This document shows, in pieces, positions 1-64,000 of a DNA stretch of 64,000 nt. The stretch comes from Microbispora catharanthi (GTDB lineage: Bacteria > Actinomycetota > Actinomycetes > Streptosporangiales > Streptosporangiaceae). The notes below the pieces were generated by a model that had not been told where the DNA came from, made no database searches, and saw only the letters and a list, made by a program, of their open reading frames with translations. How positions within the stretch are numbered: position 1 is the first letter of the stretch; the number at the start of each line of letters is the position of its first letter. A program made the position numbers and the translations under genes. The stretch lies in NCBI RefSeq assembly GCF_006334915.2, contig NZ_VDMA02000014.1, positions 62,001 through 126,000 of the forward strand, given 5' to 3'.

Positions 1-1
1 T

Positions 2-643
2 CTGCTGATCCGCAAGTCGATCCCGGTGGCGGGCGGCATGGCCGGGGGGAGCGCCGACGCCGCCGCGGCGCTGGTGGCCTGCAACGAGCTGTGGGGCCTC
101 GGCCTGCCCGTCGAAGACCTGATGGAGATCGCCGCCGATATCGGTAGCGACGTGCCGTTCGCGCTGCTCGGCGGCACCGCCGTGGGCACCGGACGCGGCG
201 AGCGGCTCGCTCCGCTGGAGACCGCCGGGGTCTTCCACTGGGTCTTCGCGCTCGCCGACGGCGGTCTGTCCACCCCGAGGGTGTACGGCGAGTGCGACCG
301 GCTGCGCGAGGAGGCGGGGGTGGCCGCGCCCACGCCCGCGGTGAGCGAGGCCCTGCTCGCCGCCCTGCGCGAGGGCGACGCGAAGTCGCTCGGGCAGGCG
401 CTGTCCAACGACCTCCAGCCCGCCGCCCTGGCGCTGCGCCCCTCGCTCGCGGGCACGCTCGCCCTGGGGCGTGAGCACGGGGCGCTCGGCGCGATCGTCT
501 CCGGGTCCGGTCCCACCTGCGCCTTCCTGGCCGAGTCGGCCGAGCGGGCGCACGAGCTGGCCGCCCTGATCAAGGACGTGGACGGCTGCCGCGCCGTCGT
601 CACCGCCCACGGGCCCGTCCCCGGGGCCACCGTGGCCGGATAA
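2..643 (+). CDS. ispE: 4-diphosphocytidyl-2-C-methyl-D-erythritol kinase, 3' part
   Basis: Phosphorylates CDP-methylerythritol in the cytosolic MEP isoprenoid pathway. The window opens inside the gene; the reading frame runs from base 2 (LLIRKSIPVAGGMAGGSADA...). The GHMP-kinase ATP-binding loop PVAGGMAGGSADAAAAL is intact, and the C-terminal GHMP motif SGSGPTCAFL is near residue 165 of the visible part. The first part of the protein lies outside the window. It is followed after 12 bases by an ABC-F gene on the same strand, probably one transcript. The GTG at 26 is internal to the loop and is not a start. Confidence 0.93.
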   Translation: MLIRKSIPVAGGMAGGSADAAAALVACNELWGLGLPVEDLMEIAADIGSDVPFALLGGTAVGTGRGERLAPLETAGVFHWVFALADGGLSTPRVYGECDRLREEAGVAAPTPAVSEALLAALREGDAKSLGQALSNDLQPAALALRPSLAGTLALGREHGALGAIVSGSGPTCAFLAESAERAHELAALIKDVDGCRAVVTAHGPVPGATVAG

Positions 644-655
644 GCTTGACGGGCG

Positions 656-2464
656 ATGAATCTGGTCAATCTGGAGTCCGTCTCCCACGCCTTCGGGCCC
701 AAGCCCCTGCTCGCCGACGTCTCTCTCGGGCTGGAGGAAGGCGACCGGATCGGCGTCGTCGGCCGCAACGGCGGCGGCAAGACCACGCTCATCTCGATCA
801 TCGCCGGGGCGCTGAAGCCCGACAGCGGCCGGGTCACGCATACCCGCGGCCTGCGTGTCGGCACGCTCTCCCAGCGTGACCAGTTCGACCCGGACACCGC
901 GGTGAAGGACATCGTCCTGGCCGGCCGGGCCGAGCACGAGTGGGCCGGTGACGCCGCGATCAGGGAGATCCTCGCCAACCTGCTCGCCGACATCGACCTC
1001 GCGGCTCCCGCGGGCGCGCTGTCGGGCGGTGAGCGTCGCCGTACGGCCCTGGCGCGGCTGCTGATCGAGAAGCACGACCTGCTGATCCTCGACGAGCCCA
1101 CCAACCACCTCGACATCGAGGCCATCGCCTGGCTCGCCGGGCATCTCGTCCAGCGTAAGTCCGCGCTGCTCGTCGTCACCCACGACCGGTGGTTCCTCGA
1201 CGCGGTCTCCACCCGCACGTGGGAGGTCGTGGACGGCTCCGTCGAGCGATACGAGGGCGGCTACGCGGCGTACGTGCTGGCCAAGGCCGAGCGGGCGCGG
1301 ATCGCGCAGGCCGCGGAGGAGCGCCGGCAGAACCTCATGCGCAAGGAGATCGCCTGGCTGCGGCGCGGACCGCCGGCCCGGACCTCCAAGCCCAAGTTCC
1401 GGATCAACGCGGCCGAGGCGCTGATCGCGAACGAGCCGCCGCCGCGGGAGACCGTCGAGCTGCTGAACTTCGCCTCGGCGCGGCTCGGCAAGACCGTCGC
1501 GGACCTGGAGGACGTGACGCTCCACGCGGGCGGCCCGGCATCGGGTCCGCTGGTGCTCGACCACTGCACCTACCAGTTCGGCCCGGGGGACCGGATCGGC
1601 CTGATCGGGGTGAACGGCTCGGGCAAGTCGTCGGTGCTGCGCCTGCTGTCCGGCACGGTCGAGCCCGACTCCGGCCGTATGGTGCGCGGCAAGACGGTGC
1701 GGCTCGCGCACCTGTCGCAGGAGCTGGCCGAGCTGGACCCCACGCGGCGGGTGCTGGAGACGGTCGAGGAGATCCGCAAGTACGTCCAGGTGGGCAAGAA
1801 GGAGTGGTCGGCCTCCCAGCTGCTCGAACGCCTCGGCTTCCGGGGCGAGGCGCAGTGGAAGGTCGTCGGCGACCTGTCGGGCGGCGAGCGGCGGCGACTT
1901 CAGCTCCTCAGACTGATCATGGACGAGCCGAACGTCCTGCTGCTCGACGAGCCGACCAACGACCTCGACATCGAGACGCTCACCGAGCTGGAGGACCTCC
2001 TCGACGCCTGGCCGGGCACGCTCGTGGTGGTCAGCCACGACAGGTACTTCCTGGAGAGGGTGGCCGACCGCTGCGTCGCGCTCCTGGGGGACGGCAGGCT
2101 CTCGATGCTGCCGGGCGGCGTGGACGAATACCTGGAACGCCGTGCGGCGGGCGCGGCCCTGTCGGCCCGGGCGGCCTCCGCCGCGAGCGTTCCCGAGCGG
2201 GCCGGCCAGGACGACCAGCCGGCGCCCGCGGGCGGGCTGTCCGCCAAGGAGCTGCGGGAGCTGCAGAAGGAGCTCAACCGGCTGGAACGGCAGATCGACA
2301 AGTTCGGCGAGCGTGAGGCGAAGCTGCACGCCGAGATGGCCGAGGCGGCGAGCGACTTCGAACGTCTGGCCAAGCTCGACGCCGAGCTGCGGGAGATCGC
2401 CGCGCAGAAGGAGTCGGCCGAGCTCGAGTGGATGACGGCGGCCGAGCGCCTCGAAGGGCAGTAG
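656..2464 (+). CDS. ABC-F family ATPase (Uup/EttA-like)
   Basis: A 602-residue soluble protein with two ABC cassettes and no membrane segment. Walker A motifs are at about residues 36-44 (GRNGGGKTT) and 318 (GVNGSGKSS), signatures LSGGERRR at about 122 and 408, and Walker B/DEPTN at about 142-150 and 427-435. A lysine/arginine-rich linker follows the first cassette, and residues about 525-600 are a charged coiled coil, typical of the Uup branch. Family members act on ribosomes (translation rescue or antibiotic protection) rather than as transporters; the exact role is not readable here. It starts 12 bases after ispE without a strong Shine-Dalgarno, so coupling is likely. It ends in a bidirectional terminator shared with the convergent secreted-protein gene. 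Confidence 0.9.
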   Translation: MNLVNLESVSHAFGPKPLLADVSLGLEEGDRIGVVGRNGGGKTTLISIIAGALKPDSGRVTHTRGLRVGTLSQRDQFDPDTAVKDIVLAGRAEHEWAGDAAIREILANLLADIDLAAPAGALSGGERRRTALARLLIEKHDLLILDEPTNHLDIEAIAWLAGHLVQRKSALLVVTHDRWFLDAVSTRTWEVVDGSVERYEGGYAAYVLAKAERARIAQAAEERRQNLMRKEIAWLRRGPPARTSKPKFRINAAEALIANEPPPRETVELLNFASARLGKTVADLEDVTLHAGGPASGPLVLDHCTYQFGPGDRIGLIGVNGSGKSSVLRLLSGTVEPDSGRMVRGKTVRLAHLSQELAELDPTRRVLETVEEIRKYVQVGKKEWSASQLLERLGFRGEAQWKVVGDLSGGERRRLQLLRLIMDEPNVLLLDEPTNDLDIETLTELEDLLDAWPGTLVVVSHDRYFLERVADRCVALLGDGRLSMLPGGVDEYLERRAAGAALSARAASAASVPERAGQDDQPAPAGGLSAKELRELQKELNRLERQIDKFGEREAKLHAEMAEAASDFERLAKLDAELREIAAQKESAELEWMTAAERLEGQ

Positions 2465-2518
2465 AGCGGCGTCGGCCGGCCACGGTCTCGACGTCGCCAT
2501 GCGATGAGGAACGCAAAA

Positions 2519-2543
2519 GGGGCCCGGCGCGGTGCCGGGCCCC
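2519..2543. terminator. Bidirectional terminator between ABC-F gene and P1
   Basis: Perfect 10-bp stem GGGGCCCGGC / GCCGGGCCCC with a 5-base loop (GCGGT), flanked by AAAA on the left and TT on the right. It serves the converging ABC-F gene and the P1 gene. Confidence 0.85.
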
Positions 2544-2563
2544 TTCGCGTGCGCGGTGGCGGA

Positions 2564-4018
2564 TCAGACGATCTTGCCGGACCAGTTGTTCGCGGCGACC
2601 TTGTACACGCCGTAGGTCTCGCCGTCGAAGTACGGGGAGACGCTGGTGTCGTAGCGCTGGTTGCCGTCGCGGTCGGCGACGCCGATGGTCACGCCGTTGA
2701 GGTAGCCGAGCCGCTTGGTGTTGCTGTAGCGGTACAGCCACGCCGAGCCGAGCGCGCCCTCACCGGTGAACGACGACTTGATCCCCACGAGCTCCTGGGC
2801 GTTGATGGTGGGGGAGCTGGCCTTGAAGGTCTTGCCGTACGACCACTTGAGGGTGTTGCCGGAGAAGGCGTGGTTGCCGTCCGGGTGCGAGCCGCTCGGG
2901 TAGCCGAAGACGAAGGTGCCGCTGCCGATCTTCTGGTTGTAGGCCAGGCCCTGGCCGCCGACGTTGGAGCCGAGGGTGCCGACGTCCTTGAGACCGATCG
3001 ACAGGGTCCGGCCGGTCAGGCGGTAGTCGACGTCGTAGTTGATCCAGTAGGTGCGGACGACGTACTTGTCGCCCTTCTTGAGGTAGAAGGCCTTGCCGTC
3101 GGCCGACGCCTTGCCCTCGTCCCAGCCGTCGGGCTTGGAGGTGTACTCCTTGTCCGTGACGCCGGTGCCCTCCTTGAACGGCCCGTTCGCCGGAGTGCCC
3201 TCGGGGTTGAGCTTCTTCCACTCGTCCCGCTTGACGTAGACCTTCTCCGACTCGCGGGTGCCCTCCTTGACCACGTGGTCGGTGTCGAGGACGGGCCGGA
3301 TACGCAGGTGGGAGTAGGCGTTGTCCCTGTCGAGCCTGGCCTTGGCCCACCGCGCCTGACGGTAGGTCTCGAAGGTGCGGGCGTAGTGCTTGCTGGAACC
3401 GCCGGTGGGCAGGACGCCGTTGTAGACGGTCACGAACGCGTAGTCGCGGTCGCCGTCCTCGTAGACGTCGTAGTCGTAGTGGGTGTACGCGGTCTTACCC
3501 ACGTAGATGCCCCACGGGGTCTTGCCCTGGTAGTAGCCGGGGACGAAGACCCACTTGTCGAGGGTCGCCTTGTTGCTCTTGGTGTCGTACACGCAATGGC
3601 CGGCGGTCGCCACCAGGTTCTTGTAGTGCGACTGGACCGCGGTCGCAGTGCACCAGTGCGGTCTGTGGTCGGCGCCGATGAAGAACACCTTGCCCGTGGT
3701 GCGGGGCAGGTTGACGTTCTTCGTGCTGGTGGTCGCCTTCTTGTCGCCGCTGGACCCGACGACGCCGGGCTTGCTGTCCGCGGACGCCCCGCCGGTCGAC
3801 ACGTGCTTGGCCGAGACTCGCGTCTCCACGTTGTACGGCTTGGCGTTGCGGAGGTTGGCCATACGCTCGCCGAACCAGAAGGCGGCGACCTGCTTGGCGG
3901 CGAAGTTGGAGCTGGCCAGGGTGTCGTGCGGTACGGAGTCCGCGTGTGCGGGGGCGGCGACGACCGCGGAGGCCAGCAGGCCCGCGGCTACGCCACCGAA
4001 TGCGAGGGTGCGCTTCAA
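2564..4018 (-). CDS. P1: secreted trypsin-fold protein, nucleophile replaced
   Basis: 484 residues from a TTG start (LKRTLAFGG), chosen because it aligns with the other six copies and has GAGGAG upstream; an ATG 15 codons earlier lacks this. Residues 1-26 are a Sec signal ending AHA. Cys123 and Cys142 frame the TAGHC motif (His141), and DRDYAFV supplies the Asp. The expected GGSSGGPW box reads GEGALGSAW, so Leu occupies the usual Ser position. A divergent insert, with no internal Cys, lies between VYNGV and LKDVG and contains DGKAFYLKKGDKY. The C-terminus has DRDGNQRYD and ends SGKIV. It is the most divergent copy together with P2 and P7. Whether it cleaves peptides is unknown. Confidence 0.85.
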   Translation of the reverse strand: MKRTLAFGGVAAGLLASAVVAAPAHADSVPHDTLASSNFAAKQVAAFWFGERMANLRNAKPYNVETRVSAKHVSTGGASADSKPGVVGSSGDKKATTSTKNVNLPRTTGKVFFIGADHRPHWCTATAVQSHYKNLVATAGHCVYDTKSNKATLDKWVFVPGYYQGKTPWGIYVGKTAYTHYDYDVYEDGDRDYAFVTVYNGVLPTGGSSKHYARTFETYRQARWAKARLDRDNAYSHLRIRPVLDTDHVVKEGTRESEKVYVKRDEWKKLNPEGTPANGPFKEGTGVTDKEYTSKPDGWDEGKASADGKAFYLKKGDKYVVRTYWINYDVDYRLTGRTLSIGLKDVGTLGSNVGGQGLAYNQKIGSGTFVFGYPSGSHPDGNHAFSGNTLKWSYGKTFKASSPTINAQELVGIKSSFTGEGALGSAWLYRYSNTKRLGYLNGVTIGVADRDGNQRYDTSVSPYFDGETYGVYKVAANNWSGKIV

Positions 4019-4086
4019 GGGGTGTTCTCCTCGGTCTGTCGGGGGCACAAAGTTCGCCCACACGTCAGTAAAGGGACGGTAAGCAA

Positions 4087-4092
4087 GCTATC
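4087..4092 (-). promoter_or_regulatory. Probable -10 of P1
   Basis: GATAGC on the minus strand, 69 bases upstream of the TTG start, in the position equivalent to TATAGC/TATACC of P3-P6. The CTTAC -35 of those copies is not recognisable here. Confidence 0.4.
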
Positions 4093-4182
4093 GGAGGAGT
4101 CAGGCGGAAAGTAGCGCTGAAAACCGCTCCGTCGGCGCACCAGAGATGATCGAGGTCGGATCCGAACCTGAAAGGTTCCTGT

Positions 4183-4196
4183 GTTTCCGCTGATGA
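4183..4196 (-). promoter_or_regulatory. Conserved upstream element (P1 copy, degenerate)
   Basis: GTTTCCGCTGATGA on the plus strand, a degenerate copy of the CGTTTTCGCTGATCA element found 162-175 bases before the starts of P3-P7. Here it begins 165 bases before the start. Confidence 0.5.
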
Positions 4197-4253
4197 GATG
4201 CTGATTTCGAGAGGTCACGATCACGTTGCGTCACTGATCGTCCAAGGCGATAA

Positions 4254-4269
4254 TGTGATGCAAATCACA
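4254..4269. promoter_or_regulatory. CRP-type palindrome upstream of P1
   Basis: TGTGATGCAAATCACA matches the TGTGA-N6-TCACA site of CRP-family regulators. It lies 236 bases upstream of the P1 start. Confidence 0.7.
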
Positions 4270-4409
4270 TTTATCGGATGGAACCGTGGGGTGACGTGAT
4301 CACGTCTGATTTCACCCGTGCGCGCGCCGGCAGCGATCCCGACGGGGCGCAGAGCATAGGGAGAGCGCGGGGGCGGCCCGGAGGGCGCCGGAGAGCCGGG
4401 AAACGAAAG
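4270..4409. other. Gene-free part of the P1-P2 spacer
   Basis: The spacer 4019-4409 holds the P1 leader, probable -10, upstream element and CRP-type site. From 4270 to the P2 terminator I see no gene and no further clear signal. Confidence 0.5.
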
Positions 4410-4436
4410 AAGGGCCCGGCAGACTGCCGGGCCCTT
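4410..4436 (-). terminator. P2 terminator
   Basis: Perfect 12-bp stem AAGGGCCCGGCA / TGCCGGGCCCTT with loop GAC, just after the P2 stop. It has the same core as the other array terminators. Confidence 0.85.
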
Positions 4437-4453
4437 CGCGTGAGGTCGAGCGC

Positions 4454-6034
4454 TTAGACGATCTTGCCGGACGCGGCGGTCGCGGCGACCTTGTAGACGC
4501 CCAGGGTCTCGCCGTCGAAGTACGGCGAGATGCTGGTGTCGTACCGGTCGTTGCCGTCGGTGTCCGAGACGCCGATGGTCACGCCGTTGAGGTAGCCGAA
4601 CCGCTTCTTGTTGTCGTACCTGTACAGCCAGCCGGAGCCGAGCGCGCCCTCACCGGTGAAGGAGGACTTGATGCCCTGGAGCGCCTCGCCCTTGATGGAC
4701 GGCGCCACGGCGGGGAAGGTCTTGCCGTAGCTGTACTTGAGGGTCTTGCCGGTGAAGGCGTAGTTGCCGTCCGGGTGCGACCCGCTCGGGTAGCCGAACA
4801 CGTAGGTCGGCTGGCCGACCTTCTGGTTGTACGCGAGGCCCTGGCCGGGGACGTTGTCGCCGAGGGGGCCGACGTCCTTCAGCGTGATATCCACGATCTT
4901 GCCGACCAGCTTGTAGTCCAGGTCGAACTTGGCCCAGAAGTTGACCTTGTAGTAGCCGTGGTCGTAGATGAAGTAGACGCTCTTCCCGTCCTCGGAGACG
5001 CGGAACACGAGGTCGCCGAGCTTCACCTCGTCCTTGGCCGAGTCATACTCGGTGAGCGAGACGCGGGTGACCTTGATCCCGGTGCCGGGCGCGGTCTTGA
5101 AGTCGGTCGTCTCCCCGCGGCCCTTGTTCAGGATGTCCACCGCGTCCTTGGTCGCGGGGGCCTTGTTCTCAGCCGTCAGAGCCGCCGCCTGGAGGTTCTG
5201 CCAGTGCGCCCAGGTGCAGACGTCGACCCACGCCTGCTGGTATTCCGTGTTCTTCTTGTCCCTGACGACCGTCTCGGGCTTGGACACGAACGGCACGATC
5301 TTGCCGGCCCAGCCCGTCTCCTTGATCTCGACGTCCTTCTGGGCCTTCTCGGCCTCGGCCAGAGTCTTGAAGACCCGCTTGTCGACCCAGTTCTTGACGC
5401 TGTCGGTCTTCACGTCGGTGACCTGGACGCCGTTGTAGACGGCCACGAACGCGTAGTCGAAGTCGCCGTCCCCGTAGACCTCGTAGTCGAAGTGGGTGAA
5501 GGCCGTCTTGCCGACGTAGATGCCCCACGGGGTCTTGCCCTGGTAGTAGCCGGGCACGAAGACCCACTTGCTCATCGTGTCCCTCTCCTTCACTGTGCTG
5601 AAGACACAGTGACCGGCGGTGGCCACGAGGTTCTTGTGCCCGCTCTGAATGGCGGTGGCGGTGCACCAGTGCGGCTTGTTGTCGGCGCCGACGAAGAAGA
5701 CCTTGCCGGAGGACCGGGGCAGGTTGACGTTCTTCGAGGTGCCGGTGGGCTTCTGTTCGCCGCTGGACCCGACGACGCCCGGCTTGACGGAGGTGGGCTC
5801 CTTCGGCAGGTGGGCGACGACCTTGGACGAGACCTTGGTCTCGACGTTGTACGGCGTGGCGTTGATCAGGTTGGCCATCTTCTCGCCGTACCAGAACGCG
5901 GCCACCTGCTTGGCGGCGAAGTTGGTCTCGGCCAGGGGCTTGGCCGGAACCTTCTCCGCCTGGGCGGGGGAGGCGACGACGGCGGAAGCCAGCAGGCCGG
6001 CCGCCACGCCGCCAAGAGCGAGGGTGCGCTTCAC
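4454..6034 (-). CDS. P2: secreted trypsin-fold protein, nucleophile replaced
   Basis: 526 residues from GTG (MKRTLALGG after initiation), with a Sec signal ending AQA. The TAGHC histidine, the DFDYAFV aspartate and the WCTAT/AGHC cysteine pair are kept. The Ser box reads GEGALGSGW. The insert (about residues 205-395) is long and unlike P1, but shares a short conserved run with P3: GETTDFKTAPGTGIKVTRVS. It also contains one Cys in a Trp-rich stretch (VDVCTWAHW) and EDGKSVYFIYDHGYYK. The conserved C-terminal half resumes at DITLKDVG and ends ASGKIV. Only about 140 bases separate it from the P3 terminator. It therefore lacks the upstream CRP-type site and second element seen at the other copies. 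Confidence 0.85.
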   Translation of the reverse strand: MKRTLALGGVAAGLLASAVVASPAQAEKVPAKPLAETNFAAKQVAAFWYGEKMANLINATPYNVETKVSSKVVAHLPKEPTSVKPGVVGSSGEQKPTGTSKNVNLPRSSGKVFFVGADNKPHWCTATAIQSGHKNLVATAGHCVFSTVKERDTMSKWVFVPGYYQGKTPWGIYVGKTAFTHFDYEVYGDGDFDYAFVAVYNGVQVTDVKTDSVKNWVDKRVFKTLAEAEKAQKDVEIKETGWAGKIVPFVSKPETVVRDKKNTEYQQAWVDVCTWAHWQNLQAAALTAENKAPATKDAVDILNKGRGETTDFKTAPGTGIKVTRVSLTEYDSAKDEVKLGDLVFRVSEDGKSVYFIYDHGYYKVNFWAKFDLDYKLVGKIVDITLKDVGPLGDNVPGQGLAYNQKVGQPTYVFGYPSGSHPDGNYAFTGKTLKYSYGKTFPAVAPSIKGEALQGIKSSFTGEGALGSGWLYRYDNKKRFGYLNGVTIGVSDTDGNDRYDTSISPYFDGETLGVYKVAATAASGKIV

Positions 6035-6100
6035 TTTTTCTCCCAGGTCTGGCGTGGGGCGTGACTATTGCCCCATGCGTCAGTAAAGGATGGGAATAAA

Positions 6101-6129
6101 GTTATCGGAGGAGATCATTGGGGCGTAAG
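6101..6129 (-). promoter_or_regulatory. P2 promoter
   Basis: On the minus strand, CTTACG (6129-6124), a 17-base spacer, then GATAAC (6106-6101). This parallels the CTTACR-N16-TATARC promoters of P3-P6. Confidence 0.5.
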
Positions 6130-6174
6130 GGCTGTTACTGGAGCGATGCGTGACAGCCACCCGCGATATAGGAA

Positions 6175-6201
6175 AAGGGCCCGGCTGGAGGCCGGGCCCT
6201 T
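6175..6201 (-). terminator. P3 terminator
   Basis: Stem AAGGGCCCGGC / GCCGGGCCCTT (11 bp) with loop TGGAG, followed on the minus strand by TTCC. Confidence 0.85.
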
Positions 6202-6238
6202 CCCTTTATGGTCCAGTCAGAGCGTCAGAGAACTAGTC

Positions 6239-7807
6239 TCAGACGATCTTGCCGGAAGCGAACTTCGCGGCGTACTGGTAGACGGCCAGGGTCTCACCGT
6301 CGAAGTACGGGGAGACGCTGGTGTCGATGCGCTTGTTGCCGTCGGTGTCGGAGACCGCGATGGTCACACCGTTGAGGTAACCGAGACGCTTGGTGTTGCT
6401 GTAGCGGTACAGCCAGGACGAGCCGATCGAGCCCTCACCGGTGAAGGAGGACTTGATCCCGACGAGCTCCTCGGCCTTCATCGCCGGAGCGGCGGCCTTG
6501 AAGGTCTTGCCGTAGGCCCACTTGAGGGTCTTGCCGGTGAAGGCGTAGTTGCCGTCCGGGTGCGAGCCGCTCGGGTAACCGAAGACGAAGATCCCGGTGC
6601 CGATCTTCTGGTTGTAGGCCAGGCCCTGCCCACCGACGTTGGCACCCAGGGAGCCGACGTCCTTCAGCGCGATGTCCACGATGTGGCCACGCAGCTTGTA
6701 GTCGACGTCGTAGTTCACCCAGAGGGTGACCTTGTACCAGCCGTTGTTGTAGGCGAAGTAGAAGGTCTTCAGGTCCTCCGAGACGCCGACCTTGTCGTCG
6801 TGCCACTTGGCGCCGTTGAACTCGTCGTGGCTGATACGAGTGACGGTGACGCCGGTGCCGGGAGACACCTTGAAGTCCGTCGTGCCACCGCGAGTCTGGT
6901 CGAGCTTGGCCGCCAGCGCCTCGATGTCCTGCTGGGAGGGGTTGCTGAGGGTCTGGTACTGCTCGCCCCAGCCCTGCGCCCAAGCGAACTGGCAGAGGTT
7001 GACGTACTCCCTCTTCGACTCGTCGTGCCGGTTGCGAACCACGGTGCCGTAGTCCACGACGGGGACGATGTCGCCGGCCCAGCCGGTGGTCTTGAGCTCG
7101 AGGTCCTTGCGGGCCTTCTCCGCCTCGGCCTTGGTCTCGAACCGGCGGTTGTCGACCCAGTTCTTGACGTGGTCGACGGCCACGTCGGTGACCTGGACGC
7201 CGTTGTACACGGTGACGAACGCGTAGTCGCGGTCGCCGTCCTCGTAGACGTCGTAGTCGTAGTGGGTGTAGGCGGTCTTACCGACGTAGATGCCCCACGG
7301 GGTCTTGCCCTGGTAGTAACCCGGGATGAACACCCACTTGTCGAGGGTCTCCTTGTTGGTCGCCGTGTCGTAGACACAGTGACCCGCGGTCGCGACCAGG
7401 TTCTTGTAGCCGCTCTGCACCGAGGTGGCCGAGCACCAGTGAGGCTTGCCGTCGCCGCCGATGAAGAACACCTTGCCGGTGGTCTTCGGCAGGTTGACGT
7501 TCTTCAGGGTCGCCGTGGAGGGCTTCTGGTCGCCGCTGGAGCCGACAACGCCGGCCTTGCTGTCGGCCGAAGCACCACCCGTGGAGACGTGCTTGGTGGG
7601 CAGCGTCGTCTCGACGTTGTACGGCGTCGCGTTGATCAGGTTTGCCCGGGCCTCGCCGAACCAGAACGCCGCCACCTGCTTGGCGGCGAAGTTCGTGTTC
7701 GCGAGGTTGACGGCCGGGATCTCGTCGGCGGCGTGAGCCGGCGCGGCGACGACGGCAGAGGCCAGCAGGCCCGCCGCGATCCCGCCGAGAGCGAGGGTGC
7801 GCTTCAT
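6239..7807 (-). CDS. P3: secreted trypsin-fold protein, nucleophile replaced
   Basis: 522 residues. Residues 1-26 form a Sec signal (cut after AHA). Cys125 and Cys144 bracket TAGHC, with His143; Asp194 lies in DRDYAFV. Residues about 205-375 are the variable insert, including WVDNRRFETKAEAEKARKD, a single Cys (LCQFAWAQGW), and PGTGVTVTRIS. The homologous C-terminal barrel resumes with KLRGHIVDIALKDVG, GGQGLAYNQ and GYPSGSHPDGN. The box corresponding to TGGSSGGPW reads TGEGSIGSSW: one residue is inserted, Ile461 stands at the catalytic Ser position, and Ser463 is invariant in all seven copies. The second disulfide of typical actinobacterial relatives is missing. An EF-hand-like run DTDGNKRID follows. 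It may be a dead protease fold or one with a rearranged active site. Confidence 0.87.
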   Translation of the reverse strand: MKRTLALGGIAAGLLASAVVAAPAHAADEIPAVNLANTNFAAKQVAAFWFGEARANLINATPYNVETTLPTKHVSTGGASADSKAGVVGSSGDQKPSTATLKNVNLPKTTGKVFFIGGDGKPHWCSATSVQSGYKNLVATAGHCVYDTATNKETLDKWVFIPGYYQGKTPWGIYVGKTAYTHYDYDVYEDGDRDYAFVTVYNGVQVTDVAVDHVKNWVDNRRFETKAEAEKARKDLELKTTGWAGDIVPVVDYGTVVRNRHDESKREYVNLCQFAWAQGWGEQYQTLSNPSQQDIEALAAKLDQTRGGTTDFKVSPGTGVTVTRISHDEFNGAKWHDDKVGVSEDLKTFYFAYNNGWYKVTLWVNYDVDYKLRGHIVDIALKDVGSLGANVGGQGLAYNQKIGTGIFVFGYPSGSHPDGNYAFTGKTLKWAYGKTFKAAAPAMKAEELVGIKSSFTGEGSIGSSWLYRYSNTKRLGYLNGVTIAVSDTDGNKRIDTSVSPYFDGETLAVYQYAAKFASGKIV

Positions 7808-7875
7808 GGATTTCTCCCAGGTCTGTCGTGGGACGACACTTGCGCCCCATGCGTCAGTGAAGGATCGAGGAGAAA

Positions 7876-7903
7876 GCTATAGGAGGAAGAAGGGGTACGT
7901 AAG
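7876..7903 (-). promoter_or_regulatory. P3 promoter
   Basis: Minus strand CTTACG, 16-base spacer, TATAGC. The -10 lies 69-74 bases before the ATG, giving a leader of roughly 60 bases that is conserved among P3-P7. Confidence 0.6.
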
Positions 7904-7970
7904 ACGATTCGAGTGGCCTATTCGCAAGGCACTAATGACGCGTCGATGCTCGATCTGTCCTGGTTGACAG

Positions 7971-7985
7971 CGTTTTCGCTGATCA
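7971..7985 (-). promoter_or_regulatory. Conserved upstream element (P3)
   Basis: CGTTTTCGCTGATCA on the plus strand; the minus strand reads TGATCAGCGAAAACG. It begins 164 bases before the ATG. Confidence 0.6.
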
Positions 7986-8040
7986 CATACGCATTCTCCG
8001 ATCCTCCTCACCTCGAGTCATGGAACGGTTTAGGATGCGG

Positions 8041-8056
8041 TGTGACGCAAATCACA
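8041..8056. promoter_or_regulatory. CRP-type palindrome upstream of P3
   Basis: TGTGACGCAAATCACA, 234 bases before the ATG, the same distance as in P4. Confidence 0.75.
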
Positions 8057-8815
8057 TCTATTGGATGAAACCAGTGGGCGGCCGAGTCCCGTCAAAATCG
8101 GTCTCGCTACCGGGCGCGTGCCGGAGGAGACGCTCCGTATCGTTGCGGAGGAAGCCGAGAGCGCGCCCGGAGGGCATGCGGGATGACACCGCGTCCGTGC
8201 CGATCCTCCCGGGCCGATTCTCCTGAGAAACGGCCCGGGAGCAGGCTGGCGGCTGCCCCTCAAGCGGTGGTCGGCTGGCGCCGTGGTGTGTGTCTGACAA
8301 TCTTCCGGCGGCCGTCGGCGAAGATCTCGCCGACGAGGCCCAGGGCCAAGGTGTCGCGCGCTCCCCTGCGGGAGGCGACCCCTAACACCGTCGTGGATAG
8401 TGCCGTAGCAGGCCTGAGCCGGATACGCGCGGGCGGAGTCTGAGCCGACGCGGGACTCGAGATGCCGGCGCCGGAGACGGAAGGCTCGTGCGTCGGCGTG
8501 GCGGGCGTGGAGCGTGCTGTCGACGTGGACGGCAGAGATGTCTCCCGTTCGTCTGACGCAGGCCGTGAGATACCGCGTCCCTGGCGGTGGGGCGAGCGTG
8601 ACCTGGCGGCACACACCGTCGCTTCGCCGCCGGATGGGACGGCGAGCCGGCGTGCCTGCGACGCCTGAGCCGAATGGCCCCCTTCACCGCAAGGCGGCGG
8701 AGCCTCGGCTCTCCGCTGTTTCGCAGGCGCGGCCGGGTTCTTTATGACCGCTCATGCGGCCGCACCGGTCGCCGCGCCCATTCGGCATTCGGCGAAAGCG
8801 GGCGAGGAATAGGAA
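8057..8815. other. Gene-free 0.76-kb stretch between P3 and P4
   Basis: I find no convincing coding region. Open frames here are short, lack ribosome sites and have no recognisable protein pattern. The only structure is the inverted repeat at 8206-8241. It could be the footprint of a lost array member, but no residual protein similarity is visible by eye. Confidence 0.45.
8206..8241. repeat. Long inverted repeat in P3-P4 spacer
   Basis: CTCCCGGGCCG pairs with CGGCCCGGGAG, and an inner TTCTC pairs with GAGAA across a 2-base loop, with one A-A mismatch between the two stems. It is terminator-like without a T-run and is not adjacent to any recognised gene end. Confidence 0.6.
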
Positions 8816-8842
8816 AAGGGCCCGGCTTGAGGCCGGGCCCTT
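8816..8842 (-). terminator. P4 terminator
   Basis: 11-bp stem AAGGGCCCGGC / GCCGGGCCCTT with loop TTGAG. Confidence 0.85.
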
Positions 8843-8879
8843 CCCTTTACAGTCCAGTCAGAGCGTCAGAGAGCTAGTC

Positions 8880-10427
8880 TCAGACGATCTTGCCGGAAGC
8901 GAACTTCGCGGCGTACTGGTAGACGGCCAGGGTCTCACCGTCGAAGTACGGGGAGACGCTGGTGTCGATGCGCTTGTTGCCGTCGGTGTCGGAGACCGCG
9001 ATGGTCACACCGTTCAGGTAGCCAAGACGCTTGGTGTTGCTGTAGCGGTACAGCCACGAGGAACCGATCGAGCCCTCACCGGTGAAGGAGGACTTGATGC
9101 CCACCAGCTCCTCGGCCTTCATCGCCGGAGCGGCGGCCTTGAAGGTCTTGCCGTAGGCCCACTTGAGGGTCTTGCCGGTGAAGGCGTAGTTGCCGTCCGG
9201 GTGCGACCCGCTCGGGTAACCGAAGACGAAGACCCCGGTGCCGATCTTCTGGTTGTAGGCCAGGCCCTGCCCACCCACGTTGCTGCCGAGGGTGCCGACG
9301 TCCTTCAGGGCGATGTCGACGATGTGGCCACGCAGCTTGTACTTCTTGGCCACGTTCACCCAGAAGGTGGCCTTGTAGAAGCCGTTGTCCTTCTTGTAGT
9401 AGAGGACACCGTCCTTGACGCCGCTGTCCTTGTCGCCGACGGCCGCGATGTACTCGTCCCTCGTGATCCGAGTGACCTCGTAGCCGGCCTTGCCGTGCCA
9501 GGTGTTGAGGTCCAGGGTCCCACCACGGACCAGCGCCGGAACGTCTCCCGCCTTGTCCAGGTGGAGGAACTGGCACCACTCGTCGAGGCCGAAGTAGACC
9601 TTCTGGGACTCCTCGCCGTGCCTGGCGATACGCCAGTCCCAGCGCTCGTCCCAGGGGTTCTTGACGTCGTTCGGGCCGAAGGCCACGATCTCGCCGGCCC
9701 AGCCGGTGGTCTTGAGCTCAAGGTCCTTGCGGGCCTTCTCCGCCGCCTCGCGGGTGTCGAAGAAGCGGTTGTCCACCCAGTTCTTGACGTGGTCGACGGC
9801 CACGTCGGTGACCTGGACGCCGTTGTACACGGTGACGAACGCGTAGTCGCGGTCGCCGTCCTCGTACACGTCGTAGTCGTAGTGGGTGTAGGCGGTCTTA
9901 CCGACGTAGATGCCCCACGGGGTCTTGCCCTGGTAGTAGCCGGGCACGAAGACCCACTTGTCGAGGGTCTCGCGGTTGCTCACCGTGTCGTAGACACAGT
10001 GACCGGCGGTCGCCACCAGGTTCTTGTAGCCGCTCTGCACCGAGGTGGCCGAGCACCAGTGAGGCTTGCCGTCGCCGCCGATGAAGAACACCTTGCCGGT
10101 GGTCTTCGGCAGGTTGACGTTCTTCAGGGTCGCCGTGGAGGGCTTCTGGTCGCCGCTGGAGCCGACAACGCCGGCCTTGCTGTCGGCCGAAGCACCACCG
10201 GTCGAGACGTGCTTGGTGGGCAGCGTCGTCTCGACGTTGTACGGCGTCGCGTTGATCAGGTTTGCCCGGGCCTCGCCGAACCAGAACGCCGCCACCTGCT
10301 TGGCGGCGAAGTTCGTGTTCGCGAGGTTGATGGCCGGGATCTCGTCGGCGGCGTGAGCCGGCGCGGCGATGGCGGCGGAGGCCAGCAGGCCCGCCGCGAT
10401 CCCGCCGAGGGCGAGAGTGCGCTTCAT
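8880..10427 (-). CDS. P4: secreted trypsin-fold protein, nucleophile replaced
   Basis: 515 residues. The first about 230 residues and last about 150 are nearly identical to P3, including at the DNA level and in the 3' untranslated bases. The insert is different: it reads WAGEIVAFGPNDVKNPWDE..., with one Cys (DEWCQFLHLDK), then EVTRITRDEY, VLYYKKDNGFYK and a diverged NVAKKYKLRG junction in place of NYDVDYKLRG. His and Asp of the triad are kept, and the Ser box is GEGSIGSSW. It has the signal peptide, DTDGNKRID loop and SGKIV end as in P3. The abrupt change from near-identity to unrelated sequence inside the gene is best explained by gene conversion of the flanks or exchange of the insert. Confidence 0.87.
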   Translation of the reverse strand: MKRTLALGGIAAGLLASAAIAAPAHAADEIPAINLANTNFAAKQVAAFWFGEARANLINATPYNVETTLPTKHVSTGGASADSKAGVVGSSGDQKPSTATLKNVNLPKTTGKVFFIGGDGKPHWCSATSVQSGYKNLVATAGHCVYDTVSNRETLDKWVFVPGYYQGKTPWGIYVGKTAYTHYDYDVYEDGDRDYAFVTVYNGVQVTDVAVDHVKNWVDNRFFDTREAAEKARKDLELKTTGWAGEIVAFGPNDVKNPWDERWDWRIARHGEESQKVYFGLDEWCQFLHLDKAGDVPALVRGGTLDLNTWHGKAGYEVTRITRDEYIAAVGDKDSGVKDGVLYYKKDNGFYKATFWVNVAKKYKLRGHIVDIALKDVGTLGSNVGGQGLAYNQKIGTGVFVFGYPSGSHPDGNYAFTGKTLKWAYGKTFKAAAPAMKAEELVGIKSSFTGEGSIGSSWLYRYSNTKRLGYLNGVTIAVSDTDGNKRIDTSVSPYFDGETLAVYQYAAKFASGKIV

Positions 10428-10495
10428 GGATTTCTCCCTGGTCTGTCGTGGGACGTCACTTGCGCCCCATGCGTCAGTGAAGGAACGAGGAGAAA

Positions 10496-10523
10496 GGTAT
10501 AGGAGGAATAAGGGTGGTGTAAG
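10496..10523 (-). promoter_or_regulatory. P4 promoter
   Basis: Minus strand CTTACA, 16-base spacer, TATACC; the -10 is 69-74 bases before the ATG. Confidence 0.6.
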
Positions 10524-10590
10524 TGGTCTCGCGGGGTTCGTTCTCCAGCCGCCAACCCCGCGCCATGGGCGCGTCGGGTGGCTCGCGCGA

Positions 10591-10605
10591 CGTTTTGGCT
10601 GATCA
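10591..10605 (-). promoter_or_regulatory. Conserved upstream element (P4)
   Basis: CGTTTTGGCTGATCA (plus strand), starting 164 bases before the ATG. Confidence 0.6.
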
Positions 10606-10660
10606 TCTATGGACCGGTCCGACCGTCCTTACCTTGGGTAATGGAACGGTTCAGGACGGA

Positions 10661-10676
10661 TGTGACGCAAATCACA
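10661..10676. promoter_or_regulatory. CRP-type palindrome upstream of P4
   Basis: TGTGACGCAAATCACA, identical to the P3 site and 234 bases before the ATG. Confidence 0.75.
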
Positions 10677-10936
10677 GTTTGCGGTGAAACCGGGAAAGGT
10701 CCTAATGCCGTCAAAACGGTCACATTGCCAAGGGGTCGCTGAAGCCGCTCGAGCCGTCCCCCCGGGCGAGCGCGCCGCACTTCCGAACCGCATGCCGCGT
10801 CGGCGCCGCGGATGCCGCCTGCGGACCGGATCAGGCAGGCCCTCGGCGTCCTGACCATCGAGATCGATCGGGCCACCGACCCGCCGTTTGATCAGTCAGC
10901 CGACCTTGACGGCCATGTGACCTCCGGGCATGCGAA
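10677..10936. other. Gene-free part of the P4-P5 spacer
   Basis: No gene or further regulatory signal is visible between the CRP-type site of P4 and the P5 terminator. Confidence 0.5.
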
Positions 10937-10963
10937 AAGGGCCCGGCGGGAGGCCGGGCCCTT
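10937..10963 (-). terminator. P5 terminator
   Basis: 11-bp stem AAGGGCCCGGC / GCCGGGCCCTT with loop GGGAG. Confidence 0.85.
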
Positions 10964-10998
10964 TCCTGTGGTCCAGTCAGAGCGTCAGAGAACTAGTC

Positions 10999-12495
10999 TC
11001 AGACGATCTTGCCGGAAGCGAACTTCGCGGCGTACTGGTAGACGGCCAGGGTCTCACCGTCGAAGTACGGGGAGACGCTGGTGTCGATGCGGTCGTTGCC
11101 GTCGGTGTCGGAGACCGCGATGGTCACACCGTTCAGGTAACCGAGACGCTTGGTGCTGCTGTAGCGGTACAGCCAGGACGAGCCGATCGAGCCCTCACCG
11201 GTGAAGGAGGACTTGATGCCCACCAGCTCCTCGGCCTTCATGGACGGAGCGGCCGCCTTGAAGGTCTTGCCGTAGCTCCACTTGAGGGTCTTGCCGGTGA
11301 AGGCGTAGTTGCCGTCCGGGTGCGACCCGCTCGGGTAACCGAAGACGAAGATCCCGGTGCCGATCTTCTGGTTGTAGGCCAGGCCCTGCCCACCGACGTT
11401 GGCGCCCAGGGAGCCGACGTCCTTCAGCGCGATGTCCACGATGTGGCCACGCAGCTTGTAGTCGACGTCGAACAGGACCCAGAACTGGGCCTTGTAGTAG
11501 CCGTTGTCCTTCGTGTAGTAGAAGGACTTGCCGTCCGACGAGAAGCCGCCGTCGCCGTACTCCTGCTTGCTGACACGGGTGATGGTGAAGCCGGCCCGCC
11601 TGCCCAGCTTGACGTCGGTGCTCTCGCCGCGGACGAGCGCCTCGGTGTTCTCCTTCGCCCAGCCGGTCAGCCTGCAGAAGTCGTCCCAGCTGACGTAGCC
11701 CTTGACCGACTCCTCGCCCTTCTGGGCCAGGTGCCAGCGGTCGGGAACGGCCACGATGTCGCCGGCCCAGCCGGTGGTCTTGAGCTCGAGGTCGTGACGG
11801 GCCTTCTCCGCCTCGGCCTTGGTCTCGAACGTGCGGTTGTCCACCCAGTTCTTGACCTTGTCGGTCGACACGCTGGTGGGCAGGACGCCGTTGTAGACGG
11901 TCACGAACGCGTAGTCGCGGTCGCCGTCCTCGTAGACGTCGTAGTCGTAGTGGGTGTAGGCGGTCTTGCCCACGTAGATGCCCCACGGGGTCTTGCCCTG
12001 GTAGTAGCCGGGGATGAAGACCCACTTGTCCAGCGTGGCCTTGTTGGTCGCCGTGTCGTAGACGCAGTGACCGGCGGTCGCGACCAGGTTCTTCCACTGG
12101 CTCTGCACGGCGGTGGCCGAGCACCAGTGCGGCTTGTTGTCGCCGCCGATGAAGAACACCTTGCCGGTGGTCTTCGGCAGGTTGACGTTCTTCAGGGTCG
12201 CAGTGGAGGCCTTCTGGTCACCGCTGGAGCCCACGACGCCGGCCTTGCTGTCGGCCGAAGCACCGCCCGTGGAGACGTGCTTGGTCGGGATCGTGGTCTC
12301 GACGTTGTACGGCGTGGCGTTGATCAGGTTGGCCTTGTTCTGGCCGTACCAGAACGCCGCCACCTGCTTGGCGGCGAAGTTCGTGTTGGCCAGGTTGACG
12401 GCCGGGATCTCGTCGGCGGCGTGAGCCGGCGCGGCGACGACGGCAGAGGCCAGCAGGCCCGCCGCGATCCCGCCAAGAGCGAGGGTGCGCTTCAT
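10999..12495 (-). CDS. P5: secreted trypsin-fold protein, nucleophile replaced
   Basis: 498 residues. The Sec signal and flanks match P3/P4, but the segment after DYAFVTVYNG reads VLPTSVSTDKVKNWVDN, partly like P1 (VLPTGGSS), so the breakpoints of similarity vary between copies. The insert contains AQKGEESVKGYVSWDDFC (one Cys), FTITRVSKQEY, and SSDGKSFYYTKDNGYYKAQF. His in TAGHC and Asp in DRDYAFV are kept, and the Ser box is GEGSIGSSW. It carries the calcium-loop-like DTDGNDRID and the SGKIV terminus. Its 3' untranslated segment is almost the same as in P3, P4 and P6. Confidence 0.87.
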   Translation of the reverse strand: MKRTLALGGIAAGLLASAVVAAPAHAADEIPAVNLANTNFAAKQVAAFWYGQNKANLINATPYNVETTIPTKHVSTGGASADSKAGVVGSSGDQKASTATLKNVNLPKTTGKVFFIGGDNKPHWCSATAVQSQWKNLVATAGHCVYDTATNKATLDKWVFIPGYYQGKTPWGIYVGKTAYTHYDYDVYEDGDRDYAFVTVYNGVLPTSVSTDKVKNWVDNRTFETKAEAEKARHDLELKTTGWAGDIVAVPDRWHLAQKGEESVKGYVSWDDFCRLTGWAKENTEALVRGESTDVKLGRRAGFTITRVSKQEYGDGGFSSDGKSFYYTKDNGYYKAQFWVLFDVDYKLRGHIVDIALKDVGSLGANVGGQGLAYNQKIGTGIFVFGYPSGSHPDGNYAFTGKTLKWSYGKTFKAAAPSMKAEELVGIKSSFTGEGSIGSSWLYRYSSTKRLGYLNGVTIAVSDTDGNDRIDTSVSPYFDGETLAVYQYAAKFASGKIV

Positions 12496-12563
12496 GGGTT
12501 TCTCCCAGGTCTGTCGTGGGACGCCGCTTGCGCCCCATTCGTCAGTGAAGGATCGAGGAGAAA

Positions 12564-12591
12564 GCTATAGGAGAGTTTTCTGAGGCGTAAG
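12564..12591 (-). promoter_or_regulatory. P5 promoter
   Basis: Minus strand CTTACG, 16-base spacer, TATAGC. Confidence 0.6.
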
Positions 12592-12657
12592 TGATCGGCG
12601 GCGTGCGCTCGCAGCCGCCTCCGCTGTGCCGATCCCTCGTCCGGCTGCGCCCGGCGA

Positions 12658-12672
12658 CGTTTTGGCTGATCA
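12658..12672 (-). promoter_or_regulatory. Conserved upstream element (P5)
   Basis: CGTTTTGGCTGATCA (plus strand), starting 163 bases before the ATG. Confidence 0.6.
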
Positions 12673-12718
12673 CCAAGGGTGAGTTCCGGTCTTCCCTATA
12701 CGGGCGATGAGTGCTGTG

Positions 12719-12734
12719 TGTGACCTAAATCACA
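12719..12734. promoter_or_regulatory. CRP-type palindrome upstream of P5
   Basis: TGTGACCTAAATCACA, 224 bases before the ATG. Both pentamers are intact; the core differs from P3/P4. Confidence 0.72.
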
Positions 12735-12847
12735 CTTATGAGTGAAACCGGATGAGGCTCGCTTCCGTCAAAGCGGGCCTCTCGGGACGCTCGACGCGCT
12801 GACAGGTCGCCCCCACGAGGAGGCGGGGCGGTTTCCGGACATGCGAA

Positions 12848-12874
12848 AAGGGCCCGGCTGGAGGCCGGGCCCTT
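12848..12874 (-). terminator. P6 terminator
   Basis: 11-bp stem AAGGGCCCGGC / GCCGGGCCCTT with loop TGGAG. The P5-P6 spacer (12496-12847) otherwise holds only the P5 promoter signals. Confidence 0.85.
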
Positions 12875-12911
12875 CCCTTTATGGTCCAGTCAGAGCGTCA
12901 GAGAACTAGTC

Positions 12912-14414
12912 TCAGACGATCTTGCCGGAAGCGAACTTCGCGGCGTACTGGTAGACGGCCAGGGTCTCACCGTCGAAGTACGGGGAGACGCTGGTGTCGA
13001 TGCGCTTGTTGCCGTCGGTGTCGGAGACCGCGATGGTCACACCGTTCAGGTAACCAAGACGCTTGGTGCTGCTGTAGCGGTACAGCCAGGACGAGCCGAT
13101 CGAGCCCTCACCGGTGAAGGAGGACTTGATCCCGACGAGCTCCTCGGCCTTCATGGACGGCGCGGCCGCCTTGAAGGTCTTGCCGTAGGCCCACTTGAGG
13201 GTCTTGCCGGTGAAGGCGTAGTTGCCGTCCGGGTGCGACCCGCTCGGGTAACCGAAGACGAAGATCCCGGTGCCGATCTTCTGGTTGTAGGCCAGGCCCT
13301 GCCCACCGACGTTGGCGCCCAGGGAGCCGACGTCCTTCAGCGCGATGTCCACGAGGTGGCCACGCAGCCTGTAGTCGACGTCGAAGTTGCCCCAGTAGGT
13401 CGCCTTGTACCAGCCGTTGTCCTTGGCGAAGTAGAAGGCCTTGCCGTCGGACGACCAGCCACCGTTGCCGAACTCCTCCTTGGAGACCCGGCTGACGATG
13501 GTGCCCCACGTCCTGTCCTGGTACGTGGAGGTGCCGTTGTTCTTGGCCTGGTTCTCCAGGGTGGTCCGGTTCGCGTCGGTGTTGCCGCCGAGCTGGTCGC
13601 GAGTGGCGGGCGCCTTCGCCGAGTCCGGCGTGCGCAGGGGGACCCGCTTGGTGTAGTCCACCACCGGCACGATCTTGCCCGCGAAGCCGGTGCTCTTGAG
13701 CTCCAGCTCCTTCTGGGCCTTCTCCGCGTCGGCCATGGTCTCGAACGTGCGGTTGTCCACCCAGTTCTTGACGTGGTCAACGGCCACGTCGGTGACCTGG
13801 ACGCCGTTGTAGACCGTCACGAACGCGTAGTCGCGGTCGCCGTCCTCGTAGACGTCGTAGTCGTAGTGGGTGTACGCGGTCTTACCCACGTAGATGCCCC
13901 ACGGGGTCTTGCCCTGGTAGTAACCCGGGATGAACACCCAGTTGCCGAGGGTGTCCTTGTTGCTCACCGTGTCGTAGACGCAGTGACCCGCGGTCGCGAC
14001 CAGGTTCTTCCACTGGCTCTGCACGGCGGTGGCCGAGCACCAGTGCGGCTTGTTGTCGCCGCCGATGAAGAACACCTTGCCGGTGGTCTTCGGCAGGTTG
14101 ACGTTCTTCAGGGTCGCCGTGGAGGGCTTCTGGTCGCCGCTGGAGCCGACGACGCCGGCCTTGCTGTCGGCCGAAGCACCACCGGTCGAGACGTGACGCG
14201 TGGGGATGGTCGTCTCGACGTTGTACGGCGTGGCGTTGATCAGGTTCGCCTTGTTCTGGCCGTACCAGAACGCCGCGACCTGCTTGGCCGCGTAGTTCGT
14301 GTTGGCCAGGTTCACGGGCGGGGCGACGTCGGTGTCGGCGTGGGCCGGCGCGGCGACGGCGGCAGCGGCCAGCAGACCCGCTGCGATCCCGCCGAGAGCG
14401 AGAGTGCGCTTCAT
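12912..14414 (-). CDS. P6: secreted trypsin-fold protein, nucleophile replaced
   Basis: 500 residues from the ATG at 14414 (MKRTLALGG), which has GGGAGAAA upstream; an in-frame ATG 59 codons earlier would read through the promoter and is rejected. The mature N-terminus differs slightly (DTDVAPPVNLANTNYAAKQ). His in TAGHC and Asp in DRDYAFV are present, and the Ser box is GEGSIGSSW. The insert begins after GFAGKIVPVVDYTKRV, has a low-complexity Asn/Thr stretch (GGNTDANRTTLENQAKNNG), no Cys, then VSRVSKEEF and SSDGKAFYFAKDNGWYK. The flanks are near-identical to P3-P5, and it ends SGKIV. Confidence 0.87.
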   Translation of the reverse strand: MKRTLALGGIAAGLLAAAAVAAPAHADTDVAPPVNLANTNYAAKQVAAFWYGQNKANLINATPYNVETTIPTRHVSTGGASADSKAGVVGSSGDQKPSTATLKNVNLPKTTGKVFFIGGDNKPHWCSATAVQSQWKNLVATAGHCVYDTVSNKDTLGNWVFIPGYYQGKTPWGIYVGKTAYTHYDYDVYEDGDRDYAFVTVYNGVQVTDVAVDHVKNWVDNRTFETMADAEKAQKELELKSTGFAGKIVPVVDYTKRVPLRTPDSAKAPATRDQLGGNTDANRTTLENQAKNNGTSTYQDRTWGTIVSRVSKEEFGNGGWSSDGKAFYFAKDNGWYKATYWGNFDVDYRLRGHLVDIALKDVGSLGANVGGQGLAYNQKIGTGIFVFGYPSGSHPDGNYAFTGKTLKWAYGKTFKAAAPSMKAEELVGIKSSFTGEGSIGSSWLYRYSSTKRLGYLNGVTIAVSDTDGNKRIDTSVSPYFDGETLAVYQYAAKFASGKIV

Positions 14415-14481
14415 GGATTTCTCCCTGGTCTGTCGTGGGACGTCACTTGCGCCCCATCCGTCAGTAAGAGACGAGGAGAAA

Positions 14482-14509
14482 GGTATAGGAGAGTTAAGGG
14501 TGGTGTAAG
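14482..14509 (-). promoter_or_regulatory. P6 promoter
   Basis: Minus strand CTTACA, 16-base spacer, TATACC, as in P4. Confidence 0.6.
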
Positions 14510-14575
14510 GGCATTCGTGGCTTCTGTTCGCTCGATGCCGACCCCGCGTCAACCCGTCGTTCAAGCCTTCCGGTG

Positions 14576-14590
14576 CGTTTCCGCTGATCA
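14576..14590 (-). promoter_or_regulatory. Conserved upstream element (P6)
   Basis: CGTTTCCGCTGATCA (plus strand), starting 162 bases before the ATG. Confidence 0.6.
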
Positions 14591-14636
14591 TTTACGGGGT
14601 ACCGCAAACTTCTTGACCGACCGGAACAGCTGTAGA

Positions 14637-14652
14637 TGTGACGCAGATCACA
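14637..14652. promoter_or_regulatory. CRP-type palindrome upstream of P6
   Basis: TGTGACGCAGATCACA, 223 bases before the ATG. Confidence 0.72.
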
Positions 14653-15403
14653 GGTTGCGGTGAAACCGTGGGGGCGCCGTTCCCGTCAAAACTCGGCTCC
14701 TCCGGACGCTGGGCGCTGCTGGGTCGGCTCGCTCCCCGCATGCCCGGAATCGTCCACTTCTTCCGTCTCCGGAGCTTGCGCCGAGGGGGGAGGCGAGCTC
14801 CCGCCCCCTCGGCGAGAGGCGGCACCGGCCTACGCGTGGCTACCGCGTTCGCGGCTCTGTCGTCCCGCATGACCCCCGTCTCCGCCGATGAAGCCGGTAT
14901 CTACCTGGCCCACACCGTCGACGGCGATGGCATTTGGAACGATCCGTTCAAGCAGTGGCGGGAATTGAATCGGTCCAATCAGGGGGCTTGGATGTCATTC
15001 TCCGCCCGGCATTTGTCGGCACCTTGTCAAGGCGGATAGGGAGGAGCGGGGCCCTGACATCGTGAAGGAATGATGCGAGCGCTCGTACGGGGAAGATCAC
15101 TCACGTGCGCTTCAGCTCGGACCGAGCGGTTGGGCGGTGCGGAAGGGCCTCGAATCACCAGGGCGACGCCGCGGGCAGGCGGGCAGGGCGGCGTCCGTCT
15201 TCCTACGCCGGCGCCGCAGCGACGGGACCGGGCGTATGGGGCCCTCGCACGCGGCATCCGGCTATCGCCGGTCGAGTGGGGTCGCTCCCGCGCCCGGGCA
15301 AGGAGCAGAGGCGCAGGGGCGACGGCGCTTGCGTGGAGGAGACACGCGCGCCGTACGGCGAGGGCGATGTTCCTCGCCCGGTGCGGCGTTCCGGAGGAAA
15401 CGA
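14653..15403. other. Gene-poor 0.75-kb stretch between P6 and P7
   Basis: No gene can be supported with confidence. It includes a less GC-rich patch (about 14880-15040) with one small open frame listed separately. As in the P3-P4 spacer, the length is roughly twice that of the other array spacers. Confidence 0.4.
14869..15039 (+). CDS. Possible small ORF, 56 aa, unknown
   Basis: ATG...TAG frame with a fairly natural composition (MTPVSADEAGIYLAHTVDGD...) in a patch of lower GC than its surroundings. I see no good ribosome site and do not recognise a family. It could be a gene fragment or chance. It is the only plus-strand candidate inside the array. Confidence 0.2.
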   Translation: MTPVSADEAGIYLAHTVDGDGIWNDPFKQWRELNRSNQGAWMSFSARHLSAPCQGG

Positions 15404-15436
15404 AAGGGCCCGGATGGACAAGCCATCCGGGCCCTT
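15404..15436 (-). terminator. P7 terminator
   Basis: Perfect 14-bp stem AAGGGCCCGGATGG / CCATCCGGGCCCTT with loop ACAAG; the longest stem of the array terminators. Confidence 0.85.
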
Positions 15437-15462
15437 CCTGAAGCCGTCAGGAGTCAGAAGAC

Positions 15463-17235
15463 TCAGACGATGCGGCCGGAAGCGAACTTCGCGGCGTACT
15501 GGTAGACGGCCAGGGTCTCACCGTCGAAGTACGGGGAGATGCTGGTGTCGATGCGGTCGTTGCCGTCCACGTCGGCGAGACCGATGGTCACACCGTTGAG
15601 GTAGCCGAGCCGCTTGGCGTTGCTGTAGCGGTAGAGCCACGGCGAACCGATCGAGCCCTCACCGGTGAAGGAGGACTTGACGCCCACGAGCTCCTCGCCC
15701 TTGATGGCCGCGGCGCTCGCCTTGAAGGTCTTGCCGTAGGCCCACTTCATGGTCTTGCCGGTGAACTGGTAGTTGCCGTCCGGCTCCGACCCGCTCGGGT
15801 AGCCGAACATGAAGATGTTCGTCCCGATCTTCTGGTTGTAGGCCAGGCCCTGACCGCCCACGTTGTCGCCGAGACGACCCACGTCCTTCAGGGCGATCTT
15901 CAGCGTGCCGTGCGGCCTGTGGTCGTGACGGCCGTACATCGCCCAGAACGTCCGGGCGTAGTACTTGTACTTCGTCCGGTGGTCGTTGTCGTCGCAGTGG
16001 TCCCTGCCGCCGCCCCGACGGTCGTTGTCGGCGGAGAAGGTGTCGCGGGGGCCGCGGTCGTCGTCGCACCAGTCGGGCTTGCCGGTCGGCGAGGGGGACG
16101 GCGACGGGGACGGGGAGGCCGACGGGCTCGGGCTGGGGGAGGCCGACGGGGACGGGGACGGCTTGGGGCCGTGACCACCGGGGCCACCGGGGCCGTCGCC
16201 GGGGCCGCCCTTGAAGAGGACGACGTCGTCCGCGGCGGGCCTGCCGTGGTCGTGGTGACCCGGGCCACCGTGGCCGTGGTCGTCGTTGTCCCAGACCTTC
16301 TTGCGGAAGTACAGGGTCTTGCCGTCACCGCTGACGTACGAGTCGAAGCGGCTGCTGTACTGCCGCTCGCTGATCTCGCGGGTCTGGACACCCGTGCCCT
16401 TGGCCCAAGGGCCGTTGCCGGTGAGGTCCCTGCCCCTGTTCAGGGCCTGGAACTCGCGCACGGACAGGCGCTCGATGGACGTGCGGTGGTCGTCACGGCC
16501 GTGGTAGTCGTCGCGGCCGTAGCGGTCGTCGCGGCCGTGGTGGTCGTCACGCCCGTGGTCGTGTCCACGGTGGTCGTCCCGGCCGTACCTGTCGTACCTG
16601 TCGTAGCTGACGCCGGTGACCTGGACGCCGTTGTAGACGGTGACGAACGCGTAGTCGCGGTCGCCGTCCTCGTAGACGTCGTAGTCGTAGTGGGTGTACG
16701 CGGTCTTGCCCACGTAGATGCCCCACGGGGTCTTGCCCTGGTAGTAACCGGGGATGAAGACCCACTTGTCCAGCGTGGCCCGGTTGCTGTCGGTGTCGTA
16801 GACGCAGTGACCGGCGGTCGCGACCAGGTTCTTGTAGCCGTTCTGCACCGAGGTGGCCGAGCACCAGTGCGGCCTGTGGTCGGCGCCGATGAAGAACACC
16901 TTGCCCACGGTGCGGGGGAGGTTGACGTTCTTCAGGTTGCCGGTGGCGGCCTTCTGGTCGCCGCTCGACCCGACGACGCCGGGCTTGCTGCTGGCGGACG
17001 TCCCACCGGTCGAGACGTGCTTCGCGGGGAGCTTGGTCTCGACGTTGTACGGCGTGGCGTTGATCAGGTTGGCCCGAGCCTCGCCGAACCAGAACGCCGC
17101 CACCTGCTGGGCCGCGAAGTTGGTGTTCGCGAGGTTGATGGCGGGGATTTGGTCGGCGGCGTGGGCCGGTGAGGCGACGATGGCGGAGGCCAGGAGGCCG
17201 GCCGACACACCGCCGAGGGCGAGAGTGCGCTTCAA
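15463..17235 (-). CDS. P7: array protein with His/Asp-rich and Pro-Ser insert
   Basis: 590 residues from TTG (LKRTLALGG), aligned with the other copies and preceded by GGGAGA. It has a Sec signal, the TAGHC histidine and the DRDYAFV aspartate; the Ser box reads GEGSIGSPW. The insert is the largest of the seven and is of a different kind. It starts with about six GRDDxx-type hexapeptides (GRDDHH, GRDDRY, GRDDYH), then a short segment like the other inserts (TREISERQYSSRF, GDGKTLYFRKK). A Gly/His/Asp stretch, a (SP)n-type linker and a Cys-containing acidic segment follow. The fold resumes at KIALKDVGRLGDN and ends SGRIV. The His/Asp repeats suggest metal binding. It is closest to the promoter-distal MarR gene, separated by 0.5 kb. 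Confidence 0.85.
   Translation of the reverse strand: MKRTLALGGVSAGLLASAIVASPAHAADQIPAINLANTNFAAQQVAAFWFGEARANLINATPYNVETKLPAKHVSTGGTSASSKPGVVGSSGDQKAATGNLKNVNLPRTVGKVFFIGADHRPHWCSATSVQNGYKNLVATAGHCVYDTDSNRATLDKWVFIPGYYQGKTPWGIYVGKTAYTHYDYDVYEDGDRDYAFVTVYNGVQVTGVSYDRYDRYGRDDHRGHDHGRDDHHGRDDRYGRDDYHGRDDHRTSIERLSVREFQALNRGRDLTGNGPWAKGTGVQTREISERQYSSRFDSYVSGDGKTLYFRKKVWDNDDHGHGGPGHHDHGRPAADDVVLFKGGPGDGPGGPGGHGPKPSPSPSASPSPSPSASPSPSPSPSPTGKPDWCDDDRGPRDTFSADNDRRGGGRDHCDDNDHRTKYKYYARTFWAMYGRHDHRPHGTLKIALKDVGRLGDNVGGQGLAYNQKIGTNIFMFGYPSGSEPDGNYQFTGKTMKWAYGKTFKASAAAIKGEELVGVKSSFTGEGSIGSPWLYRYSNAKRLGYLNGVTIGLADVDGNDRIDTSISPYFDGETLAVYQYAAKFASGRIV
16080..16165 (-). repeat. Pro-Ser linker repeat in P7
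   Basis: Low-complexity GACGGGGAC/GAGGCCGAC-type units encode alternating Pro and Ser with Ala interruptions, a flexible extracellular linker. Confidence 0.7.
16485..16598 (-). repeat. 18-bp tandem repeats encoding GRDDxx in P7
   Basis: About six imperfect units related to GTGGTAGTCGTCGCGGCC (plus strand). They encode His/Asp/Arg-rich hexapeptides at the point where the other six copies have their variable insert. Confidence 0.7.
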
Positions 17236-17302
17236 GGTGGATCTCCCTGGTCTGTCGTGAGGCGCCACTTGCGCCCCATGCGTCAGTGAAGGAACTAGGG
17301 AA

Positions 17303-17308
17303 GTTATA
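17303..17308 (-). promoter_or_regulatory. Probable -10 of P7
   Basis: TATAAC on the minus strand, 68-73 bases before the TTG start, in the array position. The -35 is not conserved. Confidence 0.45.
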
Positions 17309-17409
17309 ACGAAGAAACCCTCTGAAAACAGATATTTCAGAATTTCCTCTTCGTGCCCACAGGGTCTCCATACTTCGCCGACGGCGGTGCCGGTGCGCAT
17401 CGTCCGCCT

Positions 17410-17424
17410 TGTCTCCGCTGATCA
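17410..17424 (-). promoter_or_regulatory. Conserved upstream element (P7)
   Basis: TGTCTCCGCTGATCA (plus strand), starting 175 bases before the start codon. Confidence 0.55.
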
Positions 17425-17479
17425 CGCAGCATCCGCGCGTCTCCGGCTTTGGGCGCACATGGACCGATCCAAGAAAAAG

Positions 17480-17495
17480 TGTGACGAAAATCACA
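17480..17495. promoter_or_regulatory. CRP-type palindrome upstream of P7
   Basis: TGTGACGAAAATCACA, 245 bases before the start. From 17496 to the MarR gene end at 17738 I see no further feature. Confidence 0.72.
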
Positions 17496-17737
17496 TCTAA
17501 ATTGGCATATCGATACCGGTTGTGAATGAGTCAGTGGCGGGTTGACGTGGCGTCCAATGGGCCGTCGAAAGCGTCAAAAGCGACAAATGGCAGAGATGGG
17601 CAGGACTTGGCCCTGATGAGGGCGTTTGTCAGCCTCAAATCCCGCCAGGGTCCGATCGGTTTCCGCCTCCATGGCGACGGCCATCTGAGTCTCGACCCCC
17701 CTGGCGGCCGAACCGGGGGCGCGGGAAGCCTGCCGGA

Positions 17738-18262
17738 TCAGTGGGTGGCCGCGTCGGAGGTGTCGAAGGGGACCAGAAGTGTGCGCAGCAGTGCGGCGAG
17801 GGCCTGCTGTTCGTGCTGCTCGAGACCTGCGAGCAGTTCGCGTTCGCGCCGCAACAGGTCGGCGAAGGCGGCGTCCACGCGGTGCATCCCGGCGGGGGTC
17901 AGTCGCACCAGCACACCGCGCCGGTCCTCCGGGTCGGGGCGCCGGGTGACCAGCCCGGCGGCGGCCAGCCTGTCGATGCGGTTCGTCATCGTGCCCGAGG
18001 TCACCAGAGTGGCGCGCAGCAGTGCCCCCGGGCTCAGCTCGTACGGCTCGCCCGCGCGGCGCAGGGCCGTCAGCACGTCGAACTCCCACGACTCCATGTC
18101 GTGCGACGCGAAGGCCGCGCGGCGCTCGCGCTCCAGGTGCCGGCTCAACCGGGAGACCCGGCTCAGCACCTCGAGAGGCGTCACGTCCAGGTCGGGGCGC
18201 TCCTGCTTCCAGGCCGCGACCAGCCGGTCCACCTCGTCCTCGACGGGCCTAGAGAAGGTCAT
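17738..18262 (-). CDS. MarR-family transcriptional regulator
   Basis: 174 residues, a cytoplasmic winged-helix dimer. The helix-turn-helix region reads SPGALLRATLVTSGTMTNRIDRLAAAGLV and the wing DPEDRRGVLVRLT. The N-terminus (WKQERPDLDVTPLEVLSRVSRLSRHL) is the form found with many actinobacterial MarR proteins, and it closely resembles the second MarR in this window at 53954. It is transcribed away from a trans-aconitate methyltransferase-like gene, with a large inverted repeat between them. It probably represses itself and that neighbour. The ligand is unknown. Confidence 0.88.
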   Translation of the reverse strand: MTFSRPVEDEVDRLVAAWKQERPDLDVTPLEVLSRVSRLSRHLERERRAAFASHDMESWEFDVLTALRRAGEPYELSPGALLRATLVTSGTMTNRIDRLAAAGLVTRRPDPEDRRGVLVRLTPAGMHRVDAAFADLLRRERELLAGLEQHEQQALAALLRTLLVPFDTSDAATH

Positions 18263-18279
18263 GGGCCGAGTCTAGCTTC

Positions 18280-18329
18280 TCTTGACATCGAGATATCTCG
18301 CGCGATATCGATTTATCTCGACGTCAAGA
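18280..18329. promoter_or_regulatory. MarR operator region
   Basis: Two 16-base arms (TCTTGACATCGAGATA at 18280 and TATCTCGACGTCAAGA at 18314) are inverted with one mismatch. A perfect palindrome CGAGATATCTCG lies at 18289-18300. It sits midway between the divergent MarR and methyltransferase starts and likely overlaps both promoters (TTGACA at 18282). Confidence 0.7.
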
Positions 18330-18345
18330 TAATGAAGGAGGCCGC

Positions 18346-19104
18346 ATGGGCGCGGACATCTGGGATCCGGAGGTCTACGAGCGGTACGCGGCCGAGCGTG
18401 GCCGCCCCTTCCACGAGCTCGTGGCCCGGGTGGGCGCCAGGTCGCCCGAGTATGTCGTCGATCTCGGCTGCGGCACCGGAGAGCTCACGGCGACCCTGTG
18501 TGATCGCTGGCCCGGTGCCCGGGTGCACGGCGTCGACTCCTCACCCGCGATGATCGCCAAGACGCCGCCCGGGCCGACGTTCGAGGTGGCCGACGTCCGC
18601 GACTGGCGCCCACCGCGCCCGGTCGACGTGATCGTCTCGAACGCGCTGCTGCAGTGGATCCCGGAGCACCCCGACCTGCTGCGCCGGTGGAGGAGCCACC
18701 TGACCGAGGGCGGCTGGCTCGCCTTCCAGGTGCCAGGCAACTTCCACGCGCCCAGTCACGCCGTCGTGCGCGAGCTGTGCCGTACGACCTGGCGGGAGGA
18801 GCTGGGCGACGTGCCGCGGGGCGAGCCGGTCGGGGATCCCGCCGACTACGTGGACCTGCTCGCCGGTCTGGGCTTCACCGTGGACGCGTGGGAGACGACC
18901 TATGTGCATGTCCTGCCCGGGGGCGACCCGGTGCTCGGCTGGATCAAGGGCACGGCTCTGCGGCCCATGCTCGACCGGCTGCCGCCTGAGCGCCACGCCG
19001 ACTTCCTCGCCGACTGCGCCCGGGCCCTGCGGGCCGCCTACCCGCCCAGGCCGTACGGCACGCCGTTCCCGTTCCGGCGGATCTTCGTGGCCGCGCATCT
19101 GTGA
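18346..19104 (+). CDS. tam: Trans-aconitate 2-methyltransferase-like SAM enzyme
   Basis: 252 residues. SAM motif I is VVDLGCGTGELT (about residues 42-53), followed by GVDSSPAMIA and VSNALLQWIPEH, the characteristic pattern of Tam enzymes that methylate trans-aconitate to blunt aconitase inhibition. AAGGAGG precedes the ATG. It is cytosolic. It is divergent from a MarR gene and probably controlled by it. The symbol is given by family resemblance; a different small carboxylic acid substrate is possible. Confidence 0.8.
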   Translation: MGADIWDPEVYERYAAERGRPFHELVARVGARSPEYVVDLGCGTGELTATLCDRWPGARVHGVDSSPAMIAKTPPGPTFEVADVRDWRPPRPVDVIVSNALLQWIPEHPDLLRRWRSHLTEGGWLAFQVPGNFHAPSHAVVRELCRTTWREELGDVPRGEPVGDPADYVDLLAGLGFTVDAWETTYVHVLPGGDPVLGWIKGTALRPMLDRLPPERHADFLADCARALRAAYPPRPYGTPFPFRRIFVAAHL

Positions 19105-19161
19105 GGTTTGTTCATCTTCGCGTGGCAGTATGACCGCCGACCGGGATATCCAGGGGGAACG

Positions 19162-20631
19162 GTGGCGCTGGAGATCGAGGACAAGTTCGACGTTCCGGAG
19201 GGCTTCGCCCTGCCCGACCTCGGCGGCGTGCCGGGATGTGAGGGGGTGTCCGAGCCGCTCTCCCACCGGCTGACCGCGGTCTACTTCGACACCCCCGACC
19301 TGCGGCTGGCGGCCCGGGGCGTCACCCTGCGCCGGCGGCGCGGCGGAGACGACGAGGGCTGGCACCTCAAGCTGCCCAAGGCCAAGGGCGCCCGTCAGGA
19401 GATCACCCGGCCGCTCACCCGCAGCGCCAAGGTGGTGCCCGCCGAGCTGGCGAGCCTCGTCCTCGCGTACACGCGGGGCGCGCCGCTCGCGCCGGTGGCC
19501 CAGCTGGAGACCCGCCGGGGAGTCACCCGGCTGCTCGGTCCGTCCGGCGCGGTGCTCGTGGAGATCGCCGACGACCGGGTGAAGGGCACGGTGCTCGGTG
19601 ACGAGCCGGTGGTGCGGCGCTGGCGCGAGGTCGAGGCCGAGCTCAAGGAGGGCGAGCGCGACCTCCTCAAGAAGGTGGCCAAGCGGCTGCGCAAGGCGGG
19701 GGCCGCTCCCGCGGACAGCGCGAGCAAACTCGCGCGCGTCCTGGGCGACCGCATAGCCGCGCCGCCGCCGAGGACCCGGCCCGAGCCCGGTTCGGCAGGA
19801 GAGGTCGTCGTCGCCTACCTCCGCGCTCACGCCGACGCGCTGATCGCGCAGGACCCGCACGTACGGCTGGGCGAGGAGGACGCCGTCCACAAGGCCAGGG
19901 TCGCCTGCCGCCGCCTGCGCAGCGCGCTCAAGGCGTTCAAGCGGATCGTCGCCGGCACCGAGCACATCCAGGGGGACCTCCAGGAGGAGCTCAAGTGGCT
20001 CGGCGAGGTGCTGGGCGAGGCCCGTGACCTGGAGGTCATCCGGGCCCGCTTCGCCACCCGTCTCGACGGTCTCGACCCCCGCTTCGTCACCGCCGACGCG
20101 CGCCGCAGGCTGGGCGACGACCTGCTGGCCAGGGAGCACGACGCGTACGAGCGCATCCGGCGGGCGCTCAGCGAGGACCGTTACTTCGCGCTGCTCGACG
20201 CCCTCGACGCGCTGGCCGCCGACCCGCCGTTGACGGCCACGGCGGCCAAGAACGCGGACAAGGCCCTGCCGAAGATCGTGGACAGGAACTGGCGGCGGGT
20301 GACCGACGCCTACGAAGCGGCGCGGCGCATGGAGGAGGGCGAGGAACGGGAGACGGCCATGCACGACGTGCGCAAGGCCGCCAAGCGCGCCCGATACACG
20401 GCCGAGGCCGCCGGCATGTCTGGCGCGGCCGAGCGCGCCAAGCAGGTGCAGGAGGTGCTCGGACGGCACCAGGACGGCGTCGTCGCCCAGGGCGTGCTGC
20501 TTGAGGAGGCCGGAAGGGCACGGCAGGCCGGGGAGGACACCTTCACCTACGGCGTGCTGGCGGGCATCGAGAGCGCCGAGGCGGCCCGGGCTCAGGAGGA
20601 GTTCCCCGCAGTCTGGTCCCGTCTCGCCTGA
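19162..20631 (+). CDS. CYTH-CHAD domain protein
   Basis: 489 residues from the GTG at 19162, preceded by GGGGGAA and opening with the CYTH signature EIEDKF (ExExK type). An in-frame start 18 codons upstream lacks a site and is not used. The N-terminal CYTH domain (about 1-200) has the alternating charged strands typical of triphosphate tunnel enzymes. The C-terminal CHAD domain (about 210-480) is helical with conserved His residues (VHKARVACRRLRSALKAF, MHDVRKAAKRARYTAEA). CHAD domains bind polyphosphate, and the nearby ppk1 fits a link to polyphosphate metabolism. Actual catalytic activity is not shown. Confidence 0.88.
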   Translation: MALEIEDKFDVPEGFALPDLGGVPGCEGVSEPLSHRLTAVYFDTPDLRLAARGVTLRRRRGGDDEGWHLKLPKAKGARQEITRPLTRSAKVVPAELASLVLAYTRGAPLAPVAQLETRRGVTRLLGPSGAVLVEIADDRVKGTVLGDEPVVRRWREVEAELKEGERDLLKKVAKRLRKAGAAPADSASKLARVLGDRIAAPPPRTRPEPGSAGEVVVAYLRAHADALIAQDPHVRLGEEDAVHKARVACRRLRSALKAFKRIVAGTEHIQGDLQEELKWLGEVLGEARDLEVIRARFATRLDGLDPRFVTADARRRLGDDLLAREHDAYERIRRALSEDRYFALLDALDALAADPPLTATAAKNADKALPKIVDRNWRRVTDAYEAARRMEEGEERETAMHDVRKAAKRARYTAEAAGMSGAAERAKQVQEVLGRHQDGVVAQGVLLEEAGRARQAGEDTFTYGVLAGIESAEAARAQEEFPAVWSRLA

Positions 20632-20670
20632 CACCCCGCCTGACCCTGCCGACTTACCCTGCCGCCTGAC

Positions 20671-20722
20671 CGCGCTGCCGGTCTCAGGTCGCCTACCGCG
20701 CTGCCGGTCTCAGGTCGCGTAA
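20671..20722. repeat. 26-bp tandem duplication at the mutT 3' end
   Basis: CGCGCTGCCGGTCTCAGGTC followed by GCCTAC and then GCGTAA in two adjacent 26-base units. The right unit contains the stop codon of the mutT gene, so the duplication extends the gene end. Confidence 0.75.
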
Positions 20723-21660
20723 CGCTCCAGGCTCACGACGTGGTCGCCCGCGCCGACGGTGCCGTCGCCCGGATCGGCGGCGCGGTCTCTGCCGACGGCG
20801 CGGTGGAGCACGGCGAAGCCGCCCTTGGCGAGGGTGTGGTCGGCGGTCCGCACCCCGCGCAGCGCCTCGCCGGCCATGCCCAGCAGCTCGGGCAGGACCT
20901 TGCCGTGGCTGCACAGCACCGCGGGCACGGGCGCGGCCAGCAGACCGCGCATGGTTCGTTCCGCTTCGCGCGGGTCGTAGCCGCTCTCCGACAGCGCCGT
21001 CTGCTCGCGCATCTCCAGCCCGTGCCGCTCGGCGTACGGCTTGAGCGTCTGCGTGCAGCGCCTGCTGTGCGAGCTGACCAGGACGGCCGGGCGATAGGCC
21101 CCGAGCACCGTGGCCAGGACCTCGGCCTGGGCGCGGCCGCGCTCGTCCAGCGGGCGCCGGTCGTCGTCGCCCTTCCACTCCTGCCGGGAGCCCGCCAGCG
21201 CGTGCCGCAGCAGGATCAGCGGCGTGGTGACGAGGGGAGCGGCGCCGACGGCGCGCAGCAGGCTGCGGTCCCAGGCGTAGGTGAGGCGCCGTCGTGCCTC
21301 CTCGATCGGCAGCCACGCCACCTCGTCGACCTCGTCGCCATCGGTCGCGACCTGGTCGTCGAGAGCGTGGGCGAGCCAGTAGTCCACCCGCTTGAGCCGG
21401 CCGTCGTGCAGGTAGTGCACGGGCGGGAGCGCGCGGCCGAGCACGACCCGCAGGCCGGTCTCCTCCCGCACCTCGCGCAGGGCCCCCGCGATCACGTGCT
21501 CGCCGTGCTTGAGCTTCCCCTTGGGCAGGCTCCAGTCGTCGTACGCCGGGCGATGCACGAGGGCGACCTCCGGGTCGTCCTCGTCCCCCCGCCAGACGAC
21601 CGCCCCGGCCGCCCTGATCATGCCCTTGGCCATACCCCTGACCATGCCCTCGGCGGTCAC
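20710..21660 (-). CDS. NUDIX hydrolase - histidine phosphatase fusion (MutT1-like)
   Basis: 316 residues. The N-terminal NUDIX domain has the full box (GKLKHGEHVIAGALREVREE, about residues 48-67). The C-terminal half is a histidine-phosphatase fold with LLRHALAG and the second catalytic His in CSHGKVLPE. This two-domain layout is that of mycobacterial MutT1, which degrades 8-oxo-GTP/dGTP and dinucleoside polyphosphates. It lies 4 bases behind ppk1 on the same strand, so the two are co-transcribed. Several ATG/GTG starts are possible; the most upstream is given, but MIRAAGAVVWRG is equally plausible. Confidence 0.88.
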   Translation of the reverse strand: MTAEGMVRGMAKGMIRAAGAVVWRGDEDDPEVALVHRPAYDDWSLPKGKLKHGEHVIAGALREVREETGLRVVLGRALPPVHYLHDGRLKRVDYWLAHALDDQVATDGDEVDEVAWLPIEEARRRLTYAWDRSLLRAVGAAPLVTTPLILLRHALAGSRQEWKGDDDRRPLDERGRAQAEVLATVLGAYRPAVLVSSHSRRCTQTLKPYAERHGLEMREQTALSESGYDPREAERTMRGLLAAPVPAVLCSHGKVLPELLGMAGEALRGVRTADHTLAKGGFAVLHRAVGRDRAADPGDGTVGAGDHVVSLERYAT

Positions 21661-21664
21661 TCCG

Positions 21665-23761
21665 TCACTCCGTCACGTCGTCCACGGTTCGCCAGCGCCT
21701 CCCGGCGATCAGGTGGTGCTGCAGATCGACCTCGCCCCGGTGACGCAGCCACTTGCCGTCGGAGTGCAGCGTCCAGGCGGTGGTGGTGTCCAGGAACGCC
21801 AGGTCGAGCAGATCGGACAGATACCTGCGCTGCTGCGGACTGGTGACCTTGACCAGCGCCTCGACCCGCCGGTCCAGGTTGCGGCGCATCAGGTCGGCGC
21901 TGCCGATCCAGATCTCCGGCCGCCGTCCTCCGCCGAACTCGTACACCCGGGAGTGTTCGAGGAAGCGGCCGAGCACGCTGCGTACGCGAATGTTCTCCGA
22001 CAGGCCGGGCACACCCGGGCGAAGCGTGCAGATGCCGCGCACCCACAGGTCCACCGGCACTCCCGCCTGCGAGGCGCGATACAGCGCGTCGATGATCGGC
22101 TCGTCCACCATCGAGTTGGTCTTGATCCGGATCCGGGCCGCGCGGCCCGCTCCGCGGTGGGCGATCTCCTGCTCGATCCGGGCGAGCAGGCCCCGGCGCA
22201 GCGAGTCGGGCGCGACCAGCAGCCGGCGATACTCGGACTGGTGGGAGTAGCCGGTCAGGTGGATGAACAGGTCGGTGACGTCCTCGCCCACCTGCGGGTC
22301 GGCAGTGAGCAGGCCGAAGTCCTCGTACTGCCGGGCCGTCTTCGGGTTGTAGTTGCCGGTGCCGATGTGGCAGTAGCGCCGCAACTCGCCGCCCGCCTCC
22401 TGGCGGACCACCATCGACAGCTTGCAGTGCGTCTTGAGGCCGAGCACGCCGTAGACCACATGGCACCCGGCCGTCTCCAGCTTGCGCGCCCAGGAGATGT
22501 TCGCGTGCTCGTCGAACCTCGCCTTGATCTCCACCACGACCACGACCTGCTTGCCCGCCTCGGCCGCGTCGATCAGCGCGTCCACGATCGGCGAGTCGCC
22601 GCTGGTGCGGTAGAGGGTCTGCTTGATCGCCAGCACGTCCGGGTCGGCCGCCGCCTCCTCCACGAACCGCTGCACGCTCGTCGCGAACGAGTCGTACGGG
22701 TGGTGGATGAGGATGTCGCGCTCGCGCAGGACGGCGAACAGGTCGTCCTCGGCGCTGATCGCCTCCGCCGGGACGAACGGCCGGTAGTGCAGCTCCGGGC
22801 GGTCGAGGTCGGCGATGGCGTGCAGCCCGGTCAAGTCGAGCGGCCCGGGCAGGCGGTAGATCTCGTTGTCGGACACGCCGAGCTCGTCCACGAGCAGTTC
22901 CAGCACCTGAGGGGTGATGGTGTCCTCGACCTCCAGCCGCACCGGCGGCCCGAACCGGCGGCGCAGCAGCTCGCGTTCCAGCGCCTTCATGAGGTTCTCC
23001 GTGACGTCCTCGTCGACCTCGAGGTCCTCGTTCCTGGTCACCCGGAAGACGTGGTGCTGCACGACCTGCATGCCCTTGAACAGCTCGCCCAGGTGGGCCG
23101 CGATCACGTCCTCCAGCGGGACGAACCGGTTCGGCGAGGCCGTCACGAACCGCGGGAGCTGCGAGGGGACCTTCACCCGCGCGAACACCGTGTGGCCGTC
23201 CTCCGGGTTCCGCACGGTCACGGCCAGGTTCAGCGAAAGACCCGAGATGTACGGGAACGGGTGGGCGGGGTCGACGGCCAGCGGGGTCAGGACCGGCCGG
23301 ATCCGCTCACGGAAGAGCTTGCGCAGCGCCGTCCGCTCGTCCCTGGCGAGGTCGTCCCAGCGGACGATCGCGATGCCCTCCTCCGCGAGCTCCGGGCAGA
23401 TGCGGTCGTGGAAGACCGCCGCGTGCCTGCGCGCGAGCTCGTCGGCGACCGTCGCGATCCGCGACAGCGCCTCGCTCGGCTTCAGCCCGCCCGTCGTCCG
23501 CAGCAGCAGGCCGGTCGCCATCCGCCGTTTGAGCCCGGCCACCCGTACGCGGAAGAACTCGTCCAGGTTGCTCGCGAAGATGGCGAGGAACCTGACGCGT
23601 TCGAGCAGCGGCACCGAGGAGTCCTCCGCCAGCTCCAGGACGCGCTCGTTGAACTGGAGCCAGCTCTCCTCCCGGTTGAGGAATCGCTCGTTGGGCAGCG
23701 GGGCGCGCGCGGGGAGGTCGGCCTCTTCCGGCTCATGGGCAGGGGAGCTTTGGGCGGACAT
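21665..23761 (-). CDS. ppk1: Polyphosphate kinase 1
   Basis: 698 residues, the usual length. It polymerises the ATP gamma-phosphate into polyphosphate and works in reverse as well. The N-terminal domain signature [20 protein letters not shown] is present, as is the autophosphorylated-His region [15 protein letters not shown] (about residue 443), followed by [20 protein letters not shown] and a second PLD-like active-site half ([20 protein letters not shown]). The gene is followed at 4 bases by the mutT gene. A PHO-box-like direct repeat stands immediately upstream of the ATG, suggesting phosphate-starvation control by PhoP. Confidence 0.94.
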
Positions 23762-23779
23762 ATAACGAAATATGCCCTA

Positions 23780-23801
23780 AGTCGTTGAACGGAACGTTAA
23801 C
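23780..23801 (-). promoter_or_regulatory. PHO-box-like direct repeat before ppk1
   Basis: On the minus strand GTTAACGTTCC then GTTCAACGACT, two 11-base units like actinobacterial PhoP boxes. A possible -10 (TATTTC, 23773-23768) follows, and the ATG at 23761 is so close that the transcript would be almost leaderless. Confidence 0.45.
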
Positions 23802-23990
23802 TTCACCGCAACGAAAGCGTCAGGCCGGTTTCGGCGGGCCGCGTTCTCCCTGATCGCCGCGCCTCCCGCGCATCGGCGACCGCCGCCCCGAACCGCCTCC
23901 CGCGAGCCGCTTCCCGCGCATCGGCGACCGCCGTCACGAGCGGCTTTCCGCGGTTTCCCGGCGAGCTCCCCCGAGTCGCAGGCGGGACGG

Positions 23991-25010
23991 TCAGATCTCC
24001 CCGTGCTGCTGCCGGTCGAATTCCTTGGCCCGCTCGCGCTGCAGGCGTTCCAGTTCCTTGGCCCGCTCGCGCTGGCGGCGTTCGAGTTCCTTGGCGCGTT
24101 CGCGCTGCTCTCGCTCCTGCGCCTTCTCCTGCTCGCGGCGGAGCTTCTCCTGCTCCTTCGTCTGCCGTTCGAGCTCCTTGGCGCGTTCGCGCTGCTCGCG
24201 TTCCTTGGCCTTCTCCAGCTCGCGCTGCTGGCGTTCGAGCTGCTTGGCGCGTTCGCGCTGCTCTCGCTCCTGCGCCTTCTCCTGCTCGCGGCGGAGCTTC
24301 TCCTGCTCCTTCGAATCGCGCTCGGCGGGTCTCGCCGTACGGGTCTCCGCGGCGGGGGACAGGACCAGGCCGCGTGTCGCGGCGGTGAGCGCGGGATTGG
24401 GATCGAGGCCGGTCAGGCCGTTCCAGGACAGGTTCACCAGGTGGGCGGCGACCTCCTCGCGGCGCGGCTTGCGCACCTCGAGCCACCACTGGCCGGTGAG
24501 AGCGGTCATCCCCACGAGCATCTGGGCGTACATCGGCGCGAGCTTGGGGTCGTAGCCGCGCTCCATGAACTCGTCCGCCAGGACGTCCTCCACCTGGCTG
24601 GCGATGTCGCTGATCAGGCTGGCGAAGGTGCCCGTACCCGAGGCGGCGTGGGAGTCGCGGACCAGGATGCGGAAGCCCTCGCTGCTCTCCTCGATGTACT
24701 GAAGGAGGGCGAGCGCGGCCCGCTCCAGCTTGACGCGGGCATGCGAGGCCGACAGAGCCTGGGTGACCAGGCTGAGCAGGCGCTGCATCTCCCGGTCGAT
24801 GACGACGGCGTAGATGCCCTCCTTGCCGCCGAAGTGCTCGTAAACCACGGGCTTGGACACCTTGGCGCTGGCCGCGATCTCCTCGACCGAGGTGCCGTCG
24901 AAGCCCTTGTCCGCGAACAGGGCACGGCCGACCTGGATCAGCTGCTCGCGGCGTTCCGCGCCGGTCATGCGTCTTCGGGATCGAGAGGACTCGCTCACGG
25001 GTTCCATCAT
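23991..25010 (-). CDS. TetR-family regulator with charged helical tail
   Basis: 339 residues from the ATG at 25010 (MMEPVSESSRSRRRMTGAER). The frame stays open up to 25262 and would add an Ala/Pro-rich 84-residue stretch from a TTG, so the start is uncertain. The N-terminal HTH has TSVEEIAASAKVSKPVVYEH. The ligand-binding region runs to about residue 215 and includes conserved ALTGQWWLEVRKPRREEVA. The last about 110 residues consist almost only of Glu, Arg, Lys, Gln, Leu and Ala in repeats such as EREQRERAKELERQ, predicted as a single long helix or coiled coil, unusual for TetR. Downstream of a desaturase on the same strand, it probably controls membrane lipid genes. Confidence 0.82.
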   Translation of the reverse strand: MMEPVSESSRSRRRMTGAERREQLIQVGRALFADKGFDGTSVEEIAASAKVSKPVVYEHFGGKEGIYAVVIDREMQRLLSLVTQALSASHARVKLERAALALLQYIEESSEGFRILVRDSHAASGTGTFASLISDIASQVEDVLADEFMERGYDPKLAPMYAQMLVGMTALTGQWWLEVRKPRREEVAAHLVNLSWNGLTGLDPNPALTAATRGLVLSPAAETRTARPAERDSKEQEKLRREQEKAQEREQRERAKQLERQQRELEKAKEREQRERAKELERQTKEQEKLRREQEKAQEREQRERAKELERRQRERAKELERLQRERAKEFDRQQHGEI

Positions 25011-25254
25011 GGCGGGTGCGGCGGCCCGGACCCGGCTCGGGCCGGTTGCCGTCTTACGGGGAGAAGGCGCCGGACGCGCCGGTACGGCCACCGCCGAGGC
25101 GGGGGCCGTACGAGTGCCGGTGCCGGCGAGTGCCGGGAGGGCGGATGTGGCGGGCACCACCGCAGAAGACGGTGCCGATGCGGGGGGCGTCGGTGTGAGG
25201 GTCAGGGCCGCCGCGTTTCGTCGAGCGGCCCTGCCGTCAGCGCTGACTGAGTCG

Positions 25255-26193
25255 TCAGGCAATTCGCTTCGCCGCCAGCCGCTCCGGGGTCGGCCAGCGC
25301 ACGTCGTGGGCCCATCCGGCCTTCTCGAACCAGCGGATCATGCCCGCGCTGAGGTCGATCTGGCCCTTGAGTGCGCCGTGCCGGGCGCAGGTGGGGTCGG
25401 AGTGGTGCAGGTTGTGCCACGACTCGCCGAACGACGGGATGGCCAGCCACCAGACGTTGCGGGACTTGTCGCGCGACTCGAACACCTCCTCGCCGAACAC
25501 GTGGCAGATGGAGTTGATCGACCAGGTCACGTGGTGCAGCAGCCCGATCCGCATCAGCGTGCCCCAGAAGAAGGCGGTCAGCGCGCCCTGCCACGACCAG
25601 GTGATGAGGCCGCCCAGGACCGCCGGGAGCAGCAGGGAGGTGATCGCCAACGGGGGGAACCACCGGTGCAGCTTCATGATGTCCGGGTCCTTGAGCAGGT
25701 CCGGGGCGTACTTGGCGCGGTTGACGCGCTCGACCTCGAAGAGCCAGCCCACGTGCGCGTACAGCAGGCCCTTGCACATCGACTTGAAGCCGGGCCCGAA
25801 CCGCCACGGCGAGTGCGGGTCGCCCTCCTTGTCGGAGAACTTGTGGTGCTTGCGGTGGGCGGCGACCCAGTCCAGCACCGACATCTCCAGCGAGAGGCTG
25901 CCGGCGATCCCGAGGGCGATCTTCAGAGGCCGGTTGGCCTTGAACGAGCCGTGGGTGAAATAGCGGTGGAACCCGACCGTGACCCCCAAGCCGGACACGA
26001 CGTAGAACACGGCGGCGATCGCGATGTCCGTCCAGCCCAGGCCCCATCCCCAGGCGAACGGCACCGCGGCGATCACCGCGAGGATCGGAAGACCGACGAC
26101 GAGTGCGAAGACGACCAGATCGGCTTTGCTCTTGCCTTCCGGCTCGAACTCCGGCTTCGGCTGTGGTGAGGGACGTTCGGTCAGGACGGTCAT
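25255..26193 (-). CDS. Acyl-CoA/fatty acid desaturase, membrane di-iron
   Basis: 312 residues. It introduces a double bond into fatty acyl chains, using di-iron and oxygen, in the cytoplasmic membrane. Three histidine boxes are present: HRYFTH (76-81), HRKHH (113-117) and HNLHH (about 256-260). Several hydrophobic helices lie between them, and GFHRYFTHGSFKANRPLK is typical of delta-9 type enzymes. A TetR gene follows 245 bases later on the same strand. The upstream region carries two adjacent palindromes that are good candidates for its operator. Confidence 0.92.
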   Translation of the reverse strand: MTVLTERPSPQPKPEFEPEGKSKADLVVFALVVGLPILAVIAAVPFAWGWGLGWTDIAIAAVFYVVSGLGVTVGFHRYFTHGSFKANRPLKIALGIAGSLSLEMSVLDWVAAHRKHHKFSDKEGDPHSPWRFGPGFKSMCKGLLYAHVGWLFEVERVNRAKYAPDLLKDPDIMKLHRWFPPLAITSLLLPAVLGGLITWSWQGALTAFFWGTLMRIGLLHHVTWSINSICHVFGEEVFESRDKSRNVWWLAIPSFGESWHNLHHSDPTCARHGALKGQIDLSAGMIRWFEKAGWAHDVRWPTPERLAAKRIA

Positions 26194-26227
26194 GGGCTAC
26201 CTCACGAGATGGGGAAGAATGTCTGGC

Positions 26228-26258
26228 TACGGAACCGTAACCTACGCCATCGTAAGTT
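26228..26258. promoter_or_regulatory. Twin palindromes upstream of desaturase
   Basis: TACGGAACCGTA (5-base arms, 26228-26239) and AACCTACG-N4-CGTAAGTT (26239-26258, 7 of 8 paired), 35-65 bases before the ATG. Likely TetR-type operators. Confidence 0.55.
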
Positions 26259-26260
26259 AG

Positions 26261-26755
26261 GAATCCCTAAGAGCGAATGTGTGGAAGGTGACGCTCCGGG
26301 CCACATCTGGTGGCGAATCCACGCCTTGCACCAACGGTCGGCCATCTGGTAGTGCCTCTTACTCACTTCCGGCCGCGTCGCCGATGCCGCGGCGTCCACG
26401 CCGACCTGCCCCGAATGGTGTCTCGGTAACATCCAGATTCGCCGTACTTCAGGCCATACGTGGGCGTGTGAGGCGGGCGGGTGATGCCGGGCCGCGTCGA
26501 CGAGGCGGGCGCCGAGCGCGCGGATGTGCTCGACGAGTTCGGGCGGTTTCGTGCGCCTCGAAGGGGACGCCGAGGTGTGCGGCCCACGTGGCCGGCTCGT
26601 CGAGGGAGTTCGATCCGGCGGTGAGGACGCGCGCGCCGGCCCGGCCCGCTCCGTACGCGCTGAATTTTGGGGGCGCGCGCCAGGGGGACGGCTCTGTATC
26701 CTGAGTGCGGATTCCGGCGGCTGCCGGAACCCGGCAAAACGGCACTTCGCGCCCT
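26261..26755. other. Spacer between desaturase and tRNA-Gln
   Basis: No gene I can support. One minus-strand frame (about 26449-26745) has a short protein-like stretch (RVLTAGSNSLDEPATWAAHL) that then degenerates into Arg-rich sequence. It may be a decayed fragment. Confidence 0.4.
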
Positions 26756-26826
26756 TCCCGGGTCGTCTAGGGGCAAGACTACAGATTTTGGTTCTGTCAA
26801 CGGAGGTTCGAATCCTCCCCCGGGAG
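26756..26826 (+). tRNA. tRNA-Gln (UUG)
   Basis: Cloverleaf read by eye: acceptor TCCCGGG / CCCGGGA, anticodon stem ACAGA / TCTGT with loop TTTTGGT (anticodon TTG, decoding CAA), T arm GGAGG-TTCGAAT-CCTCC, discriminator G. The CCA end is not encoded. It lies just upstream of glmU, a common actinobacterial arrangement. Confidence 0.95.
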
Positions 26827-27008
26827 CCTGTTCATTCGGCCGTAGGAGCCCCAGGGGGGCTGGTTCCCTTCCGGGGTACGGCAGGTAAGCTCACCTTGTC
26901 GAGCGGGTGACCGTGCGGTTCCTGGGTAGTGGACGCGTGGGAAGCCGCACCCGATTTGTACAGTCACGATCCGTGTAGTAAGCCGCGACGCCGAGGGAGC
27001 CTCAGTCC

Positions 27009-28487
27009 GTGAGTGTGCCGCGCCCGGCAGCCGTGATCGTCCTCGCCGCCGGCGAGGGCACCCGGATGAAATCGAAAACCCCCAAAGTCCTGCACGAGGT
27101 CTGCGGCCGAACGCTCGTCGACCACATGCTCGCCGCCGCGCGCGGCCTGTCGCCCGAGCGGCTGATCGTGGTCATCGGGCACGCGCGCGAGCAGGTCGGC
27201 GCCCATCTCGCGACGACCTCCGTGGACGCCCGTACGGTCGTCCAGGACAAGCAGAACGGCACCGGCCACGCCGTGCGCACCGCGCTCGAAGCCGAGGGCC
27301 CGATCGACGGCACCGTCCTGGTGACGTACGGCGACACGCCGCTGCTGCGCACCGAGACCCTGGCGGCCCTGCTCGAACGGCACGCCGCCGACGGCAACGC
27401 CGTCACGGTGCTGACCGCCGTCGTCCCCGACCCGGCCGGCTACGGCCGGATCGTGCGTGCCGAGGACGGCGCGGTGCTGGAGATCGTCGAGGAGAAGGAC
27501 GCGACCCCCGAGCAGCGTGCGATCGCCGAGATGAACTCGGGTGTGTACGCCTTCGACGGCGCGCTCCTGGCCGACGGTCTGAAGCGGATCGGCGCCGCCA
27601 ACGCCCAAGGCGAGGAGTACCTGACCGACGTGCTGGCCATCCTCCGCGAGGACGGCCACCGGGTGGGCGCGCACGTGGCCGCCGACCACGCCGAGGTCGA
27701 GGGCGTCAACGACCGCGTCCAGCTCGCCTTCGTCCGGCGCGTGCTCAACGACCGCATCCTGCAGGCGCACATGCGCGCCGGGGTGACCGTCGTCGACCCG
27801 CCCAGCACATGGGTCGACGCCGGGGTCGAGATGGAGCCCGACGCCGTGATCCACCCCGGCACCCAGCTCAAGGGCGCCACCAGGATCGGGGCGGGAGCCG
27901 AGGTCGGGCCGGGCAGCACGCTGACCGACACGGTCGTCGGCGAGGACGCGATCGTGCGCAACACCGTCGCCGACGGCGCGGAGATCGGTCCCGGCGCCGC
28001 CGTGGGCCCCTTCGCCTACCTGCGCCCCGGCACGGTGCTCGGCGCCAAGGGCAAGATCGGCGCGTTCGTCGAGACCAAGAACGCGCGGATCGGCGAGGGC
28101 TCCAAGGTCCCGCACCTGACGTACGTCGGCGACGCGACCATCGGGGTCGGCTCGAACATCGGTGCCGCCTGCGTCTTCGTCAACTACGACGGCGTCTCCA
28201 AGCACCACACGGTCGTGGGCGACCACGTGCGCGTGGGCAGCGACAACATGCTCGTCGCCCCGGTCACGATCGGCGACGGAGCGTACACGGCCGCCGGATC
28301 CGTGATCACATCCGACGTGCCGCCCGGGGCGATGGCGGTCGCCCGCGGCAAACAGCGCAACGTCGAGGGCTGGGTGACGCGCCGCCGCGCCGGCACCAAG
28401 TCGGCGGAGGCGGCCCGGCGGGCGATCGAAGCCCGCGACGCGGCCGCCGCGAACGGCGGAGACCCCGCCGGTGATCAGAGCCGGTGA
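27009..28487 (+). CDS. glmU: Bifunctional GlcNAc-1-P uridyltransferase/GlcN-1-P acetyltransferase
   Basis: 492 residues. It makes UDP-GlcNAc for peptidoglycan and other glycans. The N-terminal pyrophosphorylase has LAAGEGTRMKSKTPKVLHEV, DKQNGTGHAV and TYGDTPLL. The C-terminal left-handed beta-helix shows hexapeptide repeats from about 265 on (GATRIGAGAEVGPGSTLTDT), and the acetyltransferase active-site region is FVNYDGVSKHHTVVGD. It starts with GTG (SVPRPAAVIVLAAGEG). A short Ala/Gly-rich tail follows. It is downstream of tRNA-Gln and upstream of prs. Confidence 0.96.
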   Translation: MSVPRPAAVIVLAAGEGTRMKSKTPKVLHEVCGRTLVDHMLAAARGLSPERLIVVIGHAREQVGAHLATTSVDARTVVQDKQNGTGHAVRTALEAEGPIDGTVLVTYGDTPLLRTETLAALLERHAADGNAVTVLTAVVPDPAGYGRIVRAEDGAVLEIVEEKDATPEQRAIAEMNSGVYAFDGALLADGLKRIGAANAQGEEYLTDVLAILREDGHRVGAHVAADHAEVEGVNDRVQLAFVRRVLNDRILQAHMRAGVTVVDPPSTWVDAGVEMEPDAVIHPGTQLKGATRIGAGAEVGPGSTLTDTVVGEDAIVRNTVADGAEIGPGAAVGPFAYLRPGTVLGAKGKIGAFVETKNARIGEGSKVPHLTYVGDATIGVGSNIGAACVFVNYDGVSKHHTVVGDHVRVGSDNMLVAPVTIGDGAYTAAGSVITSDVPPGAMAVARGKQRNVEGWVTRRRAGTKSAEAARRAIEARDAAAANGGDPAGDQSR

Positions 28488-28514
28488 ATTAGGACCGGCG
28501 ACTAGGACCACCTG

Positions 28515-28536
28515 CGGCCCGCCTCCCCGCGGGCCG
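28515..28536 (+). terminator. Hairpin after glmU
   Basis: Perfect 8-bp stem CGGCCCGC / GCGGGCCG with loop CTCCCC, without a T-run; a possible terminator or attenuator between glmU and the prs leader ORF. Confidence 0.5.
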
Positions 28537-28607
28537 TACGGGGACAGGTAAGAGTACGAGGCGCGGTCTGACCGCGTAGCGCCGAAGGGCCAGGCCAGGA
28601 GGACACC

Positions 28608-28742
28608 GTGACCGACCACATCGACCGGGCGAAGGGGTTTGCGAGCCCCGGGCGAGGCGAGGGAACGGCGTTATGGCCGGCCCGGCCCCAGAACCAGGCC
28701 CGGTACGGCGAACAGGCTCGACACGCGAGGAGCGCGGCATGA
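28608..28742 (+). CDS. 44-aa leader ORF coupled to prs, contains TTA codon
   Basis: GTG start with a perfect AGGAGG five bases upstream. It encodes MTDHIDRAKGFASPGRGEGT... and stops at TGA 28740-28742, overlapping the prs ATG (28739) as ATGA. Codon 22 is TTA, the rarest codon in high-GC actinomycetes, where its tRNA (bldA) can be developmentally limiting. I do not recognise the peptide. The strong ribosome site and the stop/start overlap argue for translational coupling with prs, although prs also has its own GAGGAG. Confidence 0.5.
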   Translation: MTDHIDRAKGFASPGRGEGTALWPARPQNQARYGEQARHARSAA

Positions 28743-29716
28743 GCGGCAAGAAGACGACCGGTGAGCGGAACCTGATGTTCTTCTCCGGCCGGTCCCACCC
28801 CGAACTGGCCGACGAGGTCGCGAAAGCCCTCGGCGTCGAGATCACGCCCACGGCGCTGCGCGACTTCGCCAACGGCGAGATCTACGTGCGATACCTGGAG
28901 TCCGTGCGCGGCTGCGACGCCTTCGTCATGCAGAGCCACACCGCGCCGATCAACCAGTGGATCATGGAACAGTTGATCATGGTGGACGCCCTCAAGCGGG
29001 CCTCCGCCAAGCGGGTCACCGTGATCATGCCGTTCTACGGCTACAGCCGGCAGGACAAGAAGGGCCGCGGCCGCGAGCCCATCACCGCCAGGCTGATGGC
29101 CGACCTGTTCAAGCAGGCGGGCGCCGACCGGATGATGTCCATCGACCTGCACACCTCGCAGATCCAGGGCTTCTTCGACGGTCCGGTGGACCACCTGTTC
29201 GCCCTGCCGGTCCTGATCAACTATCTGCGCGGCAAGCTCGACCCGGAGACCACCACGATCGTCTCTCCCGACACCGGCCGCGTACGGCTGGCCGAGCGCT
29301 GGTCCGACAGCCTGGGCACGCCGGTGGCGTTCATCCACAAGCGGCGCGACCTCGACGTGGCCAACCAGGTGAAGGTGCACGAGGTGGTCGGCAAGGTGCG
29401 CGGCAGGACCTGCGTGCTGATCGACGACATGATCGACACGGGCGGCTCGATCTGCAAGGCGGCCGACGCGCTCTACGAGCACGGCGCGACCGACGTCATC
29501 GTGGCCGCCACCCACGCCATCTTCTCCGACCCGGCCGTGGACCGGCTCAAGAACTCCCGCATCTCCGAGGTGGTCGTGACCAACACGCTGCCCATCCCGG
29601 AGGAGAAGAGGTTCGACAGCCTCACGGTCCTGTCGATCGCCCCGCTGATCGCCCGGGCGATCACCGAGGTCTTCACCGACGGCTCCGTCACCAGCCTCTT
29701 CGAGGGCGACAGCTGA
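28739..29716 (+). CDS. prs: Ribose-phosphate pyrophosphokinase
   Basis: 325 residues. It makes PRPP from ribose-5-phosphate and ATP for nucleotide, His and Trp synthesis. The ATG at 28739 (MSGKKTTGERNLMFFSGRSH) with GAGGAG upstream is chosen; a start 22 codons earlier lacks support. Motifs: FANGEIYVRY, the flexible loop MPFYGYSRQDKKGRGREPIT, metal-binding DLHTSQIQGFF, and PRPP loop VLIDDMIDTGGSI. It is followed by a terminator shared with convergent trpS. Confidence 0.96.
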   Translation: MSGKKTTGERNLMFFSGRSHPELADEVAKALGVEITPTALRDFANGEIYVRYLESVRGCDAFVMQSHTAPINQWIMEQLIMVDALKRASAKRVTVIMPFYGYSRQDKKGRGREPITARLMADLFKQAGADRMMSIDLHTSQIQGFFDGPVDHLFALPVLINYLRGKLDPETTTIVSPDTGRVRLAERWSDSLGTPVAFIHKRRDLDVANQVKVHEVVGKVRGRTCVLIDDMIDTGGSICKAADALYEHGATDVIVAATHAIFSDPAVDRLKNSRISEVVVTNTLPIPEEKRFDSLTVLSIAPLIARAITEVFTDGSVTSLFEGDS

Positions 29717-29721
29717 GCGGT

Positions 29722-29762
29722 GCGGGCCCCCGGTCTGGTCGGACGGCCGTCCGGGGGCCCGC
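29722..29762. terminator. Bidirectional terminator between prs and trpS
   Basis: 12-bp stem GCGGGCCCCCGG / CCGGGGGCCCGC, loop of 17 bases. Confidence 0.75.
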
Positions 29763-29771
29763 GCGCGCCCT

Positions 29772-30851
29772 TCAGTAGAGGGCCTTCATCGCCTCCCGCA
29801 CCTCCTTGAGGGTGTCGTCGGCGATGGCGTTCGCCCACTCGTTGCCGTCGCGAAGCACCCGGCGGATGTGGGCGCGGTCCAGGGCCAGCTCGGCGCGCCG
29901 TGCCCGGATGGGCGCGAAGTGATCGTTGACCGCGTCGGTGACGACGGCCTTCAGCGCGGCCGCTCCCCGGCCGCCGATCTCCTCGGCCACCTCGTGCGGG
30001 TCGCGGTCCAGGCACAGCGCAGCCAGAAGGACCAGGCTGGAGACTTCGGGCCGGGCCACCGGGTCGTACGTGATGTGGCGGTCCGCGTCGGTCTTGGCGC
30101 CGCGGATCATCCGGGCGGTCTCGTCGGCGGTCGCGGCCAGGGCGATGGCGTTGCCCCGGCTCTTGCTCATCTTGCCTCCGTCGGTGCCGAGCAACAGCGG
30201 GGCCGCGGACAGCAGAGCCTCCGGCTCGGGGAACACCGGACCGTAGCGGCTGTTGAAGCGGCGTGCGACGGTGCGGGCCACCTCCAGATGAGGCAGCTGA
30301 TCCTGACCGACAGGCACGAGCCCGGCCTTGCAGAACAGGATGTCGGCGGCCTGGTGGACCGGATAGGTGAACATCAGCCCGCTGACCGCCGACTGACTCG
30401 AGTGGGCGATCTCATCCTTGACCGTGGGGTTGCGGCCCAGCTCCGCGACGGAGACCAGGCTGAGGAACGGCAGCAGCAGCTGGTTCAGCGCGGGGACCGC
30501 GCTGTGCGTGAAAACGGTGGCCCGGTCCGGGTCGATGCCCACGGCCAGGTAGTCGAGCACCAGGTCCTCCACGTGCTCCGCGAGCCGGTCGGCGACGTCG
30601 CGGTCGGTCAGGACCTGGTAGTCCGCGACGAGCACCATCATGTCCACGCCCAGGTTCTGGAGGCGGACGCGGTTGTGCAGGGTGCCGAAATAGTGCCCCA
30701 GGTGCAGCCGCCCGGTCGGGCGGTCCCCGGTCAGCGCGCGGAATCTTCCGGGCCGCTCGTGGATCTGTCTCTCCAGCTCGGCGCTGCGGCGCCGGGCGGC
30801 CGGCACGCCGAGCTCGTCGTCGTCCGGAGTGGTGTCGAGGATCGCGGTCAT
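29772..30851 (-). CDS. trpS: Tryptophanyl-tRNA synthetase
   Basis: 359 residues, a class I synthetase that charges tRNA-Trp. The HIGH-type motif is GRLHLGHYFG (about residues 46-55) and the KMSKS motif is GGKMSKSRGN (about 227). Substrate-pocket region SVAELGRNPTVKDEI and VPVGQDQLPHLEVAR are as expected. GGGAG precedes the ATG. Upstream lies a Trp-codon leader peptide and terminator, so expression should fall when charged tRNA-Trp is plentiful. Confidence 0.95.
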   Translation of the reverse strand: MTAILDTTPDDDELGVPAARRRSAELERQIHERPGRFRALTGDRPTGRLHLGHYFGTLHNRVRLQNLGVDMMVLVADYQVLTDRDVADRLAEHVEDLVLDYLAVGIDPDRATVFTHSAVPALNQLLLPFLSLVSVAELGRNPTVKDEIAHSSQSAVSGLMFTYPVHQAADILFCKAGLVPVGQDQLPHLEVARTVARRFNSRYGPVFPEPEALLSAAPLLLGTDGGKMSKSRGNAIALAATADETARMIRGAKTDADRHITYDPVARPEVSSLVLLAALCLDRDPHEVAEEIGGRGAAALKAVVTDAVNDHFAPIRARRAELALDRAHIRRVLRDGNEWANAIADDTLKEVREAMKALY

Positions 30852-30911
30852 GTGTTCTCCCTTGGCAGGTGGTCCGCCGTTCCGACGGCGACCCCTCGTC
30901 CAGGGAGCACG

Positions 30912-30938
30912 AAAAAGGGCCGTCCATCCGAACGGCCC
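30912..30938 (-). terminator. Attenuator terminator of trpS
   Basis: On the minus strand GGGCCGT-N8-ACGGCCC followed directly by TTTTT, between the Trp leader peptide and trpS. A CGGCC just after the leader stop (30962-30958) could pair with GGCCG of its 5' arm as an antiterminator. Confidence 0.75.
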
Positions 30939-30960
30939 GGTCGTACGCGTGTGAGATGGC

Positions 30961-30977
30961 CGCTCCTACGTGGAGCG
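30961..30977 (-). promoter_or_regulatory. Hairpin over the leader-peptide stop codon
   Basis: CGCTCC / GGAGCG stem with loop ACGTA (minus strand), spanning the TAG of the leader ORF; position fits the pause or competing hairpin of an attenuator. Confidence 0.55.
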
Positions 30978-31007
30978 CCACCAGCCCTGACACAACGTAC
31001 GAATCAT
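30966..31007 (-). CDS. trpS leader peptide (two adjacent Trp codons)
   Basis: 13-residue ORF MIRTLCQGWWRST. Two consecutive TGG codons at positions 9-10 sit just before the stop and the hairpin/terminator pair, the hallmark of ribosome-mediated Trp attenuation. A TACACT -10-like box ends 6 bases before the ATG, so the transcript may be leaderless. Confidence 0.8.
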   Translation of the reverse strand: MIRTLCQGWWRST

Positions 31008-31142
31008 GCGGCCAGTGTAACGGCCACCGAGGGACTGCCGGCAAGACGGTAGAGTGGTGGGGTTGCGCTCGTAACGCCTTCCGCTAGGGCGGGTGAGGGG
31101 GAGCGCGTCAATCCGCCGACGAGCATCCCTAGGAGATGTGCC

Positions 31143-31739
31143 GTGTCCGAAGTACGTATCGCCGCCGAGCTTCGCAACGAGTTCGGCAAGGGCGCCGCCC
31201 GCAAGATCCGCCGGGGGAACAAGGTCCCCGCCGTTCTCTACGGCCACGGCACCGAGCCCAAGCACCTGACCCTCCCCGGCCACGAGCTGCTGCTCGCGCT
31301 GCGCACGCCCAACGTGCTCATCCGCCTGCAGGGCGAGGGCGTGGACGAGATCGCGCTGCCCAAGGGCGTCCAGCGCGACCCGATCAAGGGCTTCCTGGAG
31401 CACGTCGACCTGCTGCTGGTCAAGCGCGGCGAGAAGGTCACCGTCGAGATCCCGGTCACCGTCACCGGCGACACGATCGGCAGCGCCATCGTCGAGCAGC
31501 AGCTCGTCACGATCTCGGTCGAGACCGAGGCGACCCACATCCCGACCGGCGTCGAGGTGGACGTGGACGGCAAGGACGCCGGCTTCGCGGTGCACGCGAG
31601 CGACCTGAAGCTGCCGAACGGCACCACGCTGGCGGGCGACCCCGAGGCCCTGGTGCTGCAGGTGATCGGCGCCCCGGCCGCCGAGCTGCCCGAGGAGGGC
31701 GAGGCCGCCGAGGGCGAGAGCGCCGAGGCCGCCGAGTAG
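31143..31739 (+). CDS. rplY: 50S ribosomal protein L25/Ctc
   Basis: 198 residues, the long (TL5/Ctc) form that binds 5S rRNA. The N-terminal L25 domain reads VRIAAELRNEFGKGAARKIR and RDPIKGFLEHVDLLLV; the C-terminal beta domain covers about 95-180, followed by an acidic Glu/Ala tail (EEGEAAEGESAEAAE). GTG start with TAGGAG seven bases upstream. A strong terminator follows, then pth. Confidence 0.94.
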   Translation: MSEVRIAAELRNEFGKGAARKIRRGNKVPAVLYGHGTEPKHLTLPGHELLLALRTPNVLIRLQGEGVDEIALPKGVQRDPIKGFLEHVDLLLVKRGEKVTVEIPVTVTGDTIGSAIVEQQLVTISVETEATHIPTGVEVDVDGKDAGFAVHASDLKLPNGTTLAGDPEALVLQVIGAPAAELPEEGEAAEGESAEAAE

Positions 31740-31753
31740 GACCTGTTCGTGAG

Positions 31754-31787
31754 AGAGTCCTCCACAGGGTGTCCTGTGGAGGACTCT
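31754..31787 (+). terminator. rplY terminator
   Basis: Perfect 15-bp stem AGAGTCCTCCACAGG / CCTGTGGAGGACTCT with loop GTGT, then TCC. Confidence 0.85.
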
Positions 31788-31820
31788 TCCATGTGGGGAA
31801 AGACAGCGGAGGAGACAGCG

Positions 31821-32432
31821 ATGTCCGACACGTCCGCGCAGCGGTGGCTGGTGGCGGGCTTGGGCAACCCCGGGCCGGAGTACGCCGGAAACCGGCACAA
31901 CGCGGGCTTCATGGTGCTCGACGAGCTGGCGGCCCGGGTGGGCGGGCGGTTCAAGGCGCACAAATCGCGGGCCGAGGTGGTCGAGGGCCGCCTGGCCGCG
32001 CTCCCGGTCGTGCTGGCCAAGCCGCTGTCGTTCATGAACCTGTCGGGCGGCCCGGTGAAGGCGCTGGCCGACTTCTACAAGGTCACCCCCGACCGGGTGA
32101 TCGTGGTCCACGACGAGCTGGACATCCCGTACGGGGCGCTGCGCGCGAAGACCGGCGGCGGGGACAACGGCCACAACGGGCTGAAGTCGATCACGAAGTC
32201 GCTCGGCACGCGCGACTACCCGCGGATCAGGTTCGGCATCGGCCGCCCGCCGGGCCGCATGGACGCGGCGACGTTCGTGCTGCGCGACTTCGCCACGGCC
32301 GAGCGCAAGGACCTGCCGTTCCTCGTCGACCGGGCGGCCGACATGGTGGAGTCGCTGATGACCGCCGGTCTGGAGGCGACGCAGAACCGCTTCCACGCCG
32401 CCGACCTCAATCCGGCGAAGCCTCCCCGCTGA
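31821..32432 (+). CDS. pth: Peptidyl-tRNA hydrolase
   Basis: 203 residues from the ATG at 31821 with GGAGGAG upstream; an earlier in-frame ATG at 31791 would begin inside the terminator region. It frees peptides from drop-off peptidyl-tRNA. Motifs: [19 protein letters not shown] with the catalytic His, PLSFMNLSG, and [10 protein letters not shown] with the catalytic Asp, then [13 protein letters not shown]. Its last 26 bases overlap the end of the convergent exonuclease gene. Confidence 0.95.
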
Positions 32433-33054
32433 GATCCGGCGAGGCCGCCCCGCCGACGCCGCTCGCGTCGCGCCCGCGGGCGGCGCCCGGCCACAGCATG
32501 AGGTTCTGCAGCAGTTCCGCCTGCTCGATGGCGTCGTCGAGCGCGTTGTGGGTGTGCGGGCGCCGCGCCCGCACCTCGCGCGGCATCTGGCGCTTTGTCG
32601 CCCAGGCCACCGGCACCACGGCCTTGGCGGCGTACAGCGTCTTGATGTCGATGCACCGGGAGTGGCCGAAGGGCGACTGCCCGGTGAAGCGGAGGAAGTA
32701 CCAGTACATCCACATCCAGTCGTACGACAGCGGGAAGGCCGCGAGCACCGGCAGGTCGTCGCCGCAGACCTCGCGCACCCAGGCCGCCGCCTCCGTCATC
32801 GCCTCGGCCGGGTCGCGTCCCTCGCGCAGCAGCGTCGTCCGGTCGAGGCCGCTCACCGCCAGCGCCTCCGCCACCCAGTCGTCGCTGATCGGCCGTAACT
32901 CCGCGTAGAACGTCAGGGACTCCGGGTCGGTCCGCTCGAACCGCCGCCCGGTCATCCGGCCGGCCACGGTCATGCCGAAGCTGACCATCGAGTACGGCCC
33001 CGGAATCGGGCCGTCCGCCTCGACATCAACCGATATGTACGTTTCGGCTTTCAA
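32407..33054 (-). CDS. DEDDh-type 3'-5' exonuclease/exoribonuclease
   Basis: 215 residues. The N-terminus [21 protein letters not shown] holds the first Asp/Glu pair (metal ligands). [27 protein letters not shown] and the [15 protein letters not shown] motif at about 170 give the remaining D, the catalytic H and the last D. This matches actinobacterial exoribonucleases of the DUF5051 type. The C-terminal Gly/Ser/Asp tail is antisense to the end of pth. Confidence 0.82.
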
Positions 33055-33129
33055 CGAATCTCCCTGAGACGCCGGGGTGAGGCCGCTAGCATTCCATCAC
33101 CGTCGGTATTGACAGGATTACGGGGGGCG

Positions 33130-34593
33130 ATGGTGCTGGACGGTGACACGTCCTCGGTCGCCGTCGGCACGTCCCGGGACTCGCCCGCCCATCCGATGCC
33201 GCGGCCTCCCGAGTGGGCCGTCCGGTATCGGCTCACCGCGGCCGTCTGCGACATCGTGGGCGCCCTTCTCGCGGGGGTCACCGCCGTGGTGATCCGGTTC
33301 GGCGAGGTTACTCCGTACGTGATGCCCTATGTGATGGCGAGCGCCGCGCTGCCCGCCGTCTGGACGGTGATCCTGGTGCTGAGCCGGGCGTACGAGCCGC
33401 GCCTGATCGGCGTGGGGGCCGAGGAGTTCCGCCGGGTCGCACGGGGCGGCTTCACGTTGATCGCGGGTGTGGCGATCGCGGCGTACGCGTCGAAGACCGA
33501 GATAGCCCGCGGCTACGTGCTGATCGCGCTGCCGCTCGCCACCGTGCTCACCCTCGGGGCGAGGTACGGCCTGCGGCAGCGGCTGCACCGCAGGCGGGCC
33601 AGGGGCGAGGGCTGCATGCGCAGGGTCGTGGTGGTGGGCCACCGGGCGGCGATCGCCGAGCTGGTCGGCACCTTCCGCAGGGAGCGCTACCACGGGATGG
33701 AGGTGGTGGCCGCCTGCGTGCCCACCGGCGCCGCCGGCCGGGTCGCGGACGTGCCGGTGCTCGGCGACTTCACCGACGTGCCGCTGGTGGTCGAGCAGGT
33801 CCGGGCGGACACGGTGGCGGTGCTCGCCTGCCCCGAGCTGGACGGCACGGCGCTGCGCAGGCTGGCCTGGCGGCTGGAGCGGACGCGCACCGACCTCGTG
33901 GTGGCGCCCGCGCTGATGGAGGTGGCCGGCCCGCGGATCGCGATCCGCCCCATCGCCGGGCTCCCGCTGCTGCACGTGGAGCATCCCGAGCTGGCAGGAG
34001 GGCGCCGGCTGGTCAAGGGCGTGTTCGACCGGCTGGTCGCCGCCGCCGCGCTGGTCGTGCTCGCCCCGCTGCTGGCCGCCGTCGCCGTGGCCGTGCGGGC
34101 GACCGGCCCGGGGCCCGTCCTGTTCCGCCAGCGGCGGGTCGGCAGGGACGGCGTGGAGTTCACGATCCTGAAGTTCCGCACGATGCGCCGGGACGCGGAG
34201 GCCCGCAAGGTCGAGCTGGTCAGCGACGCCGACGGCGTGCTGTTCAAGGTGCGCAGGGACCCGCGGGTGACCCGGCTCGGCGCCGCGCTGCGGCGTTACT
34301 CGCTCGACGAGCTGCCGCAGCTGTTCAACGTGCTGCGGGGCGACATGTCGCTCGTCGGACCGCGCCCGCCGCTGCCCGAGGAGGTCGCGCGGTATGGCGA
34401 CGACGTGCGCCGCAGGCTCGTGGTGCGGCCCGGGATGACCGGGCTCTGGCAGGTAAACGGCCGATCCGACCTCTCCTGGGAGGAATCGGTACGGTTGGAC
34501 CTACGTTATGTCGAGAACTGGTCTCTCATGCTGGATCTGCAGATCTTATGGAAGACGTGGTCTGCGGTCGCCGGCGGGGCGGGAGCGTACTGA
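33130..34593 (+). CDS. Polyprenyl-phosphate sugar-1-phosphate transferase (WbaP/CpsE-like)
   Basis: 487 residues from the ATG at 33130 after GGGGGG. It starts exopolysaccharide units by moving a sugar-1-phosphate to undecaprenyl phosphate at the membrane. It has N-terminal membrane helices (about 35-135), a soluble CoA-binding-like middle (RRVVVVGHRAAIAELVGTFR), one more helix (about 295-320), and the catalytic domain: FRQRRVGRDGVEFTILKFRT, RRYSLDELPQLFNVLRGDMS, LVGPRPPLPEEV, RPGMTGLWQVNGR. The stop is 3 bases before cysQ, so it is cotranscribed with sulfate-activation genes. Confidence 0.92.
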   Translation: MVLDGDTSSVAVGTSRDSPAHPMPRPPEWAVRYRLTAAVCDIVGALLAGVTAVVIRFGEVTPYVMPYVMASAALPAVWTVILVLSRAYEPRLIGVGAEEFRRVARGGFTLIAGVAIAAYASKTEIARGYVLIALPLATVLTLGARYGLRQRLHRRRARGEGCMRRVVVVGHRAAIAELVGTFRRERYHGMEVVAACVPTGAAGRVADVPVLGDFTDVPLVVEQVRADTVAVLACPELDGTALRRLAWRLERTRTDLVVAPALMEVAGPRIAIRPIAGLPLLHVEHPELAGGRRLVKGVFDRLVAAAALVVLAPLLAAVAVAVRATGPGPVLFRQRRVGRDGVEFTILKFRTMRRDAEARKVELVSDADGVLFKVRRDPRVTRLGAALRRYSLDELPQLFNVLRGDMSLVGPRPPLPEEVARYGDDVRRRLVVRPGMTGLWQVNGRSDLSWEESVRLDLRYVENWSLMLDLQILWKTWSAVAGGAGAY

Positions 34594-34596
34594 GAA

Positions 34597-35370
34597 ATGA
34601 CGATGCGGGACGACCATTCCCTCGCCGGTGAGCTGGCGACGGAGGCGGGGGAGCGGCTCCTGGAGCTGCGCGCCCGTCTCGGGTTCGAGGACGGCCGGGC
34701 GCTGAAGGACGCCGGGGACCGCGCGTCCCACGAGTTCCTCATGGACGCCCTGAGGCGGCTGCGGCCGGACGACGCCGTGCTGTCGGAGGAGGCGACCCGC
34801 GAGGAGCGGATGGACCCCCGGCGGCTGTCGGCCGAGCGCGTCTGGATCGTCGATCCTCTCGACGGCACCCGTGAGTTCTCCGAGCAGGGCCGCACCGACT
34901 GGGCCGTCCACGTGGCCCTGTGGGAACGCGGCGCCCTCACCGCCGGAGCGGTCGCCCTGCCGGCCCAGGGGCGTACGCTGACGACGGCGGCGCCGCCCGA
35001 GCTGCCGGAGAAGGTGCGCGAGCCGTTCCGCATCGCGGTCAGCCGCACCCGGCCGCCTGAGTTCGTCCGTGAGCTGGCCGCCCGCCACGGCGGGGAACTC
35101 GTCCCCATCGGCTCGGCCGGTGCCAAGATCGCCGCGGTCCTCACCGGAGAGGTCGAGGCGTACGTGCACGCCGGGGGCCAGTACGAGTGGGACTCGGCCG
35201 CGCCGGTCGCGGTGGCGGTCGCGGCGGGGGCCCACGCGAGCAGGATCGACGGCTCACCCCTGACCTACAACCAGGGGGACCCCTGGCTGCCGGATATCCT
35301 GGTCTCCCTACCGGATCTGGCGCCAACGTTGCTCGCCGGAATCCGTGACCTGCATCGCCAGACTCCGTGA
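34597..35370 (+). CDS. cysQ: 3'(2'),5'-bisphosphate nucleotidase
   Basis: 257 residues, IMPase superfamily. It removes PAP, the product of PAPS-dependent sulfotransferases. Metal-site motifs are EEATREERMD (Glu), VWIVDPLDGTREFSEQGR, and YEWDSAAPVAVAVAAGAHAS near the C-terminus. It starts 3 bases after the sugar transferase stop and ends 11 bases before the cysD ATG. Its position between a priming glycosyltransferase and cysDN points to PAPS use for sulfation. Confidence 0.9.
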   Translation: MTMRDDHSLAGELATEAGERLLELRARLGFEDGRALKDAGDRASHEFLMDALRRLRPDDAVLSEEATREERMDPRRLSAERVWIVDPLDGTREFSEQGRTDWAVHVALWERGALTAGAVALPAQGRTLTTAAPPELPEKVREPFRIAVSRTRPPEFVRELAARHGGELVPIGSAGAKIAAVLTGEVEAYVHAGGQYEWDSAAPVAVAVAAGAHASRIDGSPLTYNQGDPWLPDILVSLPDLAPTLLAGIRDLHRQTP

Positions 35371-35381
35371 AGGAAGTCCCC

Positions 35382-36296
35382 ATGCTTCAGCGTGACTACA
35401 CCACGTCACAGCTCGACGTGCTCGAGGCCGAGGCGATCCACATCATGCGTGAGGTCGCGGCCGAGTTCGAGCGCCCGTGTCTGCTCTTCTCCGGCGGCAA
35501 GGACTCCATCGTCATGCTGCGGGTCGCCGAGAAGGCCTTCTGGCCGGCGCCGATCCCCTTCCCCCTGATGCACGTCGACACCGGGCACAACTTCCCCGAG
35601 GTCATCGAGTTCCGCGACCGGCGGGTCGCCGAGCTGGGCGCGCGGCTGGTGGTCGCGTCGGTCCAGGCGTCGATCGACGCCGGGCGGGTGGTCGAGCAGA
35701 CCGGGCGGCGGGCCTCCCGCAACCGGCTGCAGACGACGACGCTGCTGGACGCCATCGAGGAGCACGAGTTCGACGCGGTGTTCGGCGGGGCTCGGCGCGA
35801 CGAGGAGAAGGCCCGGGCCAAGGAGCGGGTGTTCTCCTTCCGCGACGAGTTCGGCCAGTGGGACCCGAAGAACCAGCGCCCCGAGCTCTGGAACCTCTAC
35901 AACACCAAGATCAGCAGGGGCGAGCACATCCGCGTGTTCCCGCTGTCGAACTGGACCGAGCTGGACGTGTGGCACTACATCCGGCGTGAGGGCATCGAGA
36001 TCCCGTCGATCTACTTCTCCCACACCCGCACGGTCTTCGAGCGCGACGCCATGCTGCTGGCCGACTCCGAGGTGGTCCAGCGGGGCGACGACGAGCCCAC
36101 GTTCGAGGCCGTCGTCCGCTACCGCACGGTCGGCGACATGACCTGCACCGGCGCGGTCGCCTCGACCGCCACCACGATCGACCAGATCATCGACGAGATC
36201 GCCGCCACCCGGATCACCGAGCGCGGCGCCACCCGCGCCGACGACCGGGCCTCCGAGGCCGCCATGGAAGATCGCAAGAAGGAAGGCTACTTCTGA
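35382..36296 (+). CDS. cysD: Sulfate adenylyltransferase small subunit
   Basis: 304 residues from the ATG at 35382 (MLQRDYTTSQLDVLEAEAIH); GAAGGAA lies upstream, and a GTG five codons earlier is rejected because it would overlap that site. With CysN it makes adenylyl sulfate (APS) from ATP and sulfate. PP-loop CLLFSGGKDSIVMLRVA is present, with HVDTGHNFPEVIEFRD and GGARRDEEKARAKER. The TGA overlaps the cysN start by one base (TGATG). Confidence 0.96.
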   Translation: MLQRDYTTSQLDVLEAEAIHIMREVAAEFERPCLLFSGGKDSIVMLRVAEKAFWPAPIPFPLMHVDTGHNFPEVIEFRDRRVAELGARLVVASVQASIDAGRVVEQTGRRASRNRLQTTTLLDAIEEHEFDAVFGGARRDEEKARAKERVFSFRDEFGQWDPKNQRPELWNLYNTKISRGEHIRVFPLSNWTELDVWHYIRREGIEIPSIYFSHTRTVFERDAMLLADSEVVQRGDDEPTFEAVVRYRTVGDMTCTGAVASTATTIDQIIDEIAATRITERGATRADDRASEAAMEDRKKEGYF

Positions 36297-37558
36297 TGGA
36301 CATCCTTCGTTTCGCGACGGCGGGCAGCGTCGACGACGGCAAGTCGACGCTGATCGGGCGGCTGCTGTTCGACTCCAAGGCGATCTTCGAGGACCAGCTC
36401 GAAGCGGTCGAGCGCACCTCCCGCGATCGGGGCACGGAGTACACCGACCTGTCGCTGCTCACCGACGGCCTGCGGGCCGAGCGCGAGCAGGGCATCACGA
36501 TCGACGTGGCCTACCGCTACTTCGCCACGCCCAAGCGGAAGTTCATCATCGCCGACACCCCCGGGCACATCCAGTACACCCGGAACATGGTCACCGGCGC
36601 CTCCACGGCCGACCTGGCGATCATCCTGATCGACGCGCGCAAGGGCGTGCTGGAGCAGTCGCGGCGGCACGCCTTCCTCACGACGCTGCTGCGGGTGCCG
36701 CACCTCGTGCTCGCGGTGAACAAGATGGACCTCGTCGACTACTCCGAGGCCCGGTTCGAGGAGATCCGCGAGGAGTTCACCGCGTTCGCCAGCAAGCTGA
36801 ACGCGTCCGACCTCACGTTCATCCCGATCTCGGCGCTGCACGGCGACAACGTGGTCTCCCGCTCGGAGAACATGCCGTGGTACGAGGGCTCCTCGCTGCT
36901 GCACCATTTGGAGAACGTGCACATCGCCTCCGACCGCAACCTGGTCGACGTGCGCTTCCCCGTGCAGTACGTCATCCGCCCGCACAGCGCGACCAGCCAG
37001 GAGCTGCACGACTACCGGGGCTACGCAGGGCAGGTCGCGGGCGGCGTGCTCAAGCCGGGCGACGAGGTGCTGCACCTGCCCTCCGGCCTGACCACGACGA
37101 TCACCGGGATCGACACCTTCGACGGCCCGGTGGAGGAGGCGTTCGCGCCGATGTCGGTCACGCTGCGCCTGGGCGACGACATCGACATCTCCCGGGGCGA
37201 CATGATCTGCCGGCCGAACAACCAGCCGCAGGCCGCCCAGGAGATCGACGCGATGATCTGCTGGATGGCCGACGGCCTGAAGCTCCAGCCGCGCTCCAAA
37301 CTGATCATCAAGCACACCACCCGTACGGCCCGGGCTCTCGTGCGGGACCTGCACTACCGGCTCGACGTCAACACCCTGCACCGGGACGAGTCGGCCACCG
37401 CTCTCGGCCTGAACGAGATCGGCCGGGTGTCGCTGCGGACGACCCAGCCGTTGTTCGTGGACGACTACGCCCGCAACCGCCTCACCGGCGGCTTCATCCT
37501 GATCGACGAGGCCACCAACGGCACCGTCGGCGCCGGGATGATCGTCGACGCGCGCTGA
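36296..37558 (+). CDS. cysN: Sulfate adenylyltransferase large (GTPase) subunit
   Basis: 420 residues, the short form without a fused APS kinase. GTPase motifs: GSVDDGKSTLIGR (G1), GITIDVAYR (G2), DTPGHIQYTRN (G3), NKMD (G4). EF-Tu-like beta-barrel domains follow. It drives APS synthesis by GTP hydrolysis together with CysD. APS kinase must come from elsewhere; one candidate is the partial gene at the right edge of the window. No clear terminator follows; 37559-37785 holds only repeats. Confidence 0.95.
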   Translation: MDILRFATAGSVDDGKSTLIGRLLFDSKAIFEDQLEAVERTSRDRGTEYTDLSLLTDGLRAEREQGITIDVAYRYFATPKRKFIIADTPGHIQYTRNMVTGASTADLAIILIDARKGVLEQSRRHAFLTTLLRVPHLVLAVNKMDLVDYSEARFEEIREEFTAFASKLNASDLTFIPISALHGDNVVSRSENMPWYEGSSLLHHLENVHIASDRNLVDVRFPVQYVIRPHSATSQELHDYRGYAGQVAGGVLKPGDEVLHLPSGLTTTITGIDTFDGPVEEAFAPMSVTLRLGDDIDISRGDMICRPNNQPQAAQEIDAMICWMADGLKLQPRSKLIIKHTTRTARALVRDLHYRLDVNTLHRDESATALGLNEIGRVSLRTTQPLFVDDYARNRLTGGFILIDEATNGTVGAGMIVDAR

Positions 37559-37611
37559 CCGGCGCTTCTCGAAGGACCTGGGAAGTCCCGCTCGGACGGC
37601 CTGCGAGGGCG

Positions 37612-37679
37612 AGGCACAGGGCGGCACAGCGCGGCAGCACAGGGCGGCACGAGGCGGCACGAGGCGACACAGGGCAGCG
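37612..37679. repeat. Degenerate GGCACRRGGC repeats
   Basis: Short imperfect tandem units of about 10-20 bases (GGCACAGGGC, GGCACGAGGC) in the spacer behind cysN. Confidence 0.6.
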
Positions 37680-37717
37680 CTTCAGCTCAAAATCGGCGGC
37701 GCTGCCCGTGCCCGCCC

Positions 37718-37756
37718 TTCAGGCCCCGTGTTCAGGCCCCGTGTTCAGGCCCCGTG
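37718..37756. repeat. Three exact 13-bp tandem repeats
   Basis: TTCAGGCCCCGTG three times without interruption, in the spacer between cysN and the convergent reductase. Confidence 0.9.
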
Positions 37757-37785
37757 GAGACCGTCGGCAGGGTGTCTGATCAAGG

Positions 37786-39018
37786 TCAGGCTTCCCCGCT
37801 CTGAGGAGCGGCGAGGGTCTCCAGTGGCCGGCCGGTGTCGGCCAGCGCTTGGGGCGTGACGGGTGTTCCGGTGCGTATCAACGTCTTGATCGGCTCGACG
37901 ACGTCCCAGACGTTGACGTTCATGCCGGCCAGGACGCGATCGCCGCTGAGCCATAAGGCGACGAACTCCCGGGCCGCGACGTCGCCCCGGAAGACGACCT
38001 GGTCGTAGCCGCCGGGCTCGACGTGGCCGACGTACTCCATGCCGAGGTCGTACTGGTCCGTGTAGAAGTAGGGCAGCTCCTCGTAGACCGCCTCCCGGCC
38101 CAGCATGGTGGCGGCGGCGACCGCGGGCTGTTTGAGCGCGTTGGCCCAGTGTTCGACCCGTACGTGCGTGCCCAGCAGAGGGTGGTAGGCATTGGCGACG
38201 TCCCCGGCGGCGACGATGTCCGGGTCGCCGGTCCGCAGGGTCGCGTCCACCACGATGCCGTTGTCCACGTGCAACCCGGCGCTCAGGGCGAGCCGCACGT
38301 CGGGTTCGGCGCCGACACCGACGAGGACGGCGTCGGCGTCGATCTCGCCGCCGTCGCCCAGACGTACGCCCGAGGGCGTGATCTCGCTGACGGTGACCCC
38401 GAGCCGGAGGTCGACGCCGTGGTCGCGGTGCAGATCGGCGAAGACCTGGGCCGCCTCGGGCCCGAGCGCGCGCAGCAGGGGAAGCCGCGCCGTCTCCAGC
38501 ACCGTGACCGCGACGCCGGCCTGCCGGGCGGCGGCGGTGACCTCCAGCCCGATCCAGCCGGCCCCGATCACCGCCAGCCGGGACACGCTCCCGAGGACGT
38601 CCCTGAGCGCCTCGCAGTCCTCGATCCGGCGCAGGTAGTGCACGTGCGGCGCCTCCGCGCCGGGGATCGGAGGCTTTCGCGGCCGGGCCCCGGTGGCCAG
38701 CAGCAGTCTGTCGTATTCGATCACGCTGCCGTCGGCCAGTTCGACGCGGTGGGCGCCGCGGTCGAGGCCGACCGCGGCGATGCCGAGCCGCAGCTCGACG
38801 TCGTGGTCGGCGTACCAGCCTTCCTGGTGGACGAAGACGCCGGCCCGGTCGGTCTTGCCCGTCAGGTAGCCCTTGGACAGCGGGGGCCGCTCATAGGGGC
38901 GGTGCGGCTCGGCGCCGATCAGCGTGATCCGCCCGTCGAATCCCTGCTCGCGCAGGGCTTCGGCGGCTTTGGCGCCGGCCAGGCCGGCTCCGACGATCAC
39001 GAACCTCTGCTGTGTCAC
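37786..39018 (-). CDS. FAD-dependent pyridine nucleotide reductase (ferredoxin reductase type)
   Basis: 410 residues. The FAD motif FVIVGAGLAGAKAAEALREQ is at the N-terminus, the NAD(P) motif LAVIGAGWIGLEVTAAARQ at about 145, and the second FAD motif ADAVLVGVGAEPDVRLA through DIVAAGDVAN at about 230-285. PLSKGYLTGK and RVEHWANALKQP are typical of reductases that feed electrons to ferredoxins of oxygenases or P450s. No ferredoxin gene is adjacent. It follows folE by 17 bases in an apparent operon reading leftward from 40633. Confidence 0.87.
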   Translation of the reverse strand: MTQQRFVIVGAGLAGAKAAEALREQGFDGRITLIGAEPHRPYERPPLSKGYLTGKTDRAGVFVHQEGWYADHDVELRLGIAAVGLDRGAHRVELADGSVIEYDRLLLATGARPRKPPIPGAEAPHVHYLRRIEDCEALRDVLGSVSRLAVIGAGWIGLEVTAAARQAGVAVTVLETARLPLLRALGPEAAQVFADLHRDHGVDLRLGVTVSEITPSGVRLGDGGEIDADAVLVGVGAEPDVRLALSAGLHVDNGIVVDATLRTGDPDIVAAGDVANAYHPLLGTHVRVEHWANALKQPAVAAATMLGREAVYEELPYFYTDQYDLGMEYVGHVEPGGYDQVVFRGDVAAREFVALWLSGDRVLAGMNVNVWDVVEPIKTLIRTGTPVTPQALADTGRPLETLAAPQSGEA

Positions 39019-39035
39019 GGCGATGGTCTCCTTGT

Positions 39036-39635
39036 TCAGGTGCGGGTGCCGGTGAGGGCGAAGAACTCCTGACGGGATCGGGCGTCCTCCCGGAGGATGC
39101 CCAGCAGCGTCGAGGTGACGGTGGTCGAGCCGACGGCCCGTACGCCCCGCAGAGTCATGCAGGTGTGCTCGGCCTCGATCACGACGCCGACCCCCGCGGG
39201 TCGCAACCGGTCGGCGAGCCAGTCGGCCACCTGTTTGGTGAGCCGTTCCTGCACCTGCGGCCGGCGGGCGAAGTGCTCGACGACGCGGGCCAGCTTGGAC
39301 AGCCCGAGGATGCGGTCGCCGGGAAGGTAGCCGACATGCGCGACTCCGGCGAAGGGCAGCAGATGATGCTCGCAGACCGAGCGGACCGGGATCGCCCGGG
39401 CCAGCACGAGCTCGTCGTAGCCCTCCTCGTTGGGGAAGGTGGTGAGGTCGAACGGGCGTGGCGTGAACAGCTCGGCATACGCCTTGGCCATCCGCGCCGG
39501 AGTCTCCCGCAGGCTCTCGGAGTCCGTCGAGATGCCCAGCGCCTCCAGGAACTCGCCGGCCGCGCGCTCGGCGGCGGCCAGGTCCACACCGTCGCGCGGC
39601 TCGTCGATCACCCGCAGGGCGTTACCGGAACGCAT
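39036..39635 (-). CDS. folE: GTP cyclohydrolase I
   Basis: 199 residues. It opens the folate/tetrahydropterin pathway (GTP to dihydroneopterin triphosphate). Zinc and active-site motif SVCEHHLLPFAGVAHVGYLP; zinc Cys in EAEHTCMTLRGVR; also GLSKLARVVEHFARRPQVQE. Its operon with a reductase and membrane proteins differs from a standard folate cluster, so it may be an accessory copy. It begins one base after the upstream membrane-protein gene ends. Confidence 0.93.
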   Translation of the reverse strand: MRSGNALRVIDEPRDGVDLAAAERAAGEFLEALGISTDSESLRETPARMAKAYAELFTPRPFDLTTFPNEEGYDELVLARAIPVRSVCEHHLLPFAGVAHVGYLPGDRILGLSKLARVVEHFARRPQVQERLTKQVADWLADRLRPAGVGVVIEAEHTCMTLRGVRAVGSTTVTSTLLGILREDARSRQEFFALTGTRT

Positions 39636-39636
39636 C

Positions 39637-40065
39637 TCAGCCGCCGCTCATGCCGAGCGCGGTCAGCAGCACCAGCACCACGGTGGCCACCGCCAGCAGA
39701 CCGTGTCCGGCCACGACCGCGACTGGGAAGTGCCGCTCGGGCGGTCCCGCCGAGCCGGTGGCGCCGGGCCCGCCGGCCACCGCCGTACGGCCGCGGTAGG
39801 CGGGGATCCACCGGGCGAACATCGCGAAGCCCAGCAGCGCGACCGGGACCAGCAGGACCAGCGCGACCCACGCCAGGGCGGCGATGCCGGCGAACAGGTA
39901 TGCGATCCACACGACCAGCCCGGCGGCGGCCAGCGCGAAGTGACCGAAGATCAGCCCTGGTGAGAAGCGGCTGGTGCGCCGGCCGCCTCTGGCGATCCAG
40001 ACGCCCAGCATCACGAAGCCGCCCACCGCGGTGAGCAACCAGGTGACCAGTGCCGCGATACCCAT
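39637..40065 (-). CDS. Small membrane protein, four predicted helices
   Basis: 142 residues, with hydrophobic helices at about 3-24, 38-58, 62-84 and 115-138. The loop contains RGGRRTSRFSPG. I do not assign it to a named family. The context between a DUF2231-type membrane protein and folE suggests a shared role, perhaps redox or heme related, but this is inference from context only. Confidence 0.75.
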   Translation of the reverse strand: MGIAALVTWLLTAVGGFVMLGVWIARGGRRTSRFSPGLIFGHFALAAAGLVVWIAYLFAGIAALAWVALVLLVPVALLGFAMFARWIPAYRGRTAVAGGPGATGSAGPPERHFPVAVVAGHGLLAVATVVLVLLTALGMSGG

Positions 40066-40099
40066 GATGAATTCTCCTTCTGTGATGGTGGGATGAGGG

Positions 40100-40633
40100 T
40101 CAGCGCCGGAAACCGTCGGCCTGGGTGGCCTCGTCGGCCACCCGCACGCCGTAGCGGTAGGCGAGCTTGCCGCCCAGGTAGCCGGAGACCACGAGCAGCG
40201 CCAGGCTGCCCGCCGAGAGCAGCAGCGGGCCGAGCGCGACCGCGCCTGTCGTCGTGCCCGCCGCCGTGCCCGCCGTCGTGCCGGTCTGACGCCACAGGAA
40301 GCCGGCGGCGTACGCGGCGGTGATCACGAGGTTCAAGCCCATGTGGAGCAGACCCGTGCGGAACGCCGGGGTGCCCGGCGGGATGGCGAACAGGTCGAGG
40401 AACCCGGCCATCGCCGCGGCCAGCGCGCCGAGCACGCCGATGGCGATCAGCCACTTCGAGCCCTCGGCGAGGAATCCCGGATTGGGCGCGAACCGGGACG
40501 CCAGGTCGAAGACCATGCTCGCCACCCACGCTCCGATGGGCACCGCGACCAGCATCGGGTGGAACGGATGGCCGTACGGCCCGGCCAGCACCGCGCTCAC
40601 CGGTCGTTTCGCCTCGTTCAGCTCACCGGTCAT
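40100..40633 (-). CDS. DUF2231-type membrane protein
   Basis: 177 residues. The signature GHPFHPMLVAVPIGAWVASM lies at about 21-40. Helices at about 25-45, 60-82, 93-115 and 130-158 follow, with a conserved-looking LLHMGLNLVITAAYA. The insert TTAGTAAGTTTGA is low complexity. The family is predicted to be membrane-embedded with His residues that could bind heme; the function is not established. It is first in the leftward operon and divergent from a regulator. Confidence 0.8.
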   Translation of the reverse strand: MTGELNEAKRPVSAVLAGPYGHPFHPMLVAVPIGAWVASMVFDLASRFAPNPGFLAEGSKWLIAIGVLGALAAAMAGFLDLFAIPPGTPAFRTGLLHMGLNLVITAAYAAGFLWRQTGTTAGTAAGTTTGAVALGPLLLSAGSLALLVVSGYLGGKLAYRYGVRVADEATQADGFRR

Positions 40634-40660
40634 CCGGACCTCCGCGTGCGACGTATTTAC

Positions 40661-40686
40661 GCCAAAGAATGTTGGTCTTATTTGGC
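40661..40686. promoter_or_regulatory. Inverted repeat between DUF2231 gene and regulator
   Basis: GCCAAA and TTTGGC flank 14 bases, with a nested CCAA-N6-TTGG. A candidate operator for the divergently encoded regulator. Confidence 0.4.
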
Positions 40687-40761
40687 CCGGCGGTCAAGGA
40701 GTACGCGTACATCGGAGGGGATACGGTTTTCGACCGCACGGGCGGGCGTTATCGTGGCAGG

Positions 40762-41451
40762 GTGACAACGGATCCCGCGATCAGTGCGGTGGCCGCACTG
40801 GACGACGTGCTGCGGCAGGGGATGTACGCCTACATCCGCAGGGCGCGCCGCCCGGTGACCCGGGACGAGGCCGCCGCCTCGGTCGGAATCTCCCGCAAGC
40901 TGGCCGCCTTCCATCTGGACAAACTGGTCGACGCCGGCCTGCTGCGCGCCCGCTACGAGGCGGTCGGCGGCATCCGCAAGGTCGGCCGCACCCCGAAGGT
41001 CTACGAACCCGCCGAGACCGACATCCGCGTCACGATCCCCGAACGCCGGCACGAGGTGCTGGCCGACATCCTCATGGACGCCGTTCTCGCGGAGAGCGAA
41101 GGCGAAAGCGCCCGCCAGGCGGCGGTCCGGGTGGCCGGTCGGCACGGCGAAGAGATCGGCGCCGCGGAACGCGCCCGGGCCAAGCCCGGCCGGCTCGGCG
41201 CGGAACGCGCCCTCACGCTGCTCGAAAGCCTGCTCGCGCGGCACGGCTTCGAGCCCGGCCGCGAGTCTCCCACCTGTGTGCGGCTGCGCAACTGCCCGTT
41301 CCATCCACTGGCGGCGCGAGCCCCCGAACTGGTCTGCGGGGTCAACCACGCCTTCCTCGACGGCATGCTCACCGGCCTGGACGCCTCCAGGGTGCGGGCC
41401 GTCCTGATGCCGCGGCCGGGGGAGTGCTGTGTCGAACTGCGCTCCTCCTGA
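40762..41451 (+). CDS. ArsR/COG2345-type regulator with C-terminal Cys cluster
   Basis: 229 residues from GTG (TTDPAISAVAALDDVLRQGM); the frame extends 31 codons further upstream without support. Winged helix is near residues 20-75 (VTRDEAAASVGISRKLAAFH, then LDKLVDAGLL). The C-terminal third has CVRLRNCPFHPLAARAPELV followed by CGVNH and a terminal CC (GECCVE). That spacing resembles the Fe-S-binding SufR-like regulators of this family. It is divergent from the reductase/folE/DUF2231 operon and probably controls it in response to iron-sulfur or redox state. Confidence 0.8.
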   Translation: MTTDPAISAVAALDDVLRQGMYAYIRRARRPVTRDEAAASVGISRKLAAFHLDKLVDAGLLRARYEAVGGIRKVGRTPKVYEPAETDIRVTIPERRHEVLADILMDAVLAESEGESARQAAVRVAGRHGEEIGAAERARAKPGRLGAERALTLLESLLARHGFEPGRESPTCVRLRNCPFHPLAARAPELVCGVNHAFLDGMLTGLDASRVRAVLMPRPGECCVELRSS

Positions 41452-41581
41452 GGCTTCCCCCGCCCCCGGTGATCCCGTTCCGCCGCGGGCGGCGGCCTCG
41501 TAGATCCTTTGGCGATCAGGGGTCGCCTGATTACCCTCCGCGCTAGGGTCGTCACGTTTCGCATCCATCCGTGGAGGACAC

Positions 41582-42505
41582 GTGGCCGACGCTCAGCCGG
41601 TGATCTTCGTGGGCGGCCTGGGACGCAGCGGTAGCACTCTGCTCGAACGCCTCCTCGGCGAGGTGCCCGGCGTGGCGCCGCTCGGCGAGGTCGTCCACCT
41701 GTGGGACCGCGGCGTACGCGCCGACGAGCCCTGCGGCTGCGGGCAGCGGTTCTCCCAGTGCCCGTTCTGGGTCAAGGTGGGCGCCCGCGCGTTCGGACAG
41801 TGGCGGCAGAGCCAGGCGGGGTGGCTGCCCGGCCTGCGCGCCCGCGTCGACCGGACCCGCCGCGTGCCCGTCCTCGCTCTCGGGCTGGCGACCCGTGAGG
41901 CCGAACTGGCCGAATACGTCCGGTCGTACGCGCGCATCTACGCGGCGGCGGCGGAGGTGGCCGACGCCCGGGTCGTCGTCGACTCCAGCAAGCACGCCTC
42001 CCTGGCGTACTGCCTGACGGCGATCATGGATATGCGGGTCGTGCAGGTGGTGCGCGACCCGCGGGCGGTGGCCGCGTCGTGGCGGCGCAGGGTGCGCAGG
42101 CCCGAGGACGGGCGGCCGATGACCCGCTGGACGCCCGCGCGCACCGCCGTCCACTGGCTGGCCCAGAACCTGGCCTTCGAGGTGCTGCGCCGCAAGGGCG
42201 TGGAGGTCGTCCGGGTGCGTCACGAGGACCTGGTGCGGGATCCGCGCGCGACGCTGGGACGCCTGGCCGCGTGGCTCGGACTTCCCACCGGCGGGCTCGC
42301 CTTCCTGGACGACCGCGAAGCGCTGCTCGGCGTCGCGCACACCGTCTCCGGCAACCCGATGCGTTTCTCCGTGGGACCGATCGAGATACGCCACCGTCCG
42401 GCGCCCCTGCCCCGGTCCCAGCGGTGGCTGGTCACCGCGATCACCCTCCCCCTTCTTCTCTTCTACGGCTATCGCCTCGTCTACCGGCCGGGAGCGCGGC
42501 GATGA
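41582..42505 (+). CDS. Sulfotransferase (PAPS-dependent)
   Basis: 307 residues from GTG. The 5'-phosphosulfate loop GGLGRSGSTLLERLL is at residues 11-25. The 3'-phosphate region includes VVVDSSKHASLAYCL and VVQVVRDPRAVAASW. It has a Cys-rich segment (CGCGQRFSQCPFW) and a C-terminal hydrophobic helix, so it is perhaps membrane-associated. It likely transfers sulfate to a glycan or lipid. The stop overlaps the ATG of the GT2 gene (ATGA), giving a three-gene operon. Confidence 0.88.
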   Translation: MADAQPVIFVGGLGRSGSTLLERLLGEVPGVAPLGEVVHLWDRGVRADEPCGCGQRFSQCPFWVKVGARAFGQWRQSQAGWLPGLRARVDRTRRVPVLALGLATREAELAEYVRSYARIYAAAAEVADARVVVDSSKHASLAYCLTAIMDMRVVQVVRDPRAVAASWRRRVRRPEDGRPMTRWTPARTAVHWLAQNLAFEVLRRKGVEVVRVRHEDLVRDPRATLGRLAAWLGLPTGGLAFLDDREALLGVAHTVSGNPMRFSVGPIEIRHRPAPLPRSQRWLVTAITLPLLLFYGYRLVYRPGARR

Positions 42506-43449
42506 GGCCGTCCGTCGGCGTGGTCGTCCCCACCCGGGGCGACCGGCCCGGCCCGCTGCGGGCCGCGCTGACCGGGGTGCTCGCCCAGGAGTACGCCGGC
42601 CCGGTTGAGGTGGTGGTCGTGGCCGACGGTGTGTCCGCCTCCCTCGTCGCCCAGCAGGTGTCCGGCGTCGCCGGTTCCGCGACCTGCCCCAGGGCCGGAT
42701 CGGAGGCGGGGGGAGCGGTCAGGAGCGTCCGCGTGCTGGGCAACCGGCGGGCCGCCGGCCTGCCGGGCGCGCGCAACACCGGGATCTCGGTGCTCGGCAC
42801 GGACTTCGTCGCCTTCTGCGACGACGACGACCTCTGGCTGCCCGGCAAGCTGGCCGCCCAGGTCGCCGCGCTGGCGGAGGAGCCCGACGCCGGCTTCGCG
42901 AGTTGCGCCGTCGAGGTCGAGTACGGCGATCGCAGGGTGCCGCGGCTGGCCGGCACCGGCCGGGTGACCCATCGGCACCTCACCCGCTCGCGCATGATGA
43001 TGGTGCACTCCTCGACGTTCCTGTTCCGCCGGGGCTGGACATGGGTGGACGAGAGCGCGCCGTCCGGTCAGAACGAGGACTGGGACCTCGCGCTGCGGGC
43101 CGCCTGGCGGCATCCGATCGTCCACGTCGACCGGCCGCTCGTGCGGGTGCGCTGGGGCTCTTCGCACTACGTGGGGCGCTGGGCCGACCGGATCGCGGGG
43201 CTGGAGTGGATGCTCGCCCGGCATCCCGGGCTGGCGGCGGAACCGCGGGGCGCGGCCCGCGTCTACGGGCAGCTCGCCTTCTGCCACGCGGCCCTCGGCC
43301 GGCGGCGCGAGGCCGCCCGCTGGTCGCTGCGCGCCTTCTCCGCCCGGCCGGGTGAGCCGAGGGCGGCGGTGGCGCTGGCGGTCGCCGGAGGGCTGGTCAG
43401 CCCGCGCGCCGTGCTGCACGCCCTCCACCGTCGCGGCCACGGCATCTGA
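42502..43449 (+). CDS. Family 2 glycosyltransferase
   Basis: 315 residues, starting inside the sulfotransferase stop (ATGA). GT-A fold motifs: VGVVVPTRGDR, LPGARNTGISVLGTDFVAFC, a DDDDLW metal-binding run, and a GQNEDWDLALRAAW acid/base region. It is soluble. It probably adds a sugar to the glycan assembled by neighbouring genes. The TGA overlaps the next ATG. Confidence 0.9.
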   Translation: MRPSVGVVVPTRGDRPGPLRAALTGVLAQEYAGPVEVVVVADGVSASLVAQQVSGVAGSATCPRAGSEAGGAVRSVRVLGNRRAAGLPGARNTGISVLGTDFVAFCDDDDLWLPGKLAAQVAALAEEPDAGFASCAVEVEYGDRRVPRLAGTGRVTHRHLTRSRMMMVHSSTFLFRRGWTWVDESAPSGQNEDWDLALRAAWRHPIVHVDRPLVRVRWGSSHYVGRWADRIAGLEWMLARHPGLAAEPRGAARVYGQLAFCHAALGRRREAARWSLRAFSARPGEPRAAVALAVAGGLVSPRAVLHALHRRGHGI

Positions 43450-44429
43450 TGGCCGAGCCCGCGCCGGCGCGTACGGCGGCCGTGGACCCGGCGACGCCGG
43501 TGCGGCAGTGGTCCGAGGCCGTCCGGGCATGGGGCGCCGGGGTTCGTGTGGACAGGGTTCGTGTGGACAGGGCTCATGGGGACAGGGTTCGCGTGGGCGG
43601 AGTGCTGCTCGATCCGCTCACCGAGGCACAGGTGGTCGCGCGGGTGATGGGCGCGCTCGAGCGCGGCACGGGTGGGCACGTCGTCACGCCGAACGTGGAC
43701 ATCTGCCGTGCCGCCGCCCGCGACCCCGCTTTGCGCGCGCTGATCGACGCGGCCGAACTCGCCGTGGCCGACGGTATGCCGCTGGTCTGGGCGTCGCGCC
43801 TGCTCGGGCGTCCGCTGCCGGAACGGGTGACGGGAGCCGACCTGATCTGGTCGCTGACCGGGGCCGCCGCGGCCCGCGGCCTGCCCGTCTACCTGGTCGG
43901 GGGACCGCCCGGCGTCGCCGAGGCGGCGCGGGACGCGCTGTGCGGGCGGCATCCGGGTCTGGTCGTGGCGGGTGTCCACGCCCCGCCGTACGGGTTCGAG
44001 ACCAGCGCGGCGGCGCTGGCGGAGGTGCGGGGGCGGCTCATCGCCGCGCGGCCGTCCCTGGTCTTCGTGGGGCTTGGGTTCCCGCGGCAGGACCGGCTCG
44101 TGGCGGAGCTGCGGGCCGACCTGCCGGGCGCCTGGTTCGTGGGGTGTGGCGCGGCCATCGCGTTCGCCGCCGGTTCGGTGCGCCGGGCCCCGGGCTGGAT
44201 GGGCGACCACGGGCTCGAATGGCTGTTCCGCCTGATCAGCGAGCCCCAGCGGCTCGCCCGCCGCTACCTGGTCGACGACCTCCCCTTCGCCCTCCGCCTC
44301 CTGTCGGGCGCCCTGCTGCGCAGGGCTTTCCGGTCGCGAAGCAGGAGCGAGGAAGCAGGGGTCAGAAGGCGTACGGGCCGAAGCGGCCCCAGGCGACCAC
44401 GGCGGCCAGCACCAGGAGCACCAGGTTGA
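43449..44429 (+). CDS. WecG/TagA/CpsF-family glycosyltransferase (GT26)
   Basis: 326 residues. The core runs from VGGVLLDPLTEAQVVARVMG to about 295: VVTPNVDICRAAARDPALRA, ADGMPLVWASRLLG, RVTGADLIWSL, VYLVGGPPGVAEAA, FVGLGFPRQDRLVAELR. It acts at the membrane face on lipid-linked sugars. Before the core, a 15-bp repeat adds VRVDR-type pentapeptides. The Arg-rich tail (SRSRSEEAGVRRRTGRSG) overlaps the 3' end of the convergent DoxX gene by 68 bases. Confidence 0.9.
   Translation: MAEPAPARTAAVDPATPVRQWSEAVRAWGAGVRVDRVRVDRAHGDRVRVGGVLLDPLTEAQVVARVMGALERGTGGHVVTPNVDICRAAARDPALRALIDAAELAVADGMPLVWASRLLGRPLPERVTGADLIWSLTGAAAARGLPVYLVGGPPGVAEAARDALCGRHPGLVVAGVHAPPYGFETSAAALAEVRGRLIAARPSLVFVGLGFPRQDRLVAELRADLPGAWFVGCGAAIAFAAGSVRRAPGWMGDHGLEWLFRLISEPQRLARRYLVDDLPFALRLLSGALLRRAFRSRSRSEEAGVRRRTGRSGPRRPRRPAPGAPG
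43541..43600 (+). repeat. 15-bp tandem repeat in the GT26 gene
   Basis: Four units of GGTTCGTGTGGACAG (first two identical, last two diverged), in frame, encoding VRVDR-VRVDR-AHGDR-VRVGG. Confidence 0.85.
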
Positions 44430-44736
44430 CGACGATGACCGGGGATTCCGCGCGGCGGGCGTGGACGACGGCCGCTCCGGCCATGAGCAGGGCGATGCCG
44501 AGCGCGGCGAGCGGCGTCAGCACCGGGACGATGCCCGTGACGGCGGGCAGGACGAGGCCGAAGGCGATCAGCACCTCGAGAGCGCCGAGGCCCTTGACCG
44601 CGCCCGCAGAGAAGTCCTCGGTCCAGGCCATGCCGGACACGGCCAGCCTGTCCTTCGGCTGGGCGAGTTTCATCACCCCGGCGACGAGGAAGGCGAGGGT
44701 GAGCAGGCCGGCGATGACCCACAGGACGATGTTCAT
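44362..44736 (-). CDS. DoxX-family membrane protein
   Basis: 124 residues from MNIVLWVIAGLL; the frame is open 52 codons further upstream but without a site. Four hydrophobic helices, with GVMKLAQP after the first and RRAESPVIVVNLVLLVLAAV at the end, match the DoxX fold. Function in the family is loosely linked to redox stress. Its 3' end lies inside the convergent GT26 gene. Confidence 0.83.
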   Translation of the reverse strand: MNIVLWVIAGLLTLAFLVAGVMKLAQPKDRLAVSGMAWTEDFSAGAVKGLGALEVLIAFGLVLPAVTGIVPVLTPLAALGIALLMAGAAVVHARRAESPVIVVNLVLLVLAAVVAWGRFGPYAF

Positions 44737-44876
44737 GGGGAGTCCGTTCTTGCGGCAGCAGAGCGAAATGTAGCGGATGGGCGAGCCGCGGCCATCGCCG
44801 CGGATCGCCGGCACGGCTGTCCCGGCCGCGAGTGCGGATACGGAACGGCGGGCGGCCGCCCTCGGTGAGGGAGACC

Positions 44877-44921
44877 GGCCCGCCGCTCTCATCGGGCCTG
44901 CCGGCCCGCTCTCATCGGGCC
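44877..44921 (-). terminator. Duplicated hairpins at the end of the large phosphoesterase gene
   Basis: GGCCCG-N7-CGGGCC (44903-44921) and GGCCCG-N10-CGGGCC (44877-44898), with a 16-base direct repeat CGCTCTCATCGGGCCT (period 23). A doubled terminator-like structure that reaches the stop codon. Confidence 0.6.
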
Positions 44922-47900
44922 TACTGGGCCACCGTGATCGTGGCCGAGGCGGATTGCCCTCCCGACGTGACCGTGAGGGTGGCCTGGCCGGGCCGTACGC
45001 CGGTCAGCGTGTGCGTGGACAGGTCGAGCACCGCGACGACGCCGTGGCGGCGTGCCGCCTTCTTCGCGTCCGCGGCCGACTCGGCCACCGCGAGGGCGCG
45101 GTCGCCGCTCCACGTCACGCTGGCCGGGTACGCCAGCGGGAACGTCAGGTTCGCGCCGCTGGTGGTGCCCGTCGCCGAGACCTCCGCCGAGGCGCCCGGG
45201 GCGAGCGCGCCGGGCGCCGACAGGGAGATCTTGTCGATCAGCGGGTTCGTCCGCGCCACGACCCAGTCGCGGGTCTGCGGGCTGGGACGGCCCGCCTCGA
45301 CCTCGCCGGGCCGGGGATCGACGCCGACGAGGTCCCACCCGAAGAACCCGCCCTTGTCCGGGGAGCTGTAGGGCGTCTTGCCCACCGGCGGCGTGGTGAC
45401 CTCAAGCACGCCGTCCGACCTGGTGGCGGCGGCGGTGTGGGCGTGGCCGGTGAACAACGCGACCGGCTTGCCCGACGACTCCCGCCAGTCGGCGAGCCAC
45501 TTCTCGACGAGGTCCGCCTCCCGCTGGTCGGAGAACTGGGACGCGCCCGCCCCCGAGGGGTCGCGGAGGGGGTGGTGGAACACGACCGCGACGGACTTCA
45601 CGGATTTGTCCTTCGCCGCGGCGTCCAGGTCCTGCCGCAGCTCCGGCACCTGCGACCAGTCGGACGTCCGCAGCCCGCCCAGCGTGGTGTTGAGCAGGAC
45701 GAATCGGGTGCCCTTGTGGTCGAACACCTGGTGGGCCGGCCGCCCGGTGGCGATGAAGCCGTCCAGGGTCCCCGTCGCGGTGGCCCCGGACTCGTGGTTG
45801 CCCGGCGTCCAGTAGACCGGCAGGTCCGCCGGCACGTCGGCCTTGAGGATCTCCTCGGCGAGCGCGAAGTCGGCCGGCGTGTTGTTGTCCACGAAGTCGC
45901 CGTTGATCACGATGAAGTCGGGCTTCGTCGCGACGGCCTGCTTCAGCGCGGCGGCCGCCTGCTGCGCCGCGAACGACGTCGTGCCCCCGGCCGCGCCCAC
46001 GTGCAGATCGGACATGATCGCGAACCGCCAGCGCGAACGGTCGATGTCGGCCTGCTCAAGGACGAACGGATCGGGGATCCGGGTGTCGCCGGTGGCGAGA
46101 TCCTGCCCGACCAGCGCGGTGAGCCCGTCGAACCTGAGCTGTCCCGCGTCCTTCGCGAGGTTGGAGGTCTCCACCACGTACACGTTGAGCAGCGTGATCG
46201 GCTCGGTGAAGCCGGTGGGCAGGGCGCCCTCGACCCACTTCCATCCGGTCCAGTCGACCACGGAGGCGAAGGTGAAGGGGACGTTCGTCGTGCCCTGCGA
46301 CCGCAGCGTGGCACGCAGCCAGTGCCCGCGGCCGTCGCCGTACACCCACAGGCCGAGCCGCCTGGTGCCGGTCGGCAGGGTCAGCGGCCCGGGCTTGGCC
46401 ACCGCGTACGCCGCCGAGGTGCCGGAGGTGCCGGTGAAGTCGTAGGTGAGCGCGAGGGCCTGGTTGCCGGCCGCCGCGCCGGGGCGGTCCGCCGCGTCGA
46501 CGGCCGCCACCGACGCGGTGGCCTTGGCGGTCGAGACGACCCAGGGCTGGCCGCCGTCGAACTCGGCCAGCGAGCCGCGCTTCAGCCCGACGGCGACGGG
46601 CAGGTGCGCGACCTTGCCCTGGACGGTCGCGGTGATCACGGCGCCGCGGCCGTCGGCCGCCTCCAGCCCGGTGACCGTGAACGATCCGTCGTCGCGCGGC
46701 TCCACCTTCACCACGGCCGTGTCGTAGTCCAGGTCGACGTCGCGGGCGGCGATCGGCGCGTCGAAGCCGTCGGCATCGGTGCCGGTGACCCCCACGACGG
46801 CCGAGCCGCCGGCGTCCAGGGTCAGGCTCGTGGCGGTGAACGCGACGGTGGACAGGTCACCGAGCACGCGGACGTCCGCCGCGCCGTGCGCCCGCCCCGA
46901 GCGGGCCTCGATCTCGCCCTCCCCGGAACGCTCGGCGTGCAGGACGCCGTCGCGCACCGTGCCGAGCTTCCCGGCGTCCCAGCGGACCGTGCTGTCTTTG
47001 CCGCCCTTGTCGCCCTTGTCGTTCTTGCCGCCGTCGAGGGCGACCGGGGCGTAGGACTCGTCGTACCCGGCGGCGGAGACGCCGAGGGTGAGCCCGGGGA
47101 AGACGCGCGGCGCGCTCGTCCGCACCGCGATGCCCTTGAGTGCTCCCGATCCCTTCGCGGCGAACAGCCCGACTCCGCTGGGGATGGGCCGTTCACCACC
47201 GTCCGACGGGGTGTTGACCACGCTCACCCCGGCGTCGCCGGGCGTGCGGGCGACGAGATCGGACGAGCCGCCGCCGTCGAGCATGAACGCCTCGTCGGCG
47301 CCGAGCCGCACAAGGAGCTTGGCGGTCTCGTCGAAGCTCAGACCGGCCGAGAAGTTGGCCGAGCCGTCGACGGTCACGAGCAGGAGCCGCCTGCCGCCGT
47401 CGCGCCAGCCGATCGCCGTACGCGGCTTCGGCGCGTCGTTGCCCGTCGAGGGCGGGAAGTCGACGGCCTGGCCGTCCCGCACGAGGACCGCTCCGCTGCC
47501 CAGCGCGGTGCGCAGCTTCGCGGGGGAGTCGGTGCGCAGGCCGGTGGTGAGCGTCACCGGGTCGCCGGCCTTGGCGGTGGCGAGCGGGGCCGCCGCGCTC
47601 CCCACGCCCACGACCACCAGGCCTCCGGCCGGCACCGGCGTCGTGGTGACCGCGTCGTTCACCGCCGTGACGACGCCGCCGGAGACGACCACCTCGGTGA
47701 CGGGCGCGCCGTGGCCGATCAGCGTGCGCAGGCCCGGCCCCCACTGGTCGGTGAAGACCGAGACGGCGTTCGCGGGCAGGGACGCAGAGTTGAGCGAGGC
47801 GACCGGATGGTCCGTGCCGCCCACCGCCACCGTGCTCTCCAGCAGCGCGCTCGCGAGCCGGGCGATCTTGTCCTCGCCCACCGAGGCGACCGTGGCGGGC

Positions 47901-48343
47901 TGGGTGGTCGCCTTGCGCACCTGGCCGTCCCTGACCTCGGGGCCGATGACCGCGTTGGTCTGGTTGATGTCGTAGTAGTCCCCGTTGACCGCGGCCACGG
48001 CTCCCGCGGCGTCCGCCGACTTCGACAGCGCCCGCGTCTCGGTCAGCGCGCCGCCGACCATGCCCACGTCCACCCGGTCGTCCGCCAGGTCGGCGTTGAG
48101 CACGTGGGTGCGGGTCCAGCCCGTACGGCCGAAGGTGTCGAACGACGTCAGCACGATGCCGGGGGCGATCACATGGTCGGTGCGGGCCGCCTCGACGGAC
48201 TCGCCGGAGACGGTGGTCTGGTAGCCGGGCGGTTCGGCCGGCCTGTCACCGGGGGGCGCCTCGGCCCGCGCCGTCCCGCCGACGGCCACCGAGCCCGCGG
48301 CGACGACCGCTGCCACGGCGACAATGTGCGCAAATTTGCGCAT
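44921..48343 (-). CDS. Secreted phosphodiester glycosidase - metallophosphoesterase fusion
   Basis: 1140 residues from the ATG at 48343 (MRKFAHIVAVAAVVAAGSVA), with GGAGGT upstream. Residues 1-28 form a signal peptide. Residues about 60-400 match the NAGPA-type phosphodiester glycosidase domain (AAVNGDYYDINQTNAVIGPE, FMLDGGGSSDLVAR). Ig-like and bacterial surface domains follow to about 760. A calcineurin-like phosphoesterase comes next: FAIMSDLHVG (about 772), INGDFVDN, TPGNHES (about 849), VVFHHPL and FTGHAHT (about 968). A final Ig-like domain follows. It likely processes cell-wall or extracellular phosphodiester polymers outside the cell. Confidence 0.88.
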   Translation of the reverse strand: MRKFAHIVAVAAVVAAGSVAVGGTARAEAPPGDRPAEPPGYQTTVSGESVEAARTDHVIAPGIVLTSFDTFGRTGWTRTHVLNADLADDRVDVGMVGGALTETRALSKSADAAGAVAAVNGDYYDINQTNAVIGPEVRDGQVRKATTQPATVASVGEDKIARLASALLESTVAVGGTDHPVASLNSASLPANAVSVFTDQWGPGLRTLIGHGAPVTEVVVSGGVVTAVNDAVTTTPVPAGGLVVVGVGSAAAPLATAKAGDPVTLTTGLRTDSPAKLRTALGSGAVLVRDGQAVDFPPSTGNDAPKPRTAIGWRDGGRRLLLVTVDGSANFSAGLSFDETAKLLVRLGADEAFMLDGGGSSDLVARTPGDAGVSVVNTPSDGGERPIPSGVGLFAAKGSGALKGIAVRTSAPRVFPGLTLGVSAAGYDESYAPVALDGGKNDKGDKGGKDSTVRWDAGKLGTVRDGVLHAERSGEGEIEARSGRAHGAADVRVLGDLSTVAFTATSLTLDAGGSAVVGVTGTDADGFDAPIAARDVDLDYDTAVVKVEPRDDGSFTVTGLEAADGRGAVITATVQGKVAHLPVAVGLKRGSLAEFDGGQPWVVSTAKATASVAAVDAADRPGAAAGNQALALTYDFTGTSGTSAAYAVAKPGPLTLPTGTRRLGLWVYGDGRGHWLRATLRSQGTTNVPFTFASVVDWTGWKWVEGALPTGFTEPITLLNVYVVETSNLAKDAGQLRFDGLTALVGQDLATGDTRIPDPFVLEQADIDRSRWRFAIMSDLHVGAAGGTTSFAAQQAAAALKQAVATKPDFIVINGDFVDNNTPADFALAEEILKADVPADLPVYWTPGNHESGATATGTLDGFIATGRPAHQVFDHKGTRFVLLNTTLGGLRTSDWSQVPELRQDLDAAAKDKSVKSVAVVFHHPLRDPSGAGASQFSDQREADLVEKWLADWRESSGKPVALFTGHAHTAAATRSDGVLEVTTPPVGKTPYSSPDKGGFFGWDLVGVDPRPGEVEAGRPSPQTRDWVVARTNPLIDKISLSAPGALAPGASAEVSATGTTSGANLTFPLAYPASVTWSGDRALAVAESAADAKKAARRHGVVAVLDLSTHTLTGVRPGQATLTVTSGGQSASATITVAQ

Positions 48344-48635
48344 TTTGTACCTCCAAGCAATAACGGGCCTGAAGGTAGACAATCCCGAAACCGATCTTCC
48401 GTCCACGGCATGACGCCGTCATGACCACCCCGTGAACGGCGAGCTTCCCGGACGTCGGTGTCCTTGTCGGTGTCCTTGGGGTGGCGGGTGGAGGCGCAGG
48501 CGAGGTGGACGGGTGCGCCGGTGCCGCTCCCGGCATCTGCCGCTTACGTCGGACGTAATTGATGCGCCTACCCCTGCATCGCGAAGATTGTCCACGTCGG
48601 CGCCACTAACGAGCGGCATCACCAAGGAGCTATCC
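48344..48635. other. Divergent spacer with a palindrome
   Basis: It lies between the phosphoesterase and hydrolase starts. It contains a perfect TTACGT-CGG-ACGTAA palindrome at 48544-48558, about 80 bases before the hydrolase ATG, which looks like an operator. No adjacent regulator gene is evident. No gene is seen in the spacer. Confidence 0.5.
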
Positions 48636-49454
48636 ATGTTTTTCCACACTCATGACGGAACCCGCCTGGCATATGAGGACTACGGTCAGGGCCGGCCAAT
48701 CGTGTTCGTGGCCAGTTCGATGCTCTGCTCCGATATGTGGGAGTACCAGATTCCGTACTTCGTGGAGCGGGGCTACCGCTGCATCGCTCTGGACCGGCGC
48801 GGGCACGGCCGCTCCGACCGCCCCTCCAGCGGTTACGACCTGGACACCGGAGCCGATGACCTGGCCGCCTTGATCGAGCAGCTCGACCTGCACGAGGTCA
48901 CCTTGGTCGGCCACTCGATGGGCGGCGCCGAGGTGGCCCGGTATCTGGCTCGGCACGGCGACGCCCGGATCACGCATGCCGTGCTGGTCTCGGCCATGCT
49001 GCCCTTCCTCCGGCAGACCGACGACAACCCCGAAGGCGTCCCCGGCGTGCTCCTGGACGCGTCGCTGGCCGCACTCGACGCCGATCGCCCCAAGTGGCTG
49101 GCCCGGCAGGCGCAGGCGTTCTTCGCCACGCACCTGGGCAACGACGTCTCCCCGGCACAGATCGACTTCACCCTGCGCCAGTGCCTGGACACCTCGCCCT
49201 GGGCGACCCGCCAGTGCCAGCGCAACGTGGTCGACTTCGACCACCGGGCCACCTTGCCCGAGATCGCTGTGCCCACGCTGGTCGTCCACGGCGCCGCCGA
49301 CTTTTCCGCTCCGGTCGAGGTCACCGGCCGCCGCACCGCCAAACTGATCCCCGGGGCCGTCTACCACGAATACCCGACCGCCGGGCACGGCCTGTACGTC
49401 AGCCACCGAGACCAGTTCAACGACGACCTGCTCGCCTTCATCACGGCGCGATGA
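48636..49454 (+). CDS. Alpha/beta hydrolase (non-heme chloroperoxidase-like)
   Basis: 272 residues from the ATG at 48636 with AAGGAG upstream. An in-frame GTG far upstream is not credible. The nucleophile elbow is VGHSMGG (Ser about 96), the oxyanion region FVASSMLCSDMW, RRGHGRSDRPSSGYDLDT, the Asp region HGAADFSAP, and the catalytic His in YPTAGHGLYVSH. The overall pattern fits the haloperoxidase/esterase group. The substrate is unknown. It is soluble, with no signal peptide. Confidence 0.87.
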   Translation: MFFHTHDGTRLAYEDYGQGRPIVFVASSMLCSDMWEYQIPYFVERGYRCIALDRRGHGRSDRPSSGYDLDTGADDLAALIEQLDLHEVTLVGHSMGGAEVARYLARHGDARITHAVLVSAMLPFLRQTDDNPEGVPGVLLDASLAALDADRPKWLARQAQAFFATHLGNDVSPAQIDFTLRQCLDTSPWATRQCQRNVVDFDHRATLPEIAVPTLVVHGAADFSAPVEVTGRRTAKLIPGAVYHEYPTAGHGLYVSHRDQFNDDLLAFITAR

Positions 49455-49467
49455 CACGCCACCGCCG

Positions 49468-50706
49468 CTACCCGGTCTCGTCACGCCTGCGGGCGAGGTA
49501 GCGGCGCTCCGCGTCGGTGGGCGCGAGCGCCAGGGCCTCCTCGTAGGCCTGCGCCGCGTCCGCCGTACGGCCCAGCCGGCGCAGCAGGTCGGCACGGGTC
49601 GCGGCGAGCAGGTGGTGCCCGGCCAGCGCGCCGCCGGCCCGCAGTTCGTCGACCAGTCGCAGACCGGCGAGGGGGCCGTCGGCCATCGCCACGGCCACCG
49701 CCCGGTTCAGCTCGATCACCGGAGACGGCGTCAGCCGTGCGAGCTGTGCGTACAGCCCGGCGATCTGCGGCCAGTCGGTGTCGTCCGGGTCGAGGGCGGT
49801 GGCGTGACAGGCGGCGATGGCCGCCTGCACCTGGTAGGGCCCGGGGCGGCGGCACGCCAGCGCGTCGTCCAGCAGCCGCAGCCCCTCCTCGATCTCGTCG
49901 TGGTCCCACTTCGCGCGATCCTGGAACTCCAGGGTGACGATGTCGCCCGCCGCGTCGAACCGTGCCGCGCGCCGCGAGTCCTGCAGCAGCATCAGCGCGA
50001 GCAGCCCCTGCGCCTCGGGCTCGCCCGGCATGAGCCCGGCGAGCACCCGGGCCAGCCGGATGGCCTCGGCGGTCAGTTCCGGCCGGGCGGGGCTCGGTCC
50101 GCCGCTGGCCGAGTATCCCTCGGTGAACAGGACGTACAGCACGCCGAGCACCCCTGCCGTCCGCTCCGCCAGCAGGCGCGCGGGCGGCACCCGGTAGGGG
50201 ATGCCGGCGTTGCGGATCTTCCGCTTGGCCCTGACCAGCCGCTGCGCCATGGTCGTCTCCGGCACCATGAACGCCGCGGCGATCTCGGCCGTGGTCAGCC
50301 CCGCGAGCGTACGGAGGGTGAGGGCGACCTGCGCCTCCAGCGGCAGGGCCGGGTGACAGCAGGTGAACATCAGGCGCAACCGGTCGTCGGGCACGTGATC
50401 CTCCTCCACCGGCTCCGGATCAGGGCCGGCCGGCATGGCCGCGACTGAGCGGAGCCGCGCCACCTCGGTCGTGCCGCGGCGGAGCCGGTCCAGCGCCCGG
50501 TTGCGGGCCGCAGTGGTGAGCCACGCCCCGGGACGGCGCGGAACGCCGTCCCGGGGCCAGCGGGCGAGTGCCTGGGCGAAGGCGTCCTGGGCGCACTCCT
50601 CTGCCAGGTCCCAGTCGCCGGTCAGCCGGATGAGCGTGGCGACGAGGCGGCCCCACTCCTCGCGGAACGCCTCCTCGACGACCCGGGTGACGTCGGCGCC
50701 GCTCAT
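49468..50706 (-). CDS. ECF sigma factor with C-terminal TPR-like extension (ECF42 type)
   Basis: 412 residues from the ATG at 50706 (MSGADVTRVVEEAFREEWGR); the frame runs 80 codons further upstream without support. Region 2 includes GDWDLAEECAQDAFAQALAR, and region 4 GLTTAEIAAAFMVPETTMAQ. The long C-terminal half (about 180-412, TEGYSASGGP, RADLLRRLGRTADAAQAYEE) is helical and TPR-like, as in the ECF42 group, which has no classical anti-sigma factor. It overlaps the start of its YCII/DGPF partner gene by 4 bases, the usual neighbour of ECF42. Confidence 0.9.
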   Translation of the reverse strand: MSGADVTRVVEEAFREEWGRLVATLIRLTGDWDLAEECAQDAFAQALARWPRDGVPRRPGAWLTTAARNRALDRLRRGTTEVARLRSVAAMPAGPDPEPVEEDHVPDDRLRLMFTCCHPALPLEAQVALTLRTLAGLTTAEIAAAFMVPETTMAQRLVRAKRKIRNAGIPYRVPPARLLAERTAGVLGVLYVLFTEGYSASGGPSPARPELTAEAIRLARVLAGLMPGEPEAQGLLALMLLQDSRRAARFDAAGDIVTLEFQDRAKWDHDEIEEGLRLLDDALACRRPGPYQVQAAIAACHATALDPDDTDWPQIAGLYAQLARLTPSPVIELNRAVAVAMADGPLAGLRLVDELRAGGALAGHHLLAATRADLLRRLGRTADAAQAYEEALALAPTDAERRYLARRRDETG

Positions 50707-51017
50707 TCCGGCCAGAACGGCCTCACCTCGATCGAGCCGAACGACGCCACGGGATGCTTCAAGGCGATCTCGATGGCCTCGTCCAGGTCGGTGCACTCGA
50801 TGATGTCGAATCCGGCGATCTGCTCCTTGGTCTCGGCGAACGGCCCTTGGGTCACCAGTCCGGCTCGCACCGTCGTGGCGTCGCTGACGGGGCATAGGCG
50901 ATGCCCGTCGAGGCGCACTCCGCGGCGCTCCGTCTCCTCGATCCACGGCTCGGGGTCGGCCTGCTCGGGGCTGACTTCAACCGACTCCTCGGCACAGATC
51001 AACAGCAGGTATTTCAT
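50703..51017 (-). CDS. YCII/DGPF-domain protein
   Basis: 104 residues from MKYLLLICAEESVEV; GGAGAGGA lies upstream. The family motif appears as TQGPFAETKEQIAGFDIIEC (DGPF in most members, QGPF here). It is a small ferredoxin-like-fold protein found with ECF42 sigma factors; the molecular role is unknown. It is first gene of the pair, with the stop overlapping the sigma-factor start. Confidence 0.9.
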   Translation of the reverse strand: MKYLLLICAEESVEVSPEQADPEPWIEETERRGVRLDGHRLCPVSDATTVRAGLVTQGPFAETKEQIAGFDIIECTDLDEAIEIALKHPVASFGSIEVRPFWPE

Positions 51018-51317
51018 CGGTCCTCTCCTCCGGGACACGGCGGCCGCCCTGCACGGCCGCTCTCCTCTACGACGCGGTGAGTCTCCGAAATCGACATCCG
51101 GTCCCGTGGAGCGACGACGAGAGGGCCGGGAGGAGAGAGCCGTGCGACGGGCACGCGCGGCGGTGACGGCGGTGTTCGCCGTGAACGGCGCCCTGATCGC
51201 CGCCTTGGCGGTCCGCACGCCTTCGCCGCGTGGAGCATCGGCTCCGTGGCCGGGTCGCTCACCGGTGGGGCCGCGGCGCACGCTCTGACGGCGCGGGGGC
51301 CGGGGCAGGGCGCGCGC

Positions 51318-52175
51318 TCAGCCGCGTCCGGCGGCCTGCACGGCGGCATTCACGGTGTGCCGCAGCAGCAGCGCGGTGGTGACCGGGCCGACCCCGCCGG
51401 GCACGGGCGTGAGCGCCCCGGCCTGGTCCGCGACCGCGACCGCGTCGACGTCGCCGACCAGGCCGCCGTCCTCGGTGGGGTTGGTGCCGACGTCCACGAC
51501 CACCGCCCCGGCCCGCACGTGCTCGGCCGTGATCAGCCCGGCGCGGCCGACCGCGGCCACGACCACGTCGGCCGCGGAGGTGACGGCGGCCAGCTCCCGC
51601 GTACGGGAGTGGCAGACCGTCACGGTGGCGTTCCTGTCCAGCAGGAGATGGGCGGCGGGCTTGCCGACCACGGTGGACCGGCCGACCACGGCGACGTGGC
51701 TGCCGACCAGGTCGACTTCGTGGTGGTCGAGGATCGCCACGACGGCCTCGGCGGTCGCCGGAGCGAAGGCGGGCAGGCCCGCGGCCAGGCGGCCCAGCGA
51801 CAGCGGGTTGGCGCCGTCGACGTCCTTCTCGAACGCGATCGCGCCGGCCAGGTCCTCCAGCTTCGCTCCCTGCGGCAGCGGGGTCTGGAGGATGATCCCG
51901 TGCACGGTGTCGTCGTCGCTCAGCGCCGCCAGCCTGTCGCGGATCAGGCCGGGGGCGGCGTTCGCGCCGAGGTCGACGATGTCGCAGGTGATGCCGGCCT
52001 TCTCGGCGGCGCGGGCGATCGAGCGGACATACCAGGCGCTGGACTCGTCCGCCGTGGCGACGACGACCGCGAGCTTCGGCGGCGTGCCGGCCGCGGCGAG
52101 CGCGGCGGCCCGCTCGGCGGCCTCGGTCCGGATCGACGCCGCGAGCTCCTTGCCGGACAGAACCCGGGCGCTCAC
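51318..52175 (-). CDS. folD: Methylenetetrahydrofolate dehydrogenase/cyclohydrolase
   Basis: 285 residues. It interconverts 5,10-methylene- and 10-formyl-tetrahydrofolate. Motifs: SSAWYVRSIARAAEKAGI, ILQTPLPQGAKLEDLAGAIA, KDVDGANPLSLGRLAAG, VVGRSTVVGKPAAHLLLDRN, and PVPGGVGPVTTALLLRHT. Its ATG overlaps the stop of the upstream cyclodeaminase-like gene, so both act in one-carbon folate exchange. Confidence 0.95.
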   Translation of the reverse strand: MSARVLSGKELAASIRTEAAERAAALAAAGTPPKLAVVVATADESSAWYVRSIARAAEKAGITCDIVDLGANAAPGLIRDRLAALSDDDTVHGIILQTPLPQGAKLEDLAGAIAFEKDVDGANPLSLGRLAAGLPAFAPATAEAVVAILDHHEVDLVGSHVAVVGRSTVVGKPAAHLLLDRNATVTVCHSRTRELAAVTSAADVVVAAVGRAGLITAEHVRAGAVVVDVGTNPTEDGGLVGDVDAVAVADQAGALTPVPGGVGPVTTALLLRHTVNAAVQAAGRG

Positions 52176-52792
52176 TTGGCGATCTCCTCACGGACGGCGG
52201 CGGTGACGCGTTCGGCCCGCGCGGCGACCTCGTCCACCCCGGCCGCCTCGGCGGCCAGTTCGGCGCGGGCCCGCTCGTCCTTGATCCCCCCGAGGTTGAT
52301 CTCGATGTTCACCCGGGCGGTGGTCGCCGCGGCCCGCGCGGCCTCGGTGGCGGCGGCGATGTCAGAGACGACGTTGCGGTTGCCGATGGGCAGCAGTTCC
52401 TCGGCGATGCCGACGACCTTCCTCGCGACGGCGACCACCTCGGCAGGGACTTTGCCCGCCCCCACCAGCGCCTCGGCGATGGCGGCCGATCGGGCCGCCT
52501 TCGCCTCGTCAGTGTCCTTGGGCAGTTTGTACGCCTCGGTCACCGTCGTGAACGCCGCCGCGTCGTCCTCGGCCAGGCGCAGGGCGCTCGACCGCAGTTC
52601 GTCGGTCTCGCCGGTGATCCGTTCGATCACGGCCGCGTGCTCGGCGTACTTCTCGCCGGTGGTGTAGCGCGCGACCATGCCCAGCAGGGCCGCGGCCTGC
52701 GCGGCGTGCAGGGCCGCGGTGGCGCCTCCGCCCGGCGCGGGCACCCGATCGGCGAGGCGGGACAGGAAATCGCTGATCTTCTCGTCGCGCAT
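52172..52792 (-). CDS. Cyclodeaminase/methenyltetrahydrofolate cyclohydrolase
   Basis: 206 residues from ATG at 52792 (MRDEKISDFLSRLADRVPAP) with GGAGGA upstream. The FTCD C-terminal/FchA fold is recognisable from RVPAPGGGATAALHAAQAAA, RLAEDDAAAFTTVTEAYKLP, and NVVSDIAAATEAARAAATTA. All helical and soluble. The end overlaps the folD start by 4 bases. It may process formimino- or methenyl-THF. Confidence 0.92.
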   Translation of the reverse strand: MRDEKISDFLSRLADRVPAPGGGATAALHAAQAAALLGMVARYTTGEKYAEHAAVIERITGETDELRSSALRLAEDDAAAFTTVTEAYKLPKDTDEAKAARSAAIAEALVGAGKVPAEVVAVARKVVGIAEELLPIGNRNVVSDIAAATEAARAAATTARVNIEINLGGIKDERARAELAAEAAGVDEVAARAERVTAAVREEIAK

Positions 52793-52904
52793 CGCGCTCG
52801 TCCTCCGGTCGTCCTGGTTCGCGTATGGCACAGTTCGCGCATGGCACGGCCGGGAAAATCCTCCCACGTCTCGCTCGTCGCTCCGCGTATTGGGCTCCTC
52901 CGTG

Positions 52905-53849
52905 TCAGCGGGACGGGCAGGCCGTCCGGGCCGCGGGCCGTACGGGCTCGGGCGGGGCCGTGGCGCGCCGGGAGCGCCCGGCCGGGGCCTGACCGAGGAG
53001 GGTGCCGCCGAGGGCGAGGACCATGCCGAGCAACTGAACCGCGCTGAGGGCCTGACCGAGCGCCGCCCAGCCGATGACGGCCGCGGAGACCGGACTCAGC
53101 AGCGCGAGGAAGGCGACGGACGTCGCGGGGAGCCGGGAGATTCCGCGGAACCAGATCCAGTAGCCGAGGGCGGTGCCGACGACACCCAGGTAGACGTAGC
53201 CGAGCAGGTTCTCGCCGCTGAGCGCCGGCGGCGCGCCCTCGACGAGCAGGGCGACCGGGACGAGCAGCAGCCCGCCCGCGGTGAGCTGCCATCCGGTGAG
53301 GGCGAGGGCTCCGACCCCCTCGGGACGGCCCCAGCGCTTGGTCAGCACGGTCCCGGCGGACATGGACGCGGCCCCGGCCAGTCCGGCGAGCACGCCGACC
53401 ATGTCGAGTTGTGCATCGGCGCGCAGGACGACCAACCCGACCCCGAGCAGTCCGAGGAGGCCGGCGAGCACCTTGCGCAGGGTCGGACGCTCGGCGAGCA
53501 ACAGGGCGGCGAAGACGAGCGCGAACAGCGGCCCGACCGCGCCGAGCACCGCCGCGACGCCGCCGGGCAGCCGGTACGCCGCCAGGAACAGCAAGGGGAA
53601 GAACGCCCCGATGTTCAACACGCCGAGCACCGCGGCCCGCCAGATCCACACGCCGCGCGGGAGCACCCGGCCGATGACCAGCAATGCCAGCCCGGCGGGC
53701 AGCGCTCTCATCACCGCGGTGAACATCGGGCGGTCGGGCGGCAGGAACTCCGTGGTCACGGCGTACGTCGAGCCCCAGGCGAGCGGCGTCAGCGCGGTGA
53801 GGGCCAGTGTTGCGGCGGAACCGGACCGGGATGCGGCGAACTTGCTCAT
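52905..53849 (-). CDS. EamA/DMT-family exporter
   Basis: 314 residues with ten hydrophobic helices in two EamA repeats (about 15-140 and 155-290). Typical runs are LAWGSTYAVTTEFLPPDRP, AVLGAVGPLFALVFAALLLA, and GTALGYWIWFRGISRLPATS. It is an inner-membrane small-molecule exporter. Divergent from a MarR gene with operator-like palindromes between them, it is likely an inducible efflux pump. The C-terminal tail is Arg/Ala/Pro-rich. Confidence 0.9.
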   Translation of the reverse strand: MSKFAASRSGSAATLALTALTPLAWGSTYAVTTEFLPPDRPMFTAVMRALPAGLALLVIGRVLPRGVWIWRAAVLGVLNIGAFFPLLFLAAYRLPGGVAAVLGAVGPLFALVFAALLLAERPTLRKVLAGLLGLLGVGLVVLRADAQLDMVGVLAGLAGAASMSAGTVLTKRWGRPEGVGALALTGWQLTAGGLLLVPVALLVEGAPPALSGENLLGYVYLGVVGTALGYWIWFRGISRLPATSVAFLALLSPVSAAVIGWAALGQALSAVQLLGMVLALGGTLLGQAPAGRSRRATAPPEPVRPAARTACPSR

Positions 53850-53870
53850 GAAGATTGCTCCTCGTTGATA

Positions 53871-53886
53871 ATCTCAACGTTGAAAT
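53871..53886. promoter_or_regulatory. Operator-like palindrome 1 (EamA side)
   Basis: TCAACGTTGA is perfect; ATC and AAT flank it. Confidence 0.6.
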
Positions 53887-53919
53887 AACAGCATGAGACT
53901 CACATAGACGTCAAACTAG

Positions 53920-53932
53920 TCAATGTTGAGAT
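53920..53932. promoter_or_regulatory. Operator-like palindrome 2 (MarR side)
   Basis: TCAATGTTGAGAT, the same motif as palindrome 1 with a central change, 22 bases before the MarR ATG. Confidence 0.5.
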
Positions 53933-53953
53933 ACTTAGTGTTGAGGGGTCGCC

Positions 53954-54454
53954 ATGGACGATGCCGTCGATCTGCTGATGACGCAGTGGGCGCGGGAACG
54001 GCCCGACCTGGACGTGTGGCCGATGGGGATCATGGGCCGGATCAGCCGGCTGTCGCGGCTGCTCGACCGGGAGCTGAAGGAGTTCTTCGCCGCGCACGGC
54101 CTCGAGCGCTGGGAGTTCGACGTCCTGGCCACGTTGCGTCGGTCCGGTCCGCCGTACGAGCTGACGGCGGGAGCGCTGAACAGGGCGGCGATGGTGACCT
54201 CCGGCGCGATCACCAACCGCATCGACCGCATGGCGGCCAGAGGACTGGTCGAACGGATCCCCGACTCCGGCGACCGGCGGTCGATCCGGGTGAGGCTCAC
54301 CGGCCGCGGTCTCGCGCTCGTGGACGAGGTGCTGGAGCCGCACGTCGCGAACGAGGCGCGCCTGCTGGCGTCGCTGGACCCCCGGGAGCGCGACCACCTC
54401 GCCGCCGCCCTGCGCACCCTCCTCGCCTCCCTCGGCGACACCACCCTCGGCTAG
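53954..54454 (+). CDS. MarR-family transcriptional regulator
   Basis: 166 residues. HTH region LTAGALNRAAMVTSGAITNR, wing DSGDRRSIRVRLT. The N-terminus WARERPDLDVWPMGIMGRIS closely matches the MarR at 17738 (KQERPDLDVTPLEVLSRVS), so the two are paralogues with different operators and neighbours. GAGGGG upstream of the ATG. It likely represses itself and the divergent EamA exporter. Confidence 0.9.
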   Translation: MDDAVDLLMTQWARERPDLDVWPMGIMGRISRLSRLLDRELKEFFAAHGLERWEFDVLATLRRSGPPYELTAGALNRAAMVTSGAITNRIDRMAARGLVERIPDSGDRRSIRVRLTGRGLALVDEVLEPHVANEARLLASLDPRERDHLAAALRTLLASLGDTTLG

Positions 54455-54649
54455 CTCGATGCCGCTTGTTCACGATCGGTGGTTGCCCGATCGGGGCATA
54501 CGTCTGCACCTGCACCGCATACAAGACCTGCTGGTGGAGGCCAATACGCTGACCGAGGTGCCGCTTCTCAGGGGGCAGAACCAGTGTCACCGATATAGAA
54601 CCGGGCCCGGATGTAGGTCGGCTCCTCGGGGAGACGCGGTCGGTGTGCT

Positions 54650-54862
54650 TCAGCCGGGCTGCAGGGCCTGCGCGAGATCGGCGGCGAGGAGGGACGTCGC
54701 CAAGGCAACAGTTTCAGGTTCACCGATGCCCTCTTCTGCGCGTCCCGCCATCCTCGCGCCGAGTGCGTCGGGTCCCGGTGCGAACAGCGCGGCCAGGTAC
54801 TCGACGGCTTGGTCAGTGATCTCGCTGCTGATGGGGTCGCTGAGTAGGACGTTGAACTCCAG
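54650..54862 (-). pseudogene. 3' remnant of an unrecognised gene
   Basis: A 70-codon minus-strand frame with natural composition (LEFNVLLSDPISSEITDQAV... ending LAADLAQALQPG) runs to a TGA. It has a stop two codons before its first residue and no start site. Upstream of it the perfect hairpin at 54872 interrupts any continuation. It looks like the surviving C-terminus of a helical protein. The family is not recognised. Confidence 0.4.
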
Positions 54863-54871
54863 TCCTCACAT

Positions 54872-54926
54872 CGTTCGGGAAATACCATCACTCCGCCGTC
54901 GGCGGAGTGATGGTATTTCCCGAACG
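54872..54926. repeat. Perfect 26-bp inverted repeat, 3-base loop
   Basis: Left arm 54872-54897 starts CGTTCGGGAAATACCATC and the right arm 54901-54926 is its exact complement; the loop is GTC. There is no T-run. The rest of 54455-54947 has no gene beyond the remnant. Confidence 0.85.
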
Positions 54927-54947
54927 CCTCCTTCGGCGATACGCCGA

Positions 54948-55856
54948 TCAGTCGTATGCCAGGGCCCGTACGCGGGCGGCGTCCTCGTGGGGGAGGGAGG
55001 ACGACGTGAGCGCCTGCCGGGAGTCCATCGGGCGGTAGGCCGTACGGGACAGGCCGGTCCAGGCGAAGGCGGGGCGGGTCTCGAAGCGGGAGGACGTGCA
55101 GGCGGCGGTTATCCGGCGGGCGGCGCGGCGGGTCCAGGGCAGTCCGCACCAGTCGTACAGGTCGCGGAAGCCGTCGAGGGGCGCGGCGCACAGATCCTCA
55201 TACCGCACGACCGTGATGCCGGCGGCGCGCCGGGCCACCGTGTCGGTGACCCGTCGTGCGACCTTCCACAACACTGCCGCTCCGGTGGCCACGTCCCGGT
55301 TTCCGGCGAGCGCTCCGAGCTCGGCCACGTACGGGTGGTCGCGCAGCAGGAGGGGCTGGCCGAGCAGTTCGCGCACGTCCACCCTCCAGCCGAGCCGCCG
55401 CCAGCTCCCGGCGAACGACACGGGGTCGCGGACCACGACGACCACCCGGCACCCGAGGCGGCGGGCGAACCACTCGGCGGACAGGAGCGCGAAGGGATCG
55501 TCGAGCAGCGCCCGCCTGGCCAGCAGGCGGCCCACGGTGAACGCCGTGCCGTACTTGGCCATCCGCGCGAGGTCGCCGGGCCCGTGGTTGCGGCGGATCT
55601 CGGCCAGCCAGTTGTAGCGCAGCGCGACCGTACGGGAGAACGCCGCCAGCCAGGGCGTCTCGTTGTCGGGGCAGATGTACTGGAAGCGATGGGTCACCGA
55701 CGCGTCGAGCACGCCGGGGGAGCGGCCCGGCGGGCGCTGCGGGTTCAGCGGCTCGTTGACGTAGACCAGCCGCCGGCTCGCCGTGAGCATCCGGCCCACC
55801 CAGCTCGTGCCGCTGCGCGGCAGGCCGGTGACCAGCACGGGCGGTTCCGCGGTCAT
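54948..55856 (-). CDS. Sulfotransferase (PAPS-dependent)
   Basis: 302 residues from the ATG at 55856. The 5'-phosphosulfate loop is LVTGLPRSGTSWVGRML (residues 6-22), and VVVVVRDPVSFAGSW is the 3'-phosphate region. A WKVARRVTDTV helix and RYEDLCAAPLDGFRDLYDWC are near the C-terminus. It is the last gene of the leftward glycan operon, overlapping the flippase gene by 4 bases. It probably sulfates the polymer or its lipid-linked unit. Confidence 0.9.
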   Translation of the reverse strand: MTAEPPVLVTGLPRSGTSWVGRMLTASRRLVYVNEPLNPQRPPGRSPGVLDASVTHRFQYICPDNETPWLAAFSRTVALRYNWLAEIRRNHGPGDLARMAKYGTAFTVGRLLARRALLDDPFALLSAEWFARRLGCRVVVVVRDPVSFAGSWRRLGWRVDVRELLGQPLLLRDHPYVAELGALAGNRDVATGAAVLWKVARRVTDTVARRAAGITVVRYEDLCAAPLDGFRDLYDWCGLPWTRRAARRITAACTSSRFETRPAFAWTGLSRTAYRPMDSRQALTSSSLPHEDAARVRALAYD

Positions 55857-57199
55857 GAAGCCGCCCTCGCAGCCCCAGCCGCCCCCGCACCGCCGGCCGC
55901 CCTCGCAGCCTCGACCGAGCGGCCTCCACCGAAGGGGCGCAGGCCGTAGCGGCGGTGGACCTGTACGGCGGGCAGCAGGTTCTTCACGAGCACGCCGCCC
56001 GACCAGCCCAGCACCGCCCCCAGCGCGCCGTAGGCGGGGACGAGCAGCACGTCGAGGGCGATCGTCACGGCGACGGCCGTCGTCACGTTGGCCAGGCTGG
56101 CCGCCGTGCGCCCGCCCGCGACGAGCACGACGTCGACCATGCCGCAGGCGGTCGCGACCATCATCGTGGCGGAAAGGACGAGCGCGATCGCGCCGCCGCC
56201 GGCGTAGGCGGGCCCGAACAGCGGGAGCAGCCACGGCGCGAGCGCCGCGTACCCCAGCCAGAGCGGCCAGGTGAGCACGACCAGCCATCTGGTGGTGGTC
56301 CGATACAGCGCGCGGGCGCCGTCCAGGTCGCCCTCGGTCAGGGCCCTCACCAGCCGTGCCTGCGCGGCCTGGGCGAGCCCCTGACCGGCGAGCTGCCCCA
56401 GCACCTTGAACCGGGTCGCCGCCGTGTAGACGGCCGCCGCGGCGGGACCCGCGAGCAGTGCGACGATCACCACGTCGAGCCGCTGGAACAGCGACTGCAC
56501 GGCCGCCGCGGCCGACCGCGGGGCGGTGTGCCGCCAGAAGGCGCCCACCTCCCCCACGTCGTACGGCCCGAGCCCGCGCAGCCGCACGGCGGCCAGCACC
56601 GCGCCGGCCATGGAGGGAAGCGCCCAGGCGGCGGCCAGCACCGGCGGCGGGGCCCCGGCGAGCACGGCCGCGGTGACGAGGGCGAGCTGCCCGAGCGGCT
56701 GCACGGCCCCGGTGAGCAGCAGCGTCGGCCGCATGGTGCCGAGGCCGCGGGTGGCGCAGATCAGCACGTCCGACACGGCGACGAACGGCAGGGCGGCGGC
56801 CAGCACGACCCAGACGCCGCCGGGCACGCCGGTGAGCCCGGCCAGCGGCCCGGCCGCCACGGCGACCCCGGCGCCCGTCACGGACGCGAGCGCGGCCACC
56901 GGCGCGAGGATCCCGCGGACCAGCCGCCGCCCCCCGTCCCGGCCGGCGCCGTCGACGGACCGGTTGCGGGCCAGGGCGTGGACGAGGCCGTTGCCGGTGT
57001 CCAGGCGGACGACGCCCGCGAGCATCAGGCACAGCGCGGTGGCCGTGAAGAACGCCCCGGCGGCCGCCGGTTCGAGCGACCGCGTCACCACCAGCACGAG
57101 CGCGAACTGCCCGCCCGCCGTGGCACCCGCCGTGGCCAGGCCGGCGACTCCATGCCGGAAAAGGCCGCCCGGCCGTGGAAGATCGGTCAGCGCCGCCAC
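55853..57199 (-). CDS. Wzx-like polysaccharide flippase (MATE/MOP superfamily)
   Basis: 448 residues from GTG at 57199 (VAALTDLPRPGG), which overlaps the stop of the upstream sulfotransferase. About 12-14 hydrophobic helices, with FQRLDVVIVALLAGPAAAAV and AATRFKVLGQLAGQGLAQAA typical of flippases that move undecaprenyl-linked units across the membrane. The C-terminal Ala/Gly tail overlaps the sulfotransferase start. The frame extends far upstream but into the neighbour, so the GTG is chosen. Confidence 0.88.
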   Translation of the reverse strand: MAALTDLPRPGGLFRHGVAGLATAGATAGGQFALVLVVTRSLEPAAAGAFFTATALCLMLAGVVRLDTGNGLVHALARNRSVDGAGRDGGRRLVRGILAPVAALASVTGAGVAVAAGPLAGLTGVPGGVWVVLAAALPFVAVSDVLICATRGLGTMRPTLLLTGAVQPLGQLALVTAAVLAGAPPPVLAAAWALPSMAGAVLAAVRLRGLGPYDVGEVGAFWRHTAPRSAAAAVQSLFQRLDVVIVALLAGPAAAAVYTAATRFKVLGQLAGQGLAQAAQARLVRALTEGDLDGARALYRTTTRWLVVLTWPLWLGYAALAPWLLPLFGPAYAGGGAIALVLSATMMVATACGMVDVVLVAGGRTAASLANVTTAVAVTIALDVLLVPAYGALGAVLGWSGGVLVKNLLPAVQVHRRYGLRPFGGGRSVEAARAAGGAGAAGAARAAS

Positions 57200-58050
57200 G
57201 AGGGCACCGCTCCCAGCCACGGGACGAGCAGCGCGTCCCATGGCTCGAAGTGCTCGCGAAGCCGCCGGTGGACCGACGCGGGCATGGCCTCTCGCGGCCG
57301 GGCGTTGTGCCGCTCGAACTCCACGCCGCCGAGCCGGGGCAGTCCCAGGAAGCCCAGCACCCGGTCGTACGCGGCGCCGGGGTCGCGGAACAGCAGTCCG
57401 CTGTCGAGGACCAGGATCCGGTCGCGTCCCACGAGCGGTTCCAGCCGGGCCAGCTGTTCGGCGTACCGTCCCCGGGACAGGTAGGCGTGGTGCCGGTGCG
57501 CGTGGCTCGCGTATCCGGGGACGGTGCGCAGCCGTTCGGCCTCGCCGGCGAGGCGCTCCGGCTCCAGCGCGAGGGCGCGCTCGAAGCACGGCTCGGTCTC
57601 GAACCCCCGCGCCAGCTCGTGCGCGTGGGCGGAGCAGGCCCGCTCGACCGGGTCCCGGACTAAGGCGATCAGCTTGACCCCGGGGAGGTCCCCCGCGATG
57701 CGGGCCCCCGCCAGGGGATGGAACAGGTAGTAAGGGGCCGACTCGAACGCCTGGGGGGCGTGGCCCCACCGGAATCGGAGCGCCTGCGCCCCGGACGTCA
57801 GCGGGAAGTGGGCGCGATACCAGGGCAGGCCCCGCTCGTAGGCCATGTCGAAGTAGTGGACGCCCTTGCGCAGCACCGGCTTCATGACCAGCGGGTGCCG
57901 GGACAGGGCGCGGTACAGCGAGGTGGTGCCGCACCGCTGCGCCCCGATGATCAGGAACGACGGCAGCACCCTGCCCGCGCTGGTCGCCCTCCCGGCGGCG
58001 AGCGAGACGGCGTGCGCCGAGTGTTTCAGCGTTGACCTCAAAGCAGGCAC
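57187..58050 (-). CDS. Sulfotransferase (PAPS-dependent)
   Basis: 287 residues from GTG at 58050; TTG at 58041 is an alternative with better spacing to CTGGAG. The phosphosulfate loop is FLIIGAQRCGTTSLYRALSR (about 32-51). Then KGVHYFDMAYERGLPWYRAH, the catalytic-type region, and LIALVRDPVERACSAHAHEL with the 3'-phosphate ligands. The pattern matches carbohydrate (heparan-type) sulfotransferases. It overlaps both neighbours by 13 bases. Confidence 0.9.
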   Translation of the reverse strand: MPALRSTLKHSAHAVSLAAGRATSAGRVLPSFLIIGAQRCGTTSLYRALSRHPLVMKPVLRKGVHYFDMAYERGLPWYRAHFPLTSGAQALRFRWGHAPQAFESAPYYLFHPLAGARIAGDLPGVKLIALVRDPVERACSAHAHELARGFETEPCFERALALEPERLAGEAERLRTVPGYASHAHRHHAYLSRGRYAEQLARLEPLVGRDRILVLDSGLLFRDPGAAYDRVLGFLGLPRLGGVEFERHNARPREAMPASVHRRLREHFEPWDALLVPWLGAVPSWRR

Positions 58051-59003
58051 TCCAGGTGATCGACCAGAGGGTTCAGCCAGACGGCGGGCGGCCCGAGCGG
58101 CTCCCGGCCGTCGCGGCGGTGCCGCTCGGCGAGGGCGACCAGATAGCGGACCGCCGTACGGCGCGCCTGGGCGACGTCGACGCCGAACGGTTCCAGGAGC
58201 CCGCCCGCCTGGGCGAGACAGGATCGGGCGGCGACCGGAGGCGGCATCCGGCGCAGCGCCCGGTGGAAGAAGTGGTGCAGGGCGTCGAAGCCGAGCGGCA
58301 CGCCCACGGCGAACCGCTCCCAGTCCCACACGAGCAGCCGCCCGTCCGCACCCGCGGCGACGTTCCAGGGGGTGAAGTCGCCGTGCCAGGCCGCGGCCTC
58401 CCCGGTCCGCTCCTCGGAGCCCGTCTCGTCGTCGTACGGGCGGATGGCGGCGATCTCCCGCGCGGCCGAGACGAGCAGGCGGGCGGGCACGCGGCGGGGA
58501 CCCACGCGGCGGGAAGTCACGGGCAGCGGCGACAGCATCAGCACCTCAAGACCCCGCCACGCGCCGTGATACAGCACGTCGGGCGGCACGACGACCTTCA
58601 ACGGCCGCCCGGCGAGCATGCGCAGCACCTCGCTCTCGTATCGCACCAGCCGCCTGGCCCGCGGCGAGTCGCCGATCTTCACGAATCCCGTGAGCCCCGA
58701 CTCGTCGTACGCCTCGAGGATCGGTTTGCGGTTGGCGCGGCGGGCTGGCCTGACGTGGACGACGACCCGCATCCGGCGGCCGAGGACGTCGCTCAGGTGC
58801 GTCTCGATCGTGTCGGTCCCGCCGCCGACGGGCAGGCCGCGCCCCAGCGCGGTGTGCCACCACGCGCGCGGGACGACCCGCCGGGGGACGAGGCGGTGCG
58901 GCAGCACGCTGCGGACGCTCGGCCGGGCGCCGGGCCGGGAAGGGGGGAACAGCAGGTTTATCACCTCGTCCAGGTAGTGAAGACGATCGGCCGCGTCCCT
59001 CAT
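58038..59003 (-). CDS. Phosphotransferase/kinase-like protein (APH fold)
   Basis: 321 residues from the ATG at 59003, overlapping the ligase stop as ATGA. Kinase-like signatures: GFVKIGDSPRARRLVRYESE (substrate and ATP region), AAAWHGDFTPWNVAAGADGR (catalytic loop), and LLVWDWERFAVGVPLG (metal-binding DWE in place of DFG). It resembles aminoglycoside/choline kinases found in glycan clusters. The likely substrate is a sugar or an anchored lipid; it cannot be named from sequence. Confidence 0.82.
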   Translation of the reverse strand: MRDAADRLHYLDEVINLLFPPSRPGARPSVRSVLPHRLVPRRVVPRAWWHTALGRGLPVGGGTDTIETHLSDVLGRRMRVVVHVRPARRANRKPILEAYDESGLTGFVKIGDSPRARRLVRYESEVLRMLAGRPLKVVVPPDVLYHGAWRGLEVLMLSPLPVTSRRVGPRRVPARLLVSAAREIAAIRPYDDETGSEERTGEAAAWHGDFTPWNVAAGADGRLLVWDWERFAVGVPLGFDALHHFFHRALRRMPPPVAARSCLAQAGGLLEPFGVDVAQARRTAVRYLVALAERHRRDGREPLGPPAVWLNPLVDHLECLL

Positions 59004-60352
59004 CGCGCCTCCCCGGGGTCGGATGTCCTGGCGGCGTTGCGCCAGAGCAGGGCGAAGGAGATCAGATACAGGGTCAGGGCGCTGATCAGCCCGTCGTAGA
59101 CGACCATGTAGAGCAGCACGAGGATCATCACGAGCGTCCCCGCCTTGCCGATCGGCGTCCGGTCGGCCCAGTAGCGCCGCACCGCGCCGGCGAAGAAGGC
59201 GACGTACAGCAGGGCCCCCGCGAAGCCCTGGCTGATCAGCAGCAGCCACAGCTGCCCGTCGCTGCCGAGCGGGGGATGGCCGCACTCCACGCACCACGAG
59301 CTGCGGCCCGTCGTGACCGTGCGGTGGCTGCCGTACGCGTTGCGCGTGTTGCCATACCCGATGACCGGCGAGGTCGCCGCGACCCGGACGGTGGCCGCGA
59401 CGGTGAACGCGCGGATGCCGTTGCTCTGCGGGTTGTCCAGCCGTTGCGCGACGATCGTGCTCAGCGGCGACAGCAGGAACGCCGCCGCGACGACGGCCGC
59501 GACCGCTCCGGCCAGGAGGGGGCGTGCGCCCCGGACCATCAGGTACGCCGCCGAGATGCCGAGCCCGATCCACAGGCCGCGGTTGAGCGAGTAGACGACC
59601 GGGACGGCGGCTGCGGCGAGCGCGAGCACGGCCGCCGCGCGGCGGTACGGCCCGCCGTAGGTCCACCAGCCGACCACGAACCAGATCACGAGCACCGAGA
59701 CGTCGCTGCCCCAGGCGTTGGCCCACTCGAACGGCGCCTCCGGGCGCGGCGCGGCGTGCCCGAGCACGTGCTGCATCTGGGCCGCCGTCGGGTGGATCAG
59801 GTTGGCGACGAACGGGTTGCCGCCGATCGACGACGGCAGCGCCATCTCCAGCGGCGAGGTGAACGCGAAGCCCGGCGCGAGCACGCCGAGCAGCCCGCCC
59901 GCGACGGCCGTCAGGAACAGCACGCCGAGCCACCTGACCAAGGTGCGCTGCGGCAGCTCGTCATGGGTGAGATTGCCCAGGTAGAGCACCATGATCAGGA
60001 GTGAGACGTAGACGGCCAGCCGCATCAGGTAGCCGACGACCCGGCCGGCGGCGAGCTCGCCGTATGTGCCGTCCGGCGTCTCGGCGAGCGCGAGCGCGCT
60101 GACCAGGTAGCCCGCCAGCAGCAGCGCCCACAGGCCGAAGCCCTTCGGTGCGCGGATCGGCCGCCTGTGCCACAGCGCCACCGCCATCGGCACGGCCAGC
60201 ACCACCACCGACAGTCCGCCCAGGCCGAGCGCCCACCAGAGCGGATAGCCGAGCAGGAACGCCGCGATCGGCCACGCCGCCCGCGCGGGACGGCGCCGGC
60301 GCCGGGGGCGGGCCGCCGGAGGCAGGACGGTGCGGGGGGCGGGGATGGTCAC
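59000..60352 (-). CDS. Wzy-like O-antigen polymerase/ligase
   Basis: 450 residues from GTG at 60352 (GTGA overlap with the Wzz-type gene). About 10-12 hydrophobic helices and a large extracellular loop (LPSSIGGNPFVANLIHPTAA, ARPEAPFEWANAWG). YSLNRGLWIGLGISAAYLMV and SPVIGYGNTRNAYGSHRTV are the polymerase/ligase family patterns. It joins glycan repeat units on the outer face of the membrane. Confidence 0.87.
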   Translation of the reverse strand: MTIPAPRTVLPPAARPRRRRRPARAAWPIAAFLLGYPLWWALGLGGLSVVVLAVPMAVALWHRRPIRAPKGFGLWALLLAGYLVSALALAETPDGTYGELAAGRVVGYLMRLAVYVSLLIMVLYLGNLTHDELPQRTLVRWLGVLFLTAVAGGLLGVLAPGFAFTSPLEMALPSSIGGNPFVANLIHPTAAQMQHVLGHAAPRPEAPFEWANAWGSDVSVLVIWFVVGWWTYGGPYRRAAAVLALAAAAVPVVYSLNRGLWIGLGISAAYLMVRGARPLLAGAVAAVVAAAFLLSPLSTIVAQRLDNPQSNGIRAFTVAATVRVAATSPVIGYGNTRNAYGSHRTVTTGRSSWCVECGHPPLGSDGQLWLLLISQGFAGALLYVAFFAGAVRRYWADRTPIGKAGTLVMILVLLYMVVYDGLISALTLYLISFALLWRNAARTSDPGEAR

Positions 60353-61695
60353 GCGCCCCACTCCGCCGTCTCGGGGACGGGCGCGACGAACCCCGGCGGC
60401 ACGGCGACGGCGCCGAGCACGCGGGCGCCCTGCCGGCCGAGTTGCCGTACGGCCCGGGCGACCTCCGGGGAGGTCGTCCGGCGCAGGGTGATCAGCAGCA
60501 GGGCGGCGTCGGGATGGGCGGACCGGCCGGTCACGACCGTCACCGGCACCAGGTGCGCCAGCGCGGGGCCCAGGCCCTTGGCGAGCTGCCTGGCCGTGCC
60601 CTGTGCCCGCACGCCTTCCAGGCTCCCTGTCCGCACGCCTTCGCGGCTTCCTGCCCCCACGGCTTCGGGGCTTCCTGCCCCCACGCCTTCGAGGAGCAGC
60701 CGGTGGGGCCCGCCGCCCAGCGACGTGGCGACGGCGGCGGCCATCTCGTCGAGGACCGCCGCGTCCGGCCTGGCCGGAAGCTCGGCGAGCAGCGGCAGGC
60801 CGCACAGCCGTTCGACGTCCGCGCAGGTGCGGATGCGGGTGTCGAGCCGGTCGCGGCCGAACGCGGCCCCCGCCCCGGCGAGTACGCCGAGGAACAGGCC
60901 GCTGCCGAGGAAGAGCGGCGGGCTCGGATGGGCCGGCCGCGCGGGCGGCCTGGCGGGGCTGATCACCGTGCCCGGCGTCACCGCGACGGTCTTGAGCGCG
61001 TCGTAGCGCAGCGTGAGGTCCGACACCTGCCGGGCGAGCACGGCCTGCCGCCTGGCCGGTCCCGGTCCCGCCGCGGTCTGCCCGGTCGCGGTCCGGGTGG
61101 TCGTGGTCTGAGTGGCCTGAGTGGGCTGAGTGGCCTGAGTGGCCTGGGCGTTCGCCGCCTGGGTCGTCACGGCCTTGTCGAGATCGTCCTCGACCTCGCG
61201 CAGCCGCGCGGCGATCAGCTTCAACTGGCCGCCGATCGCGTCCTCGGCGGCGCGGGCGCGGTTGCGCAGATATGCCTCCGCGTACGCCTGGGCCCCCGCG
61301 GCCGCGGCCCGGGGATCCGACGCCGAGTAAGAAATGGAAAGAATGGCGGAATTGGGAGGAACGTCCACGATCACATGCTCCCGCAATTCCTCCGGATCCG
61401 GATATCTCAGAATCGCGGCGGCCAGGGTGGAGACGACCGCCGATCGGGCGATCTGCGATTCGGTGTCGAGGTTGAGCGTTTCCCGTTGCCGGGAGCTCGG
61501 CACGTTGAACTGTTCCTGCGCGCCGGTCGCCAATACCTGCACCTGGGCGACCGCGGTGTAACGCTCTGGGGTCATCGCGAGCGCCGCGGCGCCGCCGCCC
61601 ACTCCGGCGAGCAGGCAGACGGCGGCGACCAGGCGCCTGCGCCGGAGCACAGAGCCGTATTCAGAAAGGTCGCGGCTGTGCGGCGGCAGGCTCAT
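60349..61695 (-). CDS. Wzz/CapA-like chain-length protein
   Basis: 448 residues from the ATG at 61695 with GGGAG upstream. Helix 1 at about 22-42 and helix 2 at about 245-268 (FLGSGLFLGVLAGAGAAFGR) frame an extracellular Wzz domain with YTAVAQVQVLATG. The C-terminal cytoplasmic part looks like a BY-kinase domain (LCGLPLLAELP, VPVTVVTGRSAHPDAALLLI) but lacks a Walker A motif, so kinase activity is unlikely. Two tandem repeats lengthen the coil and tail. First gene of the leftward glycan operon. Confidence 0.87.
   Translation of the reverse strand: MSLPPHSRDLSEYGSVLRRRRLVAAVCLLAGVGGGAAALAMTPERYTAVAQVQVLATGAQEQFNVPSSRQRETLNLDTESQIARSAVVSTLAAAILRYPDPEELREHVIVDVPPNSAILSISYSASDPRAAAAGAQAYAEAYLRNRARAAEDAIGGQLKLIAARLREVEDDLDKAVTTQAANAQATQATQPTQATQTTTTRTATGQTAAGPGPARRQAVLARQVSDLTLRYDALKTVAVTPGTVISPARPPARPAHPSPPLFLGSGLFLGVLAGAGAAFGRDRLDTRIRTCADVERLCGLPLLAELPARPDAAVLDEMAAAVATSLGGGPHRLLLEGVGAGSPEAVGAGSREGVRTGSLEGVRAQGTARQLAKGLGPALAHLVPVTVVTGRSAHPDAALLLITLRRTTSPEVARAVRQLGRQGARVLGAVAVPPGFVAPVPETAEWGA
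60609..60697 (-). repeat. 24-bp tandem repeat in the Wzz-type gene
   Basis: Four units spaced exactly 24 bases (GCACGCCTTC core at 60609 and 60633, CCACGGCTTC at 60657, CCACGCCTTC at 60681), in frame, encoding VGAGSREG-like octapeptides. Confidence 0.8.
61109..61144 (-). repeat. 9-bp tandem repeat in the Wzz-type gene
   Basis: TGAGTGGCC four times (one unit GGGC), encoding Gln-Ala/Pro-Thr triplets in the extracellular coil. Confidence 0.85.
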
Positions 61696-62017
61696 CGAAC
61701 TCCCCGTGCCCTCGTTCGTCACGCGGCCGCGGCCGGCGGTGGGGCCACCGGTGCCCCCCCGGATGAGGGAGGGGCAGCCGGGCGCGTTCGTGGTCCCGGC
61801 GGCGGTCCGGCGGGATCCGGCTCGAACTATAAGCCGCCACGGAGTTTCGTCCCCGGCTATTGCCGAATTAGCGTCAGGCGATGGCCGCTCAATTAGCCGA
61901 TTAAAACGGAAATATCCGTACTCGTGAGATGGGGAAACGGCCCCCGAAGCCACGGGGATTGATGGGATGGTGTTTGCCCATCCGTTCATTGCGTGGTCTG
62001 CCGAGGAAGGGGGCGCG
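61696..62017. other. Divergent promoter spacer, Wzz operon and GH gene
   Basis: No gene. An AT-rich patch at about 61855-61925 (AATTAGC twice, TTAAAACGG) is the probable site of the divergent promoters. Confidence 0.5.
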
Positions 62018-63049
62018 ATGAGACTCATCGCCGGCTTGGCCGTACTGGTGGCGGGGGTGTGCGCGACGGCCTGCGCGGGCACCGCCACGAGCGGGCGGGT
62101 GCCGGGCGGCGGCGCCGGGACGACGCCGGTCGCCTGCGCGGTCACGGACAAGCTCATCCCGACGTGCGGGGCGTGGTGGGGGATCGCGCCCGACGTCTTC
62201 TCCGGTCGTGGCCCGATCCGCGCGGTGGACATGGCCGAACGGCGCATGGGCCGCCGGGCCGACATCGTGCACGTCTACCACCGGGGCGGAGAACTCTTCC
62301 CGACCGCCGAGGAGCGGGAGATCGCCAAGGGGCCCCGCCTGCTGCTGGTGAACTGGAAGCCGGCGCTCGACCACACGTGGGCCGAGGTCGCGCGCGGCGA
62401 GGTGGACGGGCGCGTCGACAGGCTCGCCGAGCACATCCGGCGCACCTTCCCCGGCCGGTTCTTCCTCACGATCCACCACGAGCCGGAAAACGACGTGCGC
62501 GAGGGCGGGGGCTATTCCCCCGCCGACTATGTCGCGATGTACCGCCACGTGGTGACCCGCCTGCGGCAACAGGGGGTGCGCAACGCGGTGACCGTGATGA
62601 CCTACATGGGCGCGCCCAACTGGGCGGCCAAGCCGTGGTTCGGCAGGCTCTACCCCGGCGACGACGTGGTCGACTGGGTGGCCTTCGACCCGTACGCGGA
62701 CGACCGGGTGAGCGACTTCGCCGGGCTGGTCGACAAGACCCGGCCCGACGCGCCGGGCTGGCCCGGGTTCTACCGGTGGATGCAGGCGAGGTTCCCGGCC
62801 AAACCGATCATGGTCGCCGAGTGGGGCGCCTTCGAGCGGCGCGGGGCACCCGCGTTCAAGCGCGACTTCTTCGAGTCGGTGCGGCGTCAGATCGGGGACT
62901 ACCCCCAGATCAAGGCGCTGGTCTACTTCGACTCGCCGCTGGCGCCCCGGGGCGACACCAGGTTCGACACCACGCCGGGCGCCACCCGGGCGTTCGCGCA
63001 GCTCGGGCGGCTGCCCCGCTTCACGTCGACGCCGGTGCCGCCCTCCTGA
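62018..63049 (+). CDS. Secreted lipoprotein, GH26-like glycoside hydrolase
   Basis: 343 residues from the ATG at 62018 with GAGGAAGGGGG upstream. Residues 1-22 form a lipoprotein-type signal (LVAGVCATACAG). The body is a TIM barrel. LTIHHEPENDVREGG holds the acid/base Glu (about residue 157), and PIMVAEWGAFERRG the nucleophile Glu (about 270); FDPYADDRVSDFAGLVDKTR lies between. This pattern fits GH26-like enzymes. Divergent from the glycan operon, it probably trims or releases the polymer at the cell surface. Confidence 0.83.
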   Translation: MRLIAGLAVLVAGVCATACAGTATSGRVPGGGAGTTPVACAVTDKLIPTCGAWWGIAPDVFSGRGPIRAVDMAERRMGRRADIVHVYHRGGELFPTAEEREIAKGPRLLLVNWKPALDHTWAEVARGEVDGRVDRLAEHIRRTFPGRFFLTIHHEPENDVREGGGYSPADYVAMYRHVVTRLRQQGVRNAVTVMTYMGAPNWAAKPWFGRLYPGDDVVDWVAFDPYADDRVSDFAGLVDKTRPDAPGWPGFYRWMQARFPAKPIMVAEWGAFERRGAPAFKRDFFESVRRQIGDYPQIKALVYFDSPLAPRGDTRFDTTPGATRAFAQLGRLPRFTSTPVPPS

Positions 63050-63065
63050 GCATTCGGCGGACGCC

Positions 63066-64000
63066 TCAGCGGACCCAGCCGCCCGAGGTGACGAGGTTCA
63101 GCACGGCGCCGACCGCGCGTTCGATCGTCATGTCCGTGGTGTCGAGGACGAGGTCGGCGTCCTCCGGCTCCTCGTACGGGTCGGAGATCCCGGTGAACTC
63201 CGGGATCAGCCCGGCCCGCGCCCTGGCGTACAGGCCCTTGCGGTCGCGGCGCTCGCACTCCTCCAGCGGCGTGGCCACGTGGACGAGCAGGAAGTCGCCG
63301 CCGACCTCCTCGACCATCGCCCGCACCTCGTCCCGGGTCGCGGCGTACGGCGCGATGGGCGCGCAGATCGCCAGGCCGCCGTGGCGGGCGACCTCGGCGG
63401 CCACGAAGCCGATCCTGCGGATGTTGCGGTCGCGGTCCTCGCGCGAGAACGTGAGCCCCGCCGACAGCATCCGCCGCACGACGTCGCCGTCCAGGTAGGT
63501 GACCGTGCGGCCGCCCCGTTCGAGCAGCGCGTCGCGCAAACCCCGGGCGATCGTCGACTTGCCCGAGCCGGACAGGCCGGTGAAGAACACCACGAGCCCC
63601 CGCTTGTGCGGCGGCCCGGGGATGGTGACCGGCGCGGGACCGGCGTAGTGCTCGGTGGCGCCGTAGTTGCGGGCCACGTGCTCGCGGAGTTCGAGGTCGA
63701 TCTCGGCGTCCTCGCGCGGCGCGAGCGGCACCGCGACCACCGTCGCCCCCGGGAGCCGCTCGGCCGCCTTGAGCGCGGCGCGCACCACGGCAGGCCCGCC
63801 CTCGCCGAAGACGAGGGGCATGAGGAGCACGGTGGCGTCCAGTTCCTCGGCGGTCGCCGCCACGTCGTCGAGCGCGGCGCCGTCGAGCGGCCCGCGCATC
63901 GTCACCGCGAGGACCTCGCCGTCCGGCAGGTCCTTGCGCACCTCCTCCGGCGTGCGGCGCAGCCGGGAGAACGGTCCGTACACGGGGGCGTCGAGCGCCT
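63066..64000 (-). CDS. cysC: APS kinase with N-terminal sulfurylase-type domain, partial
   Basis: The frame runs through the right edge; no start is visible (the GTG at 63983 is internal to LDAPVYGPFSRLRRTPEEV). The first part resembles the ATP-sulfurylase-type N-terminal region of fused enzymes. APS kinase covers the rest: FFTGLSGSGKSTIARGLRDA (Walker A), YLDGDVVRRMLSAGLTFSRE, RNIRRIGFVAAEVARHGGLA, and VHVATPLEECERRDRKGLYA. It makes PAPS from APS, supplying the sulfotransferases. It is 16 bases from the convergent GH gene. Confidence 0.88.
   Translation of the reverse strand, partial: ALDAPVYGPFSRLRRTPEEVRKDLPDGEVLAVTMRGPLDGAALDDVAATAEELDATVLLMPLVFGEGGPAVVRAALKAAERLPGATVVAVPLAPREDAEIDLELREHVARNYGATEHYAGPAPVTIPGPPHKRGLVVFFTGLSGSGKSTIARGLRDALLERGGRTVTYLDGDVVRRMLSAGLTFSREDRDRNIRRIGFVAAEVARHGGLAICAPIAPYAATRDEVRAMVEEVGGDFLLVHVATPLEECERRDRKGLYARARAGLIPEFTGISDPYEEPEDADLVLDTTDMTIERAVGAVLNLVTSGGWVR

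Follow-up and report, generated by a model that had tools for sequence, protein, structure and literature searches.

A probable ribosome-mediated tryptophan attenuator with a predicted leaderless start ahead of an auxiliary trpS gene of Microbispora catharanthi

An auxiliary trpS gene of the soil actinomycete Microbispora catharanthi is very probably controlled by a ribosome-mediated transcriptional attenuator onto which the ribosome loads directly at the mRNA 5' end. The element was analyzed within a stretch of 64,000 nucleotides (the window), where it is located between rplY (plus strand, from position 31143) and trpS (minus strand) and extends over about 95 bases from the ATG of a short leader to the T5 tract of a terminator. 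The original prediction comprised a Trp leader, a hairpin at its stop codon, a competing pairing and a terminator with T5. All these parts are present, and they are conserved in most of the relatives.

The ORF downstream of the element (29772 to 30851, minus strand, 359 aa) was identified as a tryptophanyl-tRNA synthetase by TIGR00233 with 226.6 bits (cut-off 176.75). Its closest named relatives are from Microbispora species (97%), and the neighboring genes encode ribose-phosphate diphosphokinase, the 50S protein L25 and Pth. The genome contains two trpS genes: the copy on contig 33 scores 327.4 bits, compared with 226.6 bits for the window copy, and is taken as the housekeeping gene. Both are 34% identical. 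The best solved chains for the window enzyme are 1yi8 and 2a4m, of which 2a4m is named TrpRS II. Because of the presence of two trpS genes, the identity of 34%, the TrpRS II-like structures and the lower score, the window gene was assigned as the auxiliary copy. The segment ADLHALT of the housekeeping enzyme, whose histidine presumably contacts indolmycin, reads ADYQVLT in the window enzyme. The window TrpRS may be a spare enzyme which possibly tolerates an inhibitor. PMC9437257 describes second synthetases, including TrpRS, that are insensitive to antibiotics and share about 30% identity with the first copy, and a second TrpRS of about this identity alongside the housekeeping one is what we found here.

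The position of the element ahead of trpS, as originally proposed, was confirmed, with the refinement that the gene is the auxiliary trpS and that the housekeeping copies lack the leader. Within the same genus the leader was found at 15/15 auxiliary trpS copies, a count that leaves out L032, a fragment of an auxiliary copy. In contrast, 0/14 housekeeping trpS genes of the genus had such a leader in the 450 bases scanned upstream. At L017 (genome G013) the auxiliary trpS matches in two separate pieces only and the leader is intact.

All parts of the element are located on the minus strand. The putative -10 element TACACT (31014 to 31019) ends 6 bases (GGCCGC) before the leader ATG at 31007, and a CG is found one base 5' of it (31021-31022). 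The leader ORF MIRTLCQGWWRST (30966 to 31007) comprises 13 codons with 31007 as its first base, and its tandem Trp codons TGG TGG (30978 to 30983) are the predicted stall site. Directly downstream, arm 1 with the sequence CGCTCC (30972 to 30977) pairs with GGAGCG (30961-30966) across the leader stop. Arm 2, GGAGCGGCC (30958 to 30966), is common to this 1:2 hairpin and to the 2:3 antiterminator, a helix of 8 bp between GAGCGGCC (30965-30958) and GGCCGTTC (30937-30930). Arm 3, GGGCCGTTC (30930 to 30938), is the 3' arm of the antiterminator and at the same time the 5' arm of the terminator, whereas arm 4, GGACGGCCC (30917 to 30925), is the 3' arm of the terminator. The terminator consists of 9 bp in the order GGGCCGTTC-GGAT-GGACGGCCC (30938-30917) and is followed by the T5 tract (30912 to 30916). 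The leader RNA of 105 bases has a folding energy of -56.4 kcal/mol (z = -5.3), and 0/200 shuffled sequences were equally stable. An Rfam search with 1 kb around the site revealed nothing relevant, the two matches being far under the gathering scores.

According to the mechanism that we propose, transcription would start on the leader ATG. With ample charged tRNA-Trp, the ribosome would reach the stop codon and cover arm 2, and arms 3 and 4 would form the terminator. If charged tRNA-Trp becomes scarce, because Trp runs short or the housekeeping TrpRS is inhibited, the ribosome would stall at the tandem TGG codons and cover arm 1, which would set arm 2 free. Prior to the synthesis of arm 4, arm 2 would then pair with arm 3, and the polymerase would continue into trpS. 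In the absence of a ribosome the 1:2 hairpin would leave the terminator free to form.

In the window itself the pattern TANNNT-N6-RTG is not above chance (4 seen, 6.1 expected), and therefore the leaderless claim rests on the relatives. A promoter scan called no sigma-70-type promoter with a -35 element in the region. For comparison we used 81 auxiliary trpS loci, 80 kept of 440 plus the window, which are mutually related. The leaders were picked independently of the promoter, by searching the last 700 bases upstream of trpS for an ORF with TGGTGG and a stop within seven codons. Such a leader ORF was present in 73/81 loci, and in 73/73 of them a TANNNT is located 6 (62 leaders) or 7 (11 leaders) bases before a candidate start. 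Among the 172 candidate starts only four other such sites occurred, at gap 0, and the background of TANNNT near the leaders was 42/44,615 positions or about 0.0009 per position. Three further leaders with gap 6 or 7 were found at L052 (IS-displaced), L056 and L111 (single-Trp). Altogether 76/81 auxiliary loci have a Trp leader, and the TANNNT is at gap 6 or 7 in 76/76; no Trp leader was found upstream of the auxiliary trpS at the other five (L058, L063, L101, L103 and L112). The -10 element that had been predicted 6 bases before the ATG is located exactly at this position in the window, and a spacing of 6 or 7 bases recurs in most of the relatives.

For a set of 75 leaders, which leaves out L059 on account of an edge limit even though this locus does have a leader, the upstream contexts of 60 bases fall into 60 clusters (ungapped, 60% identity) and the -10 elements comprise 22 different hexamers. 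The spacing is therefore kept despite sequence change. In 55/75 of these promoters the pattern CGnTAnnnT is present, and the aligned columns show no clear -35 element. Two Trp codons are present in 73/75 leaders and one in 2/75. The start codons are 67 ATG, 8 GTG and 0 TTG. The absence of TTG fits the rule reported for mycobacteria in PMC4633059, by which a 5'-terminal ATG or GTG suffices for a leaderless start, TTG being poor.

The start of the window leader has no Shine-Dalgarno sequence (-1.5 kcal/mol), whereas the Shine-Dalgarno region of trpS, CCAAGGGAG (30857 to 30865, minus strand), forms an anti-SD duplex of -8.6 kcal/mol. A similar picture was obtained with the relatives: the median of the pairing at the leaders is -2.2, whereas the trpS starts in 11 relatives gave values of -7.4 to -9.3. 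The sequence features of a leaderless gene, a -10 element that would put +1 on the ATG or GTG start and the absence of a Shine-Dalgarno sequence, were both found. By this comparison of sequences, the predicted leaderless start is well supported.

A model that does not see the promoter was used for a survey of the family. The model, R1, was trained on 71 aligned sequences (alignment A1), has the start codon as its first position and so contains no promoter; it was run on 61 family genomes, one per genus, with strict filters under which weak matches may be lost. R1 yielded 22 matches in 20/61 genomes, counting the window itself and perhaps further sequences used for training. A -10 element at gap 6 or 7 was present in 22/22 matches, and in 19/22 the start codon is located exactly on position 1 of the model. 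Directly before auxiliary trpS are 14/22 matches, two of these genes being in pieces. Four matches (L131, L132, L134 and L135) precede a more distant TrpRS that is 36-43% identical to the window enzyme, and four precede trpE (L137, L138) or trpD (L139, L140). With these strict filters no R1 match was detected in the family genomes at 3/15 single-piece auxiliary trpS genes (G033, G038 and G049), nor adjacent to the fragmentary auxiliary trpS of G017 (C94) and G031 (C836). When the M. catharanthi genome was searched with R1, the window site was the only one at E < 0.01; the next match (E 0.28) is on the opposite strand at about the same place. As side observations, the leaders of the distant TrpRS genes contain WWW in L131, L132 and L135 and WW in L134, and in other genera of the family trpE and trpD are preceded by the same leaderless Trp attenuator layout.

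These results bear on a Trp attenuator whose transcript starts further upstream and has an ordinary 5' UTR, with TACACT being incidental. Such an arrangement would be compatible with the lack of a significant promoter in the window alone and with the 9/75 leaders that have some SD-like upstream pairing (-4.5 or better). The spacing of 6 or 7 bases in 73/73 promoter-independent leaders, most of them without a Shine-Dalgarno sequence, and the same spacing in 22/22 promoter-free matches argue strongly against it, and we consider an upstream start very unlikely.

The attenuator with a start on the leader ATG was further analyzed at the level of pairing. In the terminator conformer 97.5% of the cells are paired, and four pairs show two-sided changes, compared with 1.5 in shuffled alignments. 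All four belong to the 1:2 helix, in which three pairs are not formed in 8 to 11 of the 71 rows. The pairs of the terminator helix show no two-sided changes, so that covariation says little about this helix. In the 2:3 antiterminator 99.3% of the cells are paired and 16 cells are two-sided versus 3.9 in shuffles; all of these are at one pair, and neither the number of pairs with two-sided change nor the pair types of this helix are above the shuffles. Swapping arms between loci changed the energy of the 1:2 helix from -11.5 to -7.6, the own arm being better in 81%, and that of the 2:3 helix from -16.5 to -15.1, with the own arm better in 79% and worse in 18%.

A terminator stem of at least 6 is present in 74/75 relatives; the stem of L052 is doubtful, its attenuator being split. 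Fewer than three T among the first six bases were counted in 13/74 terminators. In L052, from Streptomyces sp. NBC_01016, the leader is located at about -1063 and the terminator adjoins trpS, and transposase-like ORFs (DDE_Tnp_1, DUF4096) are found between both parts (L052:430-1410).

A terminator scan of the region called a single site, which is the terminator described here (shuffles average 0.1). This would also be expected if the hairpin served solely to end transcription between two units, the short ORF having no regulatory role. We assign a nearly negligible probability to this explanation, against which stand the Trp codons, the covariation of the 1:2 and 2:3 pairings and the association of the leader with the auxiliary but not with the housekeeping trpS.

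To model the proposed attenuation, the edge of the ribosome was placed 13-14 bases downstream of the first nucleotide in the A-site codon. Before arm 4 is present, the mean 2:3 pairing (n=73) was 0.01 without a ribosome, rose to 0.87 or 0.81 when the ribosome stood at the first or the second Trp codon, respectively, and was 0.00 when it had reached the stop codon. The corresponding values for the window are 0.00, 0.89, 0.89 and 0.00. In the finished RNA the terminator prevails in every ribosome state (0.96-0.97), and the switch therefore needs folding during transcription. The classical trp attenuator likewise depends on folding during transcription. The hallmarks of the trp type were found in the element: a leader ORF with tandem codons, an intrinsic terminator before the structural gene and mutually exclusive 1:2, 2:3 and 3:4 pairings. 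In the folding calculations the ribosome geometry is also that of the trp type, since a stalled ribosome frees arm 2 and a ribosome at the stop codon masks it.

A further explanation is that the leader senses cysteine, or the peptide itself, instead of Trp. It is suggested by the Cys at codon 6 in 62/75 leaders (TGT 33, TGC 29). This codon lies in a stem formed with the segment before the terminator, which comprises five pairs, four of them with two-sided changes; for each pair, 3 to 7 of the 71 rows have a break or a gap. As the codon is part of a covarying stem, the Cys can be explained without a cysteine signal and may be kept for pairing. The Trp codons in turn are nearly invariant and have the right distance from arm 1. 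We consider sensing of cysteine or of the peptide extremely unlikely, and cysteine was dropped as the regulating amino acid in favor of an RNA stem at codon 6.

Sensing of Trp by an attenuator ahead of a second trpS has precedents. Vecchione and Sello reportedly worked on Streptomyces. The title of their paper (Vecchione and Sello 2010) indicates, as here, an auxiliary, antibiotic-resistant trpS under ribosome-mediated transcriptional attenuation. From RNA-seq data of S. lividans TK24, PMC8079986 describes a Trp leader (MMTRTCTQLWRAA) that precedes trpS and is leaderless, along with several more amino-acid leaders of the leaderless type. This trpL2-trpS arrangement resembles the window in that a leaderless Trp leader with downstream hairpins is located before trpS, which is monocistronic there. 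As described there, it contains a single Trp codon and lacks a uridine-rich stretch, whereas the window has two Trp codons and T5. The coupling of attenuation to leaderless initiation, which had been put forward as notable, is thus not new and already in print for S. lividans, including a case before trpS. Predicted trp attenuators of Streptomyces and Corynebacterium, one of them before trpS2 of S. avermitilis, share the UGG repeats, the GC-rich terminator and conserved complementary triples gGCC-rGCy-GGCC; the available part of this study (PMC1262725) does not treat transcription starts. The ilvB leader of Corynebacterium diphtheriae is likewise an amino-acid leader peptide with its TSS at the start codon, but it concerns branched-chain amino acids and ilvB, and the corresponding part of PMC5784534 reports that no TSS was found for the trp leader of this organism. 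The leaderless polycysteine ORFs of mycobacteria are, by title, an amino-acid-responsive attenuator as well, but for cysteine.

Because of the precedents from S. lividans, from C. diphtheriae and for auxiliary trpS, both the mechanism and the leaderless start are known in kind. New are this example and the comparative counts, although similar comparisons may be contained in Vecchione and Sello 2010; no comparable survey was found among the titles and abstracts searched, in which subscription journals are thinly covered. The 76/76 leaders and 22/22 promoter-blind matches provide a clean comparative case that attenuators are able to do without a 5' UTR. The loading of the ribosome, the sensing of Trp and termination would all fit into about 95 bases from +1, and the element could serve as a compact test system for the speed of ribosome loading on a leaderless RNA with the polymerase still within reach.

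A helix that hides the Shine-Dalgarno region of trpS in the read-through RNA is a possible extra feature of the element. The post-terminator segment CTCCCTGG (30900 to 30907, minus strand), a candidate partner of the trpS ribosome-binding site with modest support, can pair at 30907-30900 with CCAAGGGAG at 30865-30857, and the relatives have similar helices with other letters. A more far-reaching reading combines such a translational lock, its pairing being kept as the sequences differ, with a leaderless start that is a fixed design rule of the Trp attenuators of this lineage rather than a side effect of leaderless genes being numerous; we regard this combination as rather doubtful. The predicted pairing of the trpS Shine-Dalgarno region was >0.5 in 66/70 loci. 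It amounted to 0.76 versus 0.67 with shuffled upstream sequence, and the own sequence was above the control in 51/70 loci. The energy of the duplex with the Shine-Dalgarno region was -12.2 for the own segment, -10.3 for swapped and -8.9 for shuffled segments; the own segment was the better one in 72% of the swaps and the poorer one in 26%.
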